Assembly: GCA_030446465.1 (NCBI GenBank)
Contig: JAUJNI010000002.1
Coordinates: forward strand, 750,587 to 792,876
Direction: 5' to 3'
Length of the DNA: 42,290 nucleotides
Source: Actinomycetota bacterium
Lineage (GTDB): Bacteria; Actinomycetota; CADDZG01; WHSQ01
A program made the position numbers and the translations under genes. Below the pieces are notes generated by a model. The model ran no database searches. It was not told the DNA's origin and saw only the letters and a list, made by a program, of their open reading frames with translations. The stretch's first letter is position 1. Each line of letters starts with the position of its first letter. This document shows, one piece after another, positions 1 through 42,290 of the stretch.

Positions 1-59
1 CCGTCGCCTCACTTGCCGCTGCCGCGGTCTTCATCACCGCCGCTATGCTGGGAATCTAA
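1..59 (+). CDS. 3' end of an unidentified CDS (partial)
   Basis: The frame beginning at base 3 is open from the window edge to a TAA at 57-59. It gives 18 residues, nearly all Ala, Val, Leu, Ile, Phe or Met, which looks like the last part of a transmembrane helix. The next gene starts 11 bases after this stop behind a strong ribosome binding site, so the two are probably cotranscribed. The product cannot be identified from this fragment; a membrane protein such as a transporter is the obvious guess. Confidence 0.5.
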   Translation, partial: VASLAAAAVFITAAMLGI

Positions 60-70
60 AGGAGGTAAGA

Positions 71-232
71 GTGACCGAAGAAGAGCAACAGGAAGTCCAA
101 AGACCCGCAGGTTTCGATCAGGAACCCCCTCCGCCTTACGAGCCAGACCCTGAGCTGATTACCCACCTCGAAAGAGGTCAGGGCAGCGACAAAGAGCACA
201 CGGCCCGCATTTCCGACCGCCGGAGGGACTGA
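71..232 (+). CDS. small acidic, proline-rich hypothetical protein (53 aa)
   Basis: A GTG start at 71 sits five bases after a near-perfect Shine-Dalgarno sequence (AGGAGGT, about 60-66), and the frame runs to TGA at 230-232. The product is 53 residues, hydrophilic and rich in Glu, Gln and Pro, with a Pro run around residue 20 and a basic C-terminus. No domain, signal peptide or membrane segment is visible and I do not recognise a family. It follows the partial membrane-protein gene by 11 bases and converges on kamE. The ribosome binding site is the main reason to believe in it. Confidence 0.55.
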   Translation: MTEEEQQEVQRPAGFDQEPPPPYEPDPELITHLERGQGSDKEHTARISDRRRD

Positions 233-287
233 GAGAGGCACTCGACCGGGCGGCGGCAGCCACTGGATCGCGGCGTCGTCGCGGCGG

Positions 288-1043
288 TCAGGCATGTTGC
301 TCCTCCGCGGCTTGGGGCACGGCCCGGTTCACGACCGCCCACGCAAGGTAAGAGGCCACCTCTGAGGGCCTCGTGCCGCGGCCGAAGATCCTGTCGTAGC
401 CGAGCTCTTCGGCCTGGTCGGGAGAGAAGCGAGGGCCCCCACCGACGAGGATGAGGCCCCGACGCAAACCCGCTTCCTCGAGGGCCTCGCGCACTTCCTT
501 AAGGTGAGCGATGTGGGCGTCCCGCTGCGTTACGACTTGGGACACCAGCACCGCATCGGCCGACTCCCGTTGCACCGCCTCGACAATCTCGTACGGCTGG
601 ACCTGGGACCCCATGTTGACGACTCGCATCTCGGGGAAGTACTCGAGACCGTGGTCGCCCGCAAACCCCTTCATGGAGAGAATGGCGTCGAGGCCAACGG
701 TGTGCGCGTCGGTCCCCGTGCACGCTCCGACCACCACGAGCTGACGCTTCAGTTGCTCGCGGATGATGCGGTTGACTTCACCGTAGGCAAGCTCGGGGAA
801 CTCTCGCTCCGGGACCACGAGGTCGTCCGGATCGACTGTGTGCTGCGTGGCCCCGTAGACGATGAAGAAGGTGAAGTCGGGCCCCATGCCCTTCATGTGC
901 ACGACTTGGGGGCGTGTGAAGTTCATCTTCCTGACGAGCTCGAGCGCAGCCTGCTTGGCTCTTTCGGACTCGCGGATGGGAAGAGTGAAGCTGAGCTGCA
1001 CGAGGCCGTCGTTGGTCGCGTCCCCATAGGGCTTCACTTGCAT
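288..1043 (-). CDS. kamE: lysine 5,6-aminomutase beta subunit (KamE)
   Basis: This is the cobalamin-binding subunit of the adenosylcobalamin- and PLP-dependent lysine 5,6-aminomutase, which moves the terminal amino group of beta-lysine to give 3,5-diaminohexanoate. The 251 residues carry the base-off B12 motif DAHTVG, with the cobalt-ligand His at residue 114. Exactly 11 residues later is Lys125 in SMKG, the counterpart of the Lys that forms the internal aldimine with PLP in the clostridial enzyme. A GGG loop near residue 203 fits the Rossmann-like B12 domain. The length is typical. Its start overlaps the end of kamD by 10 bases, as expected for two subunits made in equal amounts. It is the last gene of the minus-strand lysine operon. 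Confidence 0.95.
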   Translation of the reverse strand: MQVKPYGDATNDGLVQLSFTLPIRESERAKQAALELVRKMNFTRPQVVHMKGMGPDFTFFIVYGATQHTVDPDDLVVPEREFPELAYGEVNRIIREQLKRQLVVVGACTGTDAHTVGLDAILSMKGFAGDHGLEYFPEMRVVNMGSQVQPYEIVEAVQRESADAVLVSQVVTQRDAHIAHLKEVREALEEAGLRRGLILVGGGPRFSPDQAEELGYDRIFGRGTRPSEVASYLAWAVVNRAVPQAAEEQHA

Positions 1044-2641
1044 GGAAGGACTCCCAGCTTGGCGCTCAATCCATCGGCGATGGGGTTGACGTAGGCGGAA
1101 TCACGAGCCACGACACCGTCGAGGCCCTTGCCCCCCGTCCGGGTGCGCACCGTGTCGGCGAACATCCCAGCTTCGATTGCGGCAAACATGCCGATGTCCG
1201 CGACCTTGGCGAGCATCTGACGGCATTCCTCGAGCACCTGCGCGGCCCTGCGTTCGACTGCGCCCCCCTCTTCGAAGCGAAGCTCACCCGCTAGCCCCGC
1301 GGCACCCCCGAAGATGTAGTTGGCGTTCTCCAGGGCGAGATCCCGATCCGACAGAAAAGGAGTGTGGATGCCCTCCGTCATCATCCCCAGAAGGATGATG
1401 TCTTGACCCGTGAGCGCGCCCACGAGGTTGAACATGCCGTCGTAGAGGAAGCCCTCGAACACGTTGCCGGTCATGTGCTTGGTCGGCGGCATGTACTTGA
1501 GCGGTGCGTGCGGAAAGCACTCGCGGATCAGCTGCGCGTGAGCAAGCTCAAGAAGGATCTGATCCGGCACGGCGGGGTCAATCTCGAACGCGTGGCCGAG
1601 GCCCTGTTGCTCCTGTGGCAAACCAGCGGCCAGAGCAAGCCGCTCGTTCAGGAACTGTGACGCGAGAACCGTGTGAGCGCTATCGATCGCGTTGGCGGTC
1701 GTCAAGTAGTTGTCCTCGCCCGTGTTGATGACGATGCCTGCAAGCGAATGGATCATGCGAGAGAAGTGCTGGTCGATAAAGGTCCGCTGCATGTTGATGT
1801 CCCGAAAGATGATTCCGTACATGCAGTCGTTGAGCATCATGTCGAGACGCTCCATGGCGGCCATTGCGGCGATCTCCGGCATGCAAAGCCCGCTCGCGTA
1901 GTTGGTCAGGCGGATGTAACGGCCGAGCTCCTCCCCCACCTCGTCCAGTGCGGCCCGCATCAGCCGGAAGTTCTCCTGCGTTGCGAAGGTGCCGGCGAAG
2001 CCATCGGTGGTGGGCCCGAACGGCACGTAGTCGAGCAGGGATTGTCCGGTTGAGCGAATCACCGCGATGACGTCGGCCCCCTCGCGCGCCGCCGCCTGCG
2101 CTTGCGGTATGTCCTCGTAGATGTTGCCGGTGGCGACGATCAGATAGAACCAGGGCTTGCTCGCTTCGCCTGCCGCGGCAATGGCTCCTTTGCGCCTGGT
2201 AGTGGCGGACTGAATCCTCGTCACGGCAGCGTCGGCCTCGGCTTCGGCGCGCTGCCGAGCGAGGTCTAAATCGGCGCCCCAAGGCCACTCGGGAATGACC
2301 TCGCCTACAGCGATCGCACCGGCGGCCGACTGGATGTCTCCGCAGCCGGACTCGACCGCGTGAAAGAAAGGAACGAGGGCGCCCCGCTCGAGTCCGATCG
2401 TCTTTCTGATCTCGTCGACCACTCGATTTGGTATCGGGGCGGCTTCCGTGCCTTCTCCTTCAACGCCGCTCACGCCGACGAGCCTCAAGCACGCTCGCTC
2501 GATGGAAACGGTCGTGTGGGTCGCAGCAAGCTCCTCAACCGGACGAGCGATCTCCGCGGCCAGATCGCGGCACTCGATCAACGACGCTTGGTCGATGCGA
2601 AGACGGCCGGTGGGCCGGACGAACTCTTTCTTCGTCTTCAC
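1034..2641 (-). CDS. kamD: lysine 5,6-aminomutase alpha subunit (KamD)
   Basis: This is the large TIM-barrel subunit that binds PLP and the adenosyl side of coenzyme B12; with KamE it isomerises beta-lysine (or D-lysine). The frame is open further upstream, but recognisable protein begins at the GTG at 2641, giving 535 residues, close to the usual 510-530. That GTG overlaps the TGA of the preceding amidohydrolase (GTGA), which supports the choice. Family-like stretches include KPWFYLIVATGNIYED, the conserved region with MPEIAAMAAMERLD, and PTKHMTGNVFEGFLYDGMFN. The stop lies inside the kamE start region. Upstream extension into the antisense region of the amidohydrolase is low-complexity Arg/Gly/Pro and is not credible protein. 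Confidence 0.95.
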   Translation of the reverse strand: MKTKKEFVRPTGRLRIDQASLIECRDLAAEIARPVEELAATHTTVSIERACLRLVGVSGVEGEGTEAAPIPNRVVDEIRKTIGLERGALVPFFHAVESGCGDIQSAAGAIAVGEVIPEWPWGADLDLARQRAEAEADAAVTRIQSATTRRKGAIAAAGEASKPWFYLIVATGNIYEDIPQAQAAAREGADVIAVIRSTGQSLLDYVPFGPTTDGFAGTFATQENFRLMRAALDEVGEELGRYIRLTNYASGLCMPEIAAMAAMERLDMMLNDCMYGIIFRDINMQRTFIDQHFSRMIHSLAGIVINTGEDNYLTTANAIDSAHTVLASQFLNERLALAAGLPQEQQGLGHAFEIDPAVPDQILLELAHAQLIRECFPHAPLKYMPPTKHMTGNVFEGFLYDGMFNLVGALTGQDIILLGMMTEGIHTPFLSDRDLALENANYIFGGAAGLAGELRFEEGGAVERRAAQVLEECRQMLAKVADIGMFAAIEAGMFADTVRTRTGGKGLDGVVARDSAYVNPIADGLSAKLGVLPCK

Positions 2642-4173
2642 TCGGCCTCCGCTTCGGCGTCGGGATGAACCCGCCGGCCTCCGACCCAGGTTCCGAGGAC
2701 CTCGGTGCTCTCGAGGTCTTCCGGGCCGGTCGCCACGGGGTCTCGATCCAGCCACGCGAGGTCCGCGAGCGCGCCCACCTCGATGGTTCCCCTGTCCCGC
2801 TCCTGCCCCGCCATGATGTGCGAACCGAGCGTGTGGAGCCTGAGTGCAGCTTGTCCGTCCAGCCGCTGTCCCGCGACGTGGTGGCTTCTGAGCGCCTTCA
2901 TCTGCAGGAAGGGGTCGAGCGGCGTAACCGTCGAATCCGATCCCACTCCCAGGGCAAGGCCACCGTCCACCATCGTCTTGAAGCGGTTCATCTGGGAAGC
3001 TCGTTCCCAGCCGATTCTCTGCGAGTAGAGGCCGGATTCTCCTCCCCAATAGGCGTCAAAGGCGGGCTGCACACTGGCGCGAAGGCCGAGTGCAACCGCC
3101 CGCCGGATGTGGTCATCACCGGCACACTCGAAGTGCTCGATGCGGTGTCGACGCGCCCGGACTTCCGACGCCCCCACCTTTTCGGCGACGCGTTCCCAGG
3201 TGACTATGGCTTGCTCGATGGCCGCATCCCCGATTGCATGCACCCCTACCTGCAGCCCCGCATCCTGAGCCGTCATGAAGAAATCGAAGAGATCGTCGTC
3301 CTTACGGTACGCAATACCGTGAGGAGGAGAGCCGGCGGGCGGAGGTGACGCAAAGGGCTCTTTCATCCACGCGGTGTGTGAACCGAAGGAACCGTCCAGA
3401 AAGTAGTCGCCGCCGATCCGATCCATGCCGAGCCCCGCCACCCGGTCGACCTCGTCCGTCCCGAGATAAGTGACGACGTTCAATGCGCAAGGTTCGACCG
3501 CTTCCCTGAAGACGTCGTAGGACGCCCAGCCCCGCCACTCGACAACGAACATCTCGTGCAGGGACGCCACGCCTTTGGAGTAAGCCAGCTTGACGGCCGC
3601 CCGGATGGCGTTGATCTGCTGGTCGCGCGGAAGGCTCGTCTCGAACCAGCTCCACGCACCACACGCCGCTTGCTCGCGCAGATAGCCCGTCGGTTCGCCG
3701 CGCTGGTCTCGGTCGACGCCTTCTATGTCGCGCAGGTCCAGTTGCCCGAGGAGTGCGCTCGACACGATGCAGGAATGAAGGTCGGCGCGCGAGCATCGCG
3801 GGCCGCTCCCCCACCACTTGGTCGAGGTGCGTCCGGGTCAGGGGCTTGTCCAGTGGGTCCTCGAAGTTTCCGCCGAAAAGCACCGAGTCACTCGACGACG
3901 CATGCTTCGAGAAGGCGTCCAGAATGGCGCCGGCCGAACGCTCCCCCGGAAGTCCATGCCGCCCGCGTACAGGCCGGTGGCCGGAAGGTGCACGTGCGCG
4001 TCACAAAAGGCAGGGATGAGCGTGCCAGCCTGAAGGTCGATCCGGCGATCGACATCCGCCGGTGGCTGGCCCGATCCAAGTGCGACGATGCGATCGCTGG
4101 CGCTGACCGCCCAGTCGAGCTGGTCGAACGACAGGCCGGCGCGGACGACGCCGCCGTGGAACAGCGTCCTCAT
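2638..4173 (-). CDS. YtcJ-like amidohydrolase (two compensating frameshifts in this sequence)
   Basis: This is a metal-dependent amidohydrolase of the YtcJ / imidazolonepropionase-like type, about 510 residues. The N-terminal part (ATG at 4173) has the metal-binding motif AFCDAHVHLPATGL. The C-terminal part (from about 3780) has HAIGDAAIEQA, RIEHFECAG and GSDSTVTPLDPF, a full set of metal ligands. The middle, about 50 codons, lies in another frame: one base seems missing at the five-C run 3943-3947 and one extra at about 3782-3790. The two changes cancel, so both ends share a frame. Reading through them gives ordinary family sequence, so sequencing indels are as likely as a real pseudogene. 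It overlaps kdd by ATGA and kamD by GTGA, inside the lysine operon. The substrate is unknown. Confidence 0.8.
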
Positions 4174-5174
4174 TGCGAGAACCTTTCCAACAAGCGGGGT
4201 TCGCTCCTGACGAGATCCAGCGCTAGTTGCGCGTGCCCGGGAACGTAGCCGTTGCCGATGGTCATCTCGCAATACTTGCCGAGACCTTCTGCGGTGAGCG
4301 CTGCAGTCGTGAAAGAGGTCGCCATCGAGAAGAACACAACGCGGCCCTCGTCGTCACACGCAAGGAGGGCACCTCCCTCACAGCCGGGCACGTTGGCGCA
4401 GACGAACACGAGGTCGGCGAGGTCACCCTCGAACGCCTCGATCACCGCCGACGACACCGCTACCGGATCGGTGCAGTCGACGGCAAGGGCCTCGGCTCCT
4501 GCGTCTTTGGCCGCGGCGACAGTTTCCTGCGGCCAGCAGAGACCGAGCACTCTGCCCGTGGGGCCCGCGGAGCGCGCCGCCTGCGCGCTGACGAGCATCC
4601 CGGACTTGCCCCCCGCTCCGATCACGACGACCCTCATACCGGACTGCACCAAGCGGGCGGCCCACGCGGGTGCGCCGCAGACATCGAGAGCGCCCAGCGT
4701 TACCTCGTCGTCGAGGTCGTCCGGTACCTCTGCGTAGATGCTGGAGCCGAACAAGATGGCGCGTCCTTTTACCTTGACTTTTTCGGAGGCGGGATCGAGG
4801 TGAACGATCTCATCCAAGCTCAAAGGAGTCAGCGTCAGGGATACAAGCGATGCGATGCGGGTGCCGACCGACGGCTCACCTCTGTGCGCGCCGACCTCCG
4901 ATACCCGCCCCACCAGCATTCCCCCGGAGCCGGTCACGGGATTGTGCATCTTGCCCGCAGTGGCAACTATCTGCTTGATCCGGTCGGCCATAGCCTCTGC
5001 GGAGCCACCGCTCTCGTGGCGCAACTGGGCCCACGACGCCGAGTCGATGTTCAGGTACTCGACCTCGACCGCCATCTCGTCCTCTCGCAGGGGGGACGCG
5101 GCATCCAATACACGCGCTTGCTGGGGCAGGACACCGCGAGGCTCGATCGAGCGATGAACTCCGAACAGATCCAT
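4170..5174 (-). CDS. kdd: L-erythro-3,5-diaminohexanoate dehydrogenase (Kdd)
   Basis: This NAD(P)-dependent dehydrogenase oxidises the KamDE product 3,5-diaminohexanoate to 3-keto-5-aminohexanoate (5-amino-3-oxohexanoate). The 334-residue protein has the medium-chain-like build of Kdd: an N-terminal half with GSGGMLVGRV, then a nucleotide-binding fold with VVVIGAGGKSGM, and VCGAPAWAARLVQSGM just before it. The length is close to the known enzymes (about 340-350). It starts 8 bases after the kamA stop and its TGA overlaps the amidohydrolase ATG. Position between kamA and kamDE makes the assignment secure; without context it could be taken for a generic zinc-less alcohol dehydrogenase. Confidence 0.88.
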   Translation of the reverse strand: MDLFGVHRSIEPRGVLPQQARVLDAASPLREDEMAVEVEYLNIDSASWAQLRHESGGSAEAMADRIKQIVATAGKMHNPVTGSGGMLVGRVSEVGAHRGEPSVGTRIASLVSLTLTPLSLDEIVHLDPASEKVKVKGRAILFGSSIYAEVPDDLDDEVTLGALDVCGAPAWAARLVQSGMRVVVIGAGGKSGMLVSAQAARSAGPTGRVLGLCWPQETVAAAKDAGAEALAVDCTDPVAVSSAVIEAFEGDLADLVFVCANVPGCEGGALLACDDEGRVVFFSMATSFTTAALTAEGLGKYCEMTIGNGYVPGHAQLALDLVRSEPRLLERFSQ

Positions 5175-5182
5175 GGCTTGTC

Positions 5183-6571
5183 CTACGCGGTTGCCGGCTC
5201 GACTGCGCGCTTCCGCCAGTAGTCCTGGCCCTCTTCCGGCAAGGTGTAGATGGGGTCGTAGTACTCATGACCTCTTGTGAGGGCATCGGGGTCGTCGAAC
5301 TCGATGCCGGTGCGGTAGTTCTTGGTCCAGTAGGAGATCCCCTTGGTCCTGTCGTAGGCATCGACCTGGTGCACCCACCTCTTGCCGACAAAGGGCACGT
5401 CACACACGATGCGAGGTGTTGCGAACCCCGGCATGTAGCCCATGATCGAATGCTGCAACTGTTGGGCTTCGTGCACCGCCAGCCGCCAGTGTTCCGAGTT
5501 CGGGATCATGTCGCACATGTAGAAGTAGTACGGCATGATCTTCGCGTTATCGAGCAGTGCGAAGCAGAGGTCCAGAAGGGCATTCTGTGAGTCGTTTACG
5601 CCCCTCATGAGCACTCCCTGATTGCGCACGTCTCTGAAGCCCATGGCATGCAGCTTCTTGACGACTTTTGCAACCAGCGGAGTGATCGACTGAGCATGGT
5701 TGACGTGCACGTGCACCGCGAGGTCCACATCACGATCGACGGCTTTAGTGGCGAGGCTCTCGAGGCCACGCAGAACATCGTCCTGGAGGAAGTGCTGTGG
5801 CAGGCCCATCAGTCCCTTGGTCGCCAGTCTGATGTCCCTGATGTTGTCGATGTCCATGAGGGCCGACACGAACTCGACGAGGTGGTTGATGGGCAGGTTG
5901 GCGACGTCGCCTCCGGACACGACCACGTCCCTGACCGAAGGGGTCCGGCGAAGGTAATCGAGGATGGCGGCGTAGCGGTCCCTTTGCTTTGACTCGAAGC
6001 GGTACTTCAAGACCTGAGGAACGCTGTTGCCGACGAGGTCCATGCGGGTGCAATGCCCGCAGTACTGAGGGCAGGTGGACAGCAGCTCGGCGAGCACCTT
6101 GGTGGGATAGCGGTGCGTGAGCCCTTCGACCGCCCACATGTCGGCTTCGTGGAGGCTGTCGCGCTCGGCCAAGGGATGACTCGCCCACTCGGGGTGCCGG
6201 TCTCCGAACGCCGGGATCATGTAGCGCCTGATCGGATCGACCCAGAGGTCGTGCTCGTTCATCGTGTTCAGCATCTGTGGGGGCACCAGCATCGACATCG
6301 TCGCTCGCTCGGCCTGATCCCGCTTTATTGAGTCGACGAGGTCCTGCGGGATGAGGTCCTGATAGACCCGCAGAAGCTGGTCGAGTGTCTTTACGGTGTG
6401 CTGGCGCTGCCACTTGGCGCTGTTCCACTCGCCTCCCGTTACGTCTTTGTAGCCGGGGAGGCGCCGCCAATCGGGCTCGACGAAGGCACGCTCGGGCGGA
6501 TAGCGGTACGGCTGGGGGCTCGCGTGGGCCTTGGGAGTCCTATGCGCTATGGAGGTGGTGGGTGTCGTCAT
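5183..6571 (-). CDS. kamA: lysine 2,3-aminomutase family radical SAM enzyme (KamA)
   Basis: This radical-SAM, PLP enzyme converts L-lysine to L-beta-lysine, the first step of the pathway. From the ATG at 6571 it is 462 residues. The [4Fe-4S] motif CPQYCGHC is at residues 167-174 and is followed by TR, whose Arg matches the substrate-carboxylate Arg of the clostridial enzyme. Two Asp that bind the lysine side-chain amine are present, in YMCDM and in CDVPFVGK; glutamate mutases lack both, so lysine is the likely substrate. The PLP-Lys loop, normally Asp-Ala-Pro followed by four Gly and Lys, is altered and one residue shorter here. An upstream extension to 6649 is possible but crosses the divergent promoter region. 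It is first in the operon. Confidence 0.9.
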   Translation of the reverse strand: MTTPTTSIAHRTPKAHASPQPYRYPPERAFVEPDWRRLPGYKDVTGGEWNSAKWQRQHTVKTLDQLLRVYQDLIPQDLVDSIKRDQAERATMSMLVPPQMLNTMNEHDLWVDPIRRYMIPAFGDRHPEWASHPLAERDSLHEADMWAVEGLTHRYPTKVLAELLSTCPQYCGHCTRMDLVGNSVPQVLKYRFESKQRDRYAAILDYLRRTPSVRDVVVSGGDVANLPINHLVEFVSALMDIDNIRDIRLATKGLMGLPQHFLQDDVLRGLESLATKAVDRDVDLAVHVHVNHAQSITPLVAKVVKKLHAMGFRDVRNQGVLMRGVNDSQNALLDLCFALLDNAKIMPYYFYMCDMIPNSEHWRLAVHEAQQLQHSIMGYMPGFATPRIVCDVPFVGKRWVHQVDAYDRTKGISYWTKNYRTGIEFDDPDALTRGHEYYDPIYTLPEEGQDYWRKRAVEPATA

Positions 6572-6607
6572 GGACGTGCTCCGTTGGTTGCGTTTCTTCC
6601 CCCTGTA

Positions 6608-6622
6608 CCTAATGCTATTAGG
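6608..6622. promoter_or_regulatory. 15-bp palindrome, candidate Lrp operator
   Basis: CCTAAT-GCT-ATTAGG is a perfect 6-bp inverted repeat with a 3-base centre, sitting in the 83-bp divergent gap between kamA and the Lrp/AsnC gene. Size, AT-rich arms and spacing resemble the 15-bp Lrp-family consensus. The region is markedly more AT-rich than its surroundings. Binding by the neighbouring regulator is inferred. Confidence 0.6.
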
Positions 6623-6654
6623 CAGATCATCACTATACCGGAAGGACATTCGGA

Positions 6655-7104
6655 GTGGATGCCAAGAGTCGCATGATCGCGAGTCTCCTCGAGCAGGACG
6701 ATCGGCTCACTTACGCTGAGATCGGCGGCCGAGTGGGACTGGCCCCCTCGTCGGTCCACGACCGCATCAGAAAGCTCGAGCGTCAGGGCGTCGTCAAGGG
6801 GTACCGGGCCGAGATCGACCTCGAGGTCGCCGGCTTTCCGATCACCGCGTTCGTGAGCCTGGCCCTGCAGCCGGCGTCCCCCGCAGACGTCCCGGCCAAG
6901 ATCGCCGAGTTCCCACTGGTCGAGTCCTGCTACTCCGTGGCGGGCGACAACTCCTACGTGCTGTTGGTCAGGGCCCCCAGCACCCAGGCCCTGGAGGAGC
7001 TGCTCGACGCGCTCAGGGCCAAGCTCGAGGTCACGACTCGGTCGACCATCGTGCTATCGCGGCCTTTCGAACGAAGGCCGATGCTGTCCATGCCCGAGGG
7101 GTAA
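6655..7104 (+). CDS. Lrp/AsnC family transcriptional regulator
   Basis: This is a feast/famine DNA-binding regulator, probably the amino-acid-responsive controller of the divergent lysine operon. The GTG start at 6655 follows GGAAGG at 6641-6646 with good spacing; the product is 149 residues, normal for the family. Residues about 1-50 form the winged helix-turn-helix (DDRLTYAEIGGRVGLAPSSV followed by IRKLERQGVVKGY). The rest is the RAM ligand-binding domain, with CYSVAGDNSYVLLVRA, the family's turn before the dimer strand. The effector is not visible from sequence; lysine or a pathway intermediate is an inference from position. The palindrome at 6608-6622 is its likely operator. Confidence 0.9.
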   Translation: MDAKSRMIASLLEQDDRLTYAEIGGRVGLAPSSVHDRIRKLERQGVVKGYRAEIDLEVAGFPITAFVSLALQPASPADVPAKIAEFPLVESCYSVAGDNSYVLLVRAPSTQALEELLDALRAKLEVTTRSTIVLSRPFERRPMLSMPEG

Positions 7105-7138
7105 GGGCTGCGATCTGGGGGGCCCGGTACGCCGCCAC

Positions 7139-7170
7139 TATGGTGGTATGGCAAGATGGCTCTATGGCGA
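7139..7170 (+). repeat. four phased 8-bp repeats (ATGG every 8 bp) at the antitoxin start
   Basis: ATGG occurs at 7140, 7148, 7156 and 7164, exactly 8 bp apart; the units read TATGGTGG, TATGGCAA, GATGGCTC and TATGGCGA. The fourth unit holds the probable antitoxin start codon. Ribbon-helix-helix antitoxins often bind short, regularly spaced half-sites over their own promoter, so this is a candidate autoregulatory site. It also makes the choice of start codon (7140 or 7164) ambiguous. Confidence 0.4.
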
Positions 7171-7403
7171 AGGTGAAGACAACCCTCTCGATCGACGAGA
7201 ACTTGATGCGCCAGGTCAGGGTCCGGGCCGCCCGGTCGCATCGCAGTCAATCGGATGTTCTGGAAGCAGCCCTAAGGGAAGGGTTGGGTGTCGTTGAGCG
7301 GATCAGGTCGAAAGCTCGGCTGGATGAGGAGGAAGCGCTGGAGCTCGCCTCCATGGTCGTCCACGAGGTTCGCGCGGAAAGCGGCCGCAAGAGAAAGCCT
7401 TAG
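7164..7403 (+). CDS. ribbon-helix-helix (VapB-like) antitoxin
   Basis: This is the likely antitoxin of a VapBC-type module: a small DNA-binding protein that represses its own operon and neutralises the PIN-domain toxin encoded next. The 79 residues begin MAKVKTTLSIDENLMRQVRV, a typical beta-strand plus helix RHH start, followed by SHRSQSDVLEAALREGL. The C-terminal half is charged and helical, suited to binding toxin. I chose the ATG at 7164 because family members begin with this strand; an in-frame ATG at 7140 would add eight residues. The TAG stop at 7401-7403 overlaps the first codon of the toxin frame. Confidence 0.75.
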   Translation: MAKVKTTLSIDENLMRQVRVRAARSHRSQSDVLEAALREGLGVVERIRSKARLDEEEALELASMVVHEVRAESGRKRKP

Positions 7404-7821
7404 CTATCCAGATCGTCATTGACGCCGATTGCCTTATCGCAGGCGCGCTGACGCCCTCGGGAGCCACCTCTAAATTGCTCGATCTTTGGTTGGAGGGCGA
7501 GTTCGAACTCATAGTTTGCCCTCAACTCATTGATGAAGTCATAAAGGCCTTATTGCGTATAGGGGCAAGTACCACATCACCCCGGAAGAAGTGGAAGGCT
7601 TCGCCGCTCGATTGGCGGAAGAAGGCTTGCTCTTCGACAACCCCGAGAATCCGGCTCGAGTGGTCCCCGACGATCCCAAGGATGATTACCTGATAGCCCT
7701 GGCTTTGCAGACGAAGGCCGATCTCCTTGTTAGCCGAGACCGCCATTTCGAAAAGGCCGATGCAGGGAACCTCCCGATTGTGACCCCAGGTATCATGGTC
7801 CGCCGTCTCCGGGATGTCTAA
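7400..7821 (+). CDS. PIN-domain (VapC-like) toxin, frameshifted, non-standard start
   Basis: This is a PIN-fold ribonuclease toxin paired with the upstream antitoxin. The N-terminal frame reads IVIDADCLIAGAL, giving the first acidic metal ligand, and LIDEVIKAL gives the conserved Glu. The C-terminal frame, one base off, holds PDDPKDDYLIALAL and LLVSRDRHF with the remaining acidic residues. The shift falls near 7555-7565, next to a GGGG run, and one added base restores a normal PIN protein of about 140 residues. No ATG, GTG or TTG lies where the protein should begin; the expected Met position is the TTA at 7400-7402, overlapping the antitoxin TAG. The gene may be inactive, or the frameshift may be a sequencing error. 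Confidence 0.7.
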
Positions 7822-7890
7822 CTGGGCCCCTGCAACGCCCTTCCCGGCATGGCGTCACCTTGAAGCCTGGGAGAGCGAGCTCACGGAAAC

Positions 7891-8100
7891 TTAGATGGCA
7901 ACGTAACGGGCCGCGCGCTGCGGTTCCGGGACCGATTCCCCGTGAGACCGAAGGCTTTCGATATGCAATGCCACGGCTTCGGCCATGAGTTGTTCGACCT
8001 CTTCTGGACTGTCACCCGCGACAACGCAACCGGGGAGGTCGGGAGCAAAGGCGGAGAATGAATCTCCTGATCCCTCGATGACGACCAGGTATTCGTTCAT
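7891..8100 (-). CDS. HicB-like antitoxin
   Basis: This 69-residue protein has the HicB fold: it begins MNEYLVVIEGSGDSFSAF, followed by APDLPGCVVAGDSPEEVEQL and the helix LMAEAVALHIE. The DLPGC motif and spacing are those of the partly degraded RNase H-like fold of HicB antitoxins, which neutralise HicA mRNA interferases. No C-terminal DNA-binding domain is present, as in short HicBs. Its ATG overlaps the TGA of a hicA remnant (ATGA), the usual hicA-hicB order. Because the partner toxin looks truncated, this antitoxin may be an orphan. A PIN-toxin gene converges on it 69 bases away. Confidence 0.8.
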   Translation of the reverse strand: MNEYLVVIEGSGDSFSAFAPDLPGCVVAGDSPEEVEQLMAEAVALHIESLRSHGESVPEPQRAARYVAI

Positions 8101-8240
8101 GATGGACGGTCCCCCTTCAGGCCTCCCTGCCGCAAGATGCTGGCGAACGTGCCTCGCTTCAGATCGTTTCCGAGTTTACCCACCACTGTGACGGTGCCCG
8201 GTTTATCAGGATGACGGAACTGTCGATGGCCAAACTGCCC
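8097..8240 (-). pseudogene. truncated hicA toxin remnant
   Basis: Immediately upstream of hicB and overlapping it by ATGA, one minus-strand frame reads HRQFRHPDKPGTVTVVG followed by KLGNDLKRGTFASILRQGGL. This is the C-terminal two thirds of a HicA double-stranded-RNA-binding-like mRNA interferase, including the His that is catalytic in the family. The first 20 or so residues are not found in any frame, and the upstream gene ends only about 40 bases away, so no room is left for a start. The toxin is probably dead. A short frameshifted N-terminus cannot be excluded. Confidence 0.65.
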
Positions 8241-8281
8241 GACTCGGAGGCCTGGAGCAAACGGACGCTTCCTTGACGGCC

Positions 8282-8713
8282 CTAGCGGCGGATGTGCGCT
8301 GCGATGTGAGAGAGGAGGCGCTCGGCTTGTTCACTGCACCGCGAGGGGACATGGACGTCCTCTTCTGGCGCGCCACCCACGTAGCGCTCGGAAAGAAGCT
8401 GTTCCCTCGACAAGCGAGCGATCAACGCAAGCTTTGTTTCCACTCTTGACACCTCCGGAGGCAGGCGCATGGCCAAGACGTCCAAGGAATCAACCTTCGC
8501 CGCTGGATAGCGCGCGAGAATCCGTCCGACCTCGGGATCCGGGTTGTGGAGATGGAGCCAGGCGCGGGTCGCGGGATGCATCCCCGTAGCGCCCACATAG
8601 ATGACTTTGCGATCTCCACTCGCCTGTAGCCATGCGTAGACCCACGATCCGCCCTCCAAGATTTCGCCAGCACGGACGCGCAGCAGGAGGACGTCTTCCT
8701 CACCGGTAGCCAT
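8282..8713 (-). CDS. GIY-YIG-like domain protein
   Basis: This 143-residue protein contains WVYAWLQAS, then VIYVGATGMHPATRAWLHLH. That resembles the GIY-YIG nuclease core: two short strands carrying the GIY and YIG elements, then an Arg and a His. A later SRVETKLALIARL could supply the metal-binding Glu. The match is by pattern only; the first element is WVY rather than GIY. Such domains occur in homing endonucleases, UvrC and many small proteins of unknown role. It lies 4 bases after a membrane-protein gene, which itself follows an acyl-CoA dehydrogenase, so the three are probably one transcript. The cellular role is unknown. Confidence 0.5.
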   Translation of the reverse strand: MATGEEDVLLLRVRAGEILEGGSWVYAWLQASGDRKVIYVGATGMHPATRAWLHLHNPDPEVGRILARYPAAKVDSLDVLAMRLPPEVSRVETKLALIARLSREQLLSERYVGGAPEEDVHVPSRCSEQAERLLSHIAAHIRR

Positions 8714-8717
8714 TGGC

Positions 8718-9245
8718 TTAGGTGAGGTCAGACTTGCTCAGGCGCTCGAGAGCGGCGCGTATTCGGAACCAGTAGGCGACTCCTGCGAGGAGTGCTACTG
8801 GGAAGAACAGAAGTTGCCGCCACAGGTCTCCTGTGATGGTGAACACGACGCTGCCCATCAATATCGGCTGGGCTATTAAGGTTGCGGCGAGGGCCGCCAG
8901 CGTCTTGCCTACTTCCTCGAGAGAGCGCGGCAGTGCCTGGGGACCGAGGAGGCTCGATACCTGAAGCCGCCGAGGCACCAGCCTCTCGGCACTGCTTTCT
9001 GGGAGGACCGGAGGCGACTCCTTGATGCTCTCGAACCGCGCTCGGACCCGGCTCGGGTCGAAGGCGTAGAAGCCGAAGAAGAGGAGCGACAGGCAAGAGA
9101 AGGCCAGCGCGCCGTAAGTGACCGCGTCCGGGCCGTTGCCCGAGTCGAAGCTGCCCTGCAAGAAGAAGGCAAAGAGGCCCATCACCACCCCTGCCGCCGC
9201 GACGATCGTGAAGTACTTCTTTCGGTAGGCAAGCGCCTGCTGCAC
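8718..9245 (-). CDS. hypothetical integral membrane protein
   Basis: This 175-residue protein has two hydrophobic hairpins. Segments at about residues 13-31 and 44-61 form one pair, and about 120-137 and 143-161 the other. A charged cytosolic-looking loop between them contains many Arg and Pro residues. The N-terminus is basic and no cleavable signal is evident. I do not recognise a family. The GTG start at 9245 is one base after the acyl-CoA dehydrogenase stop, and the next gene starts 4 bases after its own stop, so it sits in a tight operon. The function cannot be inferred. Confidence 0.65.
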   Translation of the reverse strand: MQQALAYRKKYFTIVAAAGVVMGLFAFFLQGSFDSGNGPDAVTYGALAFSCLSLLFFGFYAFDPSRVRARFESIKESPPVLPESSAERLVPRRLQVSSLLGPQALPRSLEEVGKTLAALAATLIAQPILMGSVVFTITGDLWRQLLFFPVALLAGVAYWFRIRAALERLSKSDLT

Positions 9246-9246
9246 T

Positions 9247-10392
9247 TCAGGCCCCCGTGAGACGCCGGCCGATCACGTAGCGCTGGATCTGGTTCGTGCC
9301 CTCGACGATCTGCAGGCCCTTGGCCTCTCGCATGAACCGCTCGACCGGGTACTCCGTGATGTAGCCGTAGCCGCCGTGGAGCTGAACGGCATCGGTCGTC
9401 ACCTTCATCGCGACGTCGGTGCAGAAGAGCTTGGCCTGCGCGGCCTGGAGGCTGTAGTCCTCGCCCGCGTCCCTCAAGCGCGCCGCATGCCGGTACAGCC
9501 GGCGTCCGGCCTCGATTCCGGTCGCCATGTCCGCCAGCATGAACTGAACTCCCTCGTTGGCGGCCACCGGCCTGCCGAACTGCTCACGGTCGGTGGTGAA
9601 CGCGAGCGTCGCGTCGAGCGCGGCCTGGGCCAGGCCTATTCCGCACGCCGCGATGCCGAGCCGGCCGGAGTCGAGCGAGGCAAGGGCGATCTTGAAGCCG
9701 ATGCCCTCGTCCCCCAGCCTTCTCGAGTCGGGCACCTCGACGTCGTCGAGCGTCAGCGACCAGGTCGGAGAGCTGCGCCAGCCCATCTTGTCTTCCTTCT
9801 TGGCCCCGTTGAAGCCGGGCGTTGCTTTCTCGAGCAGGAAGGCCGTGATGCCGCGTGCTCCCTCCGGGCCGGTGCGCGCCATCATCAGGACCACGTCGGC
9901 CTCGGCTCCCCGGGTGCAAAAGACCTTGCCCCCGTTCAACGAGTAACCGCCGTTCGAGCGTGCCGCCTTGGTCGAGAGCGCCGCGGCGTCCGAGCCCGAG
10001 CCGGGCTCGGACAGCGAGTAGGCGCCGAACCACTCCCCCGTCGTGAGCCTGGCCAGCACCTCTTTTTTCTGGGCGTCGGTTCCGAATTGGTTGACTGCGA
10101 AGGCGCACAGGGTGTGCACAGAAAGGCCGATCGCCAACGAGAGGTAGGCGTGGGCGAGCTCTTCGATGACGAGAAGGTAGGTCGAGTAGGACTGGCCCGC
10201 GCCTCCGTGCTCCTCGGGGAAGGGGATCCCGGTGATGCCCAGCTCGGCCAGCTGGCGGTACAGGGGGGCCGGGTCTTGCTCCTTCGACTCGAAGTCGTGG
10301 CTCTGGGGGCGGGCCTCCCGATCGCAGAACTCACGCACTAGCCCGACGAGCGAGCGCTCGTCGTCATCGAGGAGCCGCAGGTCGGCCGGCAT
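9247..10392 (-). CDS. acyl-CoA dehydrogenase
   Basis: This FAD enzyme introduces the alpha-beta double bond into acyl-CoA in beta-oxidation or amino-acid breakdown. The 381 residues match the family length and order: an N-terminal helical domain, LSEPGSGSD (FAD/substrate signature) near residue 130, the middle beta domain, and the C-terminal helical domain with QLHGGYGYITEYPVERFMRE. The catalytic Glu is at about residue 364 in VEGTNQIQR, the short-/medium-chain and butyryl-type position. It is divergent from the gene at 10440. A role in degrading the butyrate-like products of lysine fermentation is possible but is only inference. Chain-length specificity cannot be read from sequence. Confidence 0.92.
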   Translation of the reverse strand: MPADLRLLDDDERSLVGLVREFCDREARPQSHDFESKEQDPAPLYRQLAELGITGIPFPEEHGGAGQSYSTYLLVIEELAHAYLSLAIGLSVHTLCAFAVNQFGTDAQKKEVLARLTTGEWFGAYSLSEPGSGSDAAALSTKAARSNGGYSLNGGKVFCTRGAEADVVLMMARTGPEGARGITAFLLEKATPGFNGAKKEDKMGWRSSPTWSLTLDDVEVPDSRRLGDEGIGFKIALASLDSGRLGIAACGIGLAQAALDATLAFTTDREQFGRPVAANEGVQFMLADMATGIEAGRRLYRHAARLRDAGEDYSLQAAQAKLFCTDVAMKVTTDAVQLHGGYGYITEYPVERFMREAKGLQIVEGTNQIQRYVIGRRLTGA

Positions 10393-10439
10393 GTGCGGGA
10401 GAATAACCGCGAGCAGAAACGACTACGAAAGAGACGGGC

Positions 10440-10742
10440 ATGAAGATCGAAGACCAGCGTGGCAATCCGCTGCCCGAGGCGACGGTGTCGGTAGGAGACG
10501 AGGAGATCATCGATCTCCTGCAGGGGCTCGCCGACGTCATCGAGGGCAAGCGGGATCACCTGCACTTCAACCAGCTCGGGGGGCCACAGCTGGTGGTTCG
10601 CCACGAGTCTGAGGGCCAGTCGGAGGAGCCTCTGCGACGGCAGATGGATTGGTGGCTCGGCCCCCTTGTTCTGTTCGGGGCCGTCTTCGTGCTGATCGGC
10701 CTGGTCACGGTGGTGCGCTGGGCGATAGGGCTGGTGCTGTGA
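10440..10742 (+). CDS. hypothetical protein with C-terminal membrane anchor
   Basis: The 100-residue protein has a hydrophilic, acidic N-terminal domain of about 65 residues. After a basic patch comes one hydrophobic helix (about 72-97, starting WWLGPLVLFGAVFVL), a tail-anchor-like arrangement with the soluble part in the cytosol. The soluble part contains VSVGDEEIIDLLQGLADVIEG. I recognise no family. The ATG at 10440 follows a purine-rich stretch. Its TGA overlaps the GTG of glpD (GTGA at 10739-10742), so it is translated with glycerol-3-phosphate dehydrogenase and may help hold that flavoprotein at the membrane; that role is inference. Confidence 0.65.
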   Translation: MKIEDQRGNPLPEATVSVGDEEIIDLLQGLADVIEGKRDHLHFNQLGGPQLVVRHESEGQSEEPLRRQMDWWLGPLVLFGAVFVLIGLVTVVRWAIGLVL

Positions 10743-12412
10743 TCACTGGAGGTCTGGGATCGCGGGACAGGGCGCTGGGGCGCCTCGCCGCCTCCCGCCG
10801 GGGCCCCCTCGACCTGCTGGTCGTCGGTGGCGGGATAACGGGAGCCGGGATCGCCCTCGATGCGGCCTCGAGGGGCCTGCGCACCGGCCTCGTCGAACGC
10901 TTCGACTTCGCTTCCGGGACCTCGAGCAAGTCCTCGAAGCTGGTGCACGGGGGCCTGCGCTACCTCGAGCAGCGAGAGTTCTCGCTGATCCGGGAGGCGT
11001 CGACCGAGCGCGAGCTGCTCGGCCGACTTGCGCCGCAGCTGGTCGAGACCATCCCCTTCGTCATCCCCATATCGGACAGGTGGCTCAGAGCCAAGTTCGG
11101 GGTGGGCCTGTGGGCCTACGACGCCCTGGCGAGCTTCAAGAACACGAGCTTGCACCGCTACGTCGACCAGTCGAGGCTCGAGGAGCTGGTGCCTCCGCTG
11201 CCGAAGGGCAAGCTCCGGGGAGGCCTTACCTACTACGACAGCAAGACCGACGACGTGCGGCTAGTCATGGAGGTCCTGGTGCAGGCGGTGCGCCTCGGCG
11301 CCACCGTGGCCAACTACGCAGCAGTGCGGGACCTCGAGGGGTCTGACGAGATCTGCTCTGCGCTGGTCGAGGACACCGTCACGGGAGAGGTGTTCGAAGT
11401 CAGGGCGAAAAGAATCATCGTCGCCGCAGGGGTGTGGGCCGATCGCCTGGAATCGATGGCCAAGGACGGGGCCGCCCCCCGCCTGAGGCCCAGCAAGGGC
11501 ATTCATCTCGTCTTCCCCAAGGCATTGGTGCCGATGGGAGGTGCCGCCGGCTTCATCCCCGACGCCGAGCGCAAGAGAATGCTGTTCGTCATCCCGTGGC
11601 TGGACAGCGTGATCGTGGGCACGACCGACACGCCGTACCGGGGCGACTTCGACCATCCCTCGGTGGAGCCGGAGGATCGCCGCTACTGTCTCGAGGCGCT
11701 GAACTCGGCGTTCGAGCTGAGCCTGACCGACGACGACATCGCGGGCGCGTGGGCGGGCCTTCGGCCCCTGATCGCAGCAAAGGCGGGGGCCACGGCGGAC
11801 CTGTCTCGCAAGCACGCGGTCTACGACATCGCTCCCGGCATCGTCGGCATCACGGGAGGCAAGCTCACCACCTACAGGCGCATGGCCCAGGACGCGGTGG
11901 GCCGGGTCGCGAACGACCTGGAGGCTCGGTCGAAGTCACGGACTCGCTGGATCAGGCTTGGCTGCAGCAATCTCGGCGCATTGCAACTCGCGGCCGGCAG
12001 GCGAGCTCAGCGCATGGGCATACCGAGCGATGCGGCGGCAAACCTGGTCCGCTGCTACGGCGACCGGGCGCTTGCGGTGCTCGACGTCGCGGCCGAAGAG
12101 GACCTGGCCGGCCCGCTGGTCCCCGGCCATCTGCCGCTCGAAGCCGAAGTCCTCTACTGCGCGGGGGCCGAGATGGCGGTGCAGCTCTCAGATGTGCTCG
12201 CCCGAAGGACCCGGCTGTCGCTGATCGATCCGGCAGGAGGGATCTCGCCGGCGAGCCGGGCCCCCGAGGTCATGGCTCGCGCTCAAGGCTGGTCGGAGGA
12301 GGAGAGAGTCCGGCAGGTCGAGGCCCACAGGATCGACCTCGAGCGGGAGCGGGGCATTGCTCTCGCCAGAGGCTTCGTGCCGCGCGGGCTCCCCACCACC
12401 GGAACCGGATGA
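10739..12412 (+). CDS. glpD: glycerol-3-phosphate dehydrogenase/oxidase (GlpD)
   Basis: This FAD-dependent, membrane-associated enzyme oxidises glycerol-3-phosphate to dihydroxyacetone phosphate and passes electrons to the respiratory quinone pool. From the GTG at 10739 it is 557 residues, the usual size. The dinucleotide-binding motif is at about residues 28-35 (VVGGGITG). ASGTSSKSSKLVHGGLRYLEQ is the family signature. Further on are AAGVWADRL, PSKGIHLVFP, VIVGTTDTPY and GITGGKLTTYRRMA, then a C-terminal cap domain. The start overlaps the upstream gene's stop and its own TGA overlaps the hydrolase ATG. An upstream in-frame ATG would give a start inside the preceding gene and is unlikely. Confidence 0.95.
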   Translation: MITGGLGSRDRALGRLAASRRGPLDLLVVGGGITGAGIALDAASRGLRTGLVERFDFASGTSSKSSKLVHGGLRYLEQREFSLIREASTERELLGRLAPQLVETIPFVIPISDRWLRAKFGVGLWAYDALASFKNTSLHRYVDQSRLEELVPPLPKGKLRGGLTYYDSKTDDVRLVMEVLVQAVRLGATVANYAAVRDLEGSDEICSALVEDTVTGEVFEVRAKRIIVAAGVWADRLESMAKDGAAPRLRPSKGIHLVFPKALVPMGGAAGFIPDAERKRMLFVIPWLDSVIVGTTDTPYRGDFDHPSVEPEDRRYCLEALNSAFELSLTDDDIAGAWAGLRPLIAAKAGATADLSRKHAVYDIAPGIVGITGGKLTTYRRMAQDAVGRVANDLEARSKSRTRWIRLGCSNLGALQLAAGRRAQRMGIPSDAAANLVRCYGDRALAVLDVAAEEDLAGPLVPGHLPLEAEVLYCAGAEMAVQLSDVLARRTRLSLIDPAGGISPASRAPEVMARAQGWSEEERVRQVEAHRIDLERERGIALARGFVPRGLPTTGTG

Positions 12413-13290
12413 GCCTTCCCCTGCCCAAAGATGGGCGGGACCTCGTCACTTCCTTCGACGGCACCGCTATCGCGCCGGTCTACGAAAAGGACGGTTCGGG
12501 GACGCCGCTGGTTGTCGCAAACGCGGTGGGCACCAACCTAACGGTGTGGCGTCCGACTCTGTCCGCCATGCGCGTCGCCAGGCCGCTGGTGAGTTGGGAC
12601 CTCAGGGGTCAGCACGGCTCGGGCCCCCCCGCCTCGGATCGCCGAGATGCAAGCGCCCATGCACAGGACGGGATTGCGGTTCTCGATCACTACGGCATCG
12701 AGCCCTTTGCTCTGGTGGCATGGAGCTCTGGCGCTCGGATCGCGGCCCAGATCGCACACGAGCACCCCGATCGAGTCCGCTCTTTGGTTCTGGTGTGCGG
12801 TGGCACCGGGCGCGGCGTGACGCGGGCGCTCCGCCATCTCGAGGTGATGTCGTTGCTGCCCTCTGTCGTCGGCGTCGCCAAGCACTTCTCCGCCTACCTG
12901 GGTGGAGCGTTCAGGACGGTCACGCGCCGGCCGGAGCTTGCGGGTCTCGTGCGCCAGTCGGGGATGATCGGGCCGACCGCCGACATCCCCGTTCTGGTCG
13001 AGATGTTGAAGGACATGGCGTCGATGGACATGCGGGAGTTGCTTGCGAGCTACGAAGCGGTTGCGGGGGATGCGGCTCCGGAGCTGCTGGGGACGATCCA
13101 GGCGCCAACGCTACTGGTGGCCGGAGAGCGGGACCAGTTCACTCCTCTTCGAGTGATGCAGGACATGGCCCGCGCGATTCCGGGGGCCGAGCTCGAGGTC
13201 TACGACGAGGCGACTCACTACCTCCCTATCGAGTTCCCCGACCGCCTCGCGCACGACCTCCAGCGCTGGCTTGGCAACACGAGCGGCTGA
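12409..13290 (+). CDS. alpha/beta-fold hydrolase
   Basis: The 293-residue protein has the alpha/beta-hydrolase pattern. The nucleophile Ser106 lies in AWSSG, with Ala in place of the usual first Gly. The acid is in AGERDQFTP and the catalytic His in ATHYLPIE near the C-terminus. An oxyanion-region segment precedes DLRGQHGSG. The substrate could be an ester, a lactone or a lipid; sequence alone does not say. It is translationally coupled to glpD by ATGA, third in the set 10440-glpD-hydrolase, which hints at a glycerolipid substrate. It converges on the diacylglycerol kinase gene with a 6-base gap. Confidence 0.85.
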   Translation: MSLPLPKDGRDLVTSFDGTAIAPVYEKDGSGTPLVVANAVGTNLTVWRPTLSAMRVARPLVSWDLRGQHGSGPPASDRRDASAHAQDGIAVLDHYGIEPFALVAWSSGARIAAQIAHEHPDRVRSLVLVCGGTGRGVTRALRHLEVMSLLPSVVGVAKHFSAYLGGAFRTVTRRPELAGLVRQSGMIGPTADIPVLVEMLKDMASMDMRELLASYEAVAGDAAPELLGTIQAPTLLVAGERDQFTPLRVMQDMARAIPGAELEVYDEATHYLPIEFPDRLAHDLQRWLGNTSG

Positions 13291-13296
13291 GCTGCC

Positions 13297-14217
13297 CTAG
13301 ACCTTCAGCGAGATGGCGTCGCGCAGGATCTCGAAGGTCGCCGGGGAGTAGCCGAGGACCTCACCGTCGGCCTCGACTCGCAGGGGCCTGTCCGACGCGA
13401 TCGATGCCTTGACCCTCTTGGCTTCGAAGATGTCGGGGTGCGGGACGTGCTGGCCCTTGTAGACCCTGGGCATGATGGCGATCGCCTCACGCTTTCTTGC
13501 GTGCTCTATCTGGATGTCGAGCAGCCCATCGGTGGGGGCGGCCTTGGGAGCGATCTTCATGCCCCCACCGAAGAACTGCCCGTTGGCGACCACCAGGTTG
13601 TTCATCGGCCCCTCGTACTTCCGGTCCACGAGATCGACCGTCACCTGCGCAGCTCTGTGCTTGCGGATGGTGAGCCAGAAGGCGAAGAGGTAGACGGTGG
13701 GGCCGAGCCAGCGCGGAAGGGTCTGAGCGCGCGCCACGACGTCGGCGCCAATTCCCACCTCTGCGACGTTGGCGAAGTAGCGCACGGCGTCGCGGCCGTC
13801 CTGCGTAAAGGTGATCTTGCCGATGTCGATCGTGAACGCTTCAGGGCCGTCGAGATGCACCACCGCGTGACTCGGCGTGGGGGGGATCCCAAAGGTCTTG
13901 ATGAAATCGGATCCCGTGCCCGCGGCGACGACTCCCAGGTGAGCTTCTGGGTTGAGCGCCTTGTCGTTGTCCATCATCCCGTTTACGACCTCGTGAATAG
14001 TGCCGTCGCCCCCGACGGCGACGACGAGCTTGGTTCCCCCTTCGATCGCCTGCCGCGCCAAGAGCGTGGCGTGGCCCGCCCCCTCTGTATGCAGCAGGTC
14101 GTACTCGAGATTGCGTTCCTTCAGGTACCTCTCGATCTCAGGGAGGGACCTCGCAACGCCACCGCGCCCGGCCTTGGAGTTGCAGATCAGAGCCATGCGT
14201 CCGTAGGGCGAGCTCAC
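13297..14217 (-). CDS. diacylglycerol/sphingosine-type lipid kinase
   Basis: This ATP-dependent lipid kinase would phosphorylate diacylglycerol (or a related lipid) to return it to phosphatidic acid. From the GTG at 14217 it is 306 residues, normal for bacterial DgkB/YegS-type kinases. The catalytic glycine-rich motif VAVGGDGTIHEVVNG is at about residues 66-80. NSKAGRGG is near the start, GVVAAGTGSDF follows, and the C-terminal beta-sandwich has VANGQFFGGGMKIAP and DGLLDI. The start overlaps the TGA of the FAD-linked oxidase (GTGA). The pairing of glpD, an FAD-linked oxidase and a lipid kinase resembles a mycobacterial cluster (Rv2249c-Rv2252, from memory), supporting a phospholipid role. Confidence 0.9.
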   Translation of the reverse strand: MSSPYGRMALICNSKAGRGGVARSLPEIERYLKERNLEYDLLHTEGAGHATLLARQAIEGGTKLVVAVGGDGTIHEVVNGMMDNDKALNPEAHLGVVAAGTGSDFIKTFGIPPTPSHAVVHLDGPEAFTIDIGKITFTQDGRDAVRYFANVAEVGIGADVVARAQTLPRWLGPTVYLFAFWLTIRKHRAAQVTVDLVDRKYEGPMNNLVVANGQFFGGGMKIAPKAAPTDGLLDIQIEHARKREAIAIMPRVYKGQHVPHPDIFEAKRVKASIASDRPLRVEADGEVLGYSPATFEILRDAISLKV

Positions 14218-15603
14218 AGGCCGAGAGCTCCCGGGTTCATGATCCCGTGGGGATCGACTGCGCGCTTGATCGCATGGAGCAGCTCCGAGAAGCCGCCGAG
14301 CTCCCGTTCCAGCCACTTCGCTTTCAAACGACCTATCCCGTGATGATGGCTGATGGTCCCGCCGGCCCCCAGGCACGTTTCCATTCCGGTGTCCCACCAG
14401 AGCCCGAGCTGGTCGCGCGCTGATCATCGGAGGAGCACGCAGAGGCCATCGTGAAATAGAGACAGGCACCGTCGGTGTAGACGTGCGAGAGGTGGCAGCC
14501 CACGAGGTCGGCGTGACGACCGAGCGCGTCTTTCATCAAGTGGTAGAGCTCACGCAGCACGGTCCAGGTTCCCGCCACCTCCATGGTGTCGACCAAGGCG
14601 TGGGGGCCGAGCAGGCCCTCCCCCGCCATCACCTTCCTGAACTCGGCCACGGCGTCGTTGCGATGCTCCCACCAGTGGGCCGCGAAGCGTTCGTCGGTCA
14701 CGGTTGCTCCCGTCATCTCGACTGCGCGATCGGCTCGCTCCTCGGCGCGCGGCCCGTCGAAGGCGACCAACAGCAACGGTCCACCGGGCGGATCCTTAAA
14801 GTGCCTGAGCAAGATCATCGTGTCCTCACGGTCGTAGAGGCGAACCAGCGTCGGACGCAACTCCGACTGAGCAAGCGACCTGCACGCGGCCACTCCCTCG
14901 GACATGCTCGCGAACAACAGGGCCCTGCTGACCCTTTCGGTCGGGACGGGCGCCAGTCGCAGCGTCGCTTCGGTGACGATGCCGAGGGTGCCCTCCGAGC
15001 CGATCATCAGGGAGGCGACATCAGGGCCCGTCGCCCGTCGAGGCGCGGTTTTCGACCTCACGACACGCCCACCGGGCAGGACCGCTTCGAGACCCGCCAC
15101 GAGGTCCTCTATGCCTCCGTAACGGGCGGACAGCTGCCCGCAGGCCCTGGTTGCGATCCAGCCTCCAACGGTCGAGATCGACATCGACTGGGGCTCGTGT
15201 CCGAGGGTTAACCCCTCGGCCTGCAGGCGCCGCTCCAAGTGGGGGCCGAGAACCCCGGCCTGGACCGTGGCGAGCCGGCTCTTGGTGTCGACGTCGATGA
15301 TGGCGTCGAGACCTCGAAGGTCGACGACCACGTGGCCGTCAGGCTCTATGCCACGGCAGACTCCGGAGCCGCCTCCGAACGGGACCACCGGCGTGCGCGT
15401 GTCGTGGGCCCACGCGAGCAGTTGGCTCACTTGGTGGACAGAGCTAGGCCCGACTACGCAGCTCGAGCTGCCGTGGCACGGCCTTGCCTGAGGTCGAGCA
15501 AGGCGCCGGCCGACCAGTCATGGCTGTGGTCGAGCGCTTCTTGTGGGCCGGTAAGGGTCGCGCCGTCGCCGAGAAGCTCGGCAAGCTCCGCCGGCGGGTT
15601 CAC
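14214..15603 (-). CDS. FAD-linked oxidase, alkyl-DHAP synthase-like (two frameshifts in this sequence)
   Basis: This is a VAO-type flavoprotein resembling alkyldihydroxyacetone-phosphate synthase. Three frames are needed. The N-terminus (GTG 15603) reads [10 protein letters not shown] and [16 protein letters not shown]. The body contains [16 protein letters not shown] and [16 protein letters not shown], the FAD-binding core. The C-terminus, from about 14413, has [12 protein letters not shown] and [11 protein letters not shown] (the family His cluster) and ends IMNPGALGL. One base seems missing at about 15468-15476 and another at about 14413-14420. Each join gives ordinary family sequence, so indel errors are likely, though a pseudogene is possible. 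It is GTGA-coupled to the thiolase upstream and the lipid kinase downstream. Confidence 0.82.
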
Positions 15604-16796
15604 ACTCGTTCGACGATGGTGGCGATCCCCTGCCCCACACCGATGCACATGGTTGCGAGCCCGTAGCGGACCTCCCGGCGCGCCATCTCGTGGACCAGCG
15701 TGGTGAGGATGCGGGCTCCCGAGCACCCGAGAGGATGTCCCAGCGCAATCGCGCCACCGTTGACGTTGACCTTCTGGGTGTCGAGGCCCAGCTCCTTTAT
15801 GCATGCGAGCGACTGGGCTGCGAAGGCCTCGTTCAGCTCTATCAGGTCGATGTCTTCGATGCCGAGGCCGGCACGCTCGAGCGCCTTGCGGGTCGCGTAA
15901 ACCGGTCCGATCCCCATGATGCGCGGCTCCACGCCCGCTACCGCCGTGGTGACGATCCGGGCCATGGGGCTCCAACCCTGGCGCTGGAGCATCTCGTCGG
16001 TGCACAGCAGAAGTGCCGCTGCCCCATCGTTCAATCCGGCGGAGTTGCCTGCGGTTACGGTCCCGCCCTCTTCAAAGGCGGCTTTCAGTCGCCCGAGCTT
16101 GTCCATCGAGGTGTCAGGCCGCGGCGGCTCGTCGGCGTCGAGGATCAGGGGATCGCCCTTCTTCTGTGGGATCTCCACCGCGGCGATCTCGTCCTTGAAC
16201 CGTCCTTCGTCGCGCGCCTCGACCGCCCGCCGGTGACTGTTCAGCGCAAAGAGGTCCTGCTCCTCGCGGCTGATCCCATAGTCGCGACCGTTGATCTCGG
16301 CCGTCTCGCCCATCTGGTGCGCGCCGTAGCGGGCCTTCAGCTTGGGGTTCGTGAAGCGCCATCCCAGGGTGGTGTCGTGCATGGCGACGTCGCGACCCCA
16401 AGCCGAGTCGGATTTGGACAGAACGAAGGGGGCCCGGGTCATCGACTCTGAGCCTCCCGCGACCACGACGGTTCCCTCGTCGGCCCGCAGGGCGCGGTAG
16501 CCGCAGTTCACCGCCTCGAGCCCCGAGCCACACAGCCGGTTGACCGTCGCGCCCGGAACGGTCACCGGGAGCCCGGCCAGGAGGGCCGCCATGCGGGCGA
16601 CGTTCCTGTTGTCCTCGCCGGCCTGGTTGGCGGAGCCCCAATAGACGTCGTCGATGCCCTCGGGGGGCACCGAGTTCCGCTGCACCAGCGAGGAGATTAC
16701 GTGCGCGGCGAGGTCGTCGGGGCGGATGGAGGCCAGGGCCCCCTTGTGGCGCCCCATCGGAGTCCTTACTGCGTCGACGATCCAGACATCTGGCAT
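15600..16796 (-). CDS. thiolase (acetyl-CoA C-acyltransferase)
   Basis: This thiolase either cleaves 3-ketoacyl-CoA or condenses two acetyl-CoA. From the ATG at 16796 it is 398 residues. The acyl-accepting Cys89 is in NRLCGSG, the His is in [16 protein letters not shown], and the second Cys is in MCIGVGQG near the C-terminus, a complete triad. [12 protein letters not shown] is the usual NEAF motif. The N-terminus [14 protein letters not shown] is classic. An upstream in-frame ATG at 16811 is less likely because family members begin at this strand. The stop overlaps the start of the FAD-linked oxidase. The degradative form is favoured by the nearby acyl-CoA dehydrogenase, but this is not certain. 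Confidence 0.93.
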
Positions 16797-16931
16797 ACGA
16801 GCAATCCTCACACAGCCAAGCTGTTCGTGACTCGTCTTCGCTGAATGGGGAGGGTTCCCCCTTGCGGTGATCTGGTCAGACGCTAAGGCATCGTTTAAGA
16901 AGTTCCGAAGGAGGTAAGGGCGTGAATGCCG

Positions 16932-17285
16932 TCACGGTCGCTCTATCCGAAACACGCCGCCGCGCCAGGCAGCGTCAGCGGCGAGCTCCATGAATGGAGC
17001 CAAGTAATTAACCATTAGTGGATCAGGAACTAGCTCTCCGATGAATGTAAGTTCATCCCGGAGGACGGCGACTTGCCGGTAGTCCAGCGAGAGTATGTCT
17101 GCGGTCCCATCAAGCAACGGCAGGATGTGCAACCCGTACGCCGCCGCTATTAGCCGCATGCGGTCAAACAACCGCTCCGGTATCCATATCTCCTTACGCG
17201 GCTCGCCCACGAATATGCCGACCTTCGGGTCGTTGGCGTAGGTCGCCTCATTGAACCTGTCCGGGTTCAGCCTCTCAGCAGTCAC
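16932..17285 (-). CDS. hypothetical protein (117 aa)
   Basis: The GTG start at 17285 opens a 117-residue protein with a plausible natural composition. Recognisable stretches are VGIFVGEPRKEIWIPERLFDRM, a mixed alpha/beta middle with LHILPLLDGTADILSLDY, and a C-terminal helix. No signal peptide, membrane segment or catalytic motif is visible, and I do not recognise the family. The Shine-Dalgarno is weak. It lies alone between the thiolase promoter region and a plus-strand gene pair. A short plus-strand reading frame with a strong ribosome binding site overlaps its 3' end. Confidence 0.5.
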   Translation of the reverse strand: MTAERLNPDRFNEATYANDPKVGIFVGEPRKEIWIPERLFDRMRLIAAAYGLHILPLLDGTADILSLDYRQVAVLRDELTFIGELVPDPLMVNYLAPFMELAADAAWRGGVFRIERP

Positions 17286-17522
17286 ATCTCGATTGTGCCG
17301 TGGCTCTTGCAGCTTCGGCTCCAGGCACGGAGGGCGTTTCCGGGCGCTTTCTCTTCTTTGGAGCCGCTAATGGGGACTGTCATAGGACTTAGCCCTCCAC
17401 GTTTTCCGTCTTGAGAGTGGCGAACCAAGTAAGGCAAACGCCCGGAACGGCCCCCTCCCGAGAACCCACCGCGGGTTCCACTGCTGCCTCCCTCTGCCAG
17501 TCTGGAGCCTATCCTTTGTCTG

Positions 17523-17675
17523 ATGCCCAAGAGCAAACAGGCGAAGCTCACCCCCTTCGAGTGCTTCGAGGAAGTCTCCAAACGCGTCGTCTCGGTGTCC
17601 AAACACGAACTCGGAAAGCCTGGGCTCCAACAGAAGAAAGTGCGAGTAGGCCACAAAGTCGAGGGACCCAAGTAA
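17523..17675 (+). CDS. small basic hypothetical protein (50 aa)
   Basis: The ATG at 17523 begins MPKSKQAKLTPFECFEEVSK, followed by RVVSVSKHELGKPG and a basic tail, ending at TAA 17673-17675. The N-terminus is rich in Lys; LTPFECFEE followed by a helix resembles short, widespread actinobacterial proteins of unknown function that often sit beside toxin or mobile genes; I base that on recall of pattern only. It ends 3 bases before the membrane-protein gene at 17679, suggesting one transcript. The 237 bases upstream (17286-17522) contain no other gene I can support. Confidence 0.5.
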   Translation: MPKSKQAKLTPFECFEEVSKRVVSVSKHELGKPGLQQKKVRVGHKVEGPK

Positions 17676-17678
17676 CGA

Positions 17679-18017
17679 ATGCCTGTGTGGCTAGGGGCCT
17701 CGCTCTCCTGGATCGCCGTAGCGCTCGCGTTATGGGTAGCGGTCGCAGCCGCGTTGCGAACCCGACGACGCGTTCGTCAGTTGGGTTGGCGTAGCTACCG
17801 ATCGCCTCGCGGGCTGTTCACCATCGCCCTCGCGAGTTCCGAAGTCGTCCTTTGGTACCTCGTCCTCATCATGATTGGTGGTGGGATGACCGATGATGAT
17901 GCGGGGTGGCCAATGGCGCTTTTGGCGGTTCCGACCTTAGCGCTGGCGCTCTGGTTGCGACTCTTGCGTCTGCGCATCCGTCCACATCTTGCTGAGTCAA
18001 CCCGTTCGGTACCGTAG
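17679..18017 (+). CDS. hypothetical integral membrane protein (112 aa)
   Basis: The 112-residue protein has three hydrophobic segments, at about residues 5-25, 47-70 and 78-95. An Arg-rich loop follows the first, so that loop is probably cytosolic. There is an acidic patch (TDDDAGW) between the second and third segments. No family is recognised. The ATG at 17679 lies 3 bases after the stop of the preceding 50-residue gene. The composition is typical of real membrane proteins, and the minus-strand reading of the same region is low-quality, so this strand is preferred. Confidence 0.6.
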   Translation: MPVWLGASLSWIAVALALWVAVAAALRTRRRVRQLGWRSYRSPRGLFTIALASSEVVLWYLVLIMIGGGMTDDDAGWPMALLAVPTLALALWLRLLRLRIRPHLAESTRSVP

Positions 18018-18122
18018 GAAGTCGTTCCCCCTTTAGCTTCAACACGAACACTCCTTCCTGTACCCTGCATCAGCCCGAACCGTCGCGAGCTTTACTTGCG
18101 CTTCGCTCGGAGTAGGGTCCCC

Positions 18123-19886
18123 TTACGGGTCAGCCCTGCGGCGGGACGGCATCACGCGAGCTGGCTCGCCCTTGGCCTTGGGGAAATGCGGGGGCCAAGG
18201 CGCATCGCCGAGGCCCTCACGCTCGTCGTTCTCGGCGAGCTCCAGCAGTGATTCGATGCTCGCCGTCGAGCGCTCGATTCCCTCCCACGGGTCGCCGGTC
18301 GACTGGAAGCGTTGGGGCACGGTGTCGATGCGAAAGGCGGTCGGATCGAGGTCTTCAATTTCCTCCCATGCCAGCGCGCACGACACTCGAGCATCCGCTA
18401 CCGGCCTTACCGAATAGACGCCGGCAATGGTGCGATCGCGTGCGTTCTGGTTGTAGTCGACGAACACTCCTCGTCGTTGCTCCTTCCACCATGCGGTCGT
18501 CGCAATGCCGGCCATGCGCCGCTCGACCTCGCGCGCCAGCGCTAGAGCAGCCTTCCTTACCTCGGTGAACGACCATCTCGGCTCTATGCGCACGTAGATG
18601 TGCATGCCGCGCTTGCCCGAGGTCTTCGGGTAACCAGTGAGCCCGTGCTCGATGAGCACGTCTTTCACCACAGGCGCTACGCGCACCACGTCCGAGTAAG
18701 GGATGTCTGGAGTCGGATCGAGGTCGACACGCAGCTCATCGGGGTGGTCGACATCGGCGCGGCTGACAGGCCACGGATTGAGGTCGATGCAACCGAGGTT
18801 GACCGCCCAGACGATGCTCGCCGTGTCTGCGATGACCAGCATCTCGGCGGCGCGACCGCTTGGGAAGGTGATCGTCGTGGTCTCGAGCCAGTCCGGCCGT
18901 CCCTTGTCGCCGACTCGCTTCTGGTAAAAAGCGTCCTCCGGCTTGTCGACGCCGTTGGGCCAGCGATAGAGCGTCGTCGGGCGGTCCCTGGAGCCCCGCA
19001 GCACCCCGGGGGCGACCGCCAGGTAGTAGCGCACGAGGTCGCCGGTCGACTGGAAGCGTTGGGGCACGGTGTCGATGCGAAAGGCGGTGGGATCGAGGTC
19101 TTCGATTTCCTCCCATGCCAGCGCGCACGACACTCGAGCATCTGGTACCGGCCTAACCGAATAGACGCCGGCGATGGTGCGATCGCGTGCGTTCTGGTTG
19201 TAGTCGACGAACACTCCCCTTCTTTGCTCCTTCCACCATGCCGTCGTGGCGATGCCGGCCATGCGCCGCTCGACCTCGCGCGCCAGCGCAAGAGCGGCCC
19301 TCCTTACCTCGGTGAACGACCATCTCGGCTCTATGCGCACGTAGATGTGCATGCCGCGCTTGCCCGAGGTCTTCGGGTAACCGGTAAGCCCGTGCTCGAC
19401 GAGCACGTCTTTCACCACGGGGGCTACCCGCACGACGTCTGAGTAAGGGATGTCAGGAGTCGGATCGAGGTCGACGCGCAGCTCATCGGGGTGGTCGACG
19501 TCGTTGCGGCTGACGGGCCACGGGTTGAGGTCGATGCACCCGAGGTTCACAGCCCAGATGATGCTCGCCGTGTCGGCGATCACCAGCATCTCGGCGGACC
19601 GACCGCTTGGGAAGGTGATCGTCGCGGTCTCGAGCCAGTCCGGGCGCCCTTTGTCGCCGACTCGCTTCTGATAGAAGGCGTCCTCCGGCTTGTCGACGCC
19701 GTTGGGCCAGCGATAGAGCGTCGTGGGCCGGTCCCTGGAGCCCCGCAGCACCCCGGGGGCGACCGCCAGGTAGTAGCGCACGAGATCCATCTTGGTGACG
19801 CCGACCTGCGGAAAGAAGACCTTCTCGGGGTTGCTCACCGCTACTTCGCGGCCGTCTACTTCTAGGATTTCTTTGGGTGTGGGCAC
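18123..19886 (-). CDS. LigD-type primase-polymerase with tandem-duplicated catalytic domain
   Basis: This is an archaeo-eukaryotic primase (AEP) family polymerase of the LigD PolDom type, used in non-homologous end joining to fill gaps with dNTPs or rNTPs. Its usual length is about 330-340 residues; here it is 587 because residues 35-283 are repeated in frame as 284-532. Each copy carries the full catalytic set: VDLDPTPD (Asp139/Asp141 and Asp388/Asp390), SGKRGMHIYV, and VDYNQNARDRTIAG with the third Asp. The C-terminal 55 residues (from PWEGIERS) and N-terminal 34 are single-copy. The two copies differ at only 7 of 249 residues. A stand-alone ATP-dependent ligase lies about 650 bp upstream in the same direction; no ku is in the window. 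Confidence 0.9.
   Translation of the reverse strand: MPTPKEILEVDGREVAVSNPEKVFFPQVGVTKMDLVRYYLAVAPGVLRGSRDRPTTLYRWPNGVDKPEDAFYQKRVGDKGRPDWLETATITFPSGRSAEMLVIADTASIIWAVNLGCIDLNPWPVSRNDVDHPDELRVDLDPTPDIPYSDVVRVAPVVKDVLVEHGLTGYPKTSGKRGMHIYVRIEPRWSFTEVRRAALALAREVERRMAGIATTAWWKEQRRGVFVDYNQNARDRTIAGVYSVRPVPDARVSCALAWEEIEDLDPTAFRIDTVPQRFQSTGDLVRYYLAVAPGVLRGSRDRPTTLYRWPNGVDKPEDAFYQKRVGDKGRPDWLETTTITFPSGRAAEMLVIADTASIVWAVNLGCIDLNPWPVSRADVDHPDELRVDLDPTPDIPYSDVVRVAPVVKDVLIEHGLTGYPKTSGKRGMHIYVRIEPRWSFTEVRKAALALAREVERRMAGIATTAWWKEQRRGVFVDYNQNARDRTIAGVYSVRPVADARVSCALAWEEIEDLDPTAFRIDTVPQRFQSTGDPWEGIERSTASIESLLELAENDEREGLGDAPWPPHFPKAKGEPARVMPSRRRADP
18291..19784. repeat. 747-bp direct tandem repeat (two copies) within the polymerase gene
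   Basis: Bases 18291-19037 and 19038-19784 are direct repeats of exactly 747 bp (249 codons). I count 47 mismatches by eye, about 94% identity, with no indels. Only 7 change the protein; the rest are silent, mostly at third positions. The junction joins codons for Gly-Asp to Leu-Val-Arg with only a few bases of microhomology. Either an in-frame duplication has been kept under selection, or two strain alleles were joined in assembly. Confidence 0.9.
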
Positions 19887-19936
19887 GCGCCCAAGTATCG
19901 CAACAACCGAGCATGGGTCTTGGTTCTCCTGCAGGG

Positions 19937-20407
19937 TTATGGACGAGGGGCGCTGCGTGCGAAGTAGGCAGCGTTGGTGGTAAGGGCGTACAAGACGAAG
20001 CCGTTGAGACCAAGTCCAAGGAGCTGGGAAGGGTCGCCGCCAAGAACGGCAAACGCCGCCAAGAAAAAGCCGATCGCCGCCAACACAATCCCCAGAATCC
20101 TGCCCGCGCCCTTCCTCAGTAGGACGGTGACCCCCGCGACGGCCTGTAGGGCTGCCACCACGAACGAGAAGATGGCCAGCCCGGTGCCGAAGTCGCCGGT
20201 TGGCAAGCCGGTAACCCCGGCGAGAGCGGCGATCCCGAACAAGAGGTTGATGGCCGCCAGCACGAACAGCACAACGGCGGCGGCAGTTACCTGGGGCGGC
20301 CGTTGTGGGGCGGGAGCACCGGCCCAGGGCTGCTGCTCGAAAGGTGGGGGTGGTGGCGGCGGTGGTTGGTAAGACGGGTGGTTCCTCGGGTCGTCTGCGT
20401 CGCTCAC
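19937..20407 (-). CDS. proline-rich membrane protein, hypothetical
   Basis: The 156-residue protein starts with a hydrophilic tail of about 40 residues containing an eight-proline run and Gln/Pro repeats. Four hydrophobic segments follow, at about 41-63, 73-95, 103-123 and 128-145. Such Pro-rich-tail plus membrane-domain proteins are common in actinobacteria and mostly uncharacterised. It lies between the ligase and polymerase genes on the same strand, but with gaps of about 50 bases on the downstream side and 130 on the upstream side, so a functional link with repair is doubtful. Confidence 0.65.
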   Translation of the reverse strand: MSDADDPRNHPSYQPPPPPPPPFEQQPWAGAPAPQRPPQVTAAAVVLFVLAAINLLFGIAALAGVTGLPTGDFGTGLAIFSFVVAALQAVAGVTVLLRKGAGRILGIVLAAIGFFLAAFAVLGGDPSQLLGLGLNGFVLYALTTNAAYFARSAPRP

Positions 20408-20538
20408 TGGCCCCCCTCAGCTTGGCGCTCGTAGTGCCCTAGGACTCGGGCGGGTGACGAGTCTTATCCTTCGCCTTCCTCTGGAGACTTCCTCTGTGAA
20501 CTCGATCTCCTGCTTCGCGGACCGCCGAGGTTAAGTGA

Positions 20539-21576
20539 TCAGTGGGGGCGCTGGCGTGGTGGGAGTTGCTCGAAGGTGCACTCGAGTGGGGGCTTGTCGG
20601 GTCTCCAGCGCAGCCAGCGGGCTCCGTGACGAAAGCGATCCCCCTGCATGTAGTCGAACGCCACCTCACAGACGAGCGAGGGCTCGAGTGAGATCCAGGA
20701 GACGTCCTGGCCCCGGTTCCACCGACTCGGGCCCCCGGGTGTTCTGCCCGCCCCGAAGCTCTCCCCTCCCTCGAGCGGGCCGAGTATGTCGAGCAGCTCC
20801 TTTCTCTGCCGGGCGGGGAAGGCGGAGGTGAAGCCAACGTAGTGAAGGGTGCCCGACGAGTTGTAGAGGCCGAGCAGCAGGGAACCAACGCCGTCCCCCG
20901 ACTTGGCCAGCCGGTAGCCGCCGACCACGCAGTCGATGGTGCGCTCGTGCTTGATCTTGACCATCACGCGCTTTCCTGCGACGTAACGCTCATCGAGACG
21001 CTTGCCCACGACACCGTCAAGGCCCACGTCTTCCAGCTCTCGGAACCACTCCAGCGCGGTGTCGGCGTCGTTCGTCTGTGGCGTCGTGACGAGCGAGGGT
21101 CCCTGGGACGACGCGATGCCGGCCGCGTCGGCAGGCGGTCCCGAGATGTCCAACAGCCGGGCCCTGCGGTCGTGAAGAGGCTGCTCCCTTAGGTCTTGGT
21201 GTCGCTCCGCGAGTACGTCGAACGCCACGAAGCTCGCAGGGGTCTCGGTCGCAAGCTTTGCAATGCGCGACGCTGCCGGATGAATGCGCTGAAGCAACGA
21301 GTCGAAGGCGAGGCCGTCGGCGCGAGCCAGGATGATCTCTCCGTCGATCACGCAGGGCCGATCGAGGGCCTCCGCGAGAACGGTGGCAACTTCGGGAAAG
21401 TAGCGTTGCAGCACTCGTCCGTCGCGGCTCTCGATGTGGACGTCGTCGCCGTCGCAGAACGCCATGGCCCTGAAGCCGTCCCACTTGGGTTCGTAGACCC
21501 AATCGCTTCCCCTAGGGAGCTCCTTCTCGAGCCTCGCGAGCATGGGCTCTACCGGGGGGCCGAAGGGCAGGTTCAT
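20539..21576 (-). CDS. ATP-dependent DNA ligase (LigC/LigD ligase-domain type)
   Basis: This ligase seals nicks using ATP. In 345 residues it carries the nucleotidyltransferase motif I KWDGFRA with the adenylated Lys at residue 31, then VIDGEII (motif III), FVAFDVL, LDGVVGKRLDERY (motif IV) and MVKIKHERTIDCVVGGYR (motif V). The C-terminal OB-fold domain has VGFTSAFP and SLVCEVAFDYMQGDRFRH. The length is that of the stand-alone actinobacterial LigC-type enzymes, without the polymerase and nuclease domains of full LigD. It begins 17 bases after the zinc-ribbon gene, on the same strand. Together with the polymerase at 18123-19886 it suggests a split end-joining system. Confidence 0.92.
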   Translation of the reverse strand: MNLPFGPPVEPMLARLEKELPRGSDWVYEPKWDGFRAMAFCDGDDVHIESRDGRVLQRYFPEVATVLAEALDRPCVIDGEIILARADGLAFDSLLQRIHPAASRIAKLATETPASFVAFDVLAERHQDLREQPLHDRRARLLDISGPPADAAGIASSQGPSLVTTPQTNDADTALEWFRELEDVGLDGVVGKRLDERYVAGKRVMVKIKHERTIDCVVGGYRLAKSGDGVGSLLLGLYNSSGTLHYVGFTSAFPARQRKELLDILGPLEGGESFGAGRTPGGPSRWNRGQDVSWISLEPSLVCEVAFDYMQGDRFRHGARWLRWRPDKPPLECTFEQLPPRQRPH

Positions 21577-21592
21577 CGACAGCTCGGGCCCC

Positions 21593-21853
21593 CTACTCCC
21601 GCGTGCCGAAGCTCTCGCGGTCGGCCGCGCCCTCGGAGTCCTCGACTCCGTCGGTACCTGAGAGATGCACCGCGGCTCTCTTCTCCTCGCCGGCCACTCC
21701 CCTCACCTCCGAGGCCTGATTCATGACCTGGTCGAGACAGTTGGGGCACAGCTCCTTGCGGACGCGCTCCTTGTCCTCTTCGTACATGACCTCCTTGAGC
21801 CTCTCGCGCGGAAACTCGTTTCCGCAGCGGTCGCACGTGAAGATGTCGGCCAT
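21593..21853 (-). CDS. zinc-ribbon protein (86 aa)
   Basis: The small protein begins MADIFTCDRCGNEFPRERL and has a second Cys pair in ELCPNCLDQV, giving a CxxC plus CxxC zinc ribbon in the first 45 residues. The C-terminal half is acidic and probably disordered. The ATG at 21853 follows GGAAACA, an acceptable ribosome binding site; a start further upstream would run into the divergent promoter region. The DNA ligase starts 17 bases downstream, so they may be cotranscribed. Such ribbons often bind nucleic acid or protein, but no specific role can be assigned. Confidence 0.7.
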   Translation of the reverse strand: MADIFTCDRCGNEFPRERLKEVMYEEDKERVRKELCPNCLDQVMNQASEVRGVAGEEKRAAVHLSGTDGVEDSEGAADRESFGTRE

Positions 21854-21946
21854 TGTTTCCTCCCAAGTCGTGATCGGTCTGCCATAAACCGTGATTCCAG
21901 GGAACATTAAGGGCTACCGTCCCGTCATGACCTGAGGAGAGCCTCT

Positions 21947-22429
21947 ATGAGCAACGACAAGTACCTCCACATCTATCTCAACGATCACCTCGCCGGCTCG
22001 ACCGCCGGTGTCGAGCTCGCCAAGCGGACCTACGCCAACAACAAGGGCGGGGAGCTCGGCGTTTTCCTTCAGGATCTGGTCCGAGGGATCGAGGAGGACA
22101 AATCCATCCTCGAAGGGATCATGCGATCCGTCGGCGCTCGAAAGGACGCGGTGAAGACGAGGGCGGCGTGGGCCGCGGAGAGGGTCGGACGGCTGAAGCT
22201 GAACGGTCAGCTCAAGGGCTACTCACCGCTCAGTCGCGTCCTGGAGCTCGAGGGCCTGTCGGTCGCGGTCGAGGGCAAGCACAGGCTGTGGAGCTCACTG
22301 CGTGAGCTGAATGACCCTCGTCTGTCGTCGCTGGATCTAGAGGGGCTCATGGCCCGGGCAGAGGCTCAGATCGAGGAACTCGAACGACACAGGATCGACG
22401 CGACCCGCACTGCCCTCGCCGGAAACTAA
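21947..22429 (+). CDS. helical hypothetical protein (160 aa)
   Basis: The ATG at 21947 follows GAGGAG with good spacing. The 160 residues read as a set of amphipathic helices: YLNDHLAGSTAGVELAKRT near the start, then FLQDLVRGIEEDKSILEGIMRSVG, and a C-terminal helical pair ending in LMARAEAQIEELERHR. It resembles a four-helix bundle of ferritin-like shape, but I see no pair of ExxH metal motifs and do not name a family. It is divergent from the zinc-ribbon gene across a 93-bp intergenic space that is the likely promoter region for both. Confidence 0.7.
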   Translation: MSNDKYLHIYLNDHLAGSTAGVELAKRTYANNKGGELGVFLQDLVRGIEEDKSILEGIMRSVGARKDAVKTRAAWAAERVGRLKLNGQLKGYSPLSRVLELEGLSVAVEGKHRLWSSLRELNDPRLSSLDLEGLMARAEAQIEELERHRIDATRTALAGN

Positions 22430-22441
22430 GCCTGACTGAGG

Positions 22442-22582
22442 CTAGCCGTCGCCGGCCTCAGGCTTGGGTAGCTTGGCGTTGCGGTCCTCGGGGTCCTTGT
22501 CGAGTGGTTCCTCGGTCAGCTCACGAAGCTGCTCGGCTCGATCGTCGGCGTTGTCACTGAGCTCATCGGGTCCTTGCTCCAT
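22442..22582 (-). CDS. small acidic hypothetical protein (46 aa)
   Basis: The ATG at 22582 follows GAGGGG about seven bases upstream. The product is 46 residues, very rich in Asp and Glu, starting MEQGPDELSDNADDRAEQL, with no hydrophobic segment. The frame is open upstream for another 96 codons, but that part overlaps the divergent epimerase gene and its composition is poor, so the short start is preferred. No function can be assigned. It converges with the helical protein gene 12 bases away. Confidence 0.45.
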   Translation of the reverse strand: MEQGPDELSDNADDRAEQLRELTEEPLDKDPEDRNAKLPKPEAGDG

Positions 22583-22666
22583 TCGGTCCCCTCTCGGTCG
22601 AGATGCGTCTGTGCGGGCATTATCGTGCACCGCGTGAAAGCTGCCGTCTAAGGGAGGCACTACGGG

Positions 22667-23788
22667 ATGCGCGTAGTGGTGGTCGGTGCAACAGGAAACG
22701 TCGGGACCAGTCTGCTGTACGCGCTGGCGGAAGACGAGACCGTGTCGTCGGTCCTGGGGGTGGCAAGGCGCGTGCCGAACCTCGACGTGCCCAAGGTCAC
22801 CTGGACCGCGGCCCACATCGCTCGAGACGATCTCGCTCCCCTCTTTAGGGACGCGGATGCGGTGGTCCACCTAGCGTGGGTCATTCAGCCCTCGAGAGAC
22901 GAAGCGACTCTTTACGACACGAACGTCACCGGCAGCCGGCGCCTGGTCGATGCCGTGGCGGACGCGGGCGTACCTGCATTGATCTATGCGTCCTCTGTGG
23001 GGGCCTACTCCCCCGGGCCCAAAGATCGTCCCGTGGACGAAAGCTGGCCCACGGGCGGGGTCCAGTCGTCGTTCTACTCGCGCCACAAGGCCGAGGTGGA
23101 GCGGATCCTAGATCGCTTCGAGGGCACGCATCCACAGGTCAGGGTCGTGCGGCTGCGGCCCGGTCTGATCTTCAAGGGCGAGGCTGGATCGGGAGTCAGG
23201 AGGCTCTTCCTCGGCCCCTTCGTCCCCAACCCGCTGCTGCGCAAGTCATGGATACCCGTTGTCCCCGAGGTCGAGGGCTTGGTGTTCCAGGCGGTCCACT
23301 CCCTCGACGTCGGGGAGGCCTATCGGCTTGCGGTCACCCGGGAGGTCCGGGGAGCGTTCAACATTGCGGCCGACCCGGTGCTGGACCCAGACGAGCTAAG
23401 CCGGGCTCTGGGGGCGAGGAAGATACGCCTCTCGCAGCGGTTCGTGCGCTCGGCCGCGGCGCTGACGTGGCGAGCCAGGCTCCAGCCGACGCCCCCCGGC
23501 TGGGTCGACCTCGCGCTTCAGGCACCTGTGATGACGACCGATCGAGCCCGCAACGACCTCGGGTGGACGCCCACACACACCTCGGTCGATGCGCTGCTCG
23601 AGCTGCTCGACGGCATCCGCAGGGGGGCCGGCGTCGCTACTCCCCCGCTGCAGCGGGGCACGGTGCGCTCGCGCCTCCGCGAGATCGCGACCGGCGTGGG
23701 AGCGCGCGACGACGCCAATCAGCCTTCTTTCGCCCGTGGCCGGGGGCAGGCGGTAGCCCAGGGGCGAAAGAACGGGTTAGATGGATGA
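22667..23788 (+). CDS. NAD-dependent epimerase/dehydratase family protein
   Basis: This is an extended short-chain dehydrogenase with a Rossmann fold. The cofactor motif VVVGATGNVGTSLL is at the N-terminus. VVHLAWVIQPS follows the fourth strand, YASSVGAYSPG carries the catalytic Ser, and YSRHKAEVE is the YxxxK active site. LRPGLIFKGEAGSG matches sugar-nucleotide and 3-beta-HSD-like members. The 373 residues include a C-terminal extension of about 50 basic residues not typical of the family. The substrate is unknown. The ATG at 22667 has a GGGAGG ribosome binding site near 22652-22657. Its 3' end overlaps the convergent helY gene by 12 bases. Confidence 0.88.
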   Translation: MRVVVVGATGNVGTSLLYALAEDETVSSVLGVARRVPNLDVPKVTWTAAHIARDDLAPLFRDADAVVHLAWVIQPSRDEATLYDTNVTGSRRLVDAVADAGVPALIYASSVGAYSPGPKDRPVDESWPTGGVQSSFYSRHKAEVERILDRFEGTHPQVRVVRLRPGLIFKGEAGSGVRRLFLGPFVPNPLLRKSWIPVVPEVEGLVFQAVHSLDVGEAYRLAVTREVRGAFNIAADPVLDPDELSRALGARKIRLSQRFVRSAAALTWRARLQPTPPGWVDLALQAPVMTTDRARNDLGWTPTHTSVDALLELLDGIRRGAGVATPPLQRGTVRSRLREIATGVGARDDANQPSFARGRGQAVAQGRKNGLDG

Positions 23789-26455
23789 GTAGGCCACGAT
23801 GCCCCGGTGCAGGCGGTCGATAGCGGACTTGATGCCGTAGCGGACCTGGTCTGACTCGACCACTTCTTGCATCTGGCGCAAGAGATCGACGAGCTGTTTG
23901 GTCGAGCGGACGAAGTCGCCCGCGGGGTCGTCCTCGCCGAGCACCTCCTCGAGCTCGGCCCCCGACGCCCACGCATAGGCGGTGTCTGCGAACCCCGGGT
24001 CAGGCTCACGGGTCAAATCGAGGCCGCGCCGGTCCTCGTCGCTCTTGATGTTGCGCCAGAGACGAAGGAGCCTTATCCACGCGGCTCGGGTGGCGTCGGT
24101 CGGCATACCCGCGGCCGCGTCGGTGTCCGGCCCCCTCGGCTCGTAGACGAGGCTCGAGACGAGCGCGGCGATCTCAGGGGGCTCCAGATCGTGGAGCAGG
24201 CCCTGTTGAAGCGCCTCGACCACAAGAAGGTCGGCCTCGTTGTACACGCCCGTCAAGGTCTCCCCCTTGGGGGTCAAACCCCAACCGCGCACGTAGCCAA
24301 GGTGCTCGAGCACCTCGAGGACGCGGTTGAACCGGCGTGCCAGGGTTGCAGTCCTGCGGTTGATGCGCCTCTCGATGCCGACGATCTCCCTCTCGAGCCG
24401 GGCGGCGCGCTCGGCGAAATGGAGGTGGCGGCCAAGCTCCGGGCATCCGTGGCACGGATGGGACTCCACTGCGTCGGCCGCGGCCCGCAGCTCCTTCGAC
24501 TCTCGATCGGAGCGAGCACGAACGTCCCTGACCTTCCCCTTCCCATCCGGTTCGACGTCGTTGAGGCGCCGCGCCAGGTGTCGGCGCGAGCGAGCGTCTC
24601 TAACGTGAAACCCTTGTGGCAGGGTCAGCCGCGCCAGGGGCGTCGGGACGCCCCTGAAGTCGGAGGGGCCGAGGCGGACCATCGAGCGCTCCTGCGACAG
24701 GGCAAGGACGCGAGGCCTTCGCTCGGAGGGCCGCTGAGACACCTCGAGCACTGCATAGCGCCCTCGCCTGCGGCCACCCTGTATGTCGATCACGTCGCCC
24801 GGACGCAGCGACGCGATCGCCTGCGCCATGGACGCCGCCTTGGTGACTGCAGAGTGGCCGTCCCGAGACTCGAGGGACTTCATCCGGCGCGTCAGCTCCC
24901 GGTACTCCTCGATGTCGCCAAGCTCGCACGTCATCCGCTCGCGGTAGGAGGCGAGGTAGGCGTCGTGGCTCTCCTTCCTCTGCTCTAGCTGCACGACGTC
25001 GCGGTCGGCTTGGAACTGCGCAAACGATGAGTTCACCAGGTGCTCCGCGTCTGCCCGCTCGTAGTTGCGCACCAGGTTGACGGCCATGTTGTACGAGGGC
25101 TGGAAGGAAGACTGCAATGGGTAGGTGCGGGTCGAGGCGAGCCGGGTGATGGTGTCGAAGGGAGTGAAGCGCTGGCGCAGCACGACGCTGTGCCCGAGCT
25201 CATCGAGTCCCCGCCGCCCCGCCCGGCCCGACAGCTGCGTGTACTGCCCCGCCGTCATGAGCTCGTGCTTCTCGCCGGTGAACTTGGTGAGGCTCTCCAC
25301 TACGACGGAGCGAGCCGGCATGTTGATCCCGAGGGCCAGGGTCTCGGTTGCGAAGACCACCTTCACAAGACCTCTCGAGAAGAGCTCCTCGACCGTCTCC
25401 TTGAAGGGCGGGATCATGCCCGCATGGTGGCTCGAGATGCCACTCAAGAGCCCCGCCAGCCACTCGTCGTAGCCGAGCACGTCGAGCTCTGACTGCCCGA
25501 GGTCTGCAACCCTCGTCTCGGCGTACTGGTTGATGATCATTCGCTCCTCCGATGTAGTGAGCCGGAGGTGCTCCCTCAGACACTGCTTGACTGCCTGGTC
25601 GCAGCCTCTGCGGGAGAAGATGAAGTAGATCGCCGGCAGCATCCCCTCGCTGCGCAGCCGCTCGACCACGTCCGCGCGAAATGGCGTCTGAGCACGCTTC
25701 TCTGTGGTGCGGCGGGCCCCCCTTTGAGGCCGGGGGCCGGCTTCGGCACGTCCCTGATGCCGGCGGCGCCTCTCCAGCTCACGGGCCCGGGGGTTCGGCA
25801 GCAACTCACCCCCCGCAGACCTGACGAACATCGGCAACAGCTCGTCACCTGCGAAGTACCAATGACGGATCTCAACCGGCCTCTGCTCTTCGATGATCAC
25901 CTCGACGTGTCCCCGTAGCGTCTGTTGCCACGCGGCGAACTCCTCTGCGTTGGACACGGTCGCAGACAACGACGCCGTCTGAACCTCGACTGGGAGGTGG
26001 ATGAGGACCTCCTCCCAGACTGCGCCGCGATAGGGGTCCTGCAGGTAGTGCACCTCGTCGAGCACCACGTAATGAAGTCCCGCGAGCGCGGGAGAATCCT
26101 CGTAGATCATGTTTCGCAGAACCTCGGTGGTCATCACCACGATCGGCGCGTCGCCGTTGAGTGCGTTGTCTCCCGTGAGGAGGCCGACGTTTGAGACGCC
26201 ATGGGCCGCGGCGAAATCCCCGTACTTCTGGTTGGACAGCGCCTTTATGGGAGTGGTGTAGAAGGTCTTGCCGCCGCGTTTGAGGGCGAGCCACGCGGCG
26301 AACTCACCGACCACGGTCTTGCCCGCGCCAGTCGGCGCCGCGACCAGCACCGAGGATCCTGCTTCCAGCGCATCGCAGGCCTTTCGCTGGAATGGGTCGA
26401 AGGTGAAGCCGTAGGTGTTCTGGAAGGCGTCGACGGTGCTCGCTCGAGTGGTCAG
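23777..26455 (-). CDS. helY: Ski2/Mtr4-like DEAD/DEVH-box helicase HelY
   Basis: This is an ATP-dependent RNA helicase of the Ski2/Mtr4 superfamily, like mycobacterial HelY, which also lies beside tatA-tatC. It shows Walker A APTGAGKT, LDEVHYL (DEVH box), LSATVSN, TLALGINMPARSVV, and LSGRAGRRGLDELG (motif VI). A long C-terminal region follows. The first standard start, GTG 26350, would leave Walker A at residue 5 and cut off the upstream Q-motif-like FTFDPFQRKACDAL, which is in frame. No ATG, GTG or TTG occurs between this and the upstream gene; CTG at 26453-26455 is my best start, giving 892 residues. Uncertainty is only about the start, not the identity. Confidence 0.9.
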   Translation of the reverse strand: MTTRASTVDAFQNTYGFTFDPFQRKACDALEAGSSVLVAAPTGAGKTVVGEFAAWLALKRGGKTFYTTPIKALSNQKYGDFAAAHGVSNVGLLTGDNALNGDAPIVVMTTEVLRNMIYEDSPALAGLHYVVLDEVHYLQDPYRGAVWEEVLIHLPVEVQTASLSATVSNAEEFAAWQQTLRGHVEVIIEEQRPVEIRHWYFAGDELLPMFVRSAGGELLPNPRARELERRRRHQGRAEAGPRPQRGARRTTEKRAQTPFRADVVERLRSEGMLPAIYFIFSRRGCDQAVKQCLREHLRLTTSEERMIINQYAETRVADLGQSELDVLGYDEWLAGLLSGISSHHAGMIPPFKETVEELFSRGLVKVVFATETLALGINMPARSVVVESLTKFTGEKHELMTAGQYTQLSGRAGRRGLDELGHSVVLRQRFTPFDTITRLASTRTYPLQSSFQPSYNMAVNLVRNYERADAEHLVNSSFAQFQADRDVVQLEQRKESHDAYLASYRERMTCELGDIEEYRELTRRMKSLESRDGHSAVTKAASMAQAIASLRPGDVIDIQGGRRRGRYAVLEVSQRPSERRPRVLALSQERSMVRLGPSDFRGVPTPLARLTLPQGFHVRDARSRRHLARRLNDVEPDGKGKVRDVRARSDRESKELRAAADAVESHPCHGCPELGRHLHFAERAARLEREIVGIERRINRRTATLARRFNRVLEVLEHLGYVRGWGLTPKGETLTGVYNEADLLVVEALQQGLLHDLEPPEIAALVSSLVYEPRGPDTDAAAGMPTDATRAAWIRLLRLWRNIKSDEDRRGLDLTREPDPGFADTAYAWASGAELEEVLGEDDPAGDFVRSTKQLVDLLRQMQEVVESDQVRYGIKSAIDRLHRGIVAYSSI

Positions 26456-26471
26456 TGGTCCGCCCGGTGCT

Positions 26472-27236
26472 TCAGTCGTCCCCGCCCTTGTCGCCGCCTC
26501 CGGGCTTGTCCCCGTTCTTGCGGCCCCCGTCGTCGCCCCCGGGCGAAGGGCTCGGCGTTGCTTGGGGCGGAGGTTGGGCGCCGGCCGAGGGCTCGCCGGG
26601 TGAGCTGAGGCCCGAGGGGGCGAGGCCGGCTTCGCTTCTGGCGGAGTCGAGCAGGCTCACCCCCACCTGCCAGAAGGCGGTCGCGTGATCCCGTTGAGCG
26701 GCTGCTCTCAGAAGAATCGGTTTCTGCGAGGCCTCATTGGCGAGCGCCGCATCGGAGAAGGTCCTGGCGGCGTCCACGTAGAGCGCCGTCGCTTGGGCAA
26801 AGATCCGCTGGGCCTCTTGCTGACCGGAGGCGGGGGGGATGGCCTGCGCCCTGGTGGCGGCCGCCTCGAGCTCCTTCACCCAGCTCTCGGCCTGAGTAAA
26901 GAGCTCCTCGGGCGGTGGCCCCTCGGTCGGAACCGCCACCATGGCGGCCACCGGCGGCCTGACCGACTCGAGCAGCGACCTTATCTCCCCCGTGTACCGG
27001 GTGAGCGAGGTCCTTAGACGCGACGACTCGGCCGCGGTGGTTCGAGCGTTCATTACCCCGTAGATGACGAGGCCGACCGTGACTAAGGCGGCGATGCTGC
27101 CGAGGAGCACGCCGGTTTGGGTCCTGTACCAGGGCGTGCGCCGACGGCCGGCCACCACCGGACGTGGCGCCTGAGCCGGACGTCTACGCCCCTGGCTACC
27201 TCTGGCTTGAGACTTCTTCTTTCCCTTGACGGCCAT
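26472..27236 (-). CDS. hypothetical membrane-anchored protein between tatC and helY
   Basis: The 254-residue protein has a basic N-terminal cytosolic tail (Lys/Arg-rich, about 40 residues), one transmembrane helix at about 42-63, then an extracytoplasmic helical domain of about 130 residues. A glycine/proline/aspartate-rich tail ends GGDKGGDD. The helical domain contains AESWVKELEAAATRAQ and IFAQATALYVDAARTF. It resembles a type II anchored protein with a helical bundle; no family is recognised. It follows tatC by 14 bases and precedes helY by 16, so it belongs to this transcript. Its place beside the Tat translocon may be only operonic. Confidence 0.75.
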   Translation of the reverse strand: MAVKGKKKSQARGSQGRRRPAQAPRPVVAGRRRTPWYRTQTGVLLGSIAALVTVGLVIYGVMNARTTAAESSRLRTSLTRYTGEIRSLLESVRPPVAAMVAVPTEGPPPEELFTQAESWVKELEAAATRAQAIPPASGQQEAQRIFAQATALYVDAARTFSDAALANEASQKPILLRAAAQRDHATAFWQVGVSLLDSARSEAGLAPSGLSSPGEPSAGAQPPPQATPSPSPGGDDGGRKNGDKPGGGDKGGDD

Positions 27237-27250
27237 AGTCGTCGGACAAA

Positions 27251-28072
27251 CTACCCCGCCGCCGCCCGGGCTCTACGCCTCATGACGACCCGGAGCACGA
27301 TGATGGTCAACTCGTACAGCAAGTACAGGGGCACGGCCATGAGCAGCATCGTCAAGGGGTCCTGGCTCGGGGTGACCACGGCGGCGAGAACCGTGATGGA
27401 AACGATTGCAACCCTTCTTTGCTTGCGAAGCTGATCGACGGTGATGGCCCCCGCCAGCCCGAGGAAGATCAAGACCATCGGGAGCTCGAAGGTCACCCCG
27501 AAACCCAGCAGCATGAGCCCCACGAAGTTGAGGTACTCCTCGGCCCCCAGCAACGCGACGACATCGGGGCCACCGATCTGCACCAGGAAGCGCAAGGCCG
27601 CCGGCATCGAGAGGTACGCGAAGGTCGAGCCGACGAGGAACAGCGTCACCAAAGAGGCGATGAAGGGCGCGGTGTAGCGCTTCTCCTTGGATGTCAGCGC
27701 AGGAATCACGAACGCGTAGATCTGGTAGAGCCACACCGGCGCTGCCGCTGCAACGCTCACCAGCGCGGCCATCTTGATCCTGAAGGTAAAGGCGCCCGTG
27801 ACCCTGGTGACGATGAGATCGCAACCCTGTGGCATGCGCTCCAGGATGTCGGTCGGAAGCTGGCAGAGGGGGCCTCGGAAGAAGGCCAGAATCGGTTGGT
27901 AGGCCAAGAAGGCGATCAACGCAAACCCCAGGAAGGCCGCGGCCGAGATGACGAGACGGGTCCTCAGCTCGCCGAGGTGGCCCATCATCGTCATGGCCGC
28001 GTCGGTGCTTCGCTTCCTGCGGCGTCTGACGAAGCGCCTGCGCCGCTCGCGCAGGTTGGTCTCGGCCCCCAT
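27251..28072 (-). CDS. tatC: Sec-independent protein translocase TatC
   Basis: This is the receptor core of the twin-arginine translocon in the cytoplasmic membrane, which recognises folded Tat substrates. The 273 residues include the N-terminal MMGHLGELRTRLVIS (the HLxELRxR motif with its essential Glu), then six hydrophobic segments. The periplasmic loop signature is present, with FxxKxK-like FTFRIKM, and VWLYQIYAFVIPALTSKEKRY and FGVTFELPMVL match the family closely. A basic N-terminal extension of about 25 residues is common in actinobacteria. The TGA of tatA and ATG of tatC share one base. Confidence 0.96.
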   Translation of the reverse strand: MGAETNLRERRRRFVRRRRKRSTDAAMTMMGHLGELRTRLVISAAAFLGFALIAFLAYQPILAFFRGPLCQLPTDILERMPQGCDLIVTRVTGAFTFRIKMAALVSVAAAAPVWLYQIYAFVIPALTSKEKRYTAPFIASLVTLFLVGSTFAYLSMPAALRFLVQIGGPDVVALLGAEEYLNFVGLMLLGFGVTFELPMVLIFLGLAGAITVDQLRKQRRVAIVSITVLAAVVTPSQDPLTMLLMAVPLYLLYELTIIVLRVVMRRRARAAAG

Positions 28073-28449
28073 CAGGACTCGTCCGGCCTCGTGGCGGCCG
28101 TTCCGGGACCGACTGCTCCGGCTTCCGGCTTGTTCGAGATCTCGGGGGCCACAGGCCCATCGTCCACCGGCGTCAGCTTCTCGTCGGCGTTCTTAGTCAG
28201 CTCCTTGTCCGCCGCGATGGCCTGTTCCACCGGATGCTTTGGAGCTTGGCCGTTGAGGTTCGGCGCTTCTTTGTCGTCCTCGACCTCAAGGCCCTCCTTG
28301 AACTCGGCCTGGATGTCGGAGGCCACTCGTCTCAACTCTCCAATGGTCCTTGCAACGGTGCGCGCCATGTCCGGCAGCTTCTCCGGTCCGAAGACGATGA
28401 GGGCGATGACCGCGACCATCAATATCTCGAGCGGTCCGATTGAGGGCAT
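28072..28449 (-). CDS. tatA: Sec-independent protein translocase TatA/TatB
   Basis: This small pore- or channel-forming Tat component has a short N-terminal membrane helix (PLEILMVAVIALIVFG), then GPEKLP, then an amphipathic helix (MARTVARTIGELRRVAS) and an acidic disordered tail. The GPEKLP hinge is closer to TatB than to a classic TatA (FGxKKLP), so it may act as TatB with a TatA encoded elsewhere. The length, 125 residues, also fits either. It is translationally linked to tatC. Confidence 0.88.
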   Translation of the reverse strand: MPSIGPLEILMVAVIALIVFGPEKLPDMARTVARTIGELRRVASDIQAEFKEGLEVEDDKEAPNLNGQAPKHPVEQAIAADKELTKNADEKLTPVDDGPVAPEISNKPEAGAVGPGTAATRPDES

Positions 28450-28497
28450 GGCCGCAGTCTAGTGGGGGTGGGCTAGTAAGGGCGGGTCATCTGACCC

Positions 28498-28824
28498 CTA
28501 GGAGGTGCGCCCCTTTAGGTCCTCGAACCACTCCGAGGTCATCAGGTGCTGGTGGAAGTCGATGAGGTCGTCCATGGTCAAAGGGGGCCCGAAGTGAAGC
28601 TCGAGGGCCTCGGCCGGGACGTGCACCGGAACCGGCACGACGCCGCCGGAAAGAAGAAGTCTGACGACGCGGTCGTCCGCCTGCTTTTCGACGAAGTCGC
28701 CGCAGCTCGGGCAGGTGAATCCGTAGGTGTTCGCCGTCTGGACTGCCCCGATGCGAAGCAGGATGTCCTCGGTGCCGAGGTCGACCTCGCCGCAACCCGG
28801 GCAGGTGGCCTTGATCGTCGTCAT
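28498..28824 (-). CDS. zinc-ribbon protein between pafC and tatA
   Basis: From the ATG at 28824, 108 residues: MTTIKATCPGCGEVDLGTED, then GFTCPSCGDFVEKQADDRVV, giving two CxxC pairs that form a zinc ribbon in the first 50 residues. A C-terminal segment ends SEWFEDLKG. A ribosome binding site GGGAACC precedes the ATG. The frame is open upstream but that part is Arg-rich and unlike protein. I recall similar ribbons in this position in other actinobacteria but cannot name a function. It lies about 110 bases after pafC. Confidence 0.7.
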   Translation of the reverse strand: MTTIKATCPGCGEVDLGTEDILLRIGAVQTANTYGFTCPSCGDFVEKQADDRVVRLLLSGGVVPVPVHVPAEALELHFGPPLTMDDLIDFHQHLMTSEWFEDLKGRTS

Positions 28825-28934
28825 GTGCAGGTTCCCATTCCTTCGTCGATGTGCCTCTGCACACTTATCGGCGTTGGGGGAACAAGGTTTAGCTTTCGCG
28901 GCCTCAACTCTTCTGCGGAACCGCGGGGTGATGA

Positions 28935-29900
28935 TCAGCTGTAGTTCGCGGCGATGTCGCCGGCCAGGCTGCGCGCCTCTTTCATCACCGACTCGGGTGT
29001 GACCGACCGCACATCGGGGCCGAGCCTCATCACGAGCGTCGCGGCCCACCTGTCACCACCGGACACGAGCTCCGCTCTTTTCCACCCGTCCTCGAGCGGG
29101 CTCGAGCTAACCACCGGGTAGTAATCCTCGAACCAACGGGCCGCCGATGGCGATATCTCCAGAGTCAAAGTGGTCGAGCCGGCGCCTCGGAAGGCGCCTC
29201 GATAGCGATCCGGGTCGAAGTCCGCGGGCACCTCCGCAGCCTCCTCGGTCGACTCGACCTCCTTGATGCGGTCGGCCCTGAACATTCGCTCATCTGACTG
29301 CAGGTGATCCCAGCCCACGAGGTACCAGTGGCCCAGCGCTGCAATGAGCCCCCACGGATCGACAACCCGTTCGGTGAGCTGGCCCTTGGTTGCCGAGAAG
29401 TACTCGATCTTTACCCTCGTGCCGTCGGTGAGGGCCCGCTGGAGCTTCTCGAGGTGCTGTGGCGCGCCGGACTCCATCTGGATCTCTATCCCTGCGGGCG
29501 CGTGAGGGCGGTCCGCACCGATCGCCTGACCGAGCTTTGCAAGTGCGCGCTTGAGAGCGTCCGCCTGCTCCATCCCCGGCAGAGTCGCCAGGGCGGCCGC
29601 CCCGGCATACAAAGCAAGGGCCTCGGCGGGCGTCATGCGCAGCGGCTCTTTGAAGTAATCGGCCATGTCGACGTAGACGCGGTCCCCGTCGATCGCGACC
29701 TCGATCAAGTCGCCGGGCCCGTAACCGGGCAGCCCGCACATGAACACGAGGTTCAGGTCCTCGATGAGGTCTCTCTTCTTGACCCCGAACCTGCTCGCCA
29801 GCTCGTTGACGCTCACCCCCGGGTTGGCGATGACGTAGGGAAGCATCACCAGGATCCGGCCGAGGCGCTTGCCCAGGCGTCCTCGCGGGCTCTCCGTCAC
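28935..29900 (-). CDS. pafC: WYL-domain transcriptional regulator PafC
   Basis: PafC partners PafB; in mycobacteria the pair activates the RecA-independent DNA-damage response. The 321-residue protein has an N-terminal helix-turn-helix (LPYVIANPGVSVNELASRFGVKK) and a WYL domain with HWYLVGWDHL near residue 210, then a C-terminal WCX domain. The GTG start at 29900 overlaps the TGA of pafB (GTGA), which fixes it; the frame runs further upstream without credible sequence. Gene order pafA-DUF3866-pafB-pafC is conserved in spirit with other actinobacteria. Confidence 0.9.
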   Translation of the reverse strand: MTESPRGRLGKRLGRILVMLPYVIANPGVSVNELASRFGVKKRDLIEDLNLVFMCGLPGYGPGDLIEVAIDGDRVYVDMADYFKEPLRMTPAEALALYAGAAALATLPGMEQADALKRALAKLGQAIGADRPHAPAGIEIQMESGAPQHLEKLQRALTDGTRVKIEYFSATKGQLTERVVDPWGLIAALGHWYLVGWDHLQSDERMFRADRIKEVESTEEAAEVPADFDPDRYRGAFRGAGSTTLTLEISPSAARWFEDYYPVVSSSPLEDGWKRAELVSGGDRWAATLVMRLGPDVRSVTPESVMKEARSLAGDIAANYS

Positions 29901-30889
29901 GACCGCCCCTCCAATAACGGCTGAAGTCTTTGGAGGACCCGGTCCCTGGCTGCCGCAGGAGCGAGGATGGCGACCGAGCTTCCGAACCCGAGCACCCACG
30001 AGACCAGGGCGTCGACGTTGGCGACCGTGAGGGTCACGTCCAGAGCGCCTTGGGGAGCCTCCTTGGTGTCAAGCGCGGGCATGTTCTGCTCGATCCACCA
30101 CCGCATCGACGAGTTGAAGCGCAACACCGCGGACACGGGCTCCTCACCGATCTCCCACGCGTCCTGCGGGAGATGGCTCTCGGCGTCGAAACACGCGGGG
30201 ATCTCGTAGCTGCCCTCGAGGGCCTCGACCCTGCCACGCACCCTCGACAGCCGGAAGGATCGCTCTGCGGAGCGATCGACGTCGCGGCCTACCAAGTACC
30301 AGTGCCCCCGCCGGTTGACGAGCCCGTAGGGCTCGACCGTTCTGACCGACTCGTCACCCGACGCCGGCAAGTAGGTGAAACGGACGGGGCGTCGTTCGAG
30401 CTGCGCCTCGTAGAGCGGTCCGAGGATCGGCTGGTCCGTGTCGAAATCGGCGCCCCAGACCACGCGGGGGCCCTCGAGAGGAGCGGCCGTGGCGTCGACC
30501 GACAGCTTCAGCCAGCCCGACGCCGCCTCCTGGCCGGAGCCGAGCACCGCCTCGGTGGCGATGCGCAGAGCAGCCAGCTCGTCCGGCTCGAGGTCGAGCT
30601 GCGGAAGGTAATACCGGTCCTTGGGAATGATGTAGCCGTCGGAGTGCTCGTCGAGCGGGTCGATCTTCTTGACCACCAGGGGCACCCCCATCGCCCTCAG
30701 GGCCTCCTTGTCCCTCTCGAAGGCCCGGCGAAACGCGTCGAAGCTCGGCTGGTCGTAGCCGGCGATCTTGGTGCGTATGTCGTCTGCCGTCAGGGGCAGG
30801 CGAGTCTCCAGAAGGGCGATGATGAGGTTGATCAGCCGCTCGATCCGCCGCATCAAGGGAGAGTACGGCAGCGTTGCGGCTCGGGTCAC
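29897..30889 (-). CDS. pafB: WYL-domain transcriptional regulator PafB
   Basis: This is the other half of the PafBC heterodimeric activator. It is 330 residues from the GTG at 30889. The N-terminal helix-turn-helix is MRRIERLINLIIALLETRLPLTADDIR, and family members usually begin at this Met, so the ATG at 30853 (318 residues) is an equally good start. Neither has a clear ribosome binding site. The WYL domain carries RRGHWYLVGRDVDR near residue 200, then the C-terminal domain. It follows the DUF3866 gene's opposite end by 44 bases and is GTGA-coupled to pafC. Confidence 0.9.
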   Translation of the reverse strand: MTRAATLPYSPLMRRIERLINLIIALLETRLPLTADDIRTKIAGYDQPSFDAFRRAFERDKEALRAMGVPLVVKKIDPLDEHSDGYIIPKDRYYLPQLDLEPDELAALRIATEAVLGSGQEAASGWLKLSVDATAAPLEGPRVVWGADFDTDQPILGPLYEAQLERRPVRFTYLPASGDESVRTVEPYGLVNRRGHWYLVGRDVDRSAERSFRLSRVRGRVEALEGSYEIPACFDAESHLPQDAWEIGEEPVSAVLRFNSSMRWWIEQNMPALDTKEAPQGALDVTLTVANVDALVSWVLGFGSSVAILAPAAARDRVLQRLQPLLEGRS

Positions 30890-30933
30890 TGGTGCTGTCT
30901 AGCGCGGGGCCGCCCGTTTGCTCGTGGCGCCCG

Positions 30934-32004
30934 TCACAGTCGCTCGGTGGCGATTGCTCCGGCGGCCGCGGCGGCAAGAAACAGCTCCTGGATCTCATCG
31001 AACTTGCGTCCCATGGAGGTCGGTTCGATTCCGTGGGATCTCAGCATGCCGATCCCCGGACCTCCGTCCGCCTCCACCACATTGTGGCGTCGGTCGATGC
31101 CCGCCGCAGCGAGCTGGACCCGCACCTGTTCCAGCCACTGGTCCTGCAGGCCTGGGACCGCGACGACCGCTCGCTCGCGCGCCGCGATGGTGAGGGCCGT
31201 CAAGCTGTGGTGGCTCACTCCCCTGTGACGCTCACGGTCGTCTGCAAACGAGATCCGGAGACAGGCAATCGAGTGGCCACCGAGCGCGGTCACTGCATCC
31301 AGCACCTGGCCCTGCTCCATACCCGTGAACCCCAGCCGCGTCCCCGTTCCCACGATCCCCGGCCCCATCGCCGCAACGACGATGTCCGCTTCGGCCACGT
31401 GGCGCAACGCGACCAGCCCGCTGAAGACGTTGACGGACTCGAGGTCGCCTCCGGAGGCGTGTCCACTGGTGCAGGTCACGTCGATGAGCGCTTGGTCCTT
31501 GAGTTGCCGTACGAGGTTGCTCCAGGCCAGGGGAAGAGCAGCCCCGTCGGTCATCAGGTAGCCAACTCGTGCGTCCGGTTTCGCAGCCTTGATGCCCGCA
31601 ACCGCCGCGGCCATCTGAGAGTGCAGGCTGCACACCACTACCGGCATGCCGTCGAGCGAATCGGCGCGCACCAGCTGGTCGTGATGGGGGCTCTCCGGCG
31701 CCTCGGCGGCCAGCACCTCGGTCTGCCACGGCGTGTAGCGCATCTTGACGATGTGTCCCTCGCCCGGCTGAGGCAACGCCTTTGAGTCGAGGTTCCACAG
31801 CACGAAGCCGAAGCCTCCAGTTCCAAGGTCGAGGTCGAGCCCGGTCGTGTTGATCACGAGCATGTCGCCGACCTCTATGGATCCGACCATGGAGGGAAAG
31901 GCCGCCACCGCGACGTACTGACCGTCGACGTCGACCCTCGCTCGAAGGAGATCAGGACGCTCCTCGAGGATCTCAGTGACCCTCCCCTTGCGCCAGGAGG
32001 CCAT
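30934..32004 (-). CDS. DUF3866 family protein
   Basis: The 356-residue protein, from the ATG at 32004, matches the actinobacterial family I know as DUF3866. It begins MASWRKGRVTEILEERPDLL and contains RVDVDGQYVAVAA, the glycine-rich GLDLDLGTGGFGFVLWNL, VKMRYTPWQTEVLAAEAPES, PVVVCSLHSQM and AAMGPGIVGTGT. The fold looks like an alpha/beta protein that could bind a nucleotide or act as a hydrolase, but no role is established. Its position between pafA and pafB suggests a link with pupylation or DNA damage. It begins 13 bases after the pafA stop. Confidence 0.8.
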   Translation of the reverse strand: MASWRKGRVTEILEERPDLLRARVDVDGQYVAVAAFPSMVGSIEVGDMLVINTTGLDLDLGTGGFGFVLWNLDSKALPQPGEGHIVKMRYTPWQTEVLAAEAPESPHHDQLVRADSLDGMPVVVCSLHSQMAAAVAGIKAAKPDARVGYLMTDGAALPLAWSNLVRQLKDQALIDVTCTSGHASGGDLESVNVFSGLVALRHVAEADIVVAAMGPGIVGTGTRLGFTGMEQGQVLDAVTALGGHSIACLRISFADDRERHRGVSHHSLTALTIAARERAVVAVPGLQDQWLEQVRVQLAAAGIDRRHNVVEADGGPGIGMLRSHGIEPTSMGRKFDEIQELFLAAAAAGAIATERL

Positions 32005-32017
32005 CAGGGGACGCCCA

Positions 32018-33370
32018 CTACAGCGATGCGATGAGCTTTGTGACGCGCTCGTCGTGCGAGCGGAACGGGTCTTTGCACAACACGGTGCGCTGAGCCTGGT
32101 CGTTGAGCTTGAGGTGCACCCAGTCGACCGTGAAGTCCCTCCTCTTGCGTTTTGCGGCGCGGATGAACTCGCCGCGCAGCTTCGCCCGCGTTGTCTGTGG
32201 GGGTTCTTCCGTCGCGCGCTCGATGTCCTCCTCGTCACAGATGCGTTCTGCGAGACCGCGTCGCTCCATGAGGTAGTAGAGGCCGCGCTTTCTGTTGACG
32301 TCGTGATAGGCGAGGTCCATGAGGGCGACGCGAGGGTGAGCCAGCGACAGGCTGTGCCGTGCGCGATAGGTCTCGATCAGCTTGCGTTTTGCGATCCAGT
32401 CCACTTGGCGCTCGAGGCTGTCTTGATCGTGCTCGAGACCATGGATCGCTTGCTCCCACATGGCCGCGATTTCTTTGAGCACCGGATCGTCGCGCTGCTC
32501 GACCCACCTGATCGCCTTGTCGAGGTACTCCTTTTGCATGTCGAGGGCAGAGGCCTCCCGTCCGTTTGCCAAGCGCACCCTGCGCCGGCAGGTGGTGTCG
32601 TGCGAGATCTCCCTGATCGCTCGGATCGGGTTCTCCAGGGTCATGTCGCGAACCTGCACGCCCTCCTCGACCATGCGCAGCAACAGCGCGGTGGCTCCGA
32701 CCTTCAAATAAGAGGTCCACTCGTTCATGTTCGAGTCGCCGACGATGACGTGAAGCCTGCGAAACTTCTCCGCATCGGCATGGGGCTCGTCGCGCGTGTT
32801 GATGATTGGACGCGACCGCGTGGTGGCAGAGGAAACCCCCTCCCAGATGTGCTCGGCGCGCTGCGAGACGCAGAACAGCGCCCCCCTGGCCGTCTGCAGC
32901 ACTTTGCCGGCCCCCGCAAAGATCTGACGGGTGACGAAGAAAGGGATCATCACCTCTGCGAGCCGCCCGAACTCGCCGTAGCGCGAGACGAGGTAGTTCT
33001 CGTGGCTCCCGTAGGAGTTCCCGGCCGAGTCGGTGTTGTTCTTGAACAGGTAGATGTCGCCGGAGATGCCCTCCTCGCGAAGCCGCGCTTCCGCCGCCCG
33101 CAGGAGTCCCTCCAGGATCCGTTCGCCCGCCTTGTCGTGCACGACCACGTCGTAAACGGTGTCGCATTCCGGGGTTGCGTACTCGGGATGGGAGCCGACG
33201 TCGAGGTAGAGGCGCGCCCCATTCTCGAGGAAGACGTTGGACGACCGGCCCCACGAGACGACTCGGCGGAACAGATAGCGCGCGACCTCGTCGGGTGACA
33301 ACCTGCGCTGGCCTCTAAAAGTGCAGGTGACTCCGTACTCGTTCTCGGTTCCGAATATCCTTCGCTCCAC
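32018..33370 (-). CDS. pafA: Pup-protein ligase PafA
   Basis: PafA joins the C-terminal Glu of Pup to lysines of target proteins using ATP, marking them for the proteasome. The 450 residues begin [16 protein letters not shown], the glutamine-synthetase-like Mg/ATP-binding start. The catalytic Asp57 lies in [17 protein letters not shown]. Further motifs are [43 protein letters not shown] and [18 protein letters not shown]. It lacks the extra loop that marks Dop, so it is the ligase. It lies 13 bases before DUF3866 and is divergent from a small plus-strand gene. Confidence 0.96.
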
Positions 33371-33443
33371 TGATCAAAGGATACGTGCGGGCCCTGCCGG
33401 CAAGGTGCAGGCCGCGCAGGCTCGAAGACCAAGGAGGTATGGG

Positions 33444-33632
33444 ATGGCAGTGGTGGAAGCGGTGGTTCGCCCCCAACCGATGGAACCCGACCCGGTGGTG
33501 ACGCCGGATGACGACACCGGGATGGAGCCGGGCCCCGAGCCGCTGCCCACTCCCAGCGGCAACCCTCCGACCGACGACCCGGTCCCCGGTGACAAGGAGG
33601 GGCCGGGGGACCCGAATCCGCGGACAGCCTGA
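33444..33632 (+). CDS. small proline/acid-rich protein (62 aa), antisense in the proteasome locus
   Basis: The ATG at 33444 is preceded by AAGGAGG at 33431-33437, a near-perfect ribosome binding site with 6-base spacing. The 62-residue product begins MAVVEAVVRPQPMEPDP and is dominated by Pro, Asp, Glu and Gly, so it is probably unstructured. It sits on the plus strand in the 286-bp gap between pafA and prcA, both minus. No family is recognised. The strong ribosome binding site is the main support; the low-complexity composition is a caution. Confidence 0.5.
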   Translation: MAVVEAVVRPQPMEPDPVVTPDDDTGMEPGPEPLPTPSGNPPTDDPVPGDKEGPGDPNPRTA

Positions 33633-33656
33633 CGCTAGAGCTCTTGCGCTAGGGCT

Positions 33657-34355
33657 TTAACCCAGGAGGCTCTCAAGCTCCGGATCGTTCAGCCTTCTGA
33701 ACTTCCGGCGGGCGCGGGTTCGATCGAGCACTCCGAGCTCGAGGTCCGTCGCGGGCAGTTCGCGCTCTCCGACGGAGGTAAGCGCGGTGTGACCCAAACG
33801 AGCTGCGGCGGCGAGATCTGGAGCGTCCTTAGGGAAGTCCTTCGGGTAGTTCTGTTCGAGGTGGGCGTTGAGCGCATCCGACTGGCCCCCCATGGCGACC
33901 CACCTGGTCCGATCGGTCACCGAGCCGTCGAAGAGGATGTGGAACAGCTCGTTCTGCTCGGTCGTGTCCCCGACCGACGCAACGAGCACCTCGCACTCGT
34001 AGGGCTTCACCTCAGACGTGAAGATGGTGCCGAGCGTCTGCGAGTAGGCGTTGGCGAGCCCCTTCGCGGTGACGTCCTGGCGGGAATAGGCGTATCCCTT
34101 CAGGTCTACGAGCCGGATCCCGCCGATGCGGAGCTGCTCGTACTCGCTGAACTTGCCGACGCCGGCGAACGCGATGCGGTCGTATATCTCGGAGATCTTG
34201 TGCAGCGTTGCCGAGGTGTTCTCTGCGATGAACAGGATGCCGTCCGAGTATTCGACGGCAATCACCGACTTGCCTCGAGCGATGCCTTTGCGCGCGTAGT
34301 CGGCCTTGTCCCTCATCAGCTGCTCGGGAGACACGTAGTAACCGGGCATCGGCAT
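33657..34355 (-). CDS. prcA: 20S proteasome alpha subunit PrcA
   Basis: PrcA forms the outer rings of the bacterial 20S proteasome and gates substrate entry. The 232 residues begin MPMPGYYVSPEQLMRDKADYARKGIARG, the typical H0 helix and gating end. Then come IAVEYSDGILFIAEN and ISEIYDRIAFAGVGK, and a C-terminal helix ending ELESLLG. There is no propeptide or catalytic Thr, as expected for alpha. Its ATG lies 3 bases after the prcB stop, so the two are made together. The alpha pocket docks the ARC C-terminus (see ARC). Confidence 0.96.
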   Translation of the reverse strand: MPMPGYYVSPEQLMRDKADYARKGIARGKSVIAVEYSDGILFIAENTSATLHKISEIYDRIAFAGVGKFSEYEQLRIGGIRLVDLKGYAYSRQDVTAKGLANAYSQTLGTIFTSEVKPYECEVLVASVGDTTEQNELFHILFDGSVTDRTRWVAMGGQSDALNAHLEQNYPKDFPKDAPDLAAAARLGHTALTSVGERELPATDLELGVLDRTRARRKFRRLNDPELESLLG

Positions 34356-34358
34356 GCC

Positions 34359-35219
34359 TCAGCCCTCCTCTCCGGGCCGGCGCACGTCGACGGTGTGTGA
34401 CTCGTAGGTGAGCTGCTCCTGACGCTCGGAGATGAGTTCCTGGAACAAGGTGCGGACTTCTTCTTCCGGGAGCTCCACCATCCCCTCTGCCGAGATAGCG
34501 ACGACGGTTGGGAAGATCCCGCGCAGGAGGTCGGGCCCCCCGGTGCCGACGTCTTCGTCCGCCGCGTCGAAGAGCGCTTCTATCGAGGCCTTGATTGCCT
34601 CGTCGCGGCTCATCTCGGGGGTGAACCGCTTCTTCAGAGATCCCCGCGCGTCCTTGCCGCCCGAGCCCGTCGCATAGAAGTCATCTTCCTCGTAGCGACC
34701 GCCGGTTACGTCGTACTTGAAGATCCGTCCACGCTGTTGGGCGTCGTCGTAGCCCGCGAAGATGGGGACGACGACCAGACCCTGCATTGCGGCCGGAAGG
34801 TTGTCTCGAATCATCTGCGAGAGCTTGTTCGCCTTTCCCTCGAGGGTCAGCCGCTCCCCCTCGACCTTCTCGTAATGCTCCAGCTCGGTCTGAAAGAGCC
34901 GGACCATCTCGACCGCGGGGCCGGCTGCGCCCGCGATCGCAACCGCCGACATGTCGTCCGCGGCAAAGACCTTCTCGATCGAACGGTGCGCGATCTGGAA
35001 GCCTTCCGTTGCCCTGCGGTCACCGGCCATGATCACGCCGTCTGCGTAACGAGCGGCAAGCACGGTCGTGCCCTCGGGCACATGTAGCTGCCCCGTAGCG
35101 CTGGTGCGCGGCAGCGTCTCGGGGGCCTCCCTTCGGAGCAACTCAGAGAATGACGAGCCCGGCCCGTTTACGGGGGCCCGCAGGACATCTCCGGGGCCCT
35201 GTCCTTTGAAGTAATCCAT
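34359..35219 (-). CDS. prcB: 20S proteasome beta subunit PrcB
   Basis: PrcB forms the inner catalytic rings. The 286-residue precursor has a 50-residue propeptide; cleavage before Thr51 in EGTTVLAARYADG exposes the N-terminal Thr nucleophile. GVIMAGDRRATEG supplies the conserved Asp/Arg, and the Lys is in SIEKVFAADD. AIAGAAGPAVEMVRLFQTE matches the family, and TGSGGKDARGSLKKRF is near the C-terminus. The 112 bases between its start and the endonuclease gene upstream include a hairpin at 35324-35340 and may hold its own promoter. Confidence 0.96.
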   Translation of the reverse strand: MDYFKGQGPGDVLRAPVNGPGSSFSELLRREAPETLPRTSATGQLHVPEGTTVLAARYADGVIMAGDRRATEGFQIAHRSIEKVFAADDMSAVAIAGAAGPAVEMVRLFQTELEHYEKVEGERLTLEGKANKLSQMIRDNLPAAMQGLVVVPIFAGYDDAQQRGRIFKYDVTGGRYEEDDFYATGSGGKDARGSLKKRFTPEMSRDEAIKASIEALFDAADEDVGTGGPDLLRGIFPTVVAISAEGMVELPEEEVRTLFQELISERQEQLTYESHTVDVRRPGEEG

Positions 35220-35323
35220 GCCTGCCTTTCGAGGTCGGCGCGAGTTCGTGGTGCTGTTCGTATCGTTCGACGGGCCAGCCTATCTTGGCGGGGCCGGGTG
35301 TTCTGGTGGCCGCTGGCACTTTT

Positions 35324-35340
35324 GCTGCCTCTTAGGCAGC
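35324..35340. other. perfect 7-bp hairpin over the endonuclease stop codon
   Basis: GCTGCCT-CTT-AGGCAGC is a perfect 7-bp stem with a 3-base loop. It overlaps the TAA stop (35332-35334) of the endonuclease VII-like gene. No T-run follows on the minus strand, so it is not a classic intrinsic terminator; it could attenuate or protect mRNA ends between the endonuclease genes and prcB. Confidence 0.4.
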
Positions 35341-35733
35341 GTGCGCGGCGAGGTAGCCGAGGGCCTTGCGGAGCAACGCCACGTCGTCGCCCAGCTTGCC
35401 CAGGCCTCTGTTGCAGTTGAAGCAGAGGATGCCCCGAACAAGCCCGGTCTTGTGGTCGTGATCGACATGCACCGCTGGTTTGGTACGGCAGATGGCGCAG
35501 ACGCCACCCTGCTGAAGCTTGAGCCACTCAACTTGAACGGCGTCAACGCCATAGCGACGTTCCAGCCAGAACTGGCGAGTACTTCCGTGATGCTTTACTA
35601 CGTTGTCTCGAGTGATCTTGTTGTGGCAGGGCTTGCAATATGTCATCCGACCGCTCTTGTTCGCTCGGTTGCGGGGGAACGCCTCGTCCGGCTTGGATTC
35701 ACCGCACCGGGGGCAGCGGATGAGCTCAGGCAC
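35332..35733 (-). CDS. endonuclease VII-like HNH nuclease, copy A
   Basis: This is a recombination endonuclease VII-type HNH nuclease of 133 residues from the GTG at 35733. An N-terminal zinc-binding part has CPRCGESKPDEAF and YCKPCHNK. The nuclease core is CAICRTKPAVHVDHDHKTG, then RGILCFNCNRGLGKLGDD, with the HxDHxH-like catalytic signature and a second Cys pair. Phage T4 endo VII resolves branched DNA, but cellular roles of these small relatives are not established. It overlaps the end of copy B by 8 bases and lies just before prcB, inside the pup-prcB gap. Transcription with the proteasome genes is likely. Confidence 0.85.
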   Translation of the reverse strand: MPELIRCPRCGESKPDEAFPRNRANKSGRMTYCKPCHNKITRDNVVKHHGSTRQFWLERRYGVDAVQVEWLKLQQGGVCAICRTKPAVHVDHDHKTGLVRGILCFNCNRGLGKLGDDVALLRKALGYLAAHAA

Positions 35734-36121
35734 CGCTTTTCTCCAAGTACTCAATGGCCCGAGCAATGACTTGCGGATCGTCGCCGAACGCCCCAAGACC
35801 TGCATTGCAGTGAAGGCAGAGGATTGCTCTTACTCTTCCCGTTGCGTGATCATGGTCGACCTGAGTCGCGGGACGGACACCACACATCGCGCACATGCCA
35901 CCTTGCGCCTCGATCAGCGCTTGAACCTCGGCCGCCCCCACGCCAAACCTTTGCCTGAGGTGATAGTGACGCGTGTTCCCGTGTCGCCGTCTAATGGATT
36001 CCCTGGTTCGAGCGTTGTTACAAGCCTTGCAATATGTGTGTCGGTGACCGCCAGGAAACTCGGCGAAGGGCTTCTCCTTCCTGCAGTCGCGACACCGGTG
36101 CAAATCGGACATAAAGGTCAC
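35726..36121 (-). CDS. endonuclease VII-like HNH nuclease, copy B
   Basis: This second nuclease has the same layout: [15 protein letters not shown] and YCKACNNAR (zinc part), then [19 protein letters not shown] and [18 protein letters not shown]. It is 131 residues from a GTG at 36121 that overlaps the pup TGA (GTGA), so it is directly coupled to pup translation; an internal ATG at 36112 is also possible. It is clearly paralogous to copy A but well diverged, so the duplication is not recent. Both keep all Cys, His and Asp of the core, so both look active. The location suggests a role linked to pupylation or to the DNA-damage regulators PafBC, but that is inference. Confidence 0.85.
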
Positions 36122-36306
36122 TGACCCCCCTTTTGCACGAAAGCTCGCACAAAGTCCTCGGCGTTGGTCTCGAGAACCTCGTCGATTTCGTCCAGAAGGT
36201 CGTCCACCTCAGAAGTGGTGGACTCGGCCGTCGCCGTCTCTTCGGCCTGGGCCTGAACCTCTTCTTCGTCCTTCTTGGGCCTGGGTTTGCGGGTCTGCTC
36301 TGCCAT
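36118..36306 (-). CDS. pup: prokaryotic ubiquitin-like protein Pup
   Basis: Pup is the 62-residue tag. It is intrinsically disordered with a Lys/Arg-rich start ([16 protein letters not shown]), an ARC-binding coiled segment ([23 protein letters not shown]), and ends KGGQ. The C-terminal Gln means Dop must deamidate it to Glu before PafA can use it. The stop overlaps the endonuclease copy B start. The gene lies about 390 bp from dop, and a small plus-strand frame sits in that gap. Confidence 0.97.
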
Positions 36307-36696
36307 CTCTCACCTCACCTTCCCGTTGAAGAATCCTACCCGTGGCCTACGACACCACTAGGAGTTCGCTTGCGACCCCGTGTACGCTGCTTCCATGGGA
36401 CGGGAGAGTGGCCTCAATGAAGATGCGGTCAGCGGTGGGCTGGTGCGACGAGTCTACCCGCCCCCCTTTGAAACCCGCACGTTCCTCATGAGCTTCAACC
36501 ACGGGGTTCACTGGGACAAGGCTCTGCGTATCTCAGCAGAGATAGAAGACGAAGAGCTAAGTCGCAGGCTATCGATGGGCAAGTGATCAGGCAAACGTAA
36601 CAACGCAGCCAGCCGCTGCGGAGCGGGCTTGGCTGGGGCAACCCGCGGCGGGAGTGCTGGACCCTACCGATCGTCACCCGGCCGGCAGGTGCGGGC
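36307..36696. other. 390-bp gap between pup and dop
   Basis: The space between the pup start and the dop stop is unusually large for this locus. It holds the probable pup promoter just upstream of 36307, a possible small plus-strand gene (36395-36586), and at 36609-36636 a 6-bp inverted repeat (CCAGCC / GGCTGG, 16-base loop) between that gene and dop. Nothing else is evident. Confidence 0.4.
36395..36586 (+). CDS. hypothetical small protein (63 aa)
   Basis: On the plus strand, ATG 36395 (or GTG 36380) opens a frame whose product contains VRRVYPPPFETRTFLMSF and HWDKALRISAEIEDEELSRRLSMGK. The second part reads like a natural amphipathic helix. There is no good ribosome binding site, no membrane segment and no recognised family. 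It is opposite in direction to pup and dop. The call is weak; reading-frame composition is the only support. Confidence 0.35.
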   Translation: MGRESGLNEDAVSGGLVRRVYPPPFETRTFLMSFNHGVHWDKALRISAEIEDEELSRRLSMGK

Positions 36697-38178
36697 TCAG
36701 GCCCCCAGGTTGCGGATCAAGGATCCTGCGTCGGGGCTACTCTCCAGCAGGTCCTGGACGTGCGCCTTGGTGCCACGTGTCGGCTCCAGCGTCGGCACCT
36801 TGCGCAGCGGCTCGTCGCCGGTGTCGAAGATGAGTGCGTCCCAGGATGCGGCCATGATGCGGGGGTTGAAGCGGCGCAGGCACTCGCCACGGAAGTAAGC
36901 GCGGGTGTCCTCGGGAGGATGATCGACGGCGTAAGCGATCTCCTGCTCCGTCACAATCCGGTCGATCTTTCCAGACGAGAGCAGCTTGTAGTAGAGGCCC
37001 TTGGCGCGCCGCACGTCGTGGTACTGGAGGTCGATCATCTTCAGCTTGGGGTCGTCCCACGCAAGTCCGTCACGGTCCCTATACGCCTCCATTAGCTGCA
37101 GCTTCGCCACCCAGTCGAGCTGTCGCGCCAGTGACATGGGATCCGTCTCGAGCCCTTCCAGGACTTGCTCCCACAGTTCGATGACATCTCGGTCGACGTC
37201 GGTTGCGTCGTTGTCCTTGGTGTACTTCTTGGCAAGGCGGAGGTACTCCCACTGAAGGTCCACTGCGGTCAGCGCCCGGCCCTCCATCAGCTCTATGGCG
37301 AGCCGGCAGGATGGGTCGTGCGACACCCTGCGCATCGAGCGCACCGGCTCCCGCAGCGTGAAGTCGTCGGTGATGAAGTCGTCTTCGATCATCTTCAAGA
37401 TCAACGCGGTGGTCCCGAGCTTTAGATACGTCGAGGTCTCGGACATGTTGGCGTCGCCGACGATGACATGGAGGCGCCGGTAGCGCTCGGGATCCGCATG
37501 CGGCTCGTCGCGCGTGTTCATGATGGGTCGCTTGAAGGTCGTTTCGAGGCCGACCTCCACTTCGAAGAAGTCGGCCCGTTGTGAGAGCTGGTAGTCGACC
37601 GCATCGCTCGAGTTCTCGGCCCCCACCTTGCCTGCGCCGGTGAACACCTGACGCGTGACGAAGAAGGGAATGAGGTGCTTCACGAGTTGGGGAAAGGGAG
37701 TCTTTCTATCGACGAGGTAGTTCTCGTGGCAGCCGTAGGAGTTCCCCTTACCGTCCGAGTTGTTCTTGTAGATAAAGACCTGCTCTTGATTCGGGATGAT
37801 GGCGCGGGCAGCGTCTATGGAGTCCTCGAGGATGCGCTCCCCCGCCTTGTCCCACACGACCACGCTGCGCGCGTTGGAGCACTCGGGGCTCGAGTACTCG
37901 GGGTGTGCGTGATCCACGTAATAGCGGGAGCCGTTCGGGAGGATGATGTTGACGAGTCCCGAATCTTCTTCCGACGTCGTCTCCACAGGACCCCGGTCGA
38001 AGCCCCGCGCGTCGCGCAGGGGGCTCTCCTCTTCGTAGTCCCACTTGACCCTCTTGAAAGCCGGTTTGGCATAGGCATTGATGAGCAGAGACGAGGTCAA
38101 TATCGGGTTGAACTCGCCGGACCCTCGGATCGAGATCCCGTACTCGGTCTCGATGCCGCAAACCTTGGGGAACGCCAT
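36697..38178 (-). CDS. dop: Pup deamidase/depupylase Dop
   Basis: Dop deamidates the C-terminal Gln of Pup and removes Pup from targets. The 493 residues begin MAFPKVCGIETEYGISIRG. The Dop-specific loop occupies about residues 42-72 (WDYEEESPLRDARGFDRG), absent from PafA. The catalytic Asp89 is in RYYVDHAHPEYSSPEC. FIYKNNSDGKGNSYGCHENYL and [28 protein letters not shown] match the fold shared with PafA. It follows the ARC gene by 29 bases. Confidence 0.96.
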   Translation of the reverse strand: MAFPKVCGIETEYGISIRGSGEFNPILTSSLLINAYAKPAFKRVKWDYEEESPLRDARGFDRGPVETTSEEDSGLVNIILPNGSRYYVDHAHPEYSSPECSNARSVVVWDKAGERILEDSIDAARAIIPNQEQVFIYKNNSDGKGNSYGCHENYLVDRKTPFPQLVKHLIPFFVTRQVFTGAGKVGAENSSDAVDYQLSQRADFFEVEVGLETTFKRPIMNTRDEPHADPERYRRLHVIVGDANMSETSTYLKLGTTALILKMIEDDFITDDFTLREPVRSMRRVSHDPSCRLAIELMEGRALTAVDLQWEYLRLAKKYTKDNDATDVDRDVIELWEQVLEGLETDPMSLARQLDWVAKLQLMEAYRDRDGLAWDDPKLKMIDLQYHDVRRAKGLYYKLLSSGKIDRIVTEQEIAYAVDHPPEDTRAYFRGECLRRFNPRIMAASWDALIFDTGDEPLRKVPTLEPTRGTKAHVQDLLESSPDAGSLIRNLGA

Positions 38179-38207
38179 GGCTGACAGGCTACGCTGGCTT
38201 TGAGAAG

Positions 38208-39974
38208 CTAGAGGTACTGGCCGGTCTGAACCGCCTCGACCTGTCGGCTTCCCTCGCCGTCGGTGTGCTCTCCCACGAGCGTTCTGATGTAGACGATGCG
38301 CTCGCCCTTCTTGCCGGAGATCCTCGCCCAGTCATCGGGGTTAGTGGTGTTGGGAAGGTCCTCGTTCTCTTTGTACTCCTGGTGAATGGCGGCCACCAGA
38401 TCGTTGCGTCCGATGCCCCTGCCTTGTCCTGCGATGGCTCGTTTGATCGCCATTTTCTTGGCACGCCGGACGATGTTCTCGATCATGGCCCCCGAGGAGA
38501 AGTCCTTGAAGTAGAGCTCCTCCTTGTCTCCGTTCGCGTAGGTGACCTCGAGGAAGCGGTTGTCGTCGTCGGTCGAGTACATCTTCTCGACTGTCTCCTC
38601 GATCATGGAGACGATCGCCTCGTCGGCCGAGCCCCGGGACGACAGCTCCTCCTGTGCTATCGGGATGCCGGTCGTCAGGTACTTGGAGAAGATGTCGCGC
38701 GCGGCCTTCTCGTCAGGGCGTTCGATCTTGATCTTCACGTCGAGGCGTCCGGGTCTGAGGATGGCCGGGTCGATGAGGTCCTCCCGGTTGGACGCGCCGA
38801 CCACGATTACGTTCTTCAGGCTCTCGACGCCATCGATCTCGGCAAGCAGCTGCGGGACTATGGTCGACTCGATGTCGCTCGAGATCCCCGAACCGCGCGT
38901 TCTGAACAGTGAATCCATCTCGTCGAAGAAGACGATCACCGGCACGCCCTCGTCCGATTTCTCTTTGGCGCGTTGGAAGATGAGCCTGATCTGTCGCTCT
39001 GTCTCACCGACGTACTTGTTCAAGAGCTCGGGGCCCTTGATGTTGAGGAAGTAGGACTGCCGGTCGCTCCTCCCCAGCTTCTCGGAGACCTTCTTTGCAA
39101 GCGAGTTCGCCACCGCCTTGGCTACTAGCGTCTTGCCGCAGCCGGGCGGACCATAGAGCAGGATGCCCTTGGGAGGTTCGAGCTGATGCTCGCGGAAGAG
39201 CTCCGCGTGCATGAACGGGAGCTCCACTGCGTCGCGGATCTCCTCTAGCTGCACAGCCAGGCCGCCGATGTCTTCGTAGCTGATGTCGGGGACCTCTTCG
39301 AGGATGAGCTCTTCGACTTCCGGCCGAGGAAGCTTTTCGAGGACGTGTCCCGACTTCGCGTCGAGCAGCAGGCTGTCACCGGCTCGTATCGGCTCGCCCC
39401 GCAGCGGCTCTGCGATCTCGACGACGCGCTCCTCGTCGCTGCGTGCGATGACGAGGGCTCGGGTCCGGTCCTCGAGGACCTCTTTCAGCGTCACCACCTC
39501 GCCCTGGAGCTCGAACTCGCACACCCCAATGACGTTCAGGGCCTCGTTCAGCATCACCTCGCGGCCCCGTGTCAGCAAAGTAGCGTCGACTTCTGGTGAG
39601 AGGTGGACGCGCAGCTTGCGCCCGTTCGTGAACACGTTCACGGTTGAGTCGTCGTAGCTCTCGAGGAACACGCCGTAGCTGGACGGCGGCTTGGAGAGCT
39701 TCTCGACCTCTTCTTTCAAGACCATTAGCTGCTCGCGCGCATCACGAAGCGTCATTGCGAGACGGTCGTTGTTCTCGCGCGCTAGCTCCAGCTCCGCAGA
39801 GGTCTCGGCAAGGCGTTTCTCGAGGGTATGGATCCGGCGGGGCGCCGCTTCGAGCCGGCGTCGTGTCAGCCCGAGCTCATCCTCGAGCAGCTTTACCTGG
39901 CCCTGTAGCTCCCTGACCTCTCGGTCGTATCTGACAATGCGTCTTTCCCACTCGGCCTCAGTGACCGCGACCAC
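38208..39974 (-). CDS. arc: proteasome-activating AAA+ ATPase ARC (Mpa)
   Basis: This ring ATPase binds Pup through its N-terminal coiled coil, unfolds the tagged protein and feeds it into the 20S core. Of 588 residues, about 5-95 are a heptad-rich coiled coil. Two OB-fold domains follow, to about 225. The AAA+ domain has Walker A GPPGCGKT at 275-282, Walker [13 protein letters not shown], and [18 protein letters not shown]. It ends in TGQYL, the penultimate Tyr motif that docks into the PrcA pocket and opens the gate. The GTG at 39974 is the best start. trmI is 35 bases upstream, as in other actinobacteria. Confidence 0.96.
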
Positions 39975-40008
39975 CTCCCTGGTCGCAAGAGCCTACCCCG
40001 AGGCATAT

Positions 40009-40812
40009 CTAAGAAGGTGCATTGGGTGCCATTGATCTAGCCGTGACCAGGAAGCCGGTGTGACCCACCATTCTGTGGTCGGGCCTTACGGACTGGCCCT
40101 CGACGTTCCAAGTCCGAACGAGTCCCTCGAGTGTCGTGATGAGCCCGAAGCCGTGCGCGCGCAGCGCTTCAACGATTTGTTGTACCTGTGGAATCGTCGG
40201 GAGGTAACAGCAAACGATTCCTCCGGGCGCGAGCGATCGAGTCGTCTTCTCGAGCGCGTGCCAGGGCTCCGGAAGGTCGAAGACCATCCGGTCGAACATC
40301 GTGTCGGTGATTTCCTCGAAGACGTCGCCGACGCGAAGATCGACGTTCTCGGGCTTGCCTCCGAGACTCTGATACCAAGCCGCTATGTTGGCGACCGCCT
40401 GCTCGTGGTGATCTTGGCGAGACTCGTAGGAGACCACCAGCCCGGTTTCGCCCACGGCGCGAGCGAGCGCGAGTGTGAGTGAACCTGAACCTGTTCCCGC
40501 CTCGAGCACGCGCGCACCTGGAAAGACATCCGCGTTGACGAGGATGAGGCCGATGTCCTTGGGGTAAACGACCTGAGCCCCGCGCTTCATCTTCAAGACA
40601 AAGTCGGCAAACGTGGGCCGGAAAACGAGAACTCTGGCGCCGTTGGTGGTCCTTACGGAGCGCCCCTCGGGCCCACCGATGAGGTCGTCGTGCTCCACGA
40701 GGCCGAGGTGGGAGTGCCACCGCTCGCCAGACTTCAGCGTGACGAGATAGCGACGATCACGGCCATCGATCAGCAGGACCTTCTCGCCGGCCTGGAGCGG
40801 CTTGGCTTGCAT
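40009..40812 (-). CDS. trmI: tRNA (adenine-58-N1)-methyltransferase TrmI
   Basis: This SAM-dependent enzyme methylates A58 in the T-loop of tRNA. The 267 residues start with a small beta domain, then RPTFADFVLKMKRGAQVVYPKD, the typical linker. Motif I is VLEAGTGSGSLTLALAR and is followed by VVSYESRQDHHEQA. The catalytic-region motif FDRMVFDLPEPW is present, and the end includes RPDHRMVGHTGFLV. Length and order are normal. It heads the arc-dop block on the minus strand; a 170-bp intergenic space separates it from the next gene and probably contains its promoter. Confidence 0.94.
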   Translation of the reverse strand: MQAKPLQAGEKVLLIDGRDRRYLVTLKSGERWHSHLGLVEHDDLIGGPEGRSVRTTNGARVLVFRPTFADFVLKMKRGAQVVYPKDIGLILVNADVFPGARVLEAGTGSGSLTLALARAVGETGLVVSYESRQDHHEQAVANIAAWYQSLGGKPENVDLRVGDVFEEITDTMFDRMVFDLPEPWHALEKTTRSLAPGGIVCCYLPTIPQVQQIVEALRAHGFGLITTLEGLVRTWNVEGQSVRPDHRMVGHTGFLVTARSMAPNAPS

Positions 40813-40982
40813 CCCGCAAGAGTAGTGGCGCTCAGATGTCGAGAGAGAGTCGTCCCTCTAGGTACCCGTGCCTCGGCGCTTTGTGTCGCGACCAGATCCC
40901 GCCTGCTAAGGACAGTTCCTGTACACAGCCTGGGAGACGCTTCGGTACGGTGCCGGCGTGCCTCGCCTATTGATCTCTGGCT

Positions 40983-41417
40983 CTACCCGGGACAGTCGAT
41001 GAACTTAGGGGTGCTGGCGGCATACATGCGGTGCTGGATCTGGCCCGAGGCAGTGGTGACCCAGCCGCGTACCCGCACCCGGTAGTAGTCGTCCGCGTTG
41101 CACTTTACGGAGTTCAGAAGGGTAAGGCCCCGGGTCGAAGGACGTGAGTGGCGAACGCACTTAAGTGCGTAGAAGGAGTAGTTCGGTGGGCCTCCGAACC
41201 TGTCCAAACAAGTCCTGACGTGGACTCGGTGATGGACGCGTCGGGTCTCGATTCCTCCCCAGCCGAAGATATACGCCTCGCCGTCCCGGGTGTTCTTCTC
41301 GACTTCGCCGAGCAGGCGTTCATCACCATGGGCCTGTGCGGCGGGGACAACGGAAAGCAGCATGACCGACGCCAGACAGGCGGTCACCACGCACGACCAG
41401 GCTTTATTGCGCTTCAT
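40983..41417 (-). CDS. secreted hypothetical protein (144 aa)
   Basis: From the ATG at 41417, behind GGAGAGG, the protein has a classic signal peptide: MKRNKAWSCV, then a hydrophobic stretch to about residue 27, and AQAHG as a likely cleavage site. The mature part of about 115 residues contains four Cys (CLDRF, LKCVRH, VKCNAD, DCPG) that could form two disulfides, many Arg/Tyr residues, and YYRVRVRGWVTTASG. I do not recognise the family. It is divergent from the antitoxin at 41537. Confidence 0.75.
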   Translation of the reverse strand: MKRNKAWSCVVTACLASVMLLSVVPAAQAHGDERLLGEVEKNTRDGEAYIFGWGGIETRRVHHRVHVRTCLDRFGGPPNYSFYALKCVRHSRPSTRGLTLLNSVKCNADDYYRVRVRGWVTTASGQIQHRMYAASTPKFIDCPG

Positions 41418-41519
41418 TGGCCTCTCCACTTCTATCCGCCCAAGTTTGGTGCTTACCGTCTCAACCCTATACCTGTATTTACCAACTCTGCGCGTTCGGG
41501 TGTGGTCCCTCTGGTGGGA

Positions 41520-41531
41520 TATGCTGGCATA
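41520..41531. promoter_or_regulatory. palindrome upstream of the second antitoxin, candidate operator
   Basis: TATGC-TG-GCATA is a perfect 5-bp inverted repeat with a 2-base centre, ending 5 bases before the antitoxin ATG. It would cover the ribosome binding region. Ribbon-helix-helix antitoxins usually repress their own operon by binding such a site. Binding is inferred. Confidence 0.45.
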
Positions 41532-41536
41532 CCACC

Positions 41537-41761
41537 ATGAAGAGAACGACCGTGAAATTGCCCGACGAGCTCGACGCTCGACTTCGACACGAGGCCGAGC
41601 GCCGGGGGACCACCGTGTCTCAGTTGACGCGACAAGCAATCGAGGGGCTCTTGGGCGCCGGAGGAAAGCGACGTCTCGGTGCGGCTAAAGCCGGCCGAAG
41701 TGGCGAGGCCGACGTATCGGAGCGGATCGAAGAGATCCTGTCCCGCGAGGTCGATCGATAG
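41537..41761 (+). CDS. ribbon-helix-helix (VapB-like) antitoxin
   Basis: This 74-residue antitoxin starts MKRTTVKLPDELDARLRHEA, the RHH strand-helix, then RRGTTVSQLTRQAIEGLLG, the second helix. The C-terminal part, SGEADVSERIEEILSREVDR, is a charged helix suited to binding the toxin. The ATG at 41537 lies just after a palindrome (41520-41531), and an extension further upstream would have poor composition. The TAG at 41759-41761 overlaps the toxin's first codon. Together with the next gene it forms a standard VapBC module. Confidence 0.8.
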   Translation: MKRTTVKLPDELDARLRHEAERRGTTVSQLTRQAIEGLLGAGGKRRLGAAKAGRSGEADVSERIEEILSREVDR

Positions 41762-42171
41762 CGCTCATCGTCGATTCTGGACCGCTTTACGCATACGTGG
41801 ATGCCGATGACCGAAACCACCAACAGTGCCTCGAGCTGCTCGAGACCCATTCCGGTCCTCTACTGGTACCGGTCCTGTGTGTGACGGAAGTCGCGTCCTT
41901 GGTGCAGTCCCGACTGGGCCCGAAGGCAGAGGTTCGGTTCCTTGGCGACCTTGCAAGCGGCGTGCTCGTTCCCGAGCCGCCCGCCCCGGCTGATTGGCTG
42001 AGAATCGCCGAGCTGGTGTGGGAGTACCGCGATCTGCCCCTTGGTGCTGTGGACGCCTCAGTCGTGGCTGCCGCGGAAAGGCTGCAGCAAGCAGTGATAG
42101 CAACGCTTGATCGAAGACATTTCAGCGTCGTACGCCCTCGGGGGCTCGCCGCATTGGAGCTGCTGCCCTGA
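41758..42171 (+). CDS. PIN-domain ribonuclease toxin (VapC-like), non-standard start
   Basis: This 137-residue PIN nuclease is the likely toxin of the module. All four acidic positions are present: LIVDSGPLYAYVDADD, VLCVTEVASL, LGAVDASVVAAAERL and ATLDRRHFSVVRP. VapC toxins cut tRNA or rRNA and need Mg. The frame has no ATG, GTG or TTG before the first catalytic Asp; the expected Met is at the ATA 41758-41760, which overlaps the antitoxin TAG (ATAG), followed by GCG (Ala). The first standard start, GTG 41797, would delete the catalytic Asp. Start use is therefore an open question; the rest of the protein is intact. Confidence 0.8.
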   Translation: MALIVDSGPLYAYVDADDRNHQQCLELLETHSGPLLVPVLCVTEVASLVQSRLGPKAEVRFLGDLASGVLVPEPPAPADWLRIAELVWEYRDLPLGAVDASVVAAAERLQQAVIATLDRRHFSVVRPRGLAALELLP

Positions 42172-42218
42172 AGTACAAGACCTCGACACGATTGTTTTCG
42201 AGTTCCAGAGACCTCTCT

Positions 42219-42256
42219 CCGGGCCGGCCTCTCGTCCATTGTTGATCCGGCCCCGG
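42219..42256. terminator. GC-rich hairpin after the second toxin gene
   Basis: CCGGGCCGG at 42219-42227 pairs with CCGGCCCCGG at 42247-42256 (one bulged base) across a 19-base loop, 48 bases after the toxin stop. No T-run follows, so it is at most a factor-assisted terminator. The remaining bases up to the window end hold no gene I can support. Confidence 0.25.
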
Positions 42257-42290
42257 TGACGGGTGTGGGACTCACATCGGACGGCCGGCC

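Follow-up and report, generated by a model that had tools for sequence, protein, structure and literature searches.

In excision repair, short gaps are filled with ribonucleotides by Prim-PolC polymerases and then sealed by LigC (PMC5663958). In the Mycobacterium smegmatis (Msm) Prim-PolC, the 5'-phosphate is held by N20, K23, Y25, and K35, together with P65; the wedge consists of I73 and Y74; and three loops have been described, namely, Loop 1 (S95 and R97), Loop 2 (W219, W220, K221, and R224), and Loop 3 (P320, N321, K324, and R331) (PMC7442782). Truncation of Loop 3 in the M. smegmatis enzyme left the filling of 1-nucleotide (nt) gaps intact and abolished the filling of 3-nt gaps (PMC7442782).

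The window analyzed here, a stretch of 42,290 nucleotides from an Actinomycetota genome (2.76 Mb in 6 sequences, 95.7% complete), contains, at 18123-19886, one minus-strand open reading frame that has a GTG start, encodes 587 amino acids, and holds two polymerase cores, as indicated by the open reading frame list, Pfam/NCBIfam matches, and a PDB search. The cores correspond to two adjacent direct repeats, 18291-19037 and 19038-19784, each 747 bp long and free of indels relative to the other, a repeat far beyond chance. The copies differ by 47 mismatches (93.7% identity; 24 transitions and 23 transversions), which affect 44 codons, fall 8/2/37 on the three codon positions, and change 7 of 249 residues; from copy 1 to copy 2, these changes are A88T, S97A, I110V, N128A, V163I, R196K, and P248A. 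The tandem in-frame duplication reported in the initial annotation was thus confirmed, with all of its counts exact. With the gene on the minus strand, 19038-19784 encodes the N-terminal copy (core copy 1, residues 35 to 283) and 18291-19037 encodes the C-terminal copy (core copy 2, residues 284 to 532), both delimited by repeat comparison, Pfam, and residue mapping. Pfam domain PF21686 (LigD_Prim-Pol) was matched twice, at residues 31 to 284 and about 282 to 534, and the limits of the duplicated unit (residues 35 to 283) lie within 4 residues of those of the first match. The core-core junction falls between 19037 and 19038 (19034-19041, minus strand; codons ..TCG ACC GGC GAC / CTC GTG CGC..), where homology amounts to 1 bp, or to GAYC with one mismatch. 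No further copy of the Prim-PolC gene was found elsewhere in the genome, whose two other PolDom genes are distant relatives of the two-core gene.

By sequence match and modeled fold, the two-core protein is a Prim-PolC, the polymerase that accompanies LigC and fills short gaps in base-excision repair. In the PDB search, the closest solved structure by sequence was M. smegmatis Prim-PolC (6sa0; E value, 2e-171), followed outside Prim-PolC by 5dmu (5e-40); the E values of LigD polymerase domains were about 1e-32 to 1e-36. A model built with AlphaFold2 for residues 302 to 587 (pLDDT, 90), which leaves out the first 18 residues of core 2, matched 6sa0 with a TM score of 0.94 at 1.4 Å and 51% identity, compared with TM scores of 0.74 to 0.79 against LigD polymerase domains and the Methanocella NHEJ polymerase; the best fold-based PDB match was likewise Msm Prim-PolC (6sa0/5op0). 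The C-terminal extension with helix alpha-8 and Loop 3 is present in one copy, on head 2 only (residues 533 to 587; 18126-18290, minus strand; located by residue mapping according to PMC5663958 and PMC7442782). A Prim-PolC has a single core, as do 110 related loci, and this protein has two; it was treated as a Prim-PolC variant because all other sequence features of the family were found. The protein is predicted to fill short 5'-phosphorylated gaps with rNTPs.

The initial annotation had called the duplicated domain LigD type, a name that was rejected in view of the sequence match, the fold, Loop 3, and the LigC-type neighboring ligase. The gene is neither fused to a LigD ligase nor located beside LigD ligase and Ku genes, and the Loop 3 extension, which is absent from LigD domains, lies at the C terminus. 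The bridging of two DNA ends that had been suggested would not be the natural role of such a protein, since Prim-PolC is an excision-repair gap filler (PMC5663958).

The elements that recognize the substrate are divided between the two heads. Residue mapping placed the catalytic motifs, the wedge, Loop 1, and Loop 2 in both cores. The two VDLDP aspartates are D139 and D141 in core 1 and D388 and D390 in core 2. The N-terminal segment, present in one copy (residues 1 to 34; 19785-19886, minus strand; mapped onto the Msm enzyme, with the pocket as in PMC7442782), carries the 5'-phosphate pocket residues N19, K22, F24, and K32 (Msm N20, K23, Y25, and K35) in front of core 1 only, and the Loop 3 residues P566, H567, K570, and R577 (Msm P320, N321, K324, and R331) lie behind core 2 only. 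Core copy 1 accordingly has no Loop 3 directly behind it, core copy 2 has no pocket segment directly in front of it, and both heads are incomplete as Prim-PolCs. P20 and K32 do not vary among 96 relatives, which have K or R in place of K22, so that core 2 is without residues that every relative keeps. The earlier description of both copies as catalytically intact therefore holds for the catalytic motifs and fails for substrate recognition, where each copy is missing one element; the two heads that it envisaged are, with the pocket on head 1 only and Loop 3 on head 2 only, unequal. An AlphaFold2 model of the whole fusion showed the two heads as folded with good confidence (mean pLDDT, roughly 82 in head 1 and 94 in head 2) and had values below 50 for the linker at residues 272 to 276; the homologues behind this model aligned to only one core, and it is silent on which head holds the terminal segments.

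A LigC gene, encoding an ATP-dependent DNA ligase (20539-21576, minus strand; NCBIfam PRK08224 equivalog, 447 bits against a cutoff of 296), is located 0.65 kb from the two-core gene, and the gene for a small DUF7144-like protein lies between them (19937-20407, minus strand; match below the Pfam cutoff). LigC adjoins single-copy Prim-PolC in many relatives. In the closest relatives, the two genes are convergent and 24 to 34 bp apart, whereas in the window (18123-21576) they share a strand and are separated by the DUF7144-like gene, an order indicating that the locus was rearranged in the lineage of the window. Elsewhere in the genome, Ku genes were found at C6:173290 and C2:49185, and a separate PolDom/ligase pair, which presumably serves end joining, was found at C6:426904-429577. 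A further PolDom gene (G000 C4:968573-969490) has an open frame of at least 619 amino acids, and the search match to it ran over one TAG. Within the window, the C-terminal domain match of a FAD-linked oxidase (14336-15430, minus strand) ends at profile position 179 of 248, and the next open reading frame, which is read in a different frame, overlaps it, so that the sequence may contain a frameshift near 14336-14470.

None of the 110 related loci encodes two cores, and the relatives' Prim-PolC proteins, mostly 333 to 370 amino acids long, are single-domain proteins, as the initial annotation had stated. The single-copy proteins of the same bacterial family and of near relatives (for example, L034, L035, and L007) have one core and 336 to 343 amino acids and are 68 to 69% identical to the single-core equivalent of the window protein. 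A junction-spanning query gave no junction-crossing match in 24 genomes of the class. In the phylum, the query matched 141 of 396 genomes, the own genome included, and among the matches listed, the only one crossing the junction was that of the window itself; these matches were ordered by E value, so that a close tandem would head the list and a distant one could be missed. The PolDom of roughly 590 residues that the initial annotation had proposed as a search target in related genomes was thus absent from the 110 loci, the 24 class genomes, and the phylum matches listed, and a limited literature search found no two-core LigD-type polymerase. The two-core form is known from one genome of metagenome type, and the comparison covered one species of the genus. 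The locus is best described as a core duplication, probably real and lineage specific, of a known repair polymerase, in which the two recognition elements are unexpectedly split between the heads.

The reading favored here, with a probability of about 0.58, is a genuine in-frame tandem duplication of the Prim-PolC catalytic core together with the following origin and mode of working. The duplication would have arisen when residue 283 was joined illegitimately to residue 35, at a site with hardly any homology, leaving a single 5'-phosphate pocket on head 1 and a single Loop 3 on head 2. The divergence of 6% between the copies would then stem more probably from exchange with a diverged strain allele than from long divergence in place. 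The two-core protein would still perform Prim-PolC work beside LigC.

That the duplication is physically real is, judging from the sequence and its context, quite likely. The principal alternative, already named in the initial annotation, is an assembly artifact, in which each genome has one core and the assembler strung two strain alleles together, perhaps aided by chimeric reads. The genome appears to be of metagenome type; in a 400-kb sample of it, 5 of 10 gaps of 100 N were flanked by exact 55-bp overlaps (L136:8646-8855, L137:11105-11314 and 14914-15123, L140:15695-15904, and L145:5891-6100), and the megabase-sized sequences resemble scaffolds built from k=55 de Bruijn contigs with the overlaps left unmerged, a structure to be kept in mind when other findings from this genome are read. 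An identity of 94% with mainly silent differences resembles two strain alleles, two stretches identical between the copies, of 82 and 56 bp, reach or exceed k, and the two-core form occurs in no relative examined. Parallel alleles, however, give a bubble in the assembly graph and not a series, and a path from residue 283 back to residue 35 requires reads or k-mers that contain the junction; because the homology there (1 bp, or an imperfect 4 bp) is too short for a k=55 assembler, the junction is unlikely to be assembler made. Moreover, the reading frame is kept, the repeat ends at a domain boundary, the window contains no N gaps, the 442 kb of genome sequence scanned, made up of the window and another 400 kb, yielded no second adjacent tandem repeat of gene size, and the genome holds no second Prim-PolC allele elsewhere. 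This alternative is thereby weakened and is considered unlikely. Repeats of other kinds were seen in the same genome: a tandem array with units of about 69 bp that are 83 to 93% alike (L134:18225-18817; G000 C6, about 748225-748817), spaced direct repeats of 462 bp at 90% (L130:6195-6653 and 8459-8919), and a roughly 2.5-kb block duplicated at 75 to 84% (L129:2725-5190 and 5237-7856).

The age of the duplication bears on whether a two-headed enzyme has been maintained. Between the copies, dN was 0.0144 and dS was 0.25 (NG86), and their ratio, which the initial annotation had named as a check, was ~0.06. The repeat is free of mismatches over its first 56 and last 52 bp; when the differing codons were shuffled, both end runs were as long in 0.035% of trials (permutation P = 0.00035), a result that is suggestive only, as the test was picked after the data had been seen. 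This pattern suggests a recent duplication, initially identical, whose interior may have been partly replaced by an allele of this gene that had built up differences under selection in another strain. Mismatch-free ends and an overwritten interior mean that the low dN/dS is no proof of long-kept selection on a two-headed enzyme; it suggests that both sequences are functional, which need not mean that one protein has two functional heads. For the purifying selection on two heads postulated earlier, the low ratio is not sufficient evidence by itself, and the identical ends, which fit an overwritten recent duplicate, make long selection of this kind less likely. At most of the seven changed sites, copy 2 bears the rarer residue, with no clear ancestral state, and the nearest relatives, at an identity of only about 70%, do not allow silent sites to be polarized. 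An old duplication that diverged in place under purifying selection on both heads, yielding an established two-headed polymerase, would account for the dN/dS ratio, for the 37 of 47 changes at third positions, and for the retention of all motifs in both copies, but the identical repeat ends, the allele-like pattern of divergence, and the absence of the form from every relative examined make it distinctly improbable. Long, near-identical direct repeats usually recombine away, so that long persistence is unlikely without selection, and this instability also speaks against an old origin.

Under the favored duplication reading, head 1 would dock on the 5'-phosphate and fill 1-nt gaps without Loop 3, like the Loop 3-truncated Msm enzyme. 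Head 2 would bear Loop 3, the upstream-duplex clamp required for gaps of more than 1 nt, and would find its substrate without a 5'-phosphate pocket of its own or borrow that of head 1. Two unequal heads are the simplest prediction because the pocket and Loop 3 are split between the cores and because of the behavior of the Msm enzyme after Loop 3 truncation; the anatomy would also accommodate a composite enzyme, with both recognition parts serving one core. A stable two-headed Prim-PolC in which both heads are active, the 5'-phosphate-anchored one on 1-nt gaps and the Loop 3-clamped one on longer gaps, so that one polypeptide handles both or passes a gap between heads, has a small chance of being correct. 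A single functional enzyme, in which looping out or domain swapping packs the N-terminal segment and Loop 3 on the same core and leaves the other core as a passenger, would suit the presence of exactly one N-terminal segment and one C-terminal extension for two cores and the alignment of single-core homologues to the N terminus, one core, and the C terminus of the fusion, but is very improbable given that the second core has no motif decay and is modeled as folded.

If real, the locus is a natural experiment that separates the 5'-phosphate pocket from Loop 3, which a single-core Prim-PolC always carries together; it would also place two active sites on a single repair-polymerase chain and illustrate a route by which a core can be duplicated in frame with its limits at a domain boundary. 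As an assembly error, it would call for caution in the mining of domain architectures in metagenome-derived genomes.

Compared with the described systems, the window protein is most similar to Msm Prim-PolC (MSMEG_6301; LigC-Pol/PolD1; 5OP0, 6SA0, and 6SA1), with which it shares the family, the fold of head 2, the 5'-phosphate pocket, the wedge, Loops 1 to 3, and a nearby LigC gene. The Msm protein has one core and about 350 amino acids, whereas the window protein has two cores and 587 amino acids; unlike in Msm Prim-PolC, the pocket and Loop 3 sit on different cores, and pocket residue Y25 and the Loop 3 pin N321 are replaced by F and H, respectively. The LigD polymerase domain (Prim-PolD; 2IRU, 4MKY, and 2FAO), which is without Loop 3 and works with Ku in end joining, shares the AEP catalytic fold and motifs and has about 29% identity to modeled head 2, with TM scores of 0.74 to 0.78. 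Head 1 alone, with a 5'-phosphate pocket and no Loop 3, resembles this LigD domain.

Follow-up and report, generated by a model that had tools for sequence, protein, structure and literature searches.

Two endonuclease VII-like genes between pup and prcB as a possible homing-like cassette in the actinobacterial Pup-proteasome operon

In the window analysed here, by which we mean the whole stretch of 42,290 nucleotides, two genes for endonuclease VII-like proteins lie between pup and prcB. This raises the question of what a pair of nucleases does inside the operon of the Pup-proteasome system. An earlier note on this sequence had suggested that nuclease action is linked to pupylation or to the damage response. 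The reading that we favour, with a probability that we place just on the better side of even, is that the two genes (copies A and B) form a fixed-site, recombining, homing-like cassette of free-standing HNH endonucleases, represented here by two old paralogues; cleavage and homing are what we infer from the comparison with relatives.

Two paralogous nuclease genes in the Pup-proteasome operon

The genes of the locus follow each other on the minus strand in the order dop, pup, copy B, copy A, prcB, prcA and pafA:

36697..38178, minus strand: dop, identified by PF03136 (E 1.9e-184) and its position preceding pup
36118..36306, minus strand: pup, encoding a C-terminal ...KGGQ (CAG TGA); PF05639, E 6.2e-22
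35726..36121, minus strand: copy B, zinc ribbon and HNH nuclease of 131 aa; PF02945, E 4.9e-23; phrog_2633 endonuclease VII, E 6e-33; groups with the B-type rows of the tree
35332..35733, minus strand: copy A, zinc ribbon and HNH nuclease of 133 aa; PF02945, E 1.9e-22; AlphaFold2 model available
34359..35219, minus strand: prcB, proteasome beta subunit; PF00227, E 2.9e-38
33657..34355, minus strand: prcA, proteasome alpha subunit; PF00227, E 9.3e-15
32018..33370, minus strand: pafA, Pup ligase; PF03136, E 6.8e-166

Positions, PF02945 matches and alignment confirm the earlier description of two paralogous HNH nucleases with complete residues between pup and prcB. Copies A and B are identical at 59 of 128 positions (46%, E 2e-41). 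Their Endonuclease_7 (PF02945) scores of 81.3 and 79.4 bits exceed the Pfam curated cut-off of 23.6, and the genome to which the window belongs contains no further PF02945 match. Eight zinc cysteines, four of them in the N-terminal ribbon, and the D-H-H-N residues do not vary in any of the 32 aligned linked sequences; the conserved residues of the HNH part are, in the numbering of copy A, C79, C82, D91, H92, H94, C104, C107 and N108. The comparison thus confirms two diverged paralogues with complete predicted catalytic residues and a constant position within the pup-proteasome operon.

The catalytic and zinc residues of the HNH part align to those of the T4 endonuclease VII structure 1e7d. In the AlphaFold2 model of copy A (pLDDT 93), the C-terminal HNH part matches T4 endonuclease VII (1en7) with a Z of 7.1 over 75 residues, and the HNH domain matches Hpy99I (3fc3) with a Z of 6.3 over 73 residues. 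These values are middling, yet they head the list of matches and are consistent with the sequence comparison. The model aligns to residues 1–100 of T4 endonuclease VII only, and the C-terminal helical dimer part lies beyond. A and B resemble T4 endonuclease VII (PF02945, 1en7) in the HNH catalytic and zinc residues and in fold, whereas they carry an additional zinc ribbon and helices at the N terminus and end where T4 residues 101–157 would follow.

By E-value, the best Foldseek match of the copy A model is Hpy99I, a beta-beta-alpha-Me type II restriction enzyme. This match favours an alternative in which A and B are defence or restriction-type HNH nucleases related to Hpy99I that cut incoming DNA, with the junction as a convenient expressed slot. 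A PADLOC restriction-enzyme model also matches both copies (E 2.5e-9 for B, 5e-7 for A), but only in the shared HNH stretch of about 50 residues. Likewise, the likeness to Hpy99I is in the HNH domain, whereas the N-terminal part of A and B lies outside it and no methylase partner is known for them; by eye, no DNA methylase was noticed among the open reading frames at 30–42 kb of the window.

Concerning the boundaries of the genes, copy B begins at a GTG that is made of the last Gln codon of pup (CAG) and its TGA stop, and an alternative ATG lies 9 nt further on. The GTGA overlap with pup that had been put forward as coupling is weak evidence of it because the overlap is built from the Pup CAG and TGA, and CAGTGA also ends pup in the endonuclease-free relatives L046 and L049. 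Copy A starts at GTG 35733 and overlaps the end of copy B by 8 nt, as described before. A 157-aa frame from 35805 was discarded as copy A, being merely the longest open frame. Copy A and prcB are uncoupled in the window, with 112 nt between them; in four relatives (L006, L010, L011 and L013), the stop of copy A and the start of prcB overlap as ATGA. We found no promoter-like or terminator-like sites at 33500–36800 of the window. Co-expression of the nuclease genes with the pup-proteasome operon is plausible from this arrangement.

Some further features were observed in passing. In relative L010 (G046), the stop that should follow KGGQ is missing and the Pup frame continues for about 46 codons, which reflects either a sequence error or a C-terminally extended Pup. 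By eye, the plus strand at 41500–42171 of the window holds frames resembling a vapBC-type antitoxin and PIN toxin pair, and a DUF3866-like gene lies on the minus strand at about 30934–32000, between pafA and a WYL-type (PafB/PafC-like) gene.

Presence, decay and selection at the pup-prcB junction

Among 296 Actinomycetota genomes sampled across the phylum, 126 encode Pup, and the junction was examined in all of these. It is empty in 82 genomes, holds one nuclease gene in nine and two in six (a class that takes in L013, or G032, where the zinc ribbon of copy A is in another frame), and contains a remnant in six and another insert in four; the remaining 19 were left unclassified, with no prcB near pup on the stretch examined. 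A nuclease gene, pair or remnant is thus present in 21 of the 126 Pup-bearing genomes. Given these counts, single copies are not rare: a single endonuclease VII-type gene between pup and prcB is common and not unusual, in agreement with the earlier note. Pup or prcB adjoins a PF02945 gene in 72 of 86 loci, a figure that is enriched since it comes from the best-scoring PF02945 matches only. Where the cassette is absent (82 loci), the gap between pup and prcB spans 23–152 nt (median 53); in the 14 loci of the phylum sample with an intact cassette and a prcB it spans about 500–1080 nt, and in G081 no prcB follows the pair within the stretch examined.

Pairs occur in four genera of the family of the window, in one of which copy A is broken, and another family of the class contributes a single genome with a pair. 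Furthermore, two HNH domains are fused in one junction protein in family f85 (L136, L141 and L144) and in one Actinomadura (L032). Other inserts were also seen at this place. In L060 and L064 (genus g15), a glycine-rich protein with a signal-like start fills the slot, and in L187 (f55) the gap contains another insert, about 900 nt long, that has no nuclease match.

In Streptomyces, decay is frequent. The 115 classified loci comprise 43 with an intact nuclease gene, 45 with a decayed one, 15 with a longer gap without a detectable nuclease, 10 with none and two undecided; a stricter motif gave 42 intact and 46 remnants, which the tally of 43 and 45 supersedes. These loci come from 121 genomes; one of the rest has no Pup match, and G298, G306, G320, G368 and G375, which also stand outside the tally, have a PF02945 match of 77–82 bits at about 600 nt or less from pup. 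Pup and prcB are retained where the nuclease has decayed.

The intact Streptomyces copies have a median dN/dS of 0.23 (474 pairs), compared to 0.09 for PrcB in the same pairs. In the family of the window, L006 and L011 differ by about 0.13–0.17 at nonsynonymous sites and by at least 1 at synonymous sites, which are saturated for copy B. These substitution patterns indicate that the nuclease proteins are kept working by purifying selection wherever they are retained. The Streptomyces gene, for instance in L003, overlaps the start of prcB by about 50 nt out of frame, so that its last residues are constrained by the prcB N terminus. The conserved C-terminal APGVYQLPS tail of decayed Streptomyces copies was rejected as a retained signal, since it results from reading the prcB N terminus in another frame.

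The numbers of remnants and intact genes in Streptomyces (45 versus 43) and the phage relatives of the nucleases would fit a neutral relic, that is, an old phage-derived nuclease that is stuck in the operon, decays and is moved passively by recombination between pup and prcB. We consider this very improbable, as the intact copies have a dN/dS of well below one, their catalytic residues are invariant and the exchange tracts described below stop about 60 nt or less from the gene.

Alternatively, the nuclease could have a function within the operon, acting on branched DNA and having its amount or its removal linked to pupylation, for instance during DNA repair. The genes lie on the same strand, their ends overlap those of neighbours in relatives, they are under purifying selection and the A/B pair is kept in two families. 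In addition, excerpts of PMC6466877 describe PafBC, whose genes accompany pafA in M. tuberculosis, as controlling the damage response. We nevertheless judge a role in the operon improbable, and the step proposed in the earlier note is not supported by the distribution: the nuclease is absent or decayed in most pup-prcB loci, with 82 of 126 junctions empty and 45 of 115 decayed in Streptomyces, and its alleles move largely independently of both neighbours. Nor did PafBC-type promoter sites exceed chance: the window holds two matches with two mismatches, against 1.87 expected, and we dropped control of the nuclease genes by PafBC as a candidate. Furthermore, the word 'endonuclease' is absent from the excerpted main text of three pupylation papers (PMC2588565, PMC3511204 and PMC6466877). 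Although the operon is much studied, these excerpts do not mention the junction as a slot for recombining nuclease genes, and we found no report of a pup-linked endonuclease VII in the open-licence literature; subscription papers may differ.

Exchange of nuclease alleles between relatives

To describe the inheritance of the nuclease, we compared 57 intact Streptomyces loci, dropping L118 from the distance and discordant-pair comparisons due to a poor prcB alignment. The Mantel correlation is 0.62 between the upstream flank and prcB, and 0.31 and 0.30 between the nuclease and the flanks; the correlation of nuclease and prcB is weak, yet above all 499 permutations. For the locus that is nearest by prcB, the median rank among 56 is 1 when judged by the upstream flank but 22 when judged by the nuclease, and its nuclease falls in the same cluster in only 17 of 58 Streptomyces cases.

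Individual pairs illustrate this pattern. In L007/L098, L092/L302 and L005/L018, the flanks are mostly 90–100% identical, whereas most of the cassette is about 50–67% identical, with a short island at the HNH core as an exception in the first two pairs. The third pair lies outside Streptomyces, in genus g60; here, L005 has one B-type gene, and L018 has in the same place an A-type gene and a broken second copy. The nucleases of L007 and L098 share 61% identity, whereas L007 shares 89% with L135 and L098 shares 97% with L003. Whole alleles have thus moved, by swapping and not by fast divergence. When 28 discordant pairs were compared to 27 concordant pairs, the fall in identity was concentrated in the final 60 nt of pup (0.76 versus 0.88 in the last 30 nt), and no clear drop was found in prcB. 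We conclude from these alignments that nuclease alleles are exchanged largely independently of the flanking pup and prcB in Streptomyces and in one g60 pair, which are the taxa covered by this comparison, as the family of the window had no close enough pair. A tie between nuclease allele type and a Pup ending in Q or E was considered and found inconsistent (14 E to 2 Q in Streptomyces cluster 4; 14 E to 15 Q in cluster 3).

Overall, the relatives show a constant site, block replacement by recombination between near-identical flanks, purifying selection, and frequent decay or loss. Of the mobility and random location that the earlier note had set against its own proposal, the first was found as exchange of alleles, while the location is one fixed place.

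Allele exchange together with purifying selection is also what the defence alternative expects, in which swapping reflects selection for varied specificity. One fixed site with frequent decay is, however, less typical of defence islands, and we regard this alternative as unlikely.

The reading as a homing-like cassette would explain the same observations as follows. A and B would be free-standing HNH endonucleases residing at the pup/prcB junction, the one fixed site that their lineage holds in Actinomycetota. Close to the pup 3′ end, the nuclease would cut alleles with no cassette or a different one, and the cassette would be copied in when the carrier allele serves as template for repair, which amounts to intron-less homing. 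By overlapping with neighbouring frames, the cassette could ride on the pup-prcBA transcript, with neither gene broken. A and B may work independently of each other or together as a heterodimer. Homing-like behaviour is suggested by the combination of genes that are intact or gone, one address, movement as a block, tracts that end within tens of bases, overlap with neighbours, and phage relatives that are similarly placed. As in free-standing homing endonucleases, the genes are positioned between conserved genes with overlaps and are present, absent or decayed at one site; inheritance independent of the flanks was found in Streptomyces and in the g60 pair. Against homing, part of this pattern would also be expected if a useful gene were exchanged by ordinary recombination, and the correlation of nuclease and prcB, weak as it is, lies above all permutations. 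Furthermore, families f1 and f2 both retain the A/B split with its gene order, which is longer than a simple parasite might keep two copies.

Age of the pair and comparison with known systems

In a tree of 62 HNH domains, the A-type copies of f1 and f2 are split from the B-type copies (support 99/92), and the B-type rows group with single copies from f12, f56, f81 and Streptacidiphilus. As the A-type and B-type copies of both families fall on separate sides of the tree, the A/B duplication is apparently older than the separation of f1 from f2. In f85, the fused pairs cluster together and apart from the A/B rows (95/92), and thus look like a separate duplication. A single origin of 46 pup- or prcB-linked HNH domains was not rejected (p-AU 0.44). 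The PrcB tree contains 10 changes of state, which is not a rate, since the tree is enriched for endonuclease carriers found via PF02945; its 13 hand-chosen Streptomyces rows are all scored as carriers, including five without a nuclease match. An obligate A+B heterodimer was rejected, as either partner can be lost: L016 has copy A alone, copy A is frame-broken in L013 and the second copy of L018 has an in-frame deletion.

A more far-reaching version of the homing-like reading, which we hold tentatively and with some doubt, is that of a long-lived chromosomal homing nuclease, or natural gene drive, at the end of pup across the Actinomycetota. It would travel as an exchangeable cassette, rewrite the pup 3′ end in doing so and have given rise at least twice to two-nuclease forms, namely the coupled paralogues in the class of the window and the fused double-HNH proteins in f85, possibly as heterodimers that cut both strands. 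If homing is true, the junction would offer a testable natural gene drive inside a bacterial core operon, and it would caution against inferring function from membership in an operon and against relying on the 3′ ends of pup as vertical markers.

The closest known parallel is found in phage T4, where, according to excerpts of PMC2988022, free-standing homing endonucleases adjoin or overlap conserved phage genes, including by start-stop overlap, and have their target in the neighbouring gene; for A and B, the corresponding target would be the end of pup. A and B resemble the T4 mob/seg genes (for instance MobE at nrdA/nrdB) in being of the HNH type (as in mob), lying between conserved genes and having a start that overlaps the upstream stop, as described in the same excerpts. 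They differ in that they are chromosomal, belong to a bacterial proteasome operon, stand as two paralogues in series and have an N-terminal zinc ribbon, and in that their homing is a prediction.

The best phage rows share 39–45% identity with A and B. The phrog_2633 genes of T7-like and actinobacterial phages match over nearly the whole length, including the ribbon; unlike A and B, they lie in phage genomes, as a single copy in the five stretches examined and with no pup linkage. In most of these five stretches, the nuclease gene adjoins or overlaps conserved phage genes.
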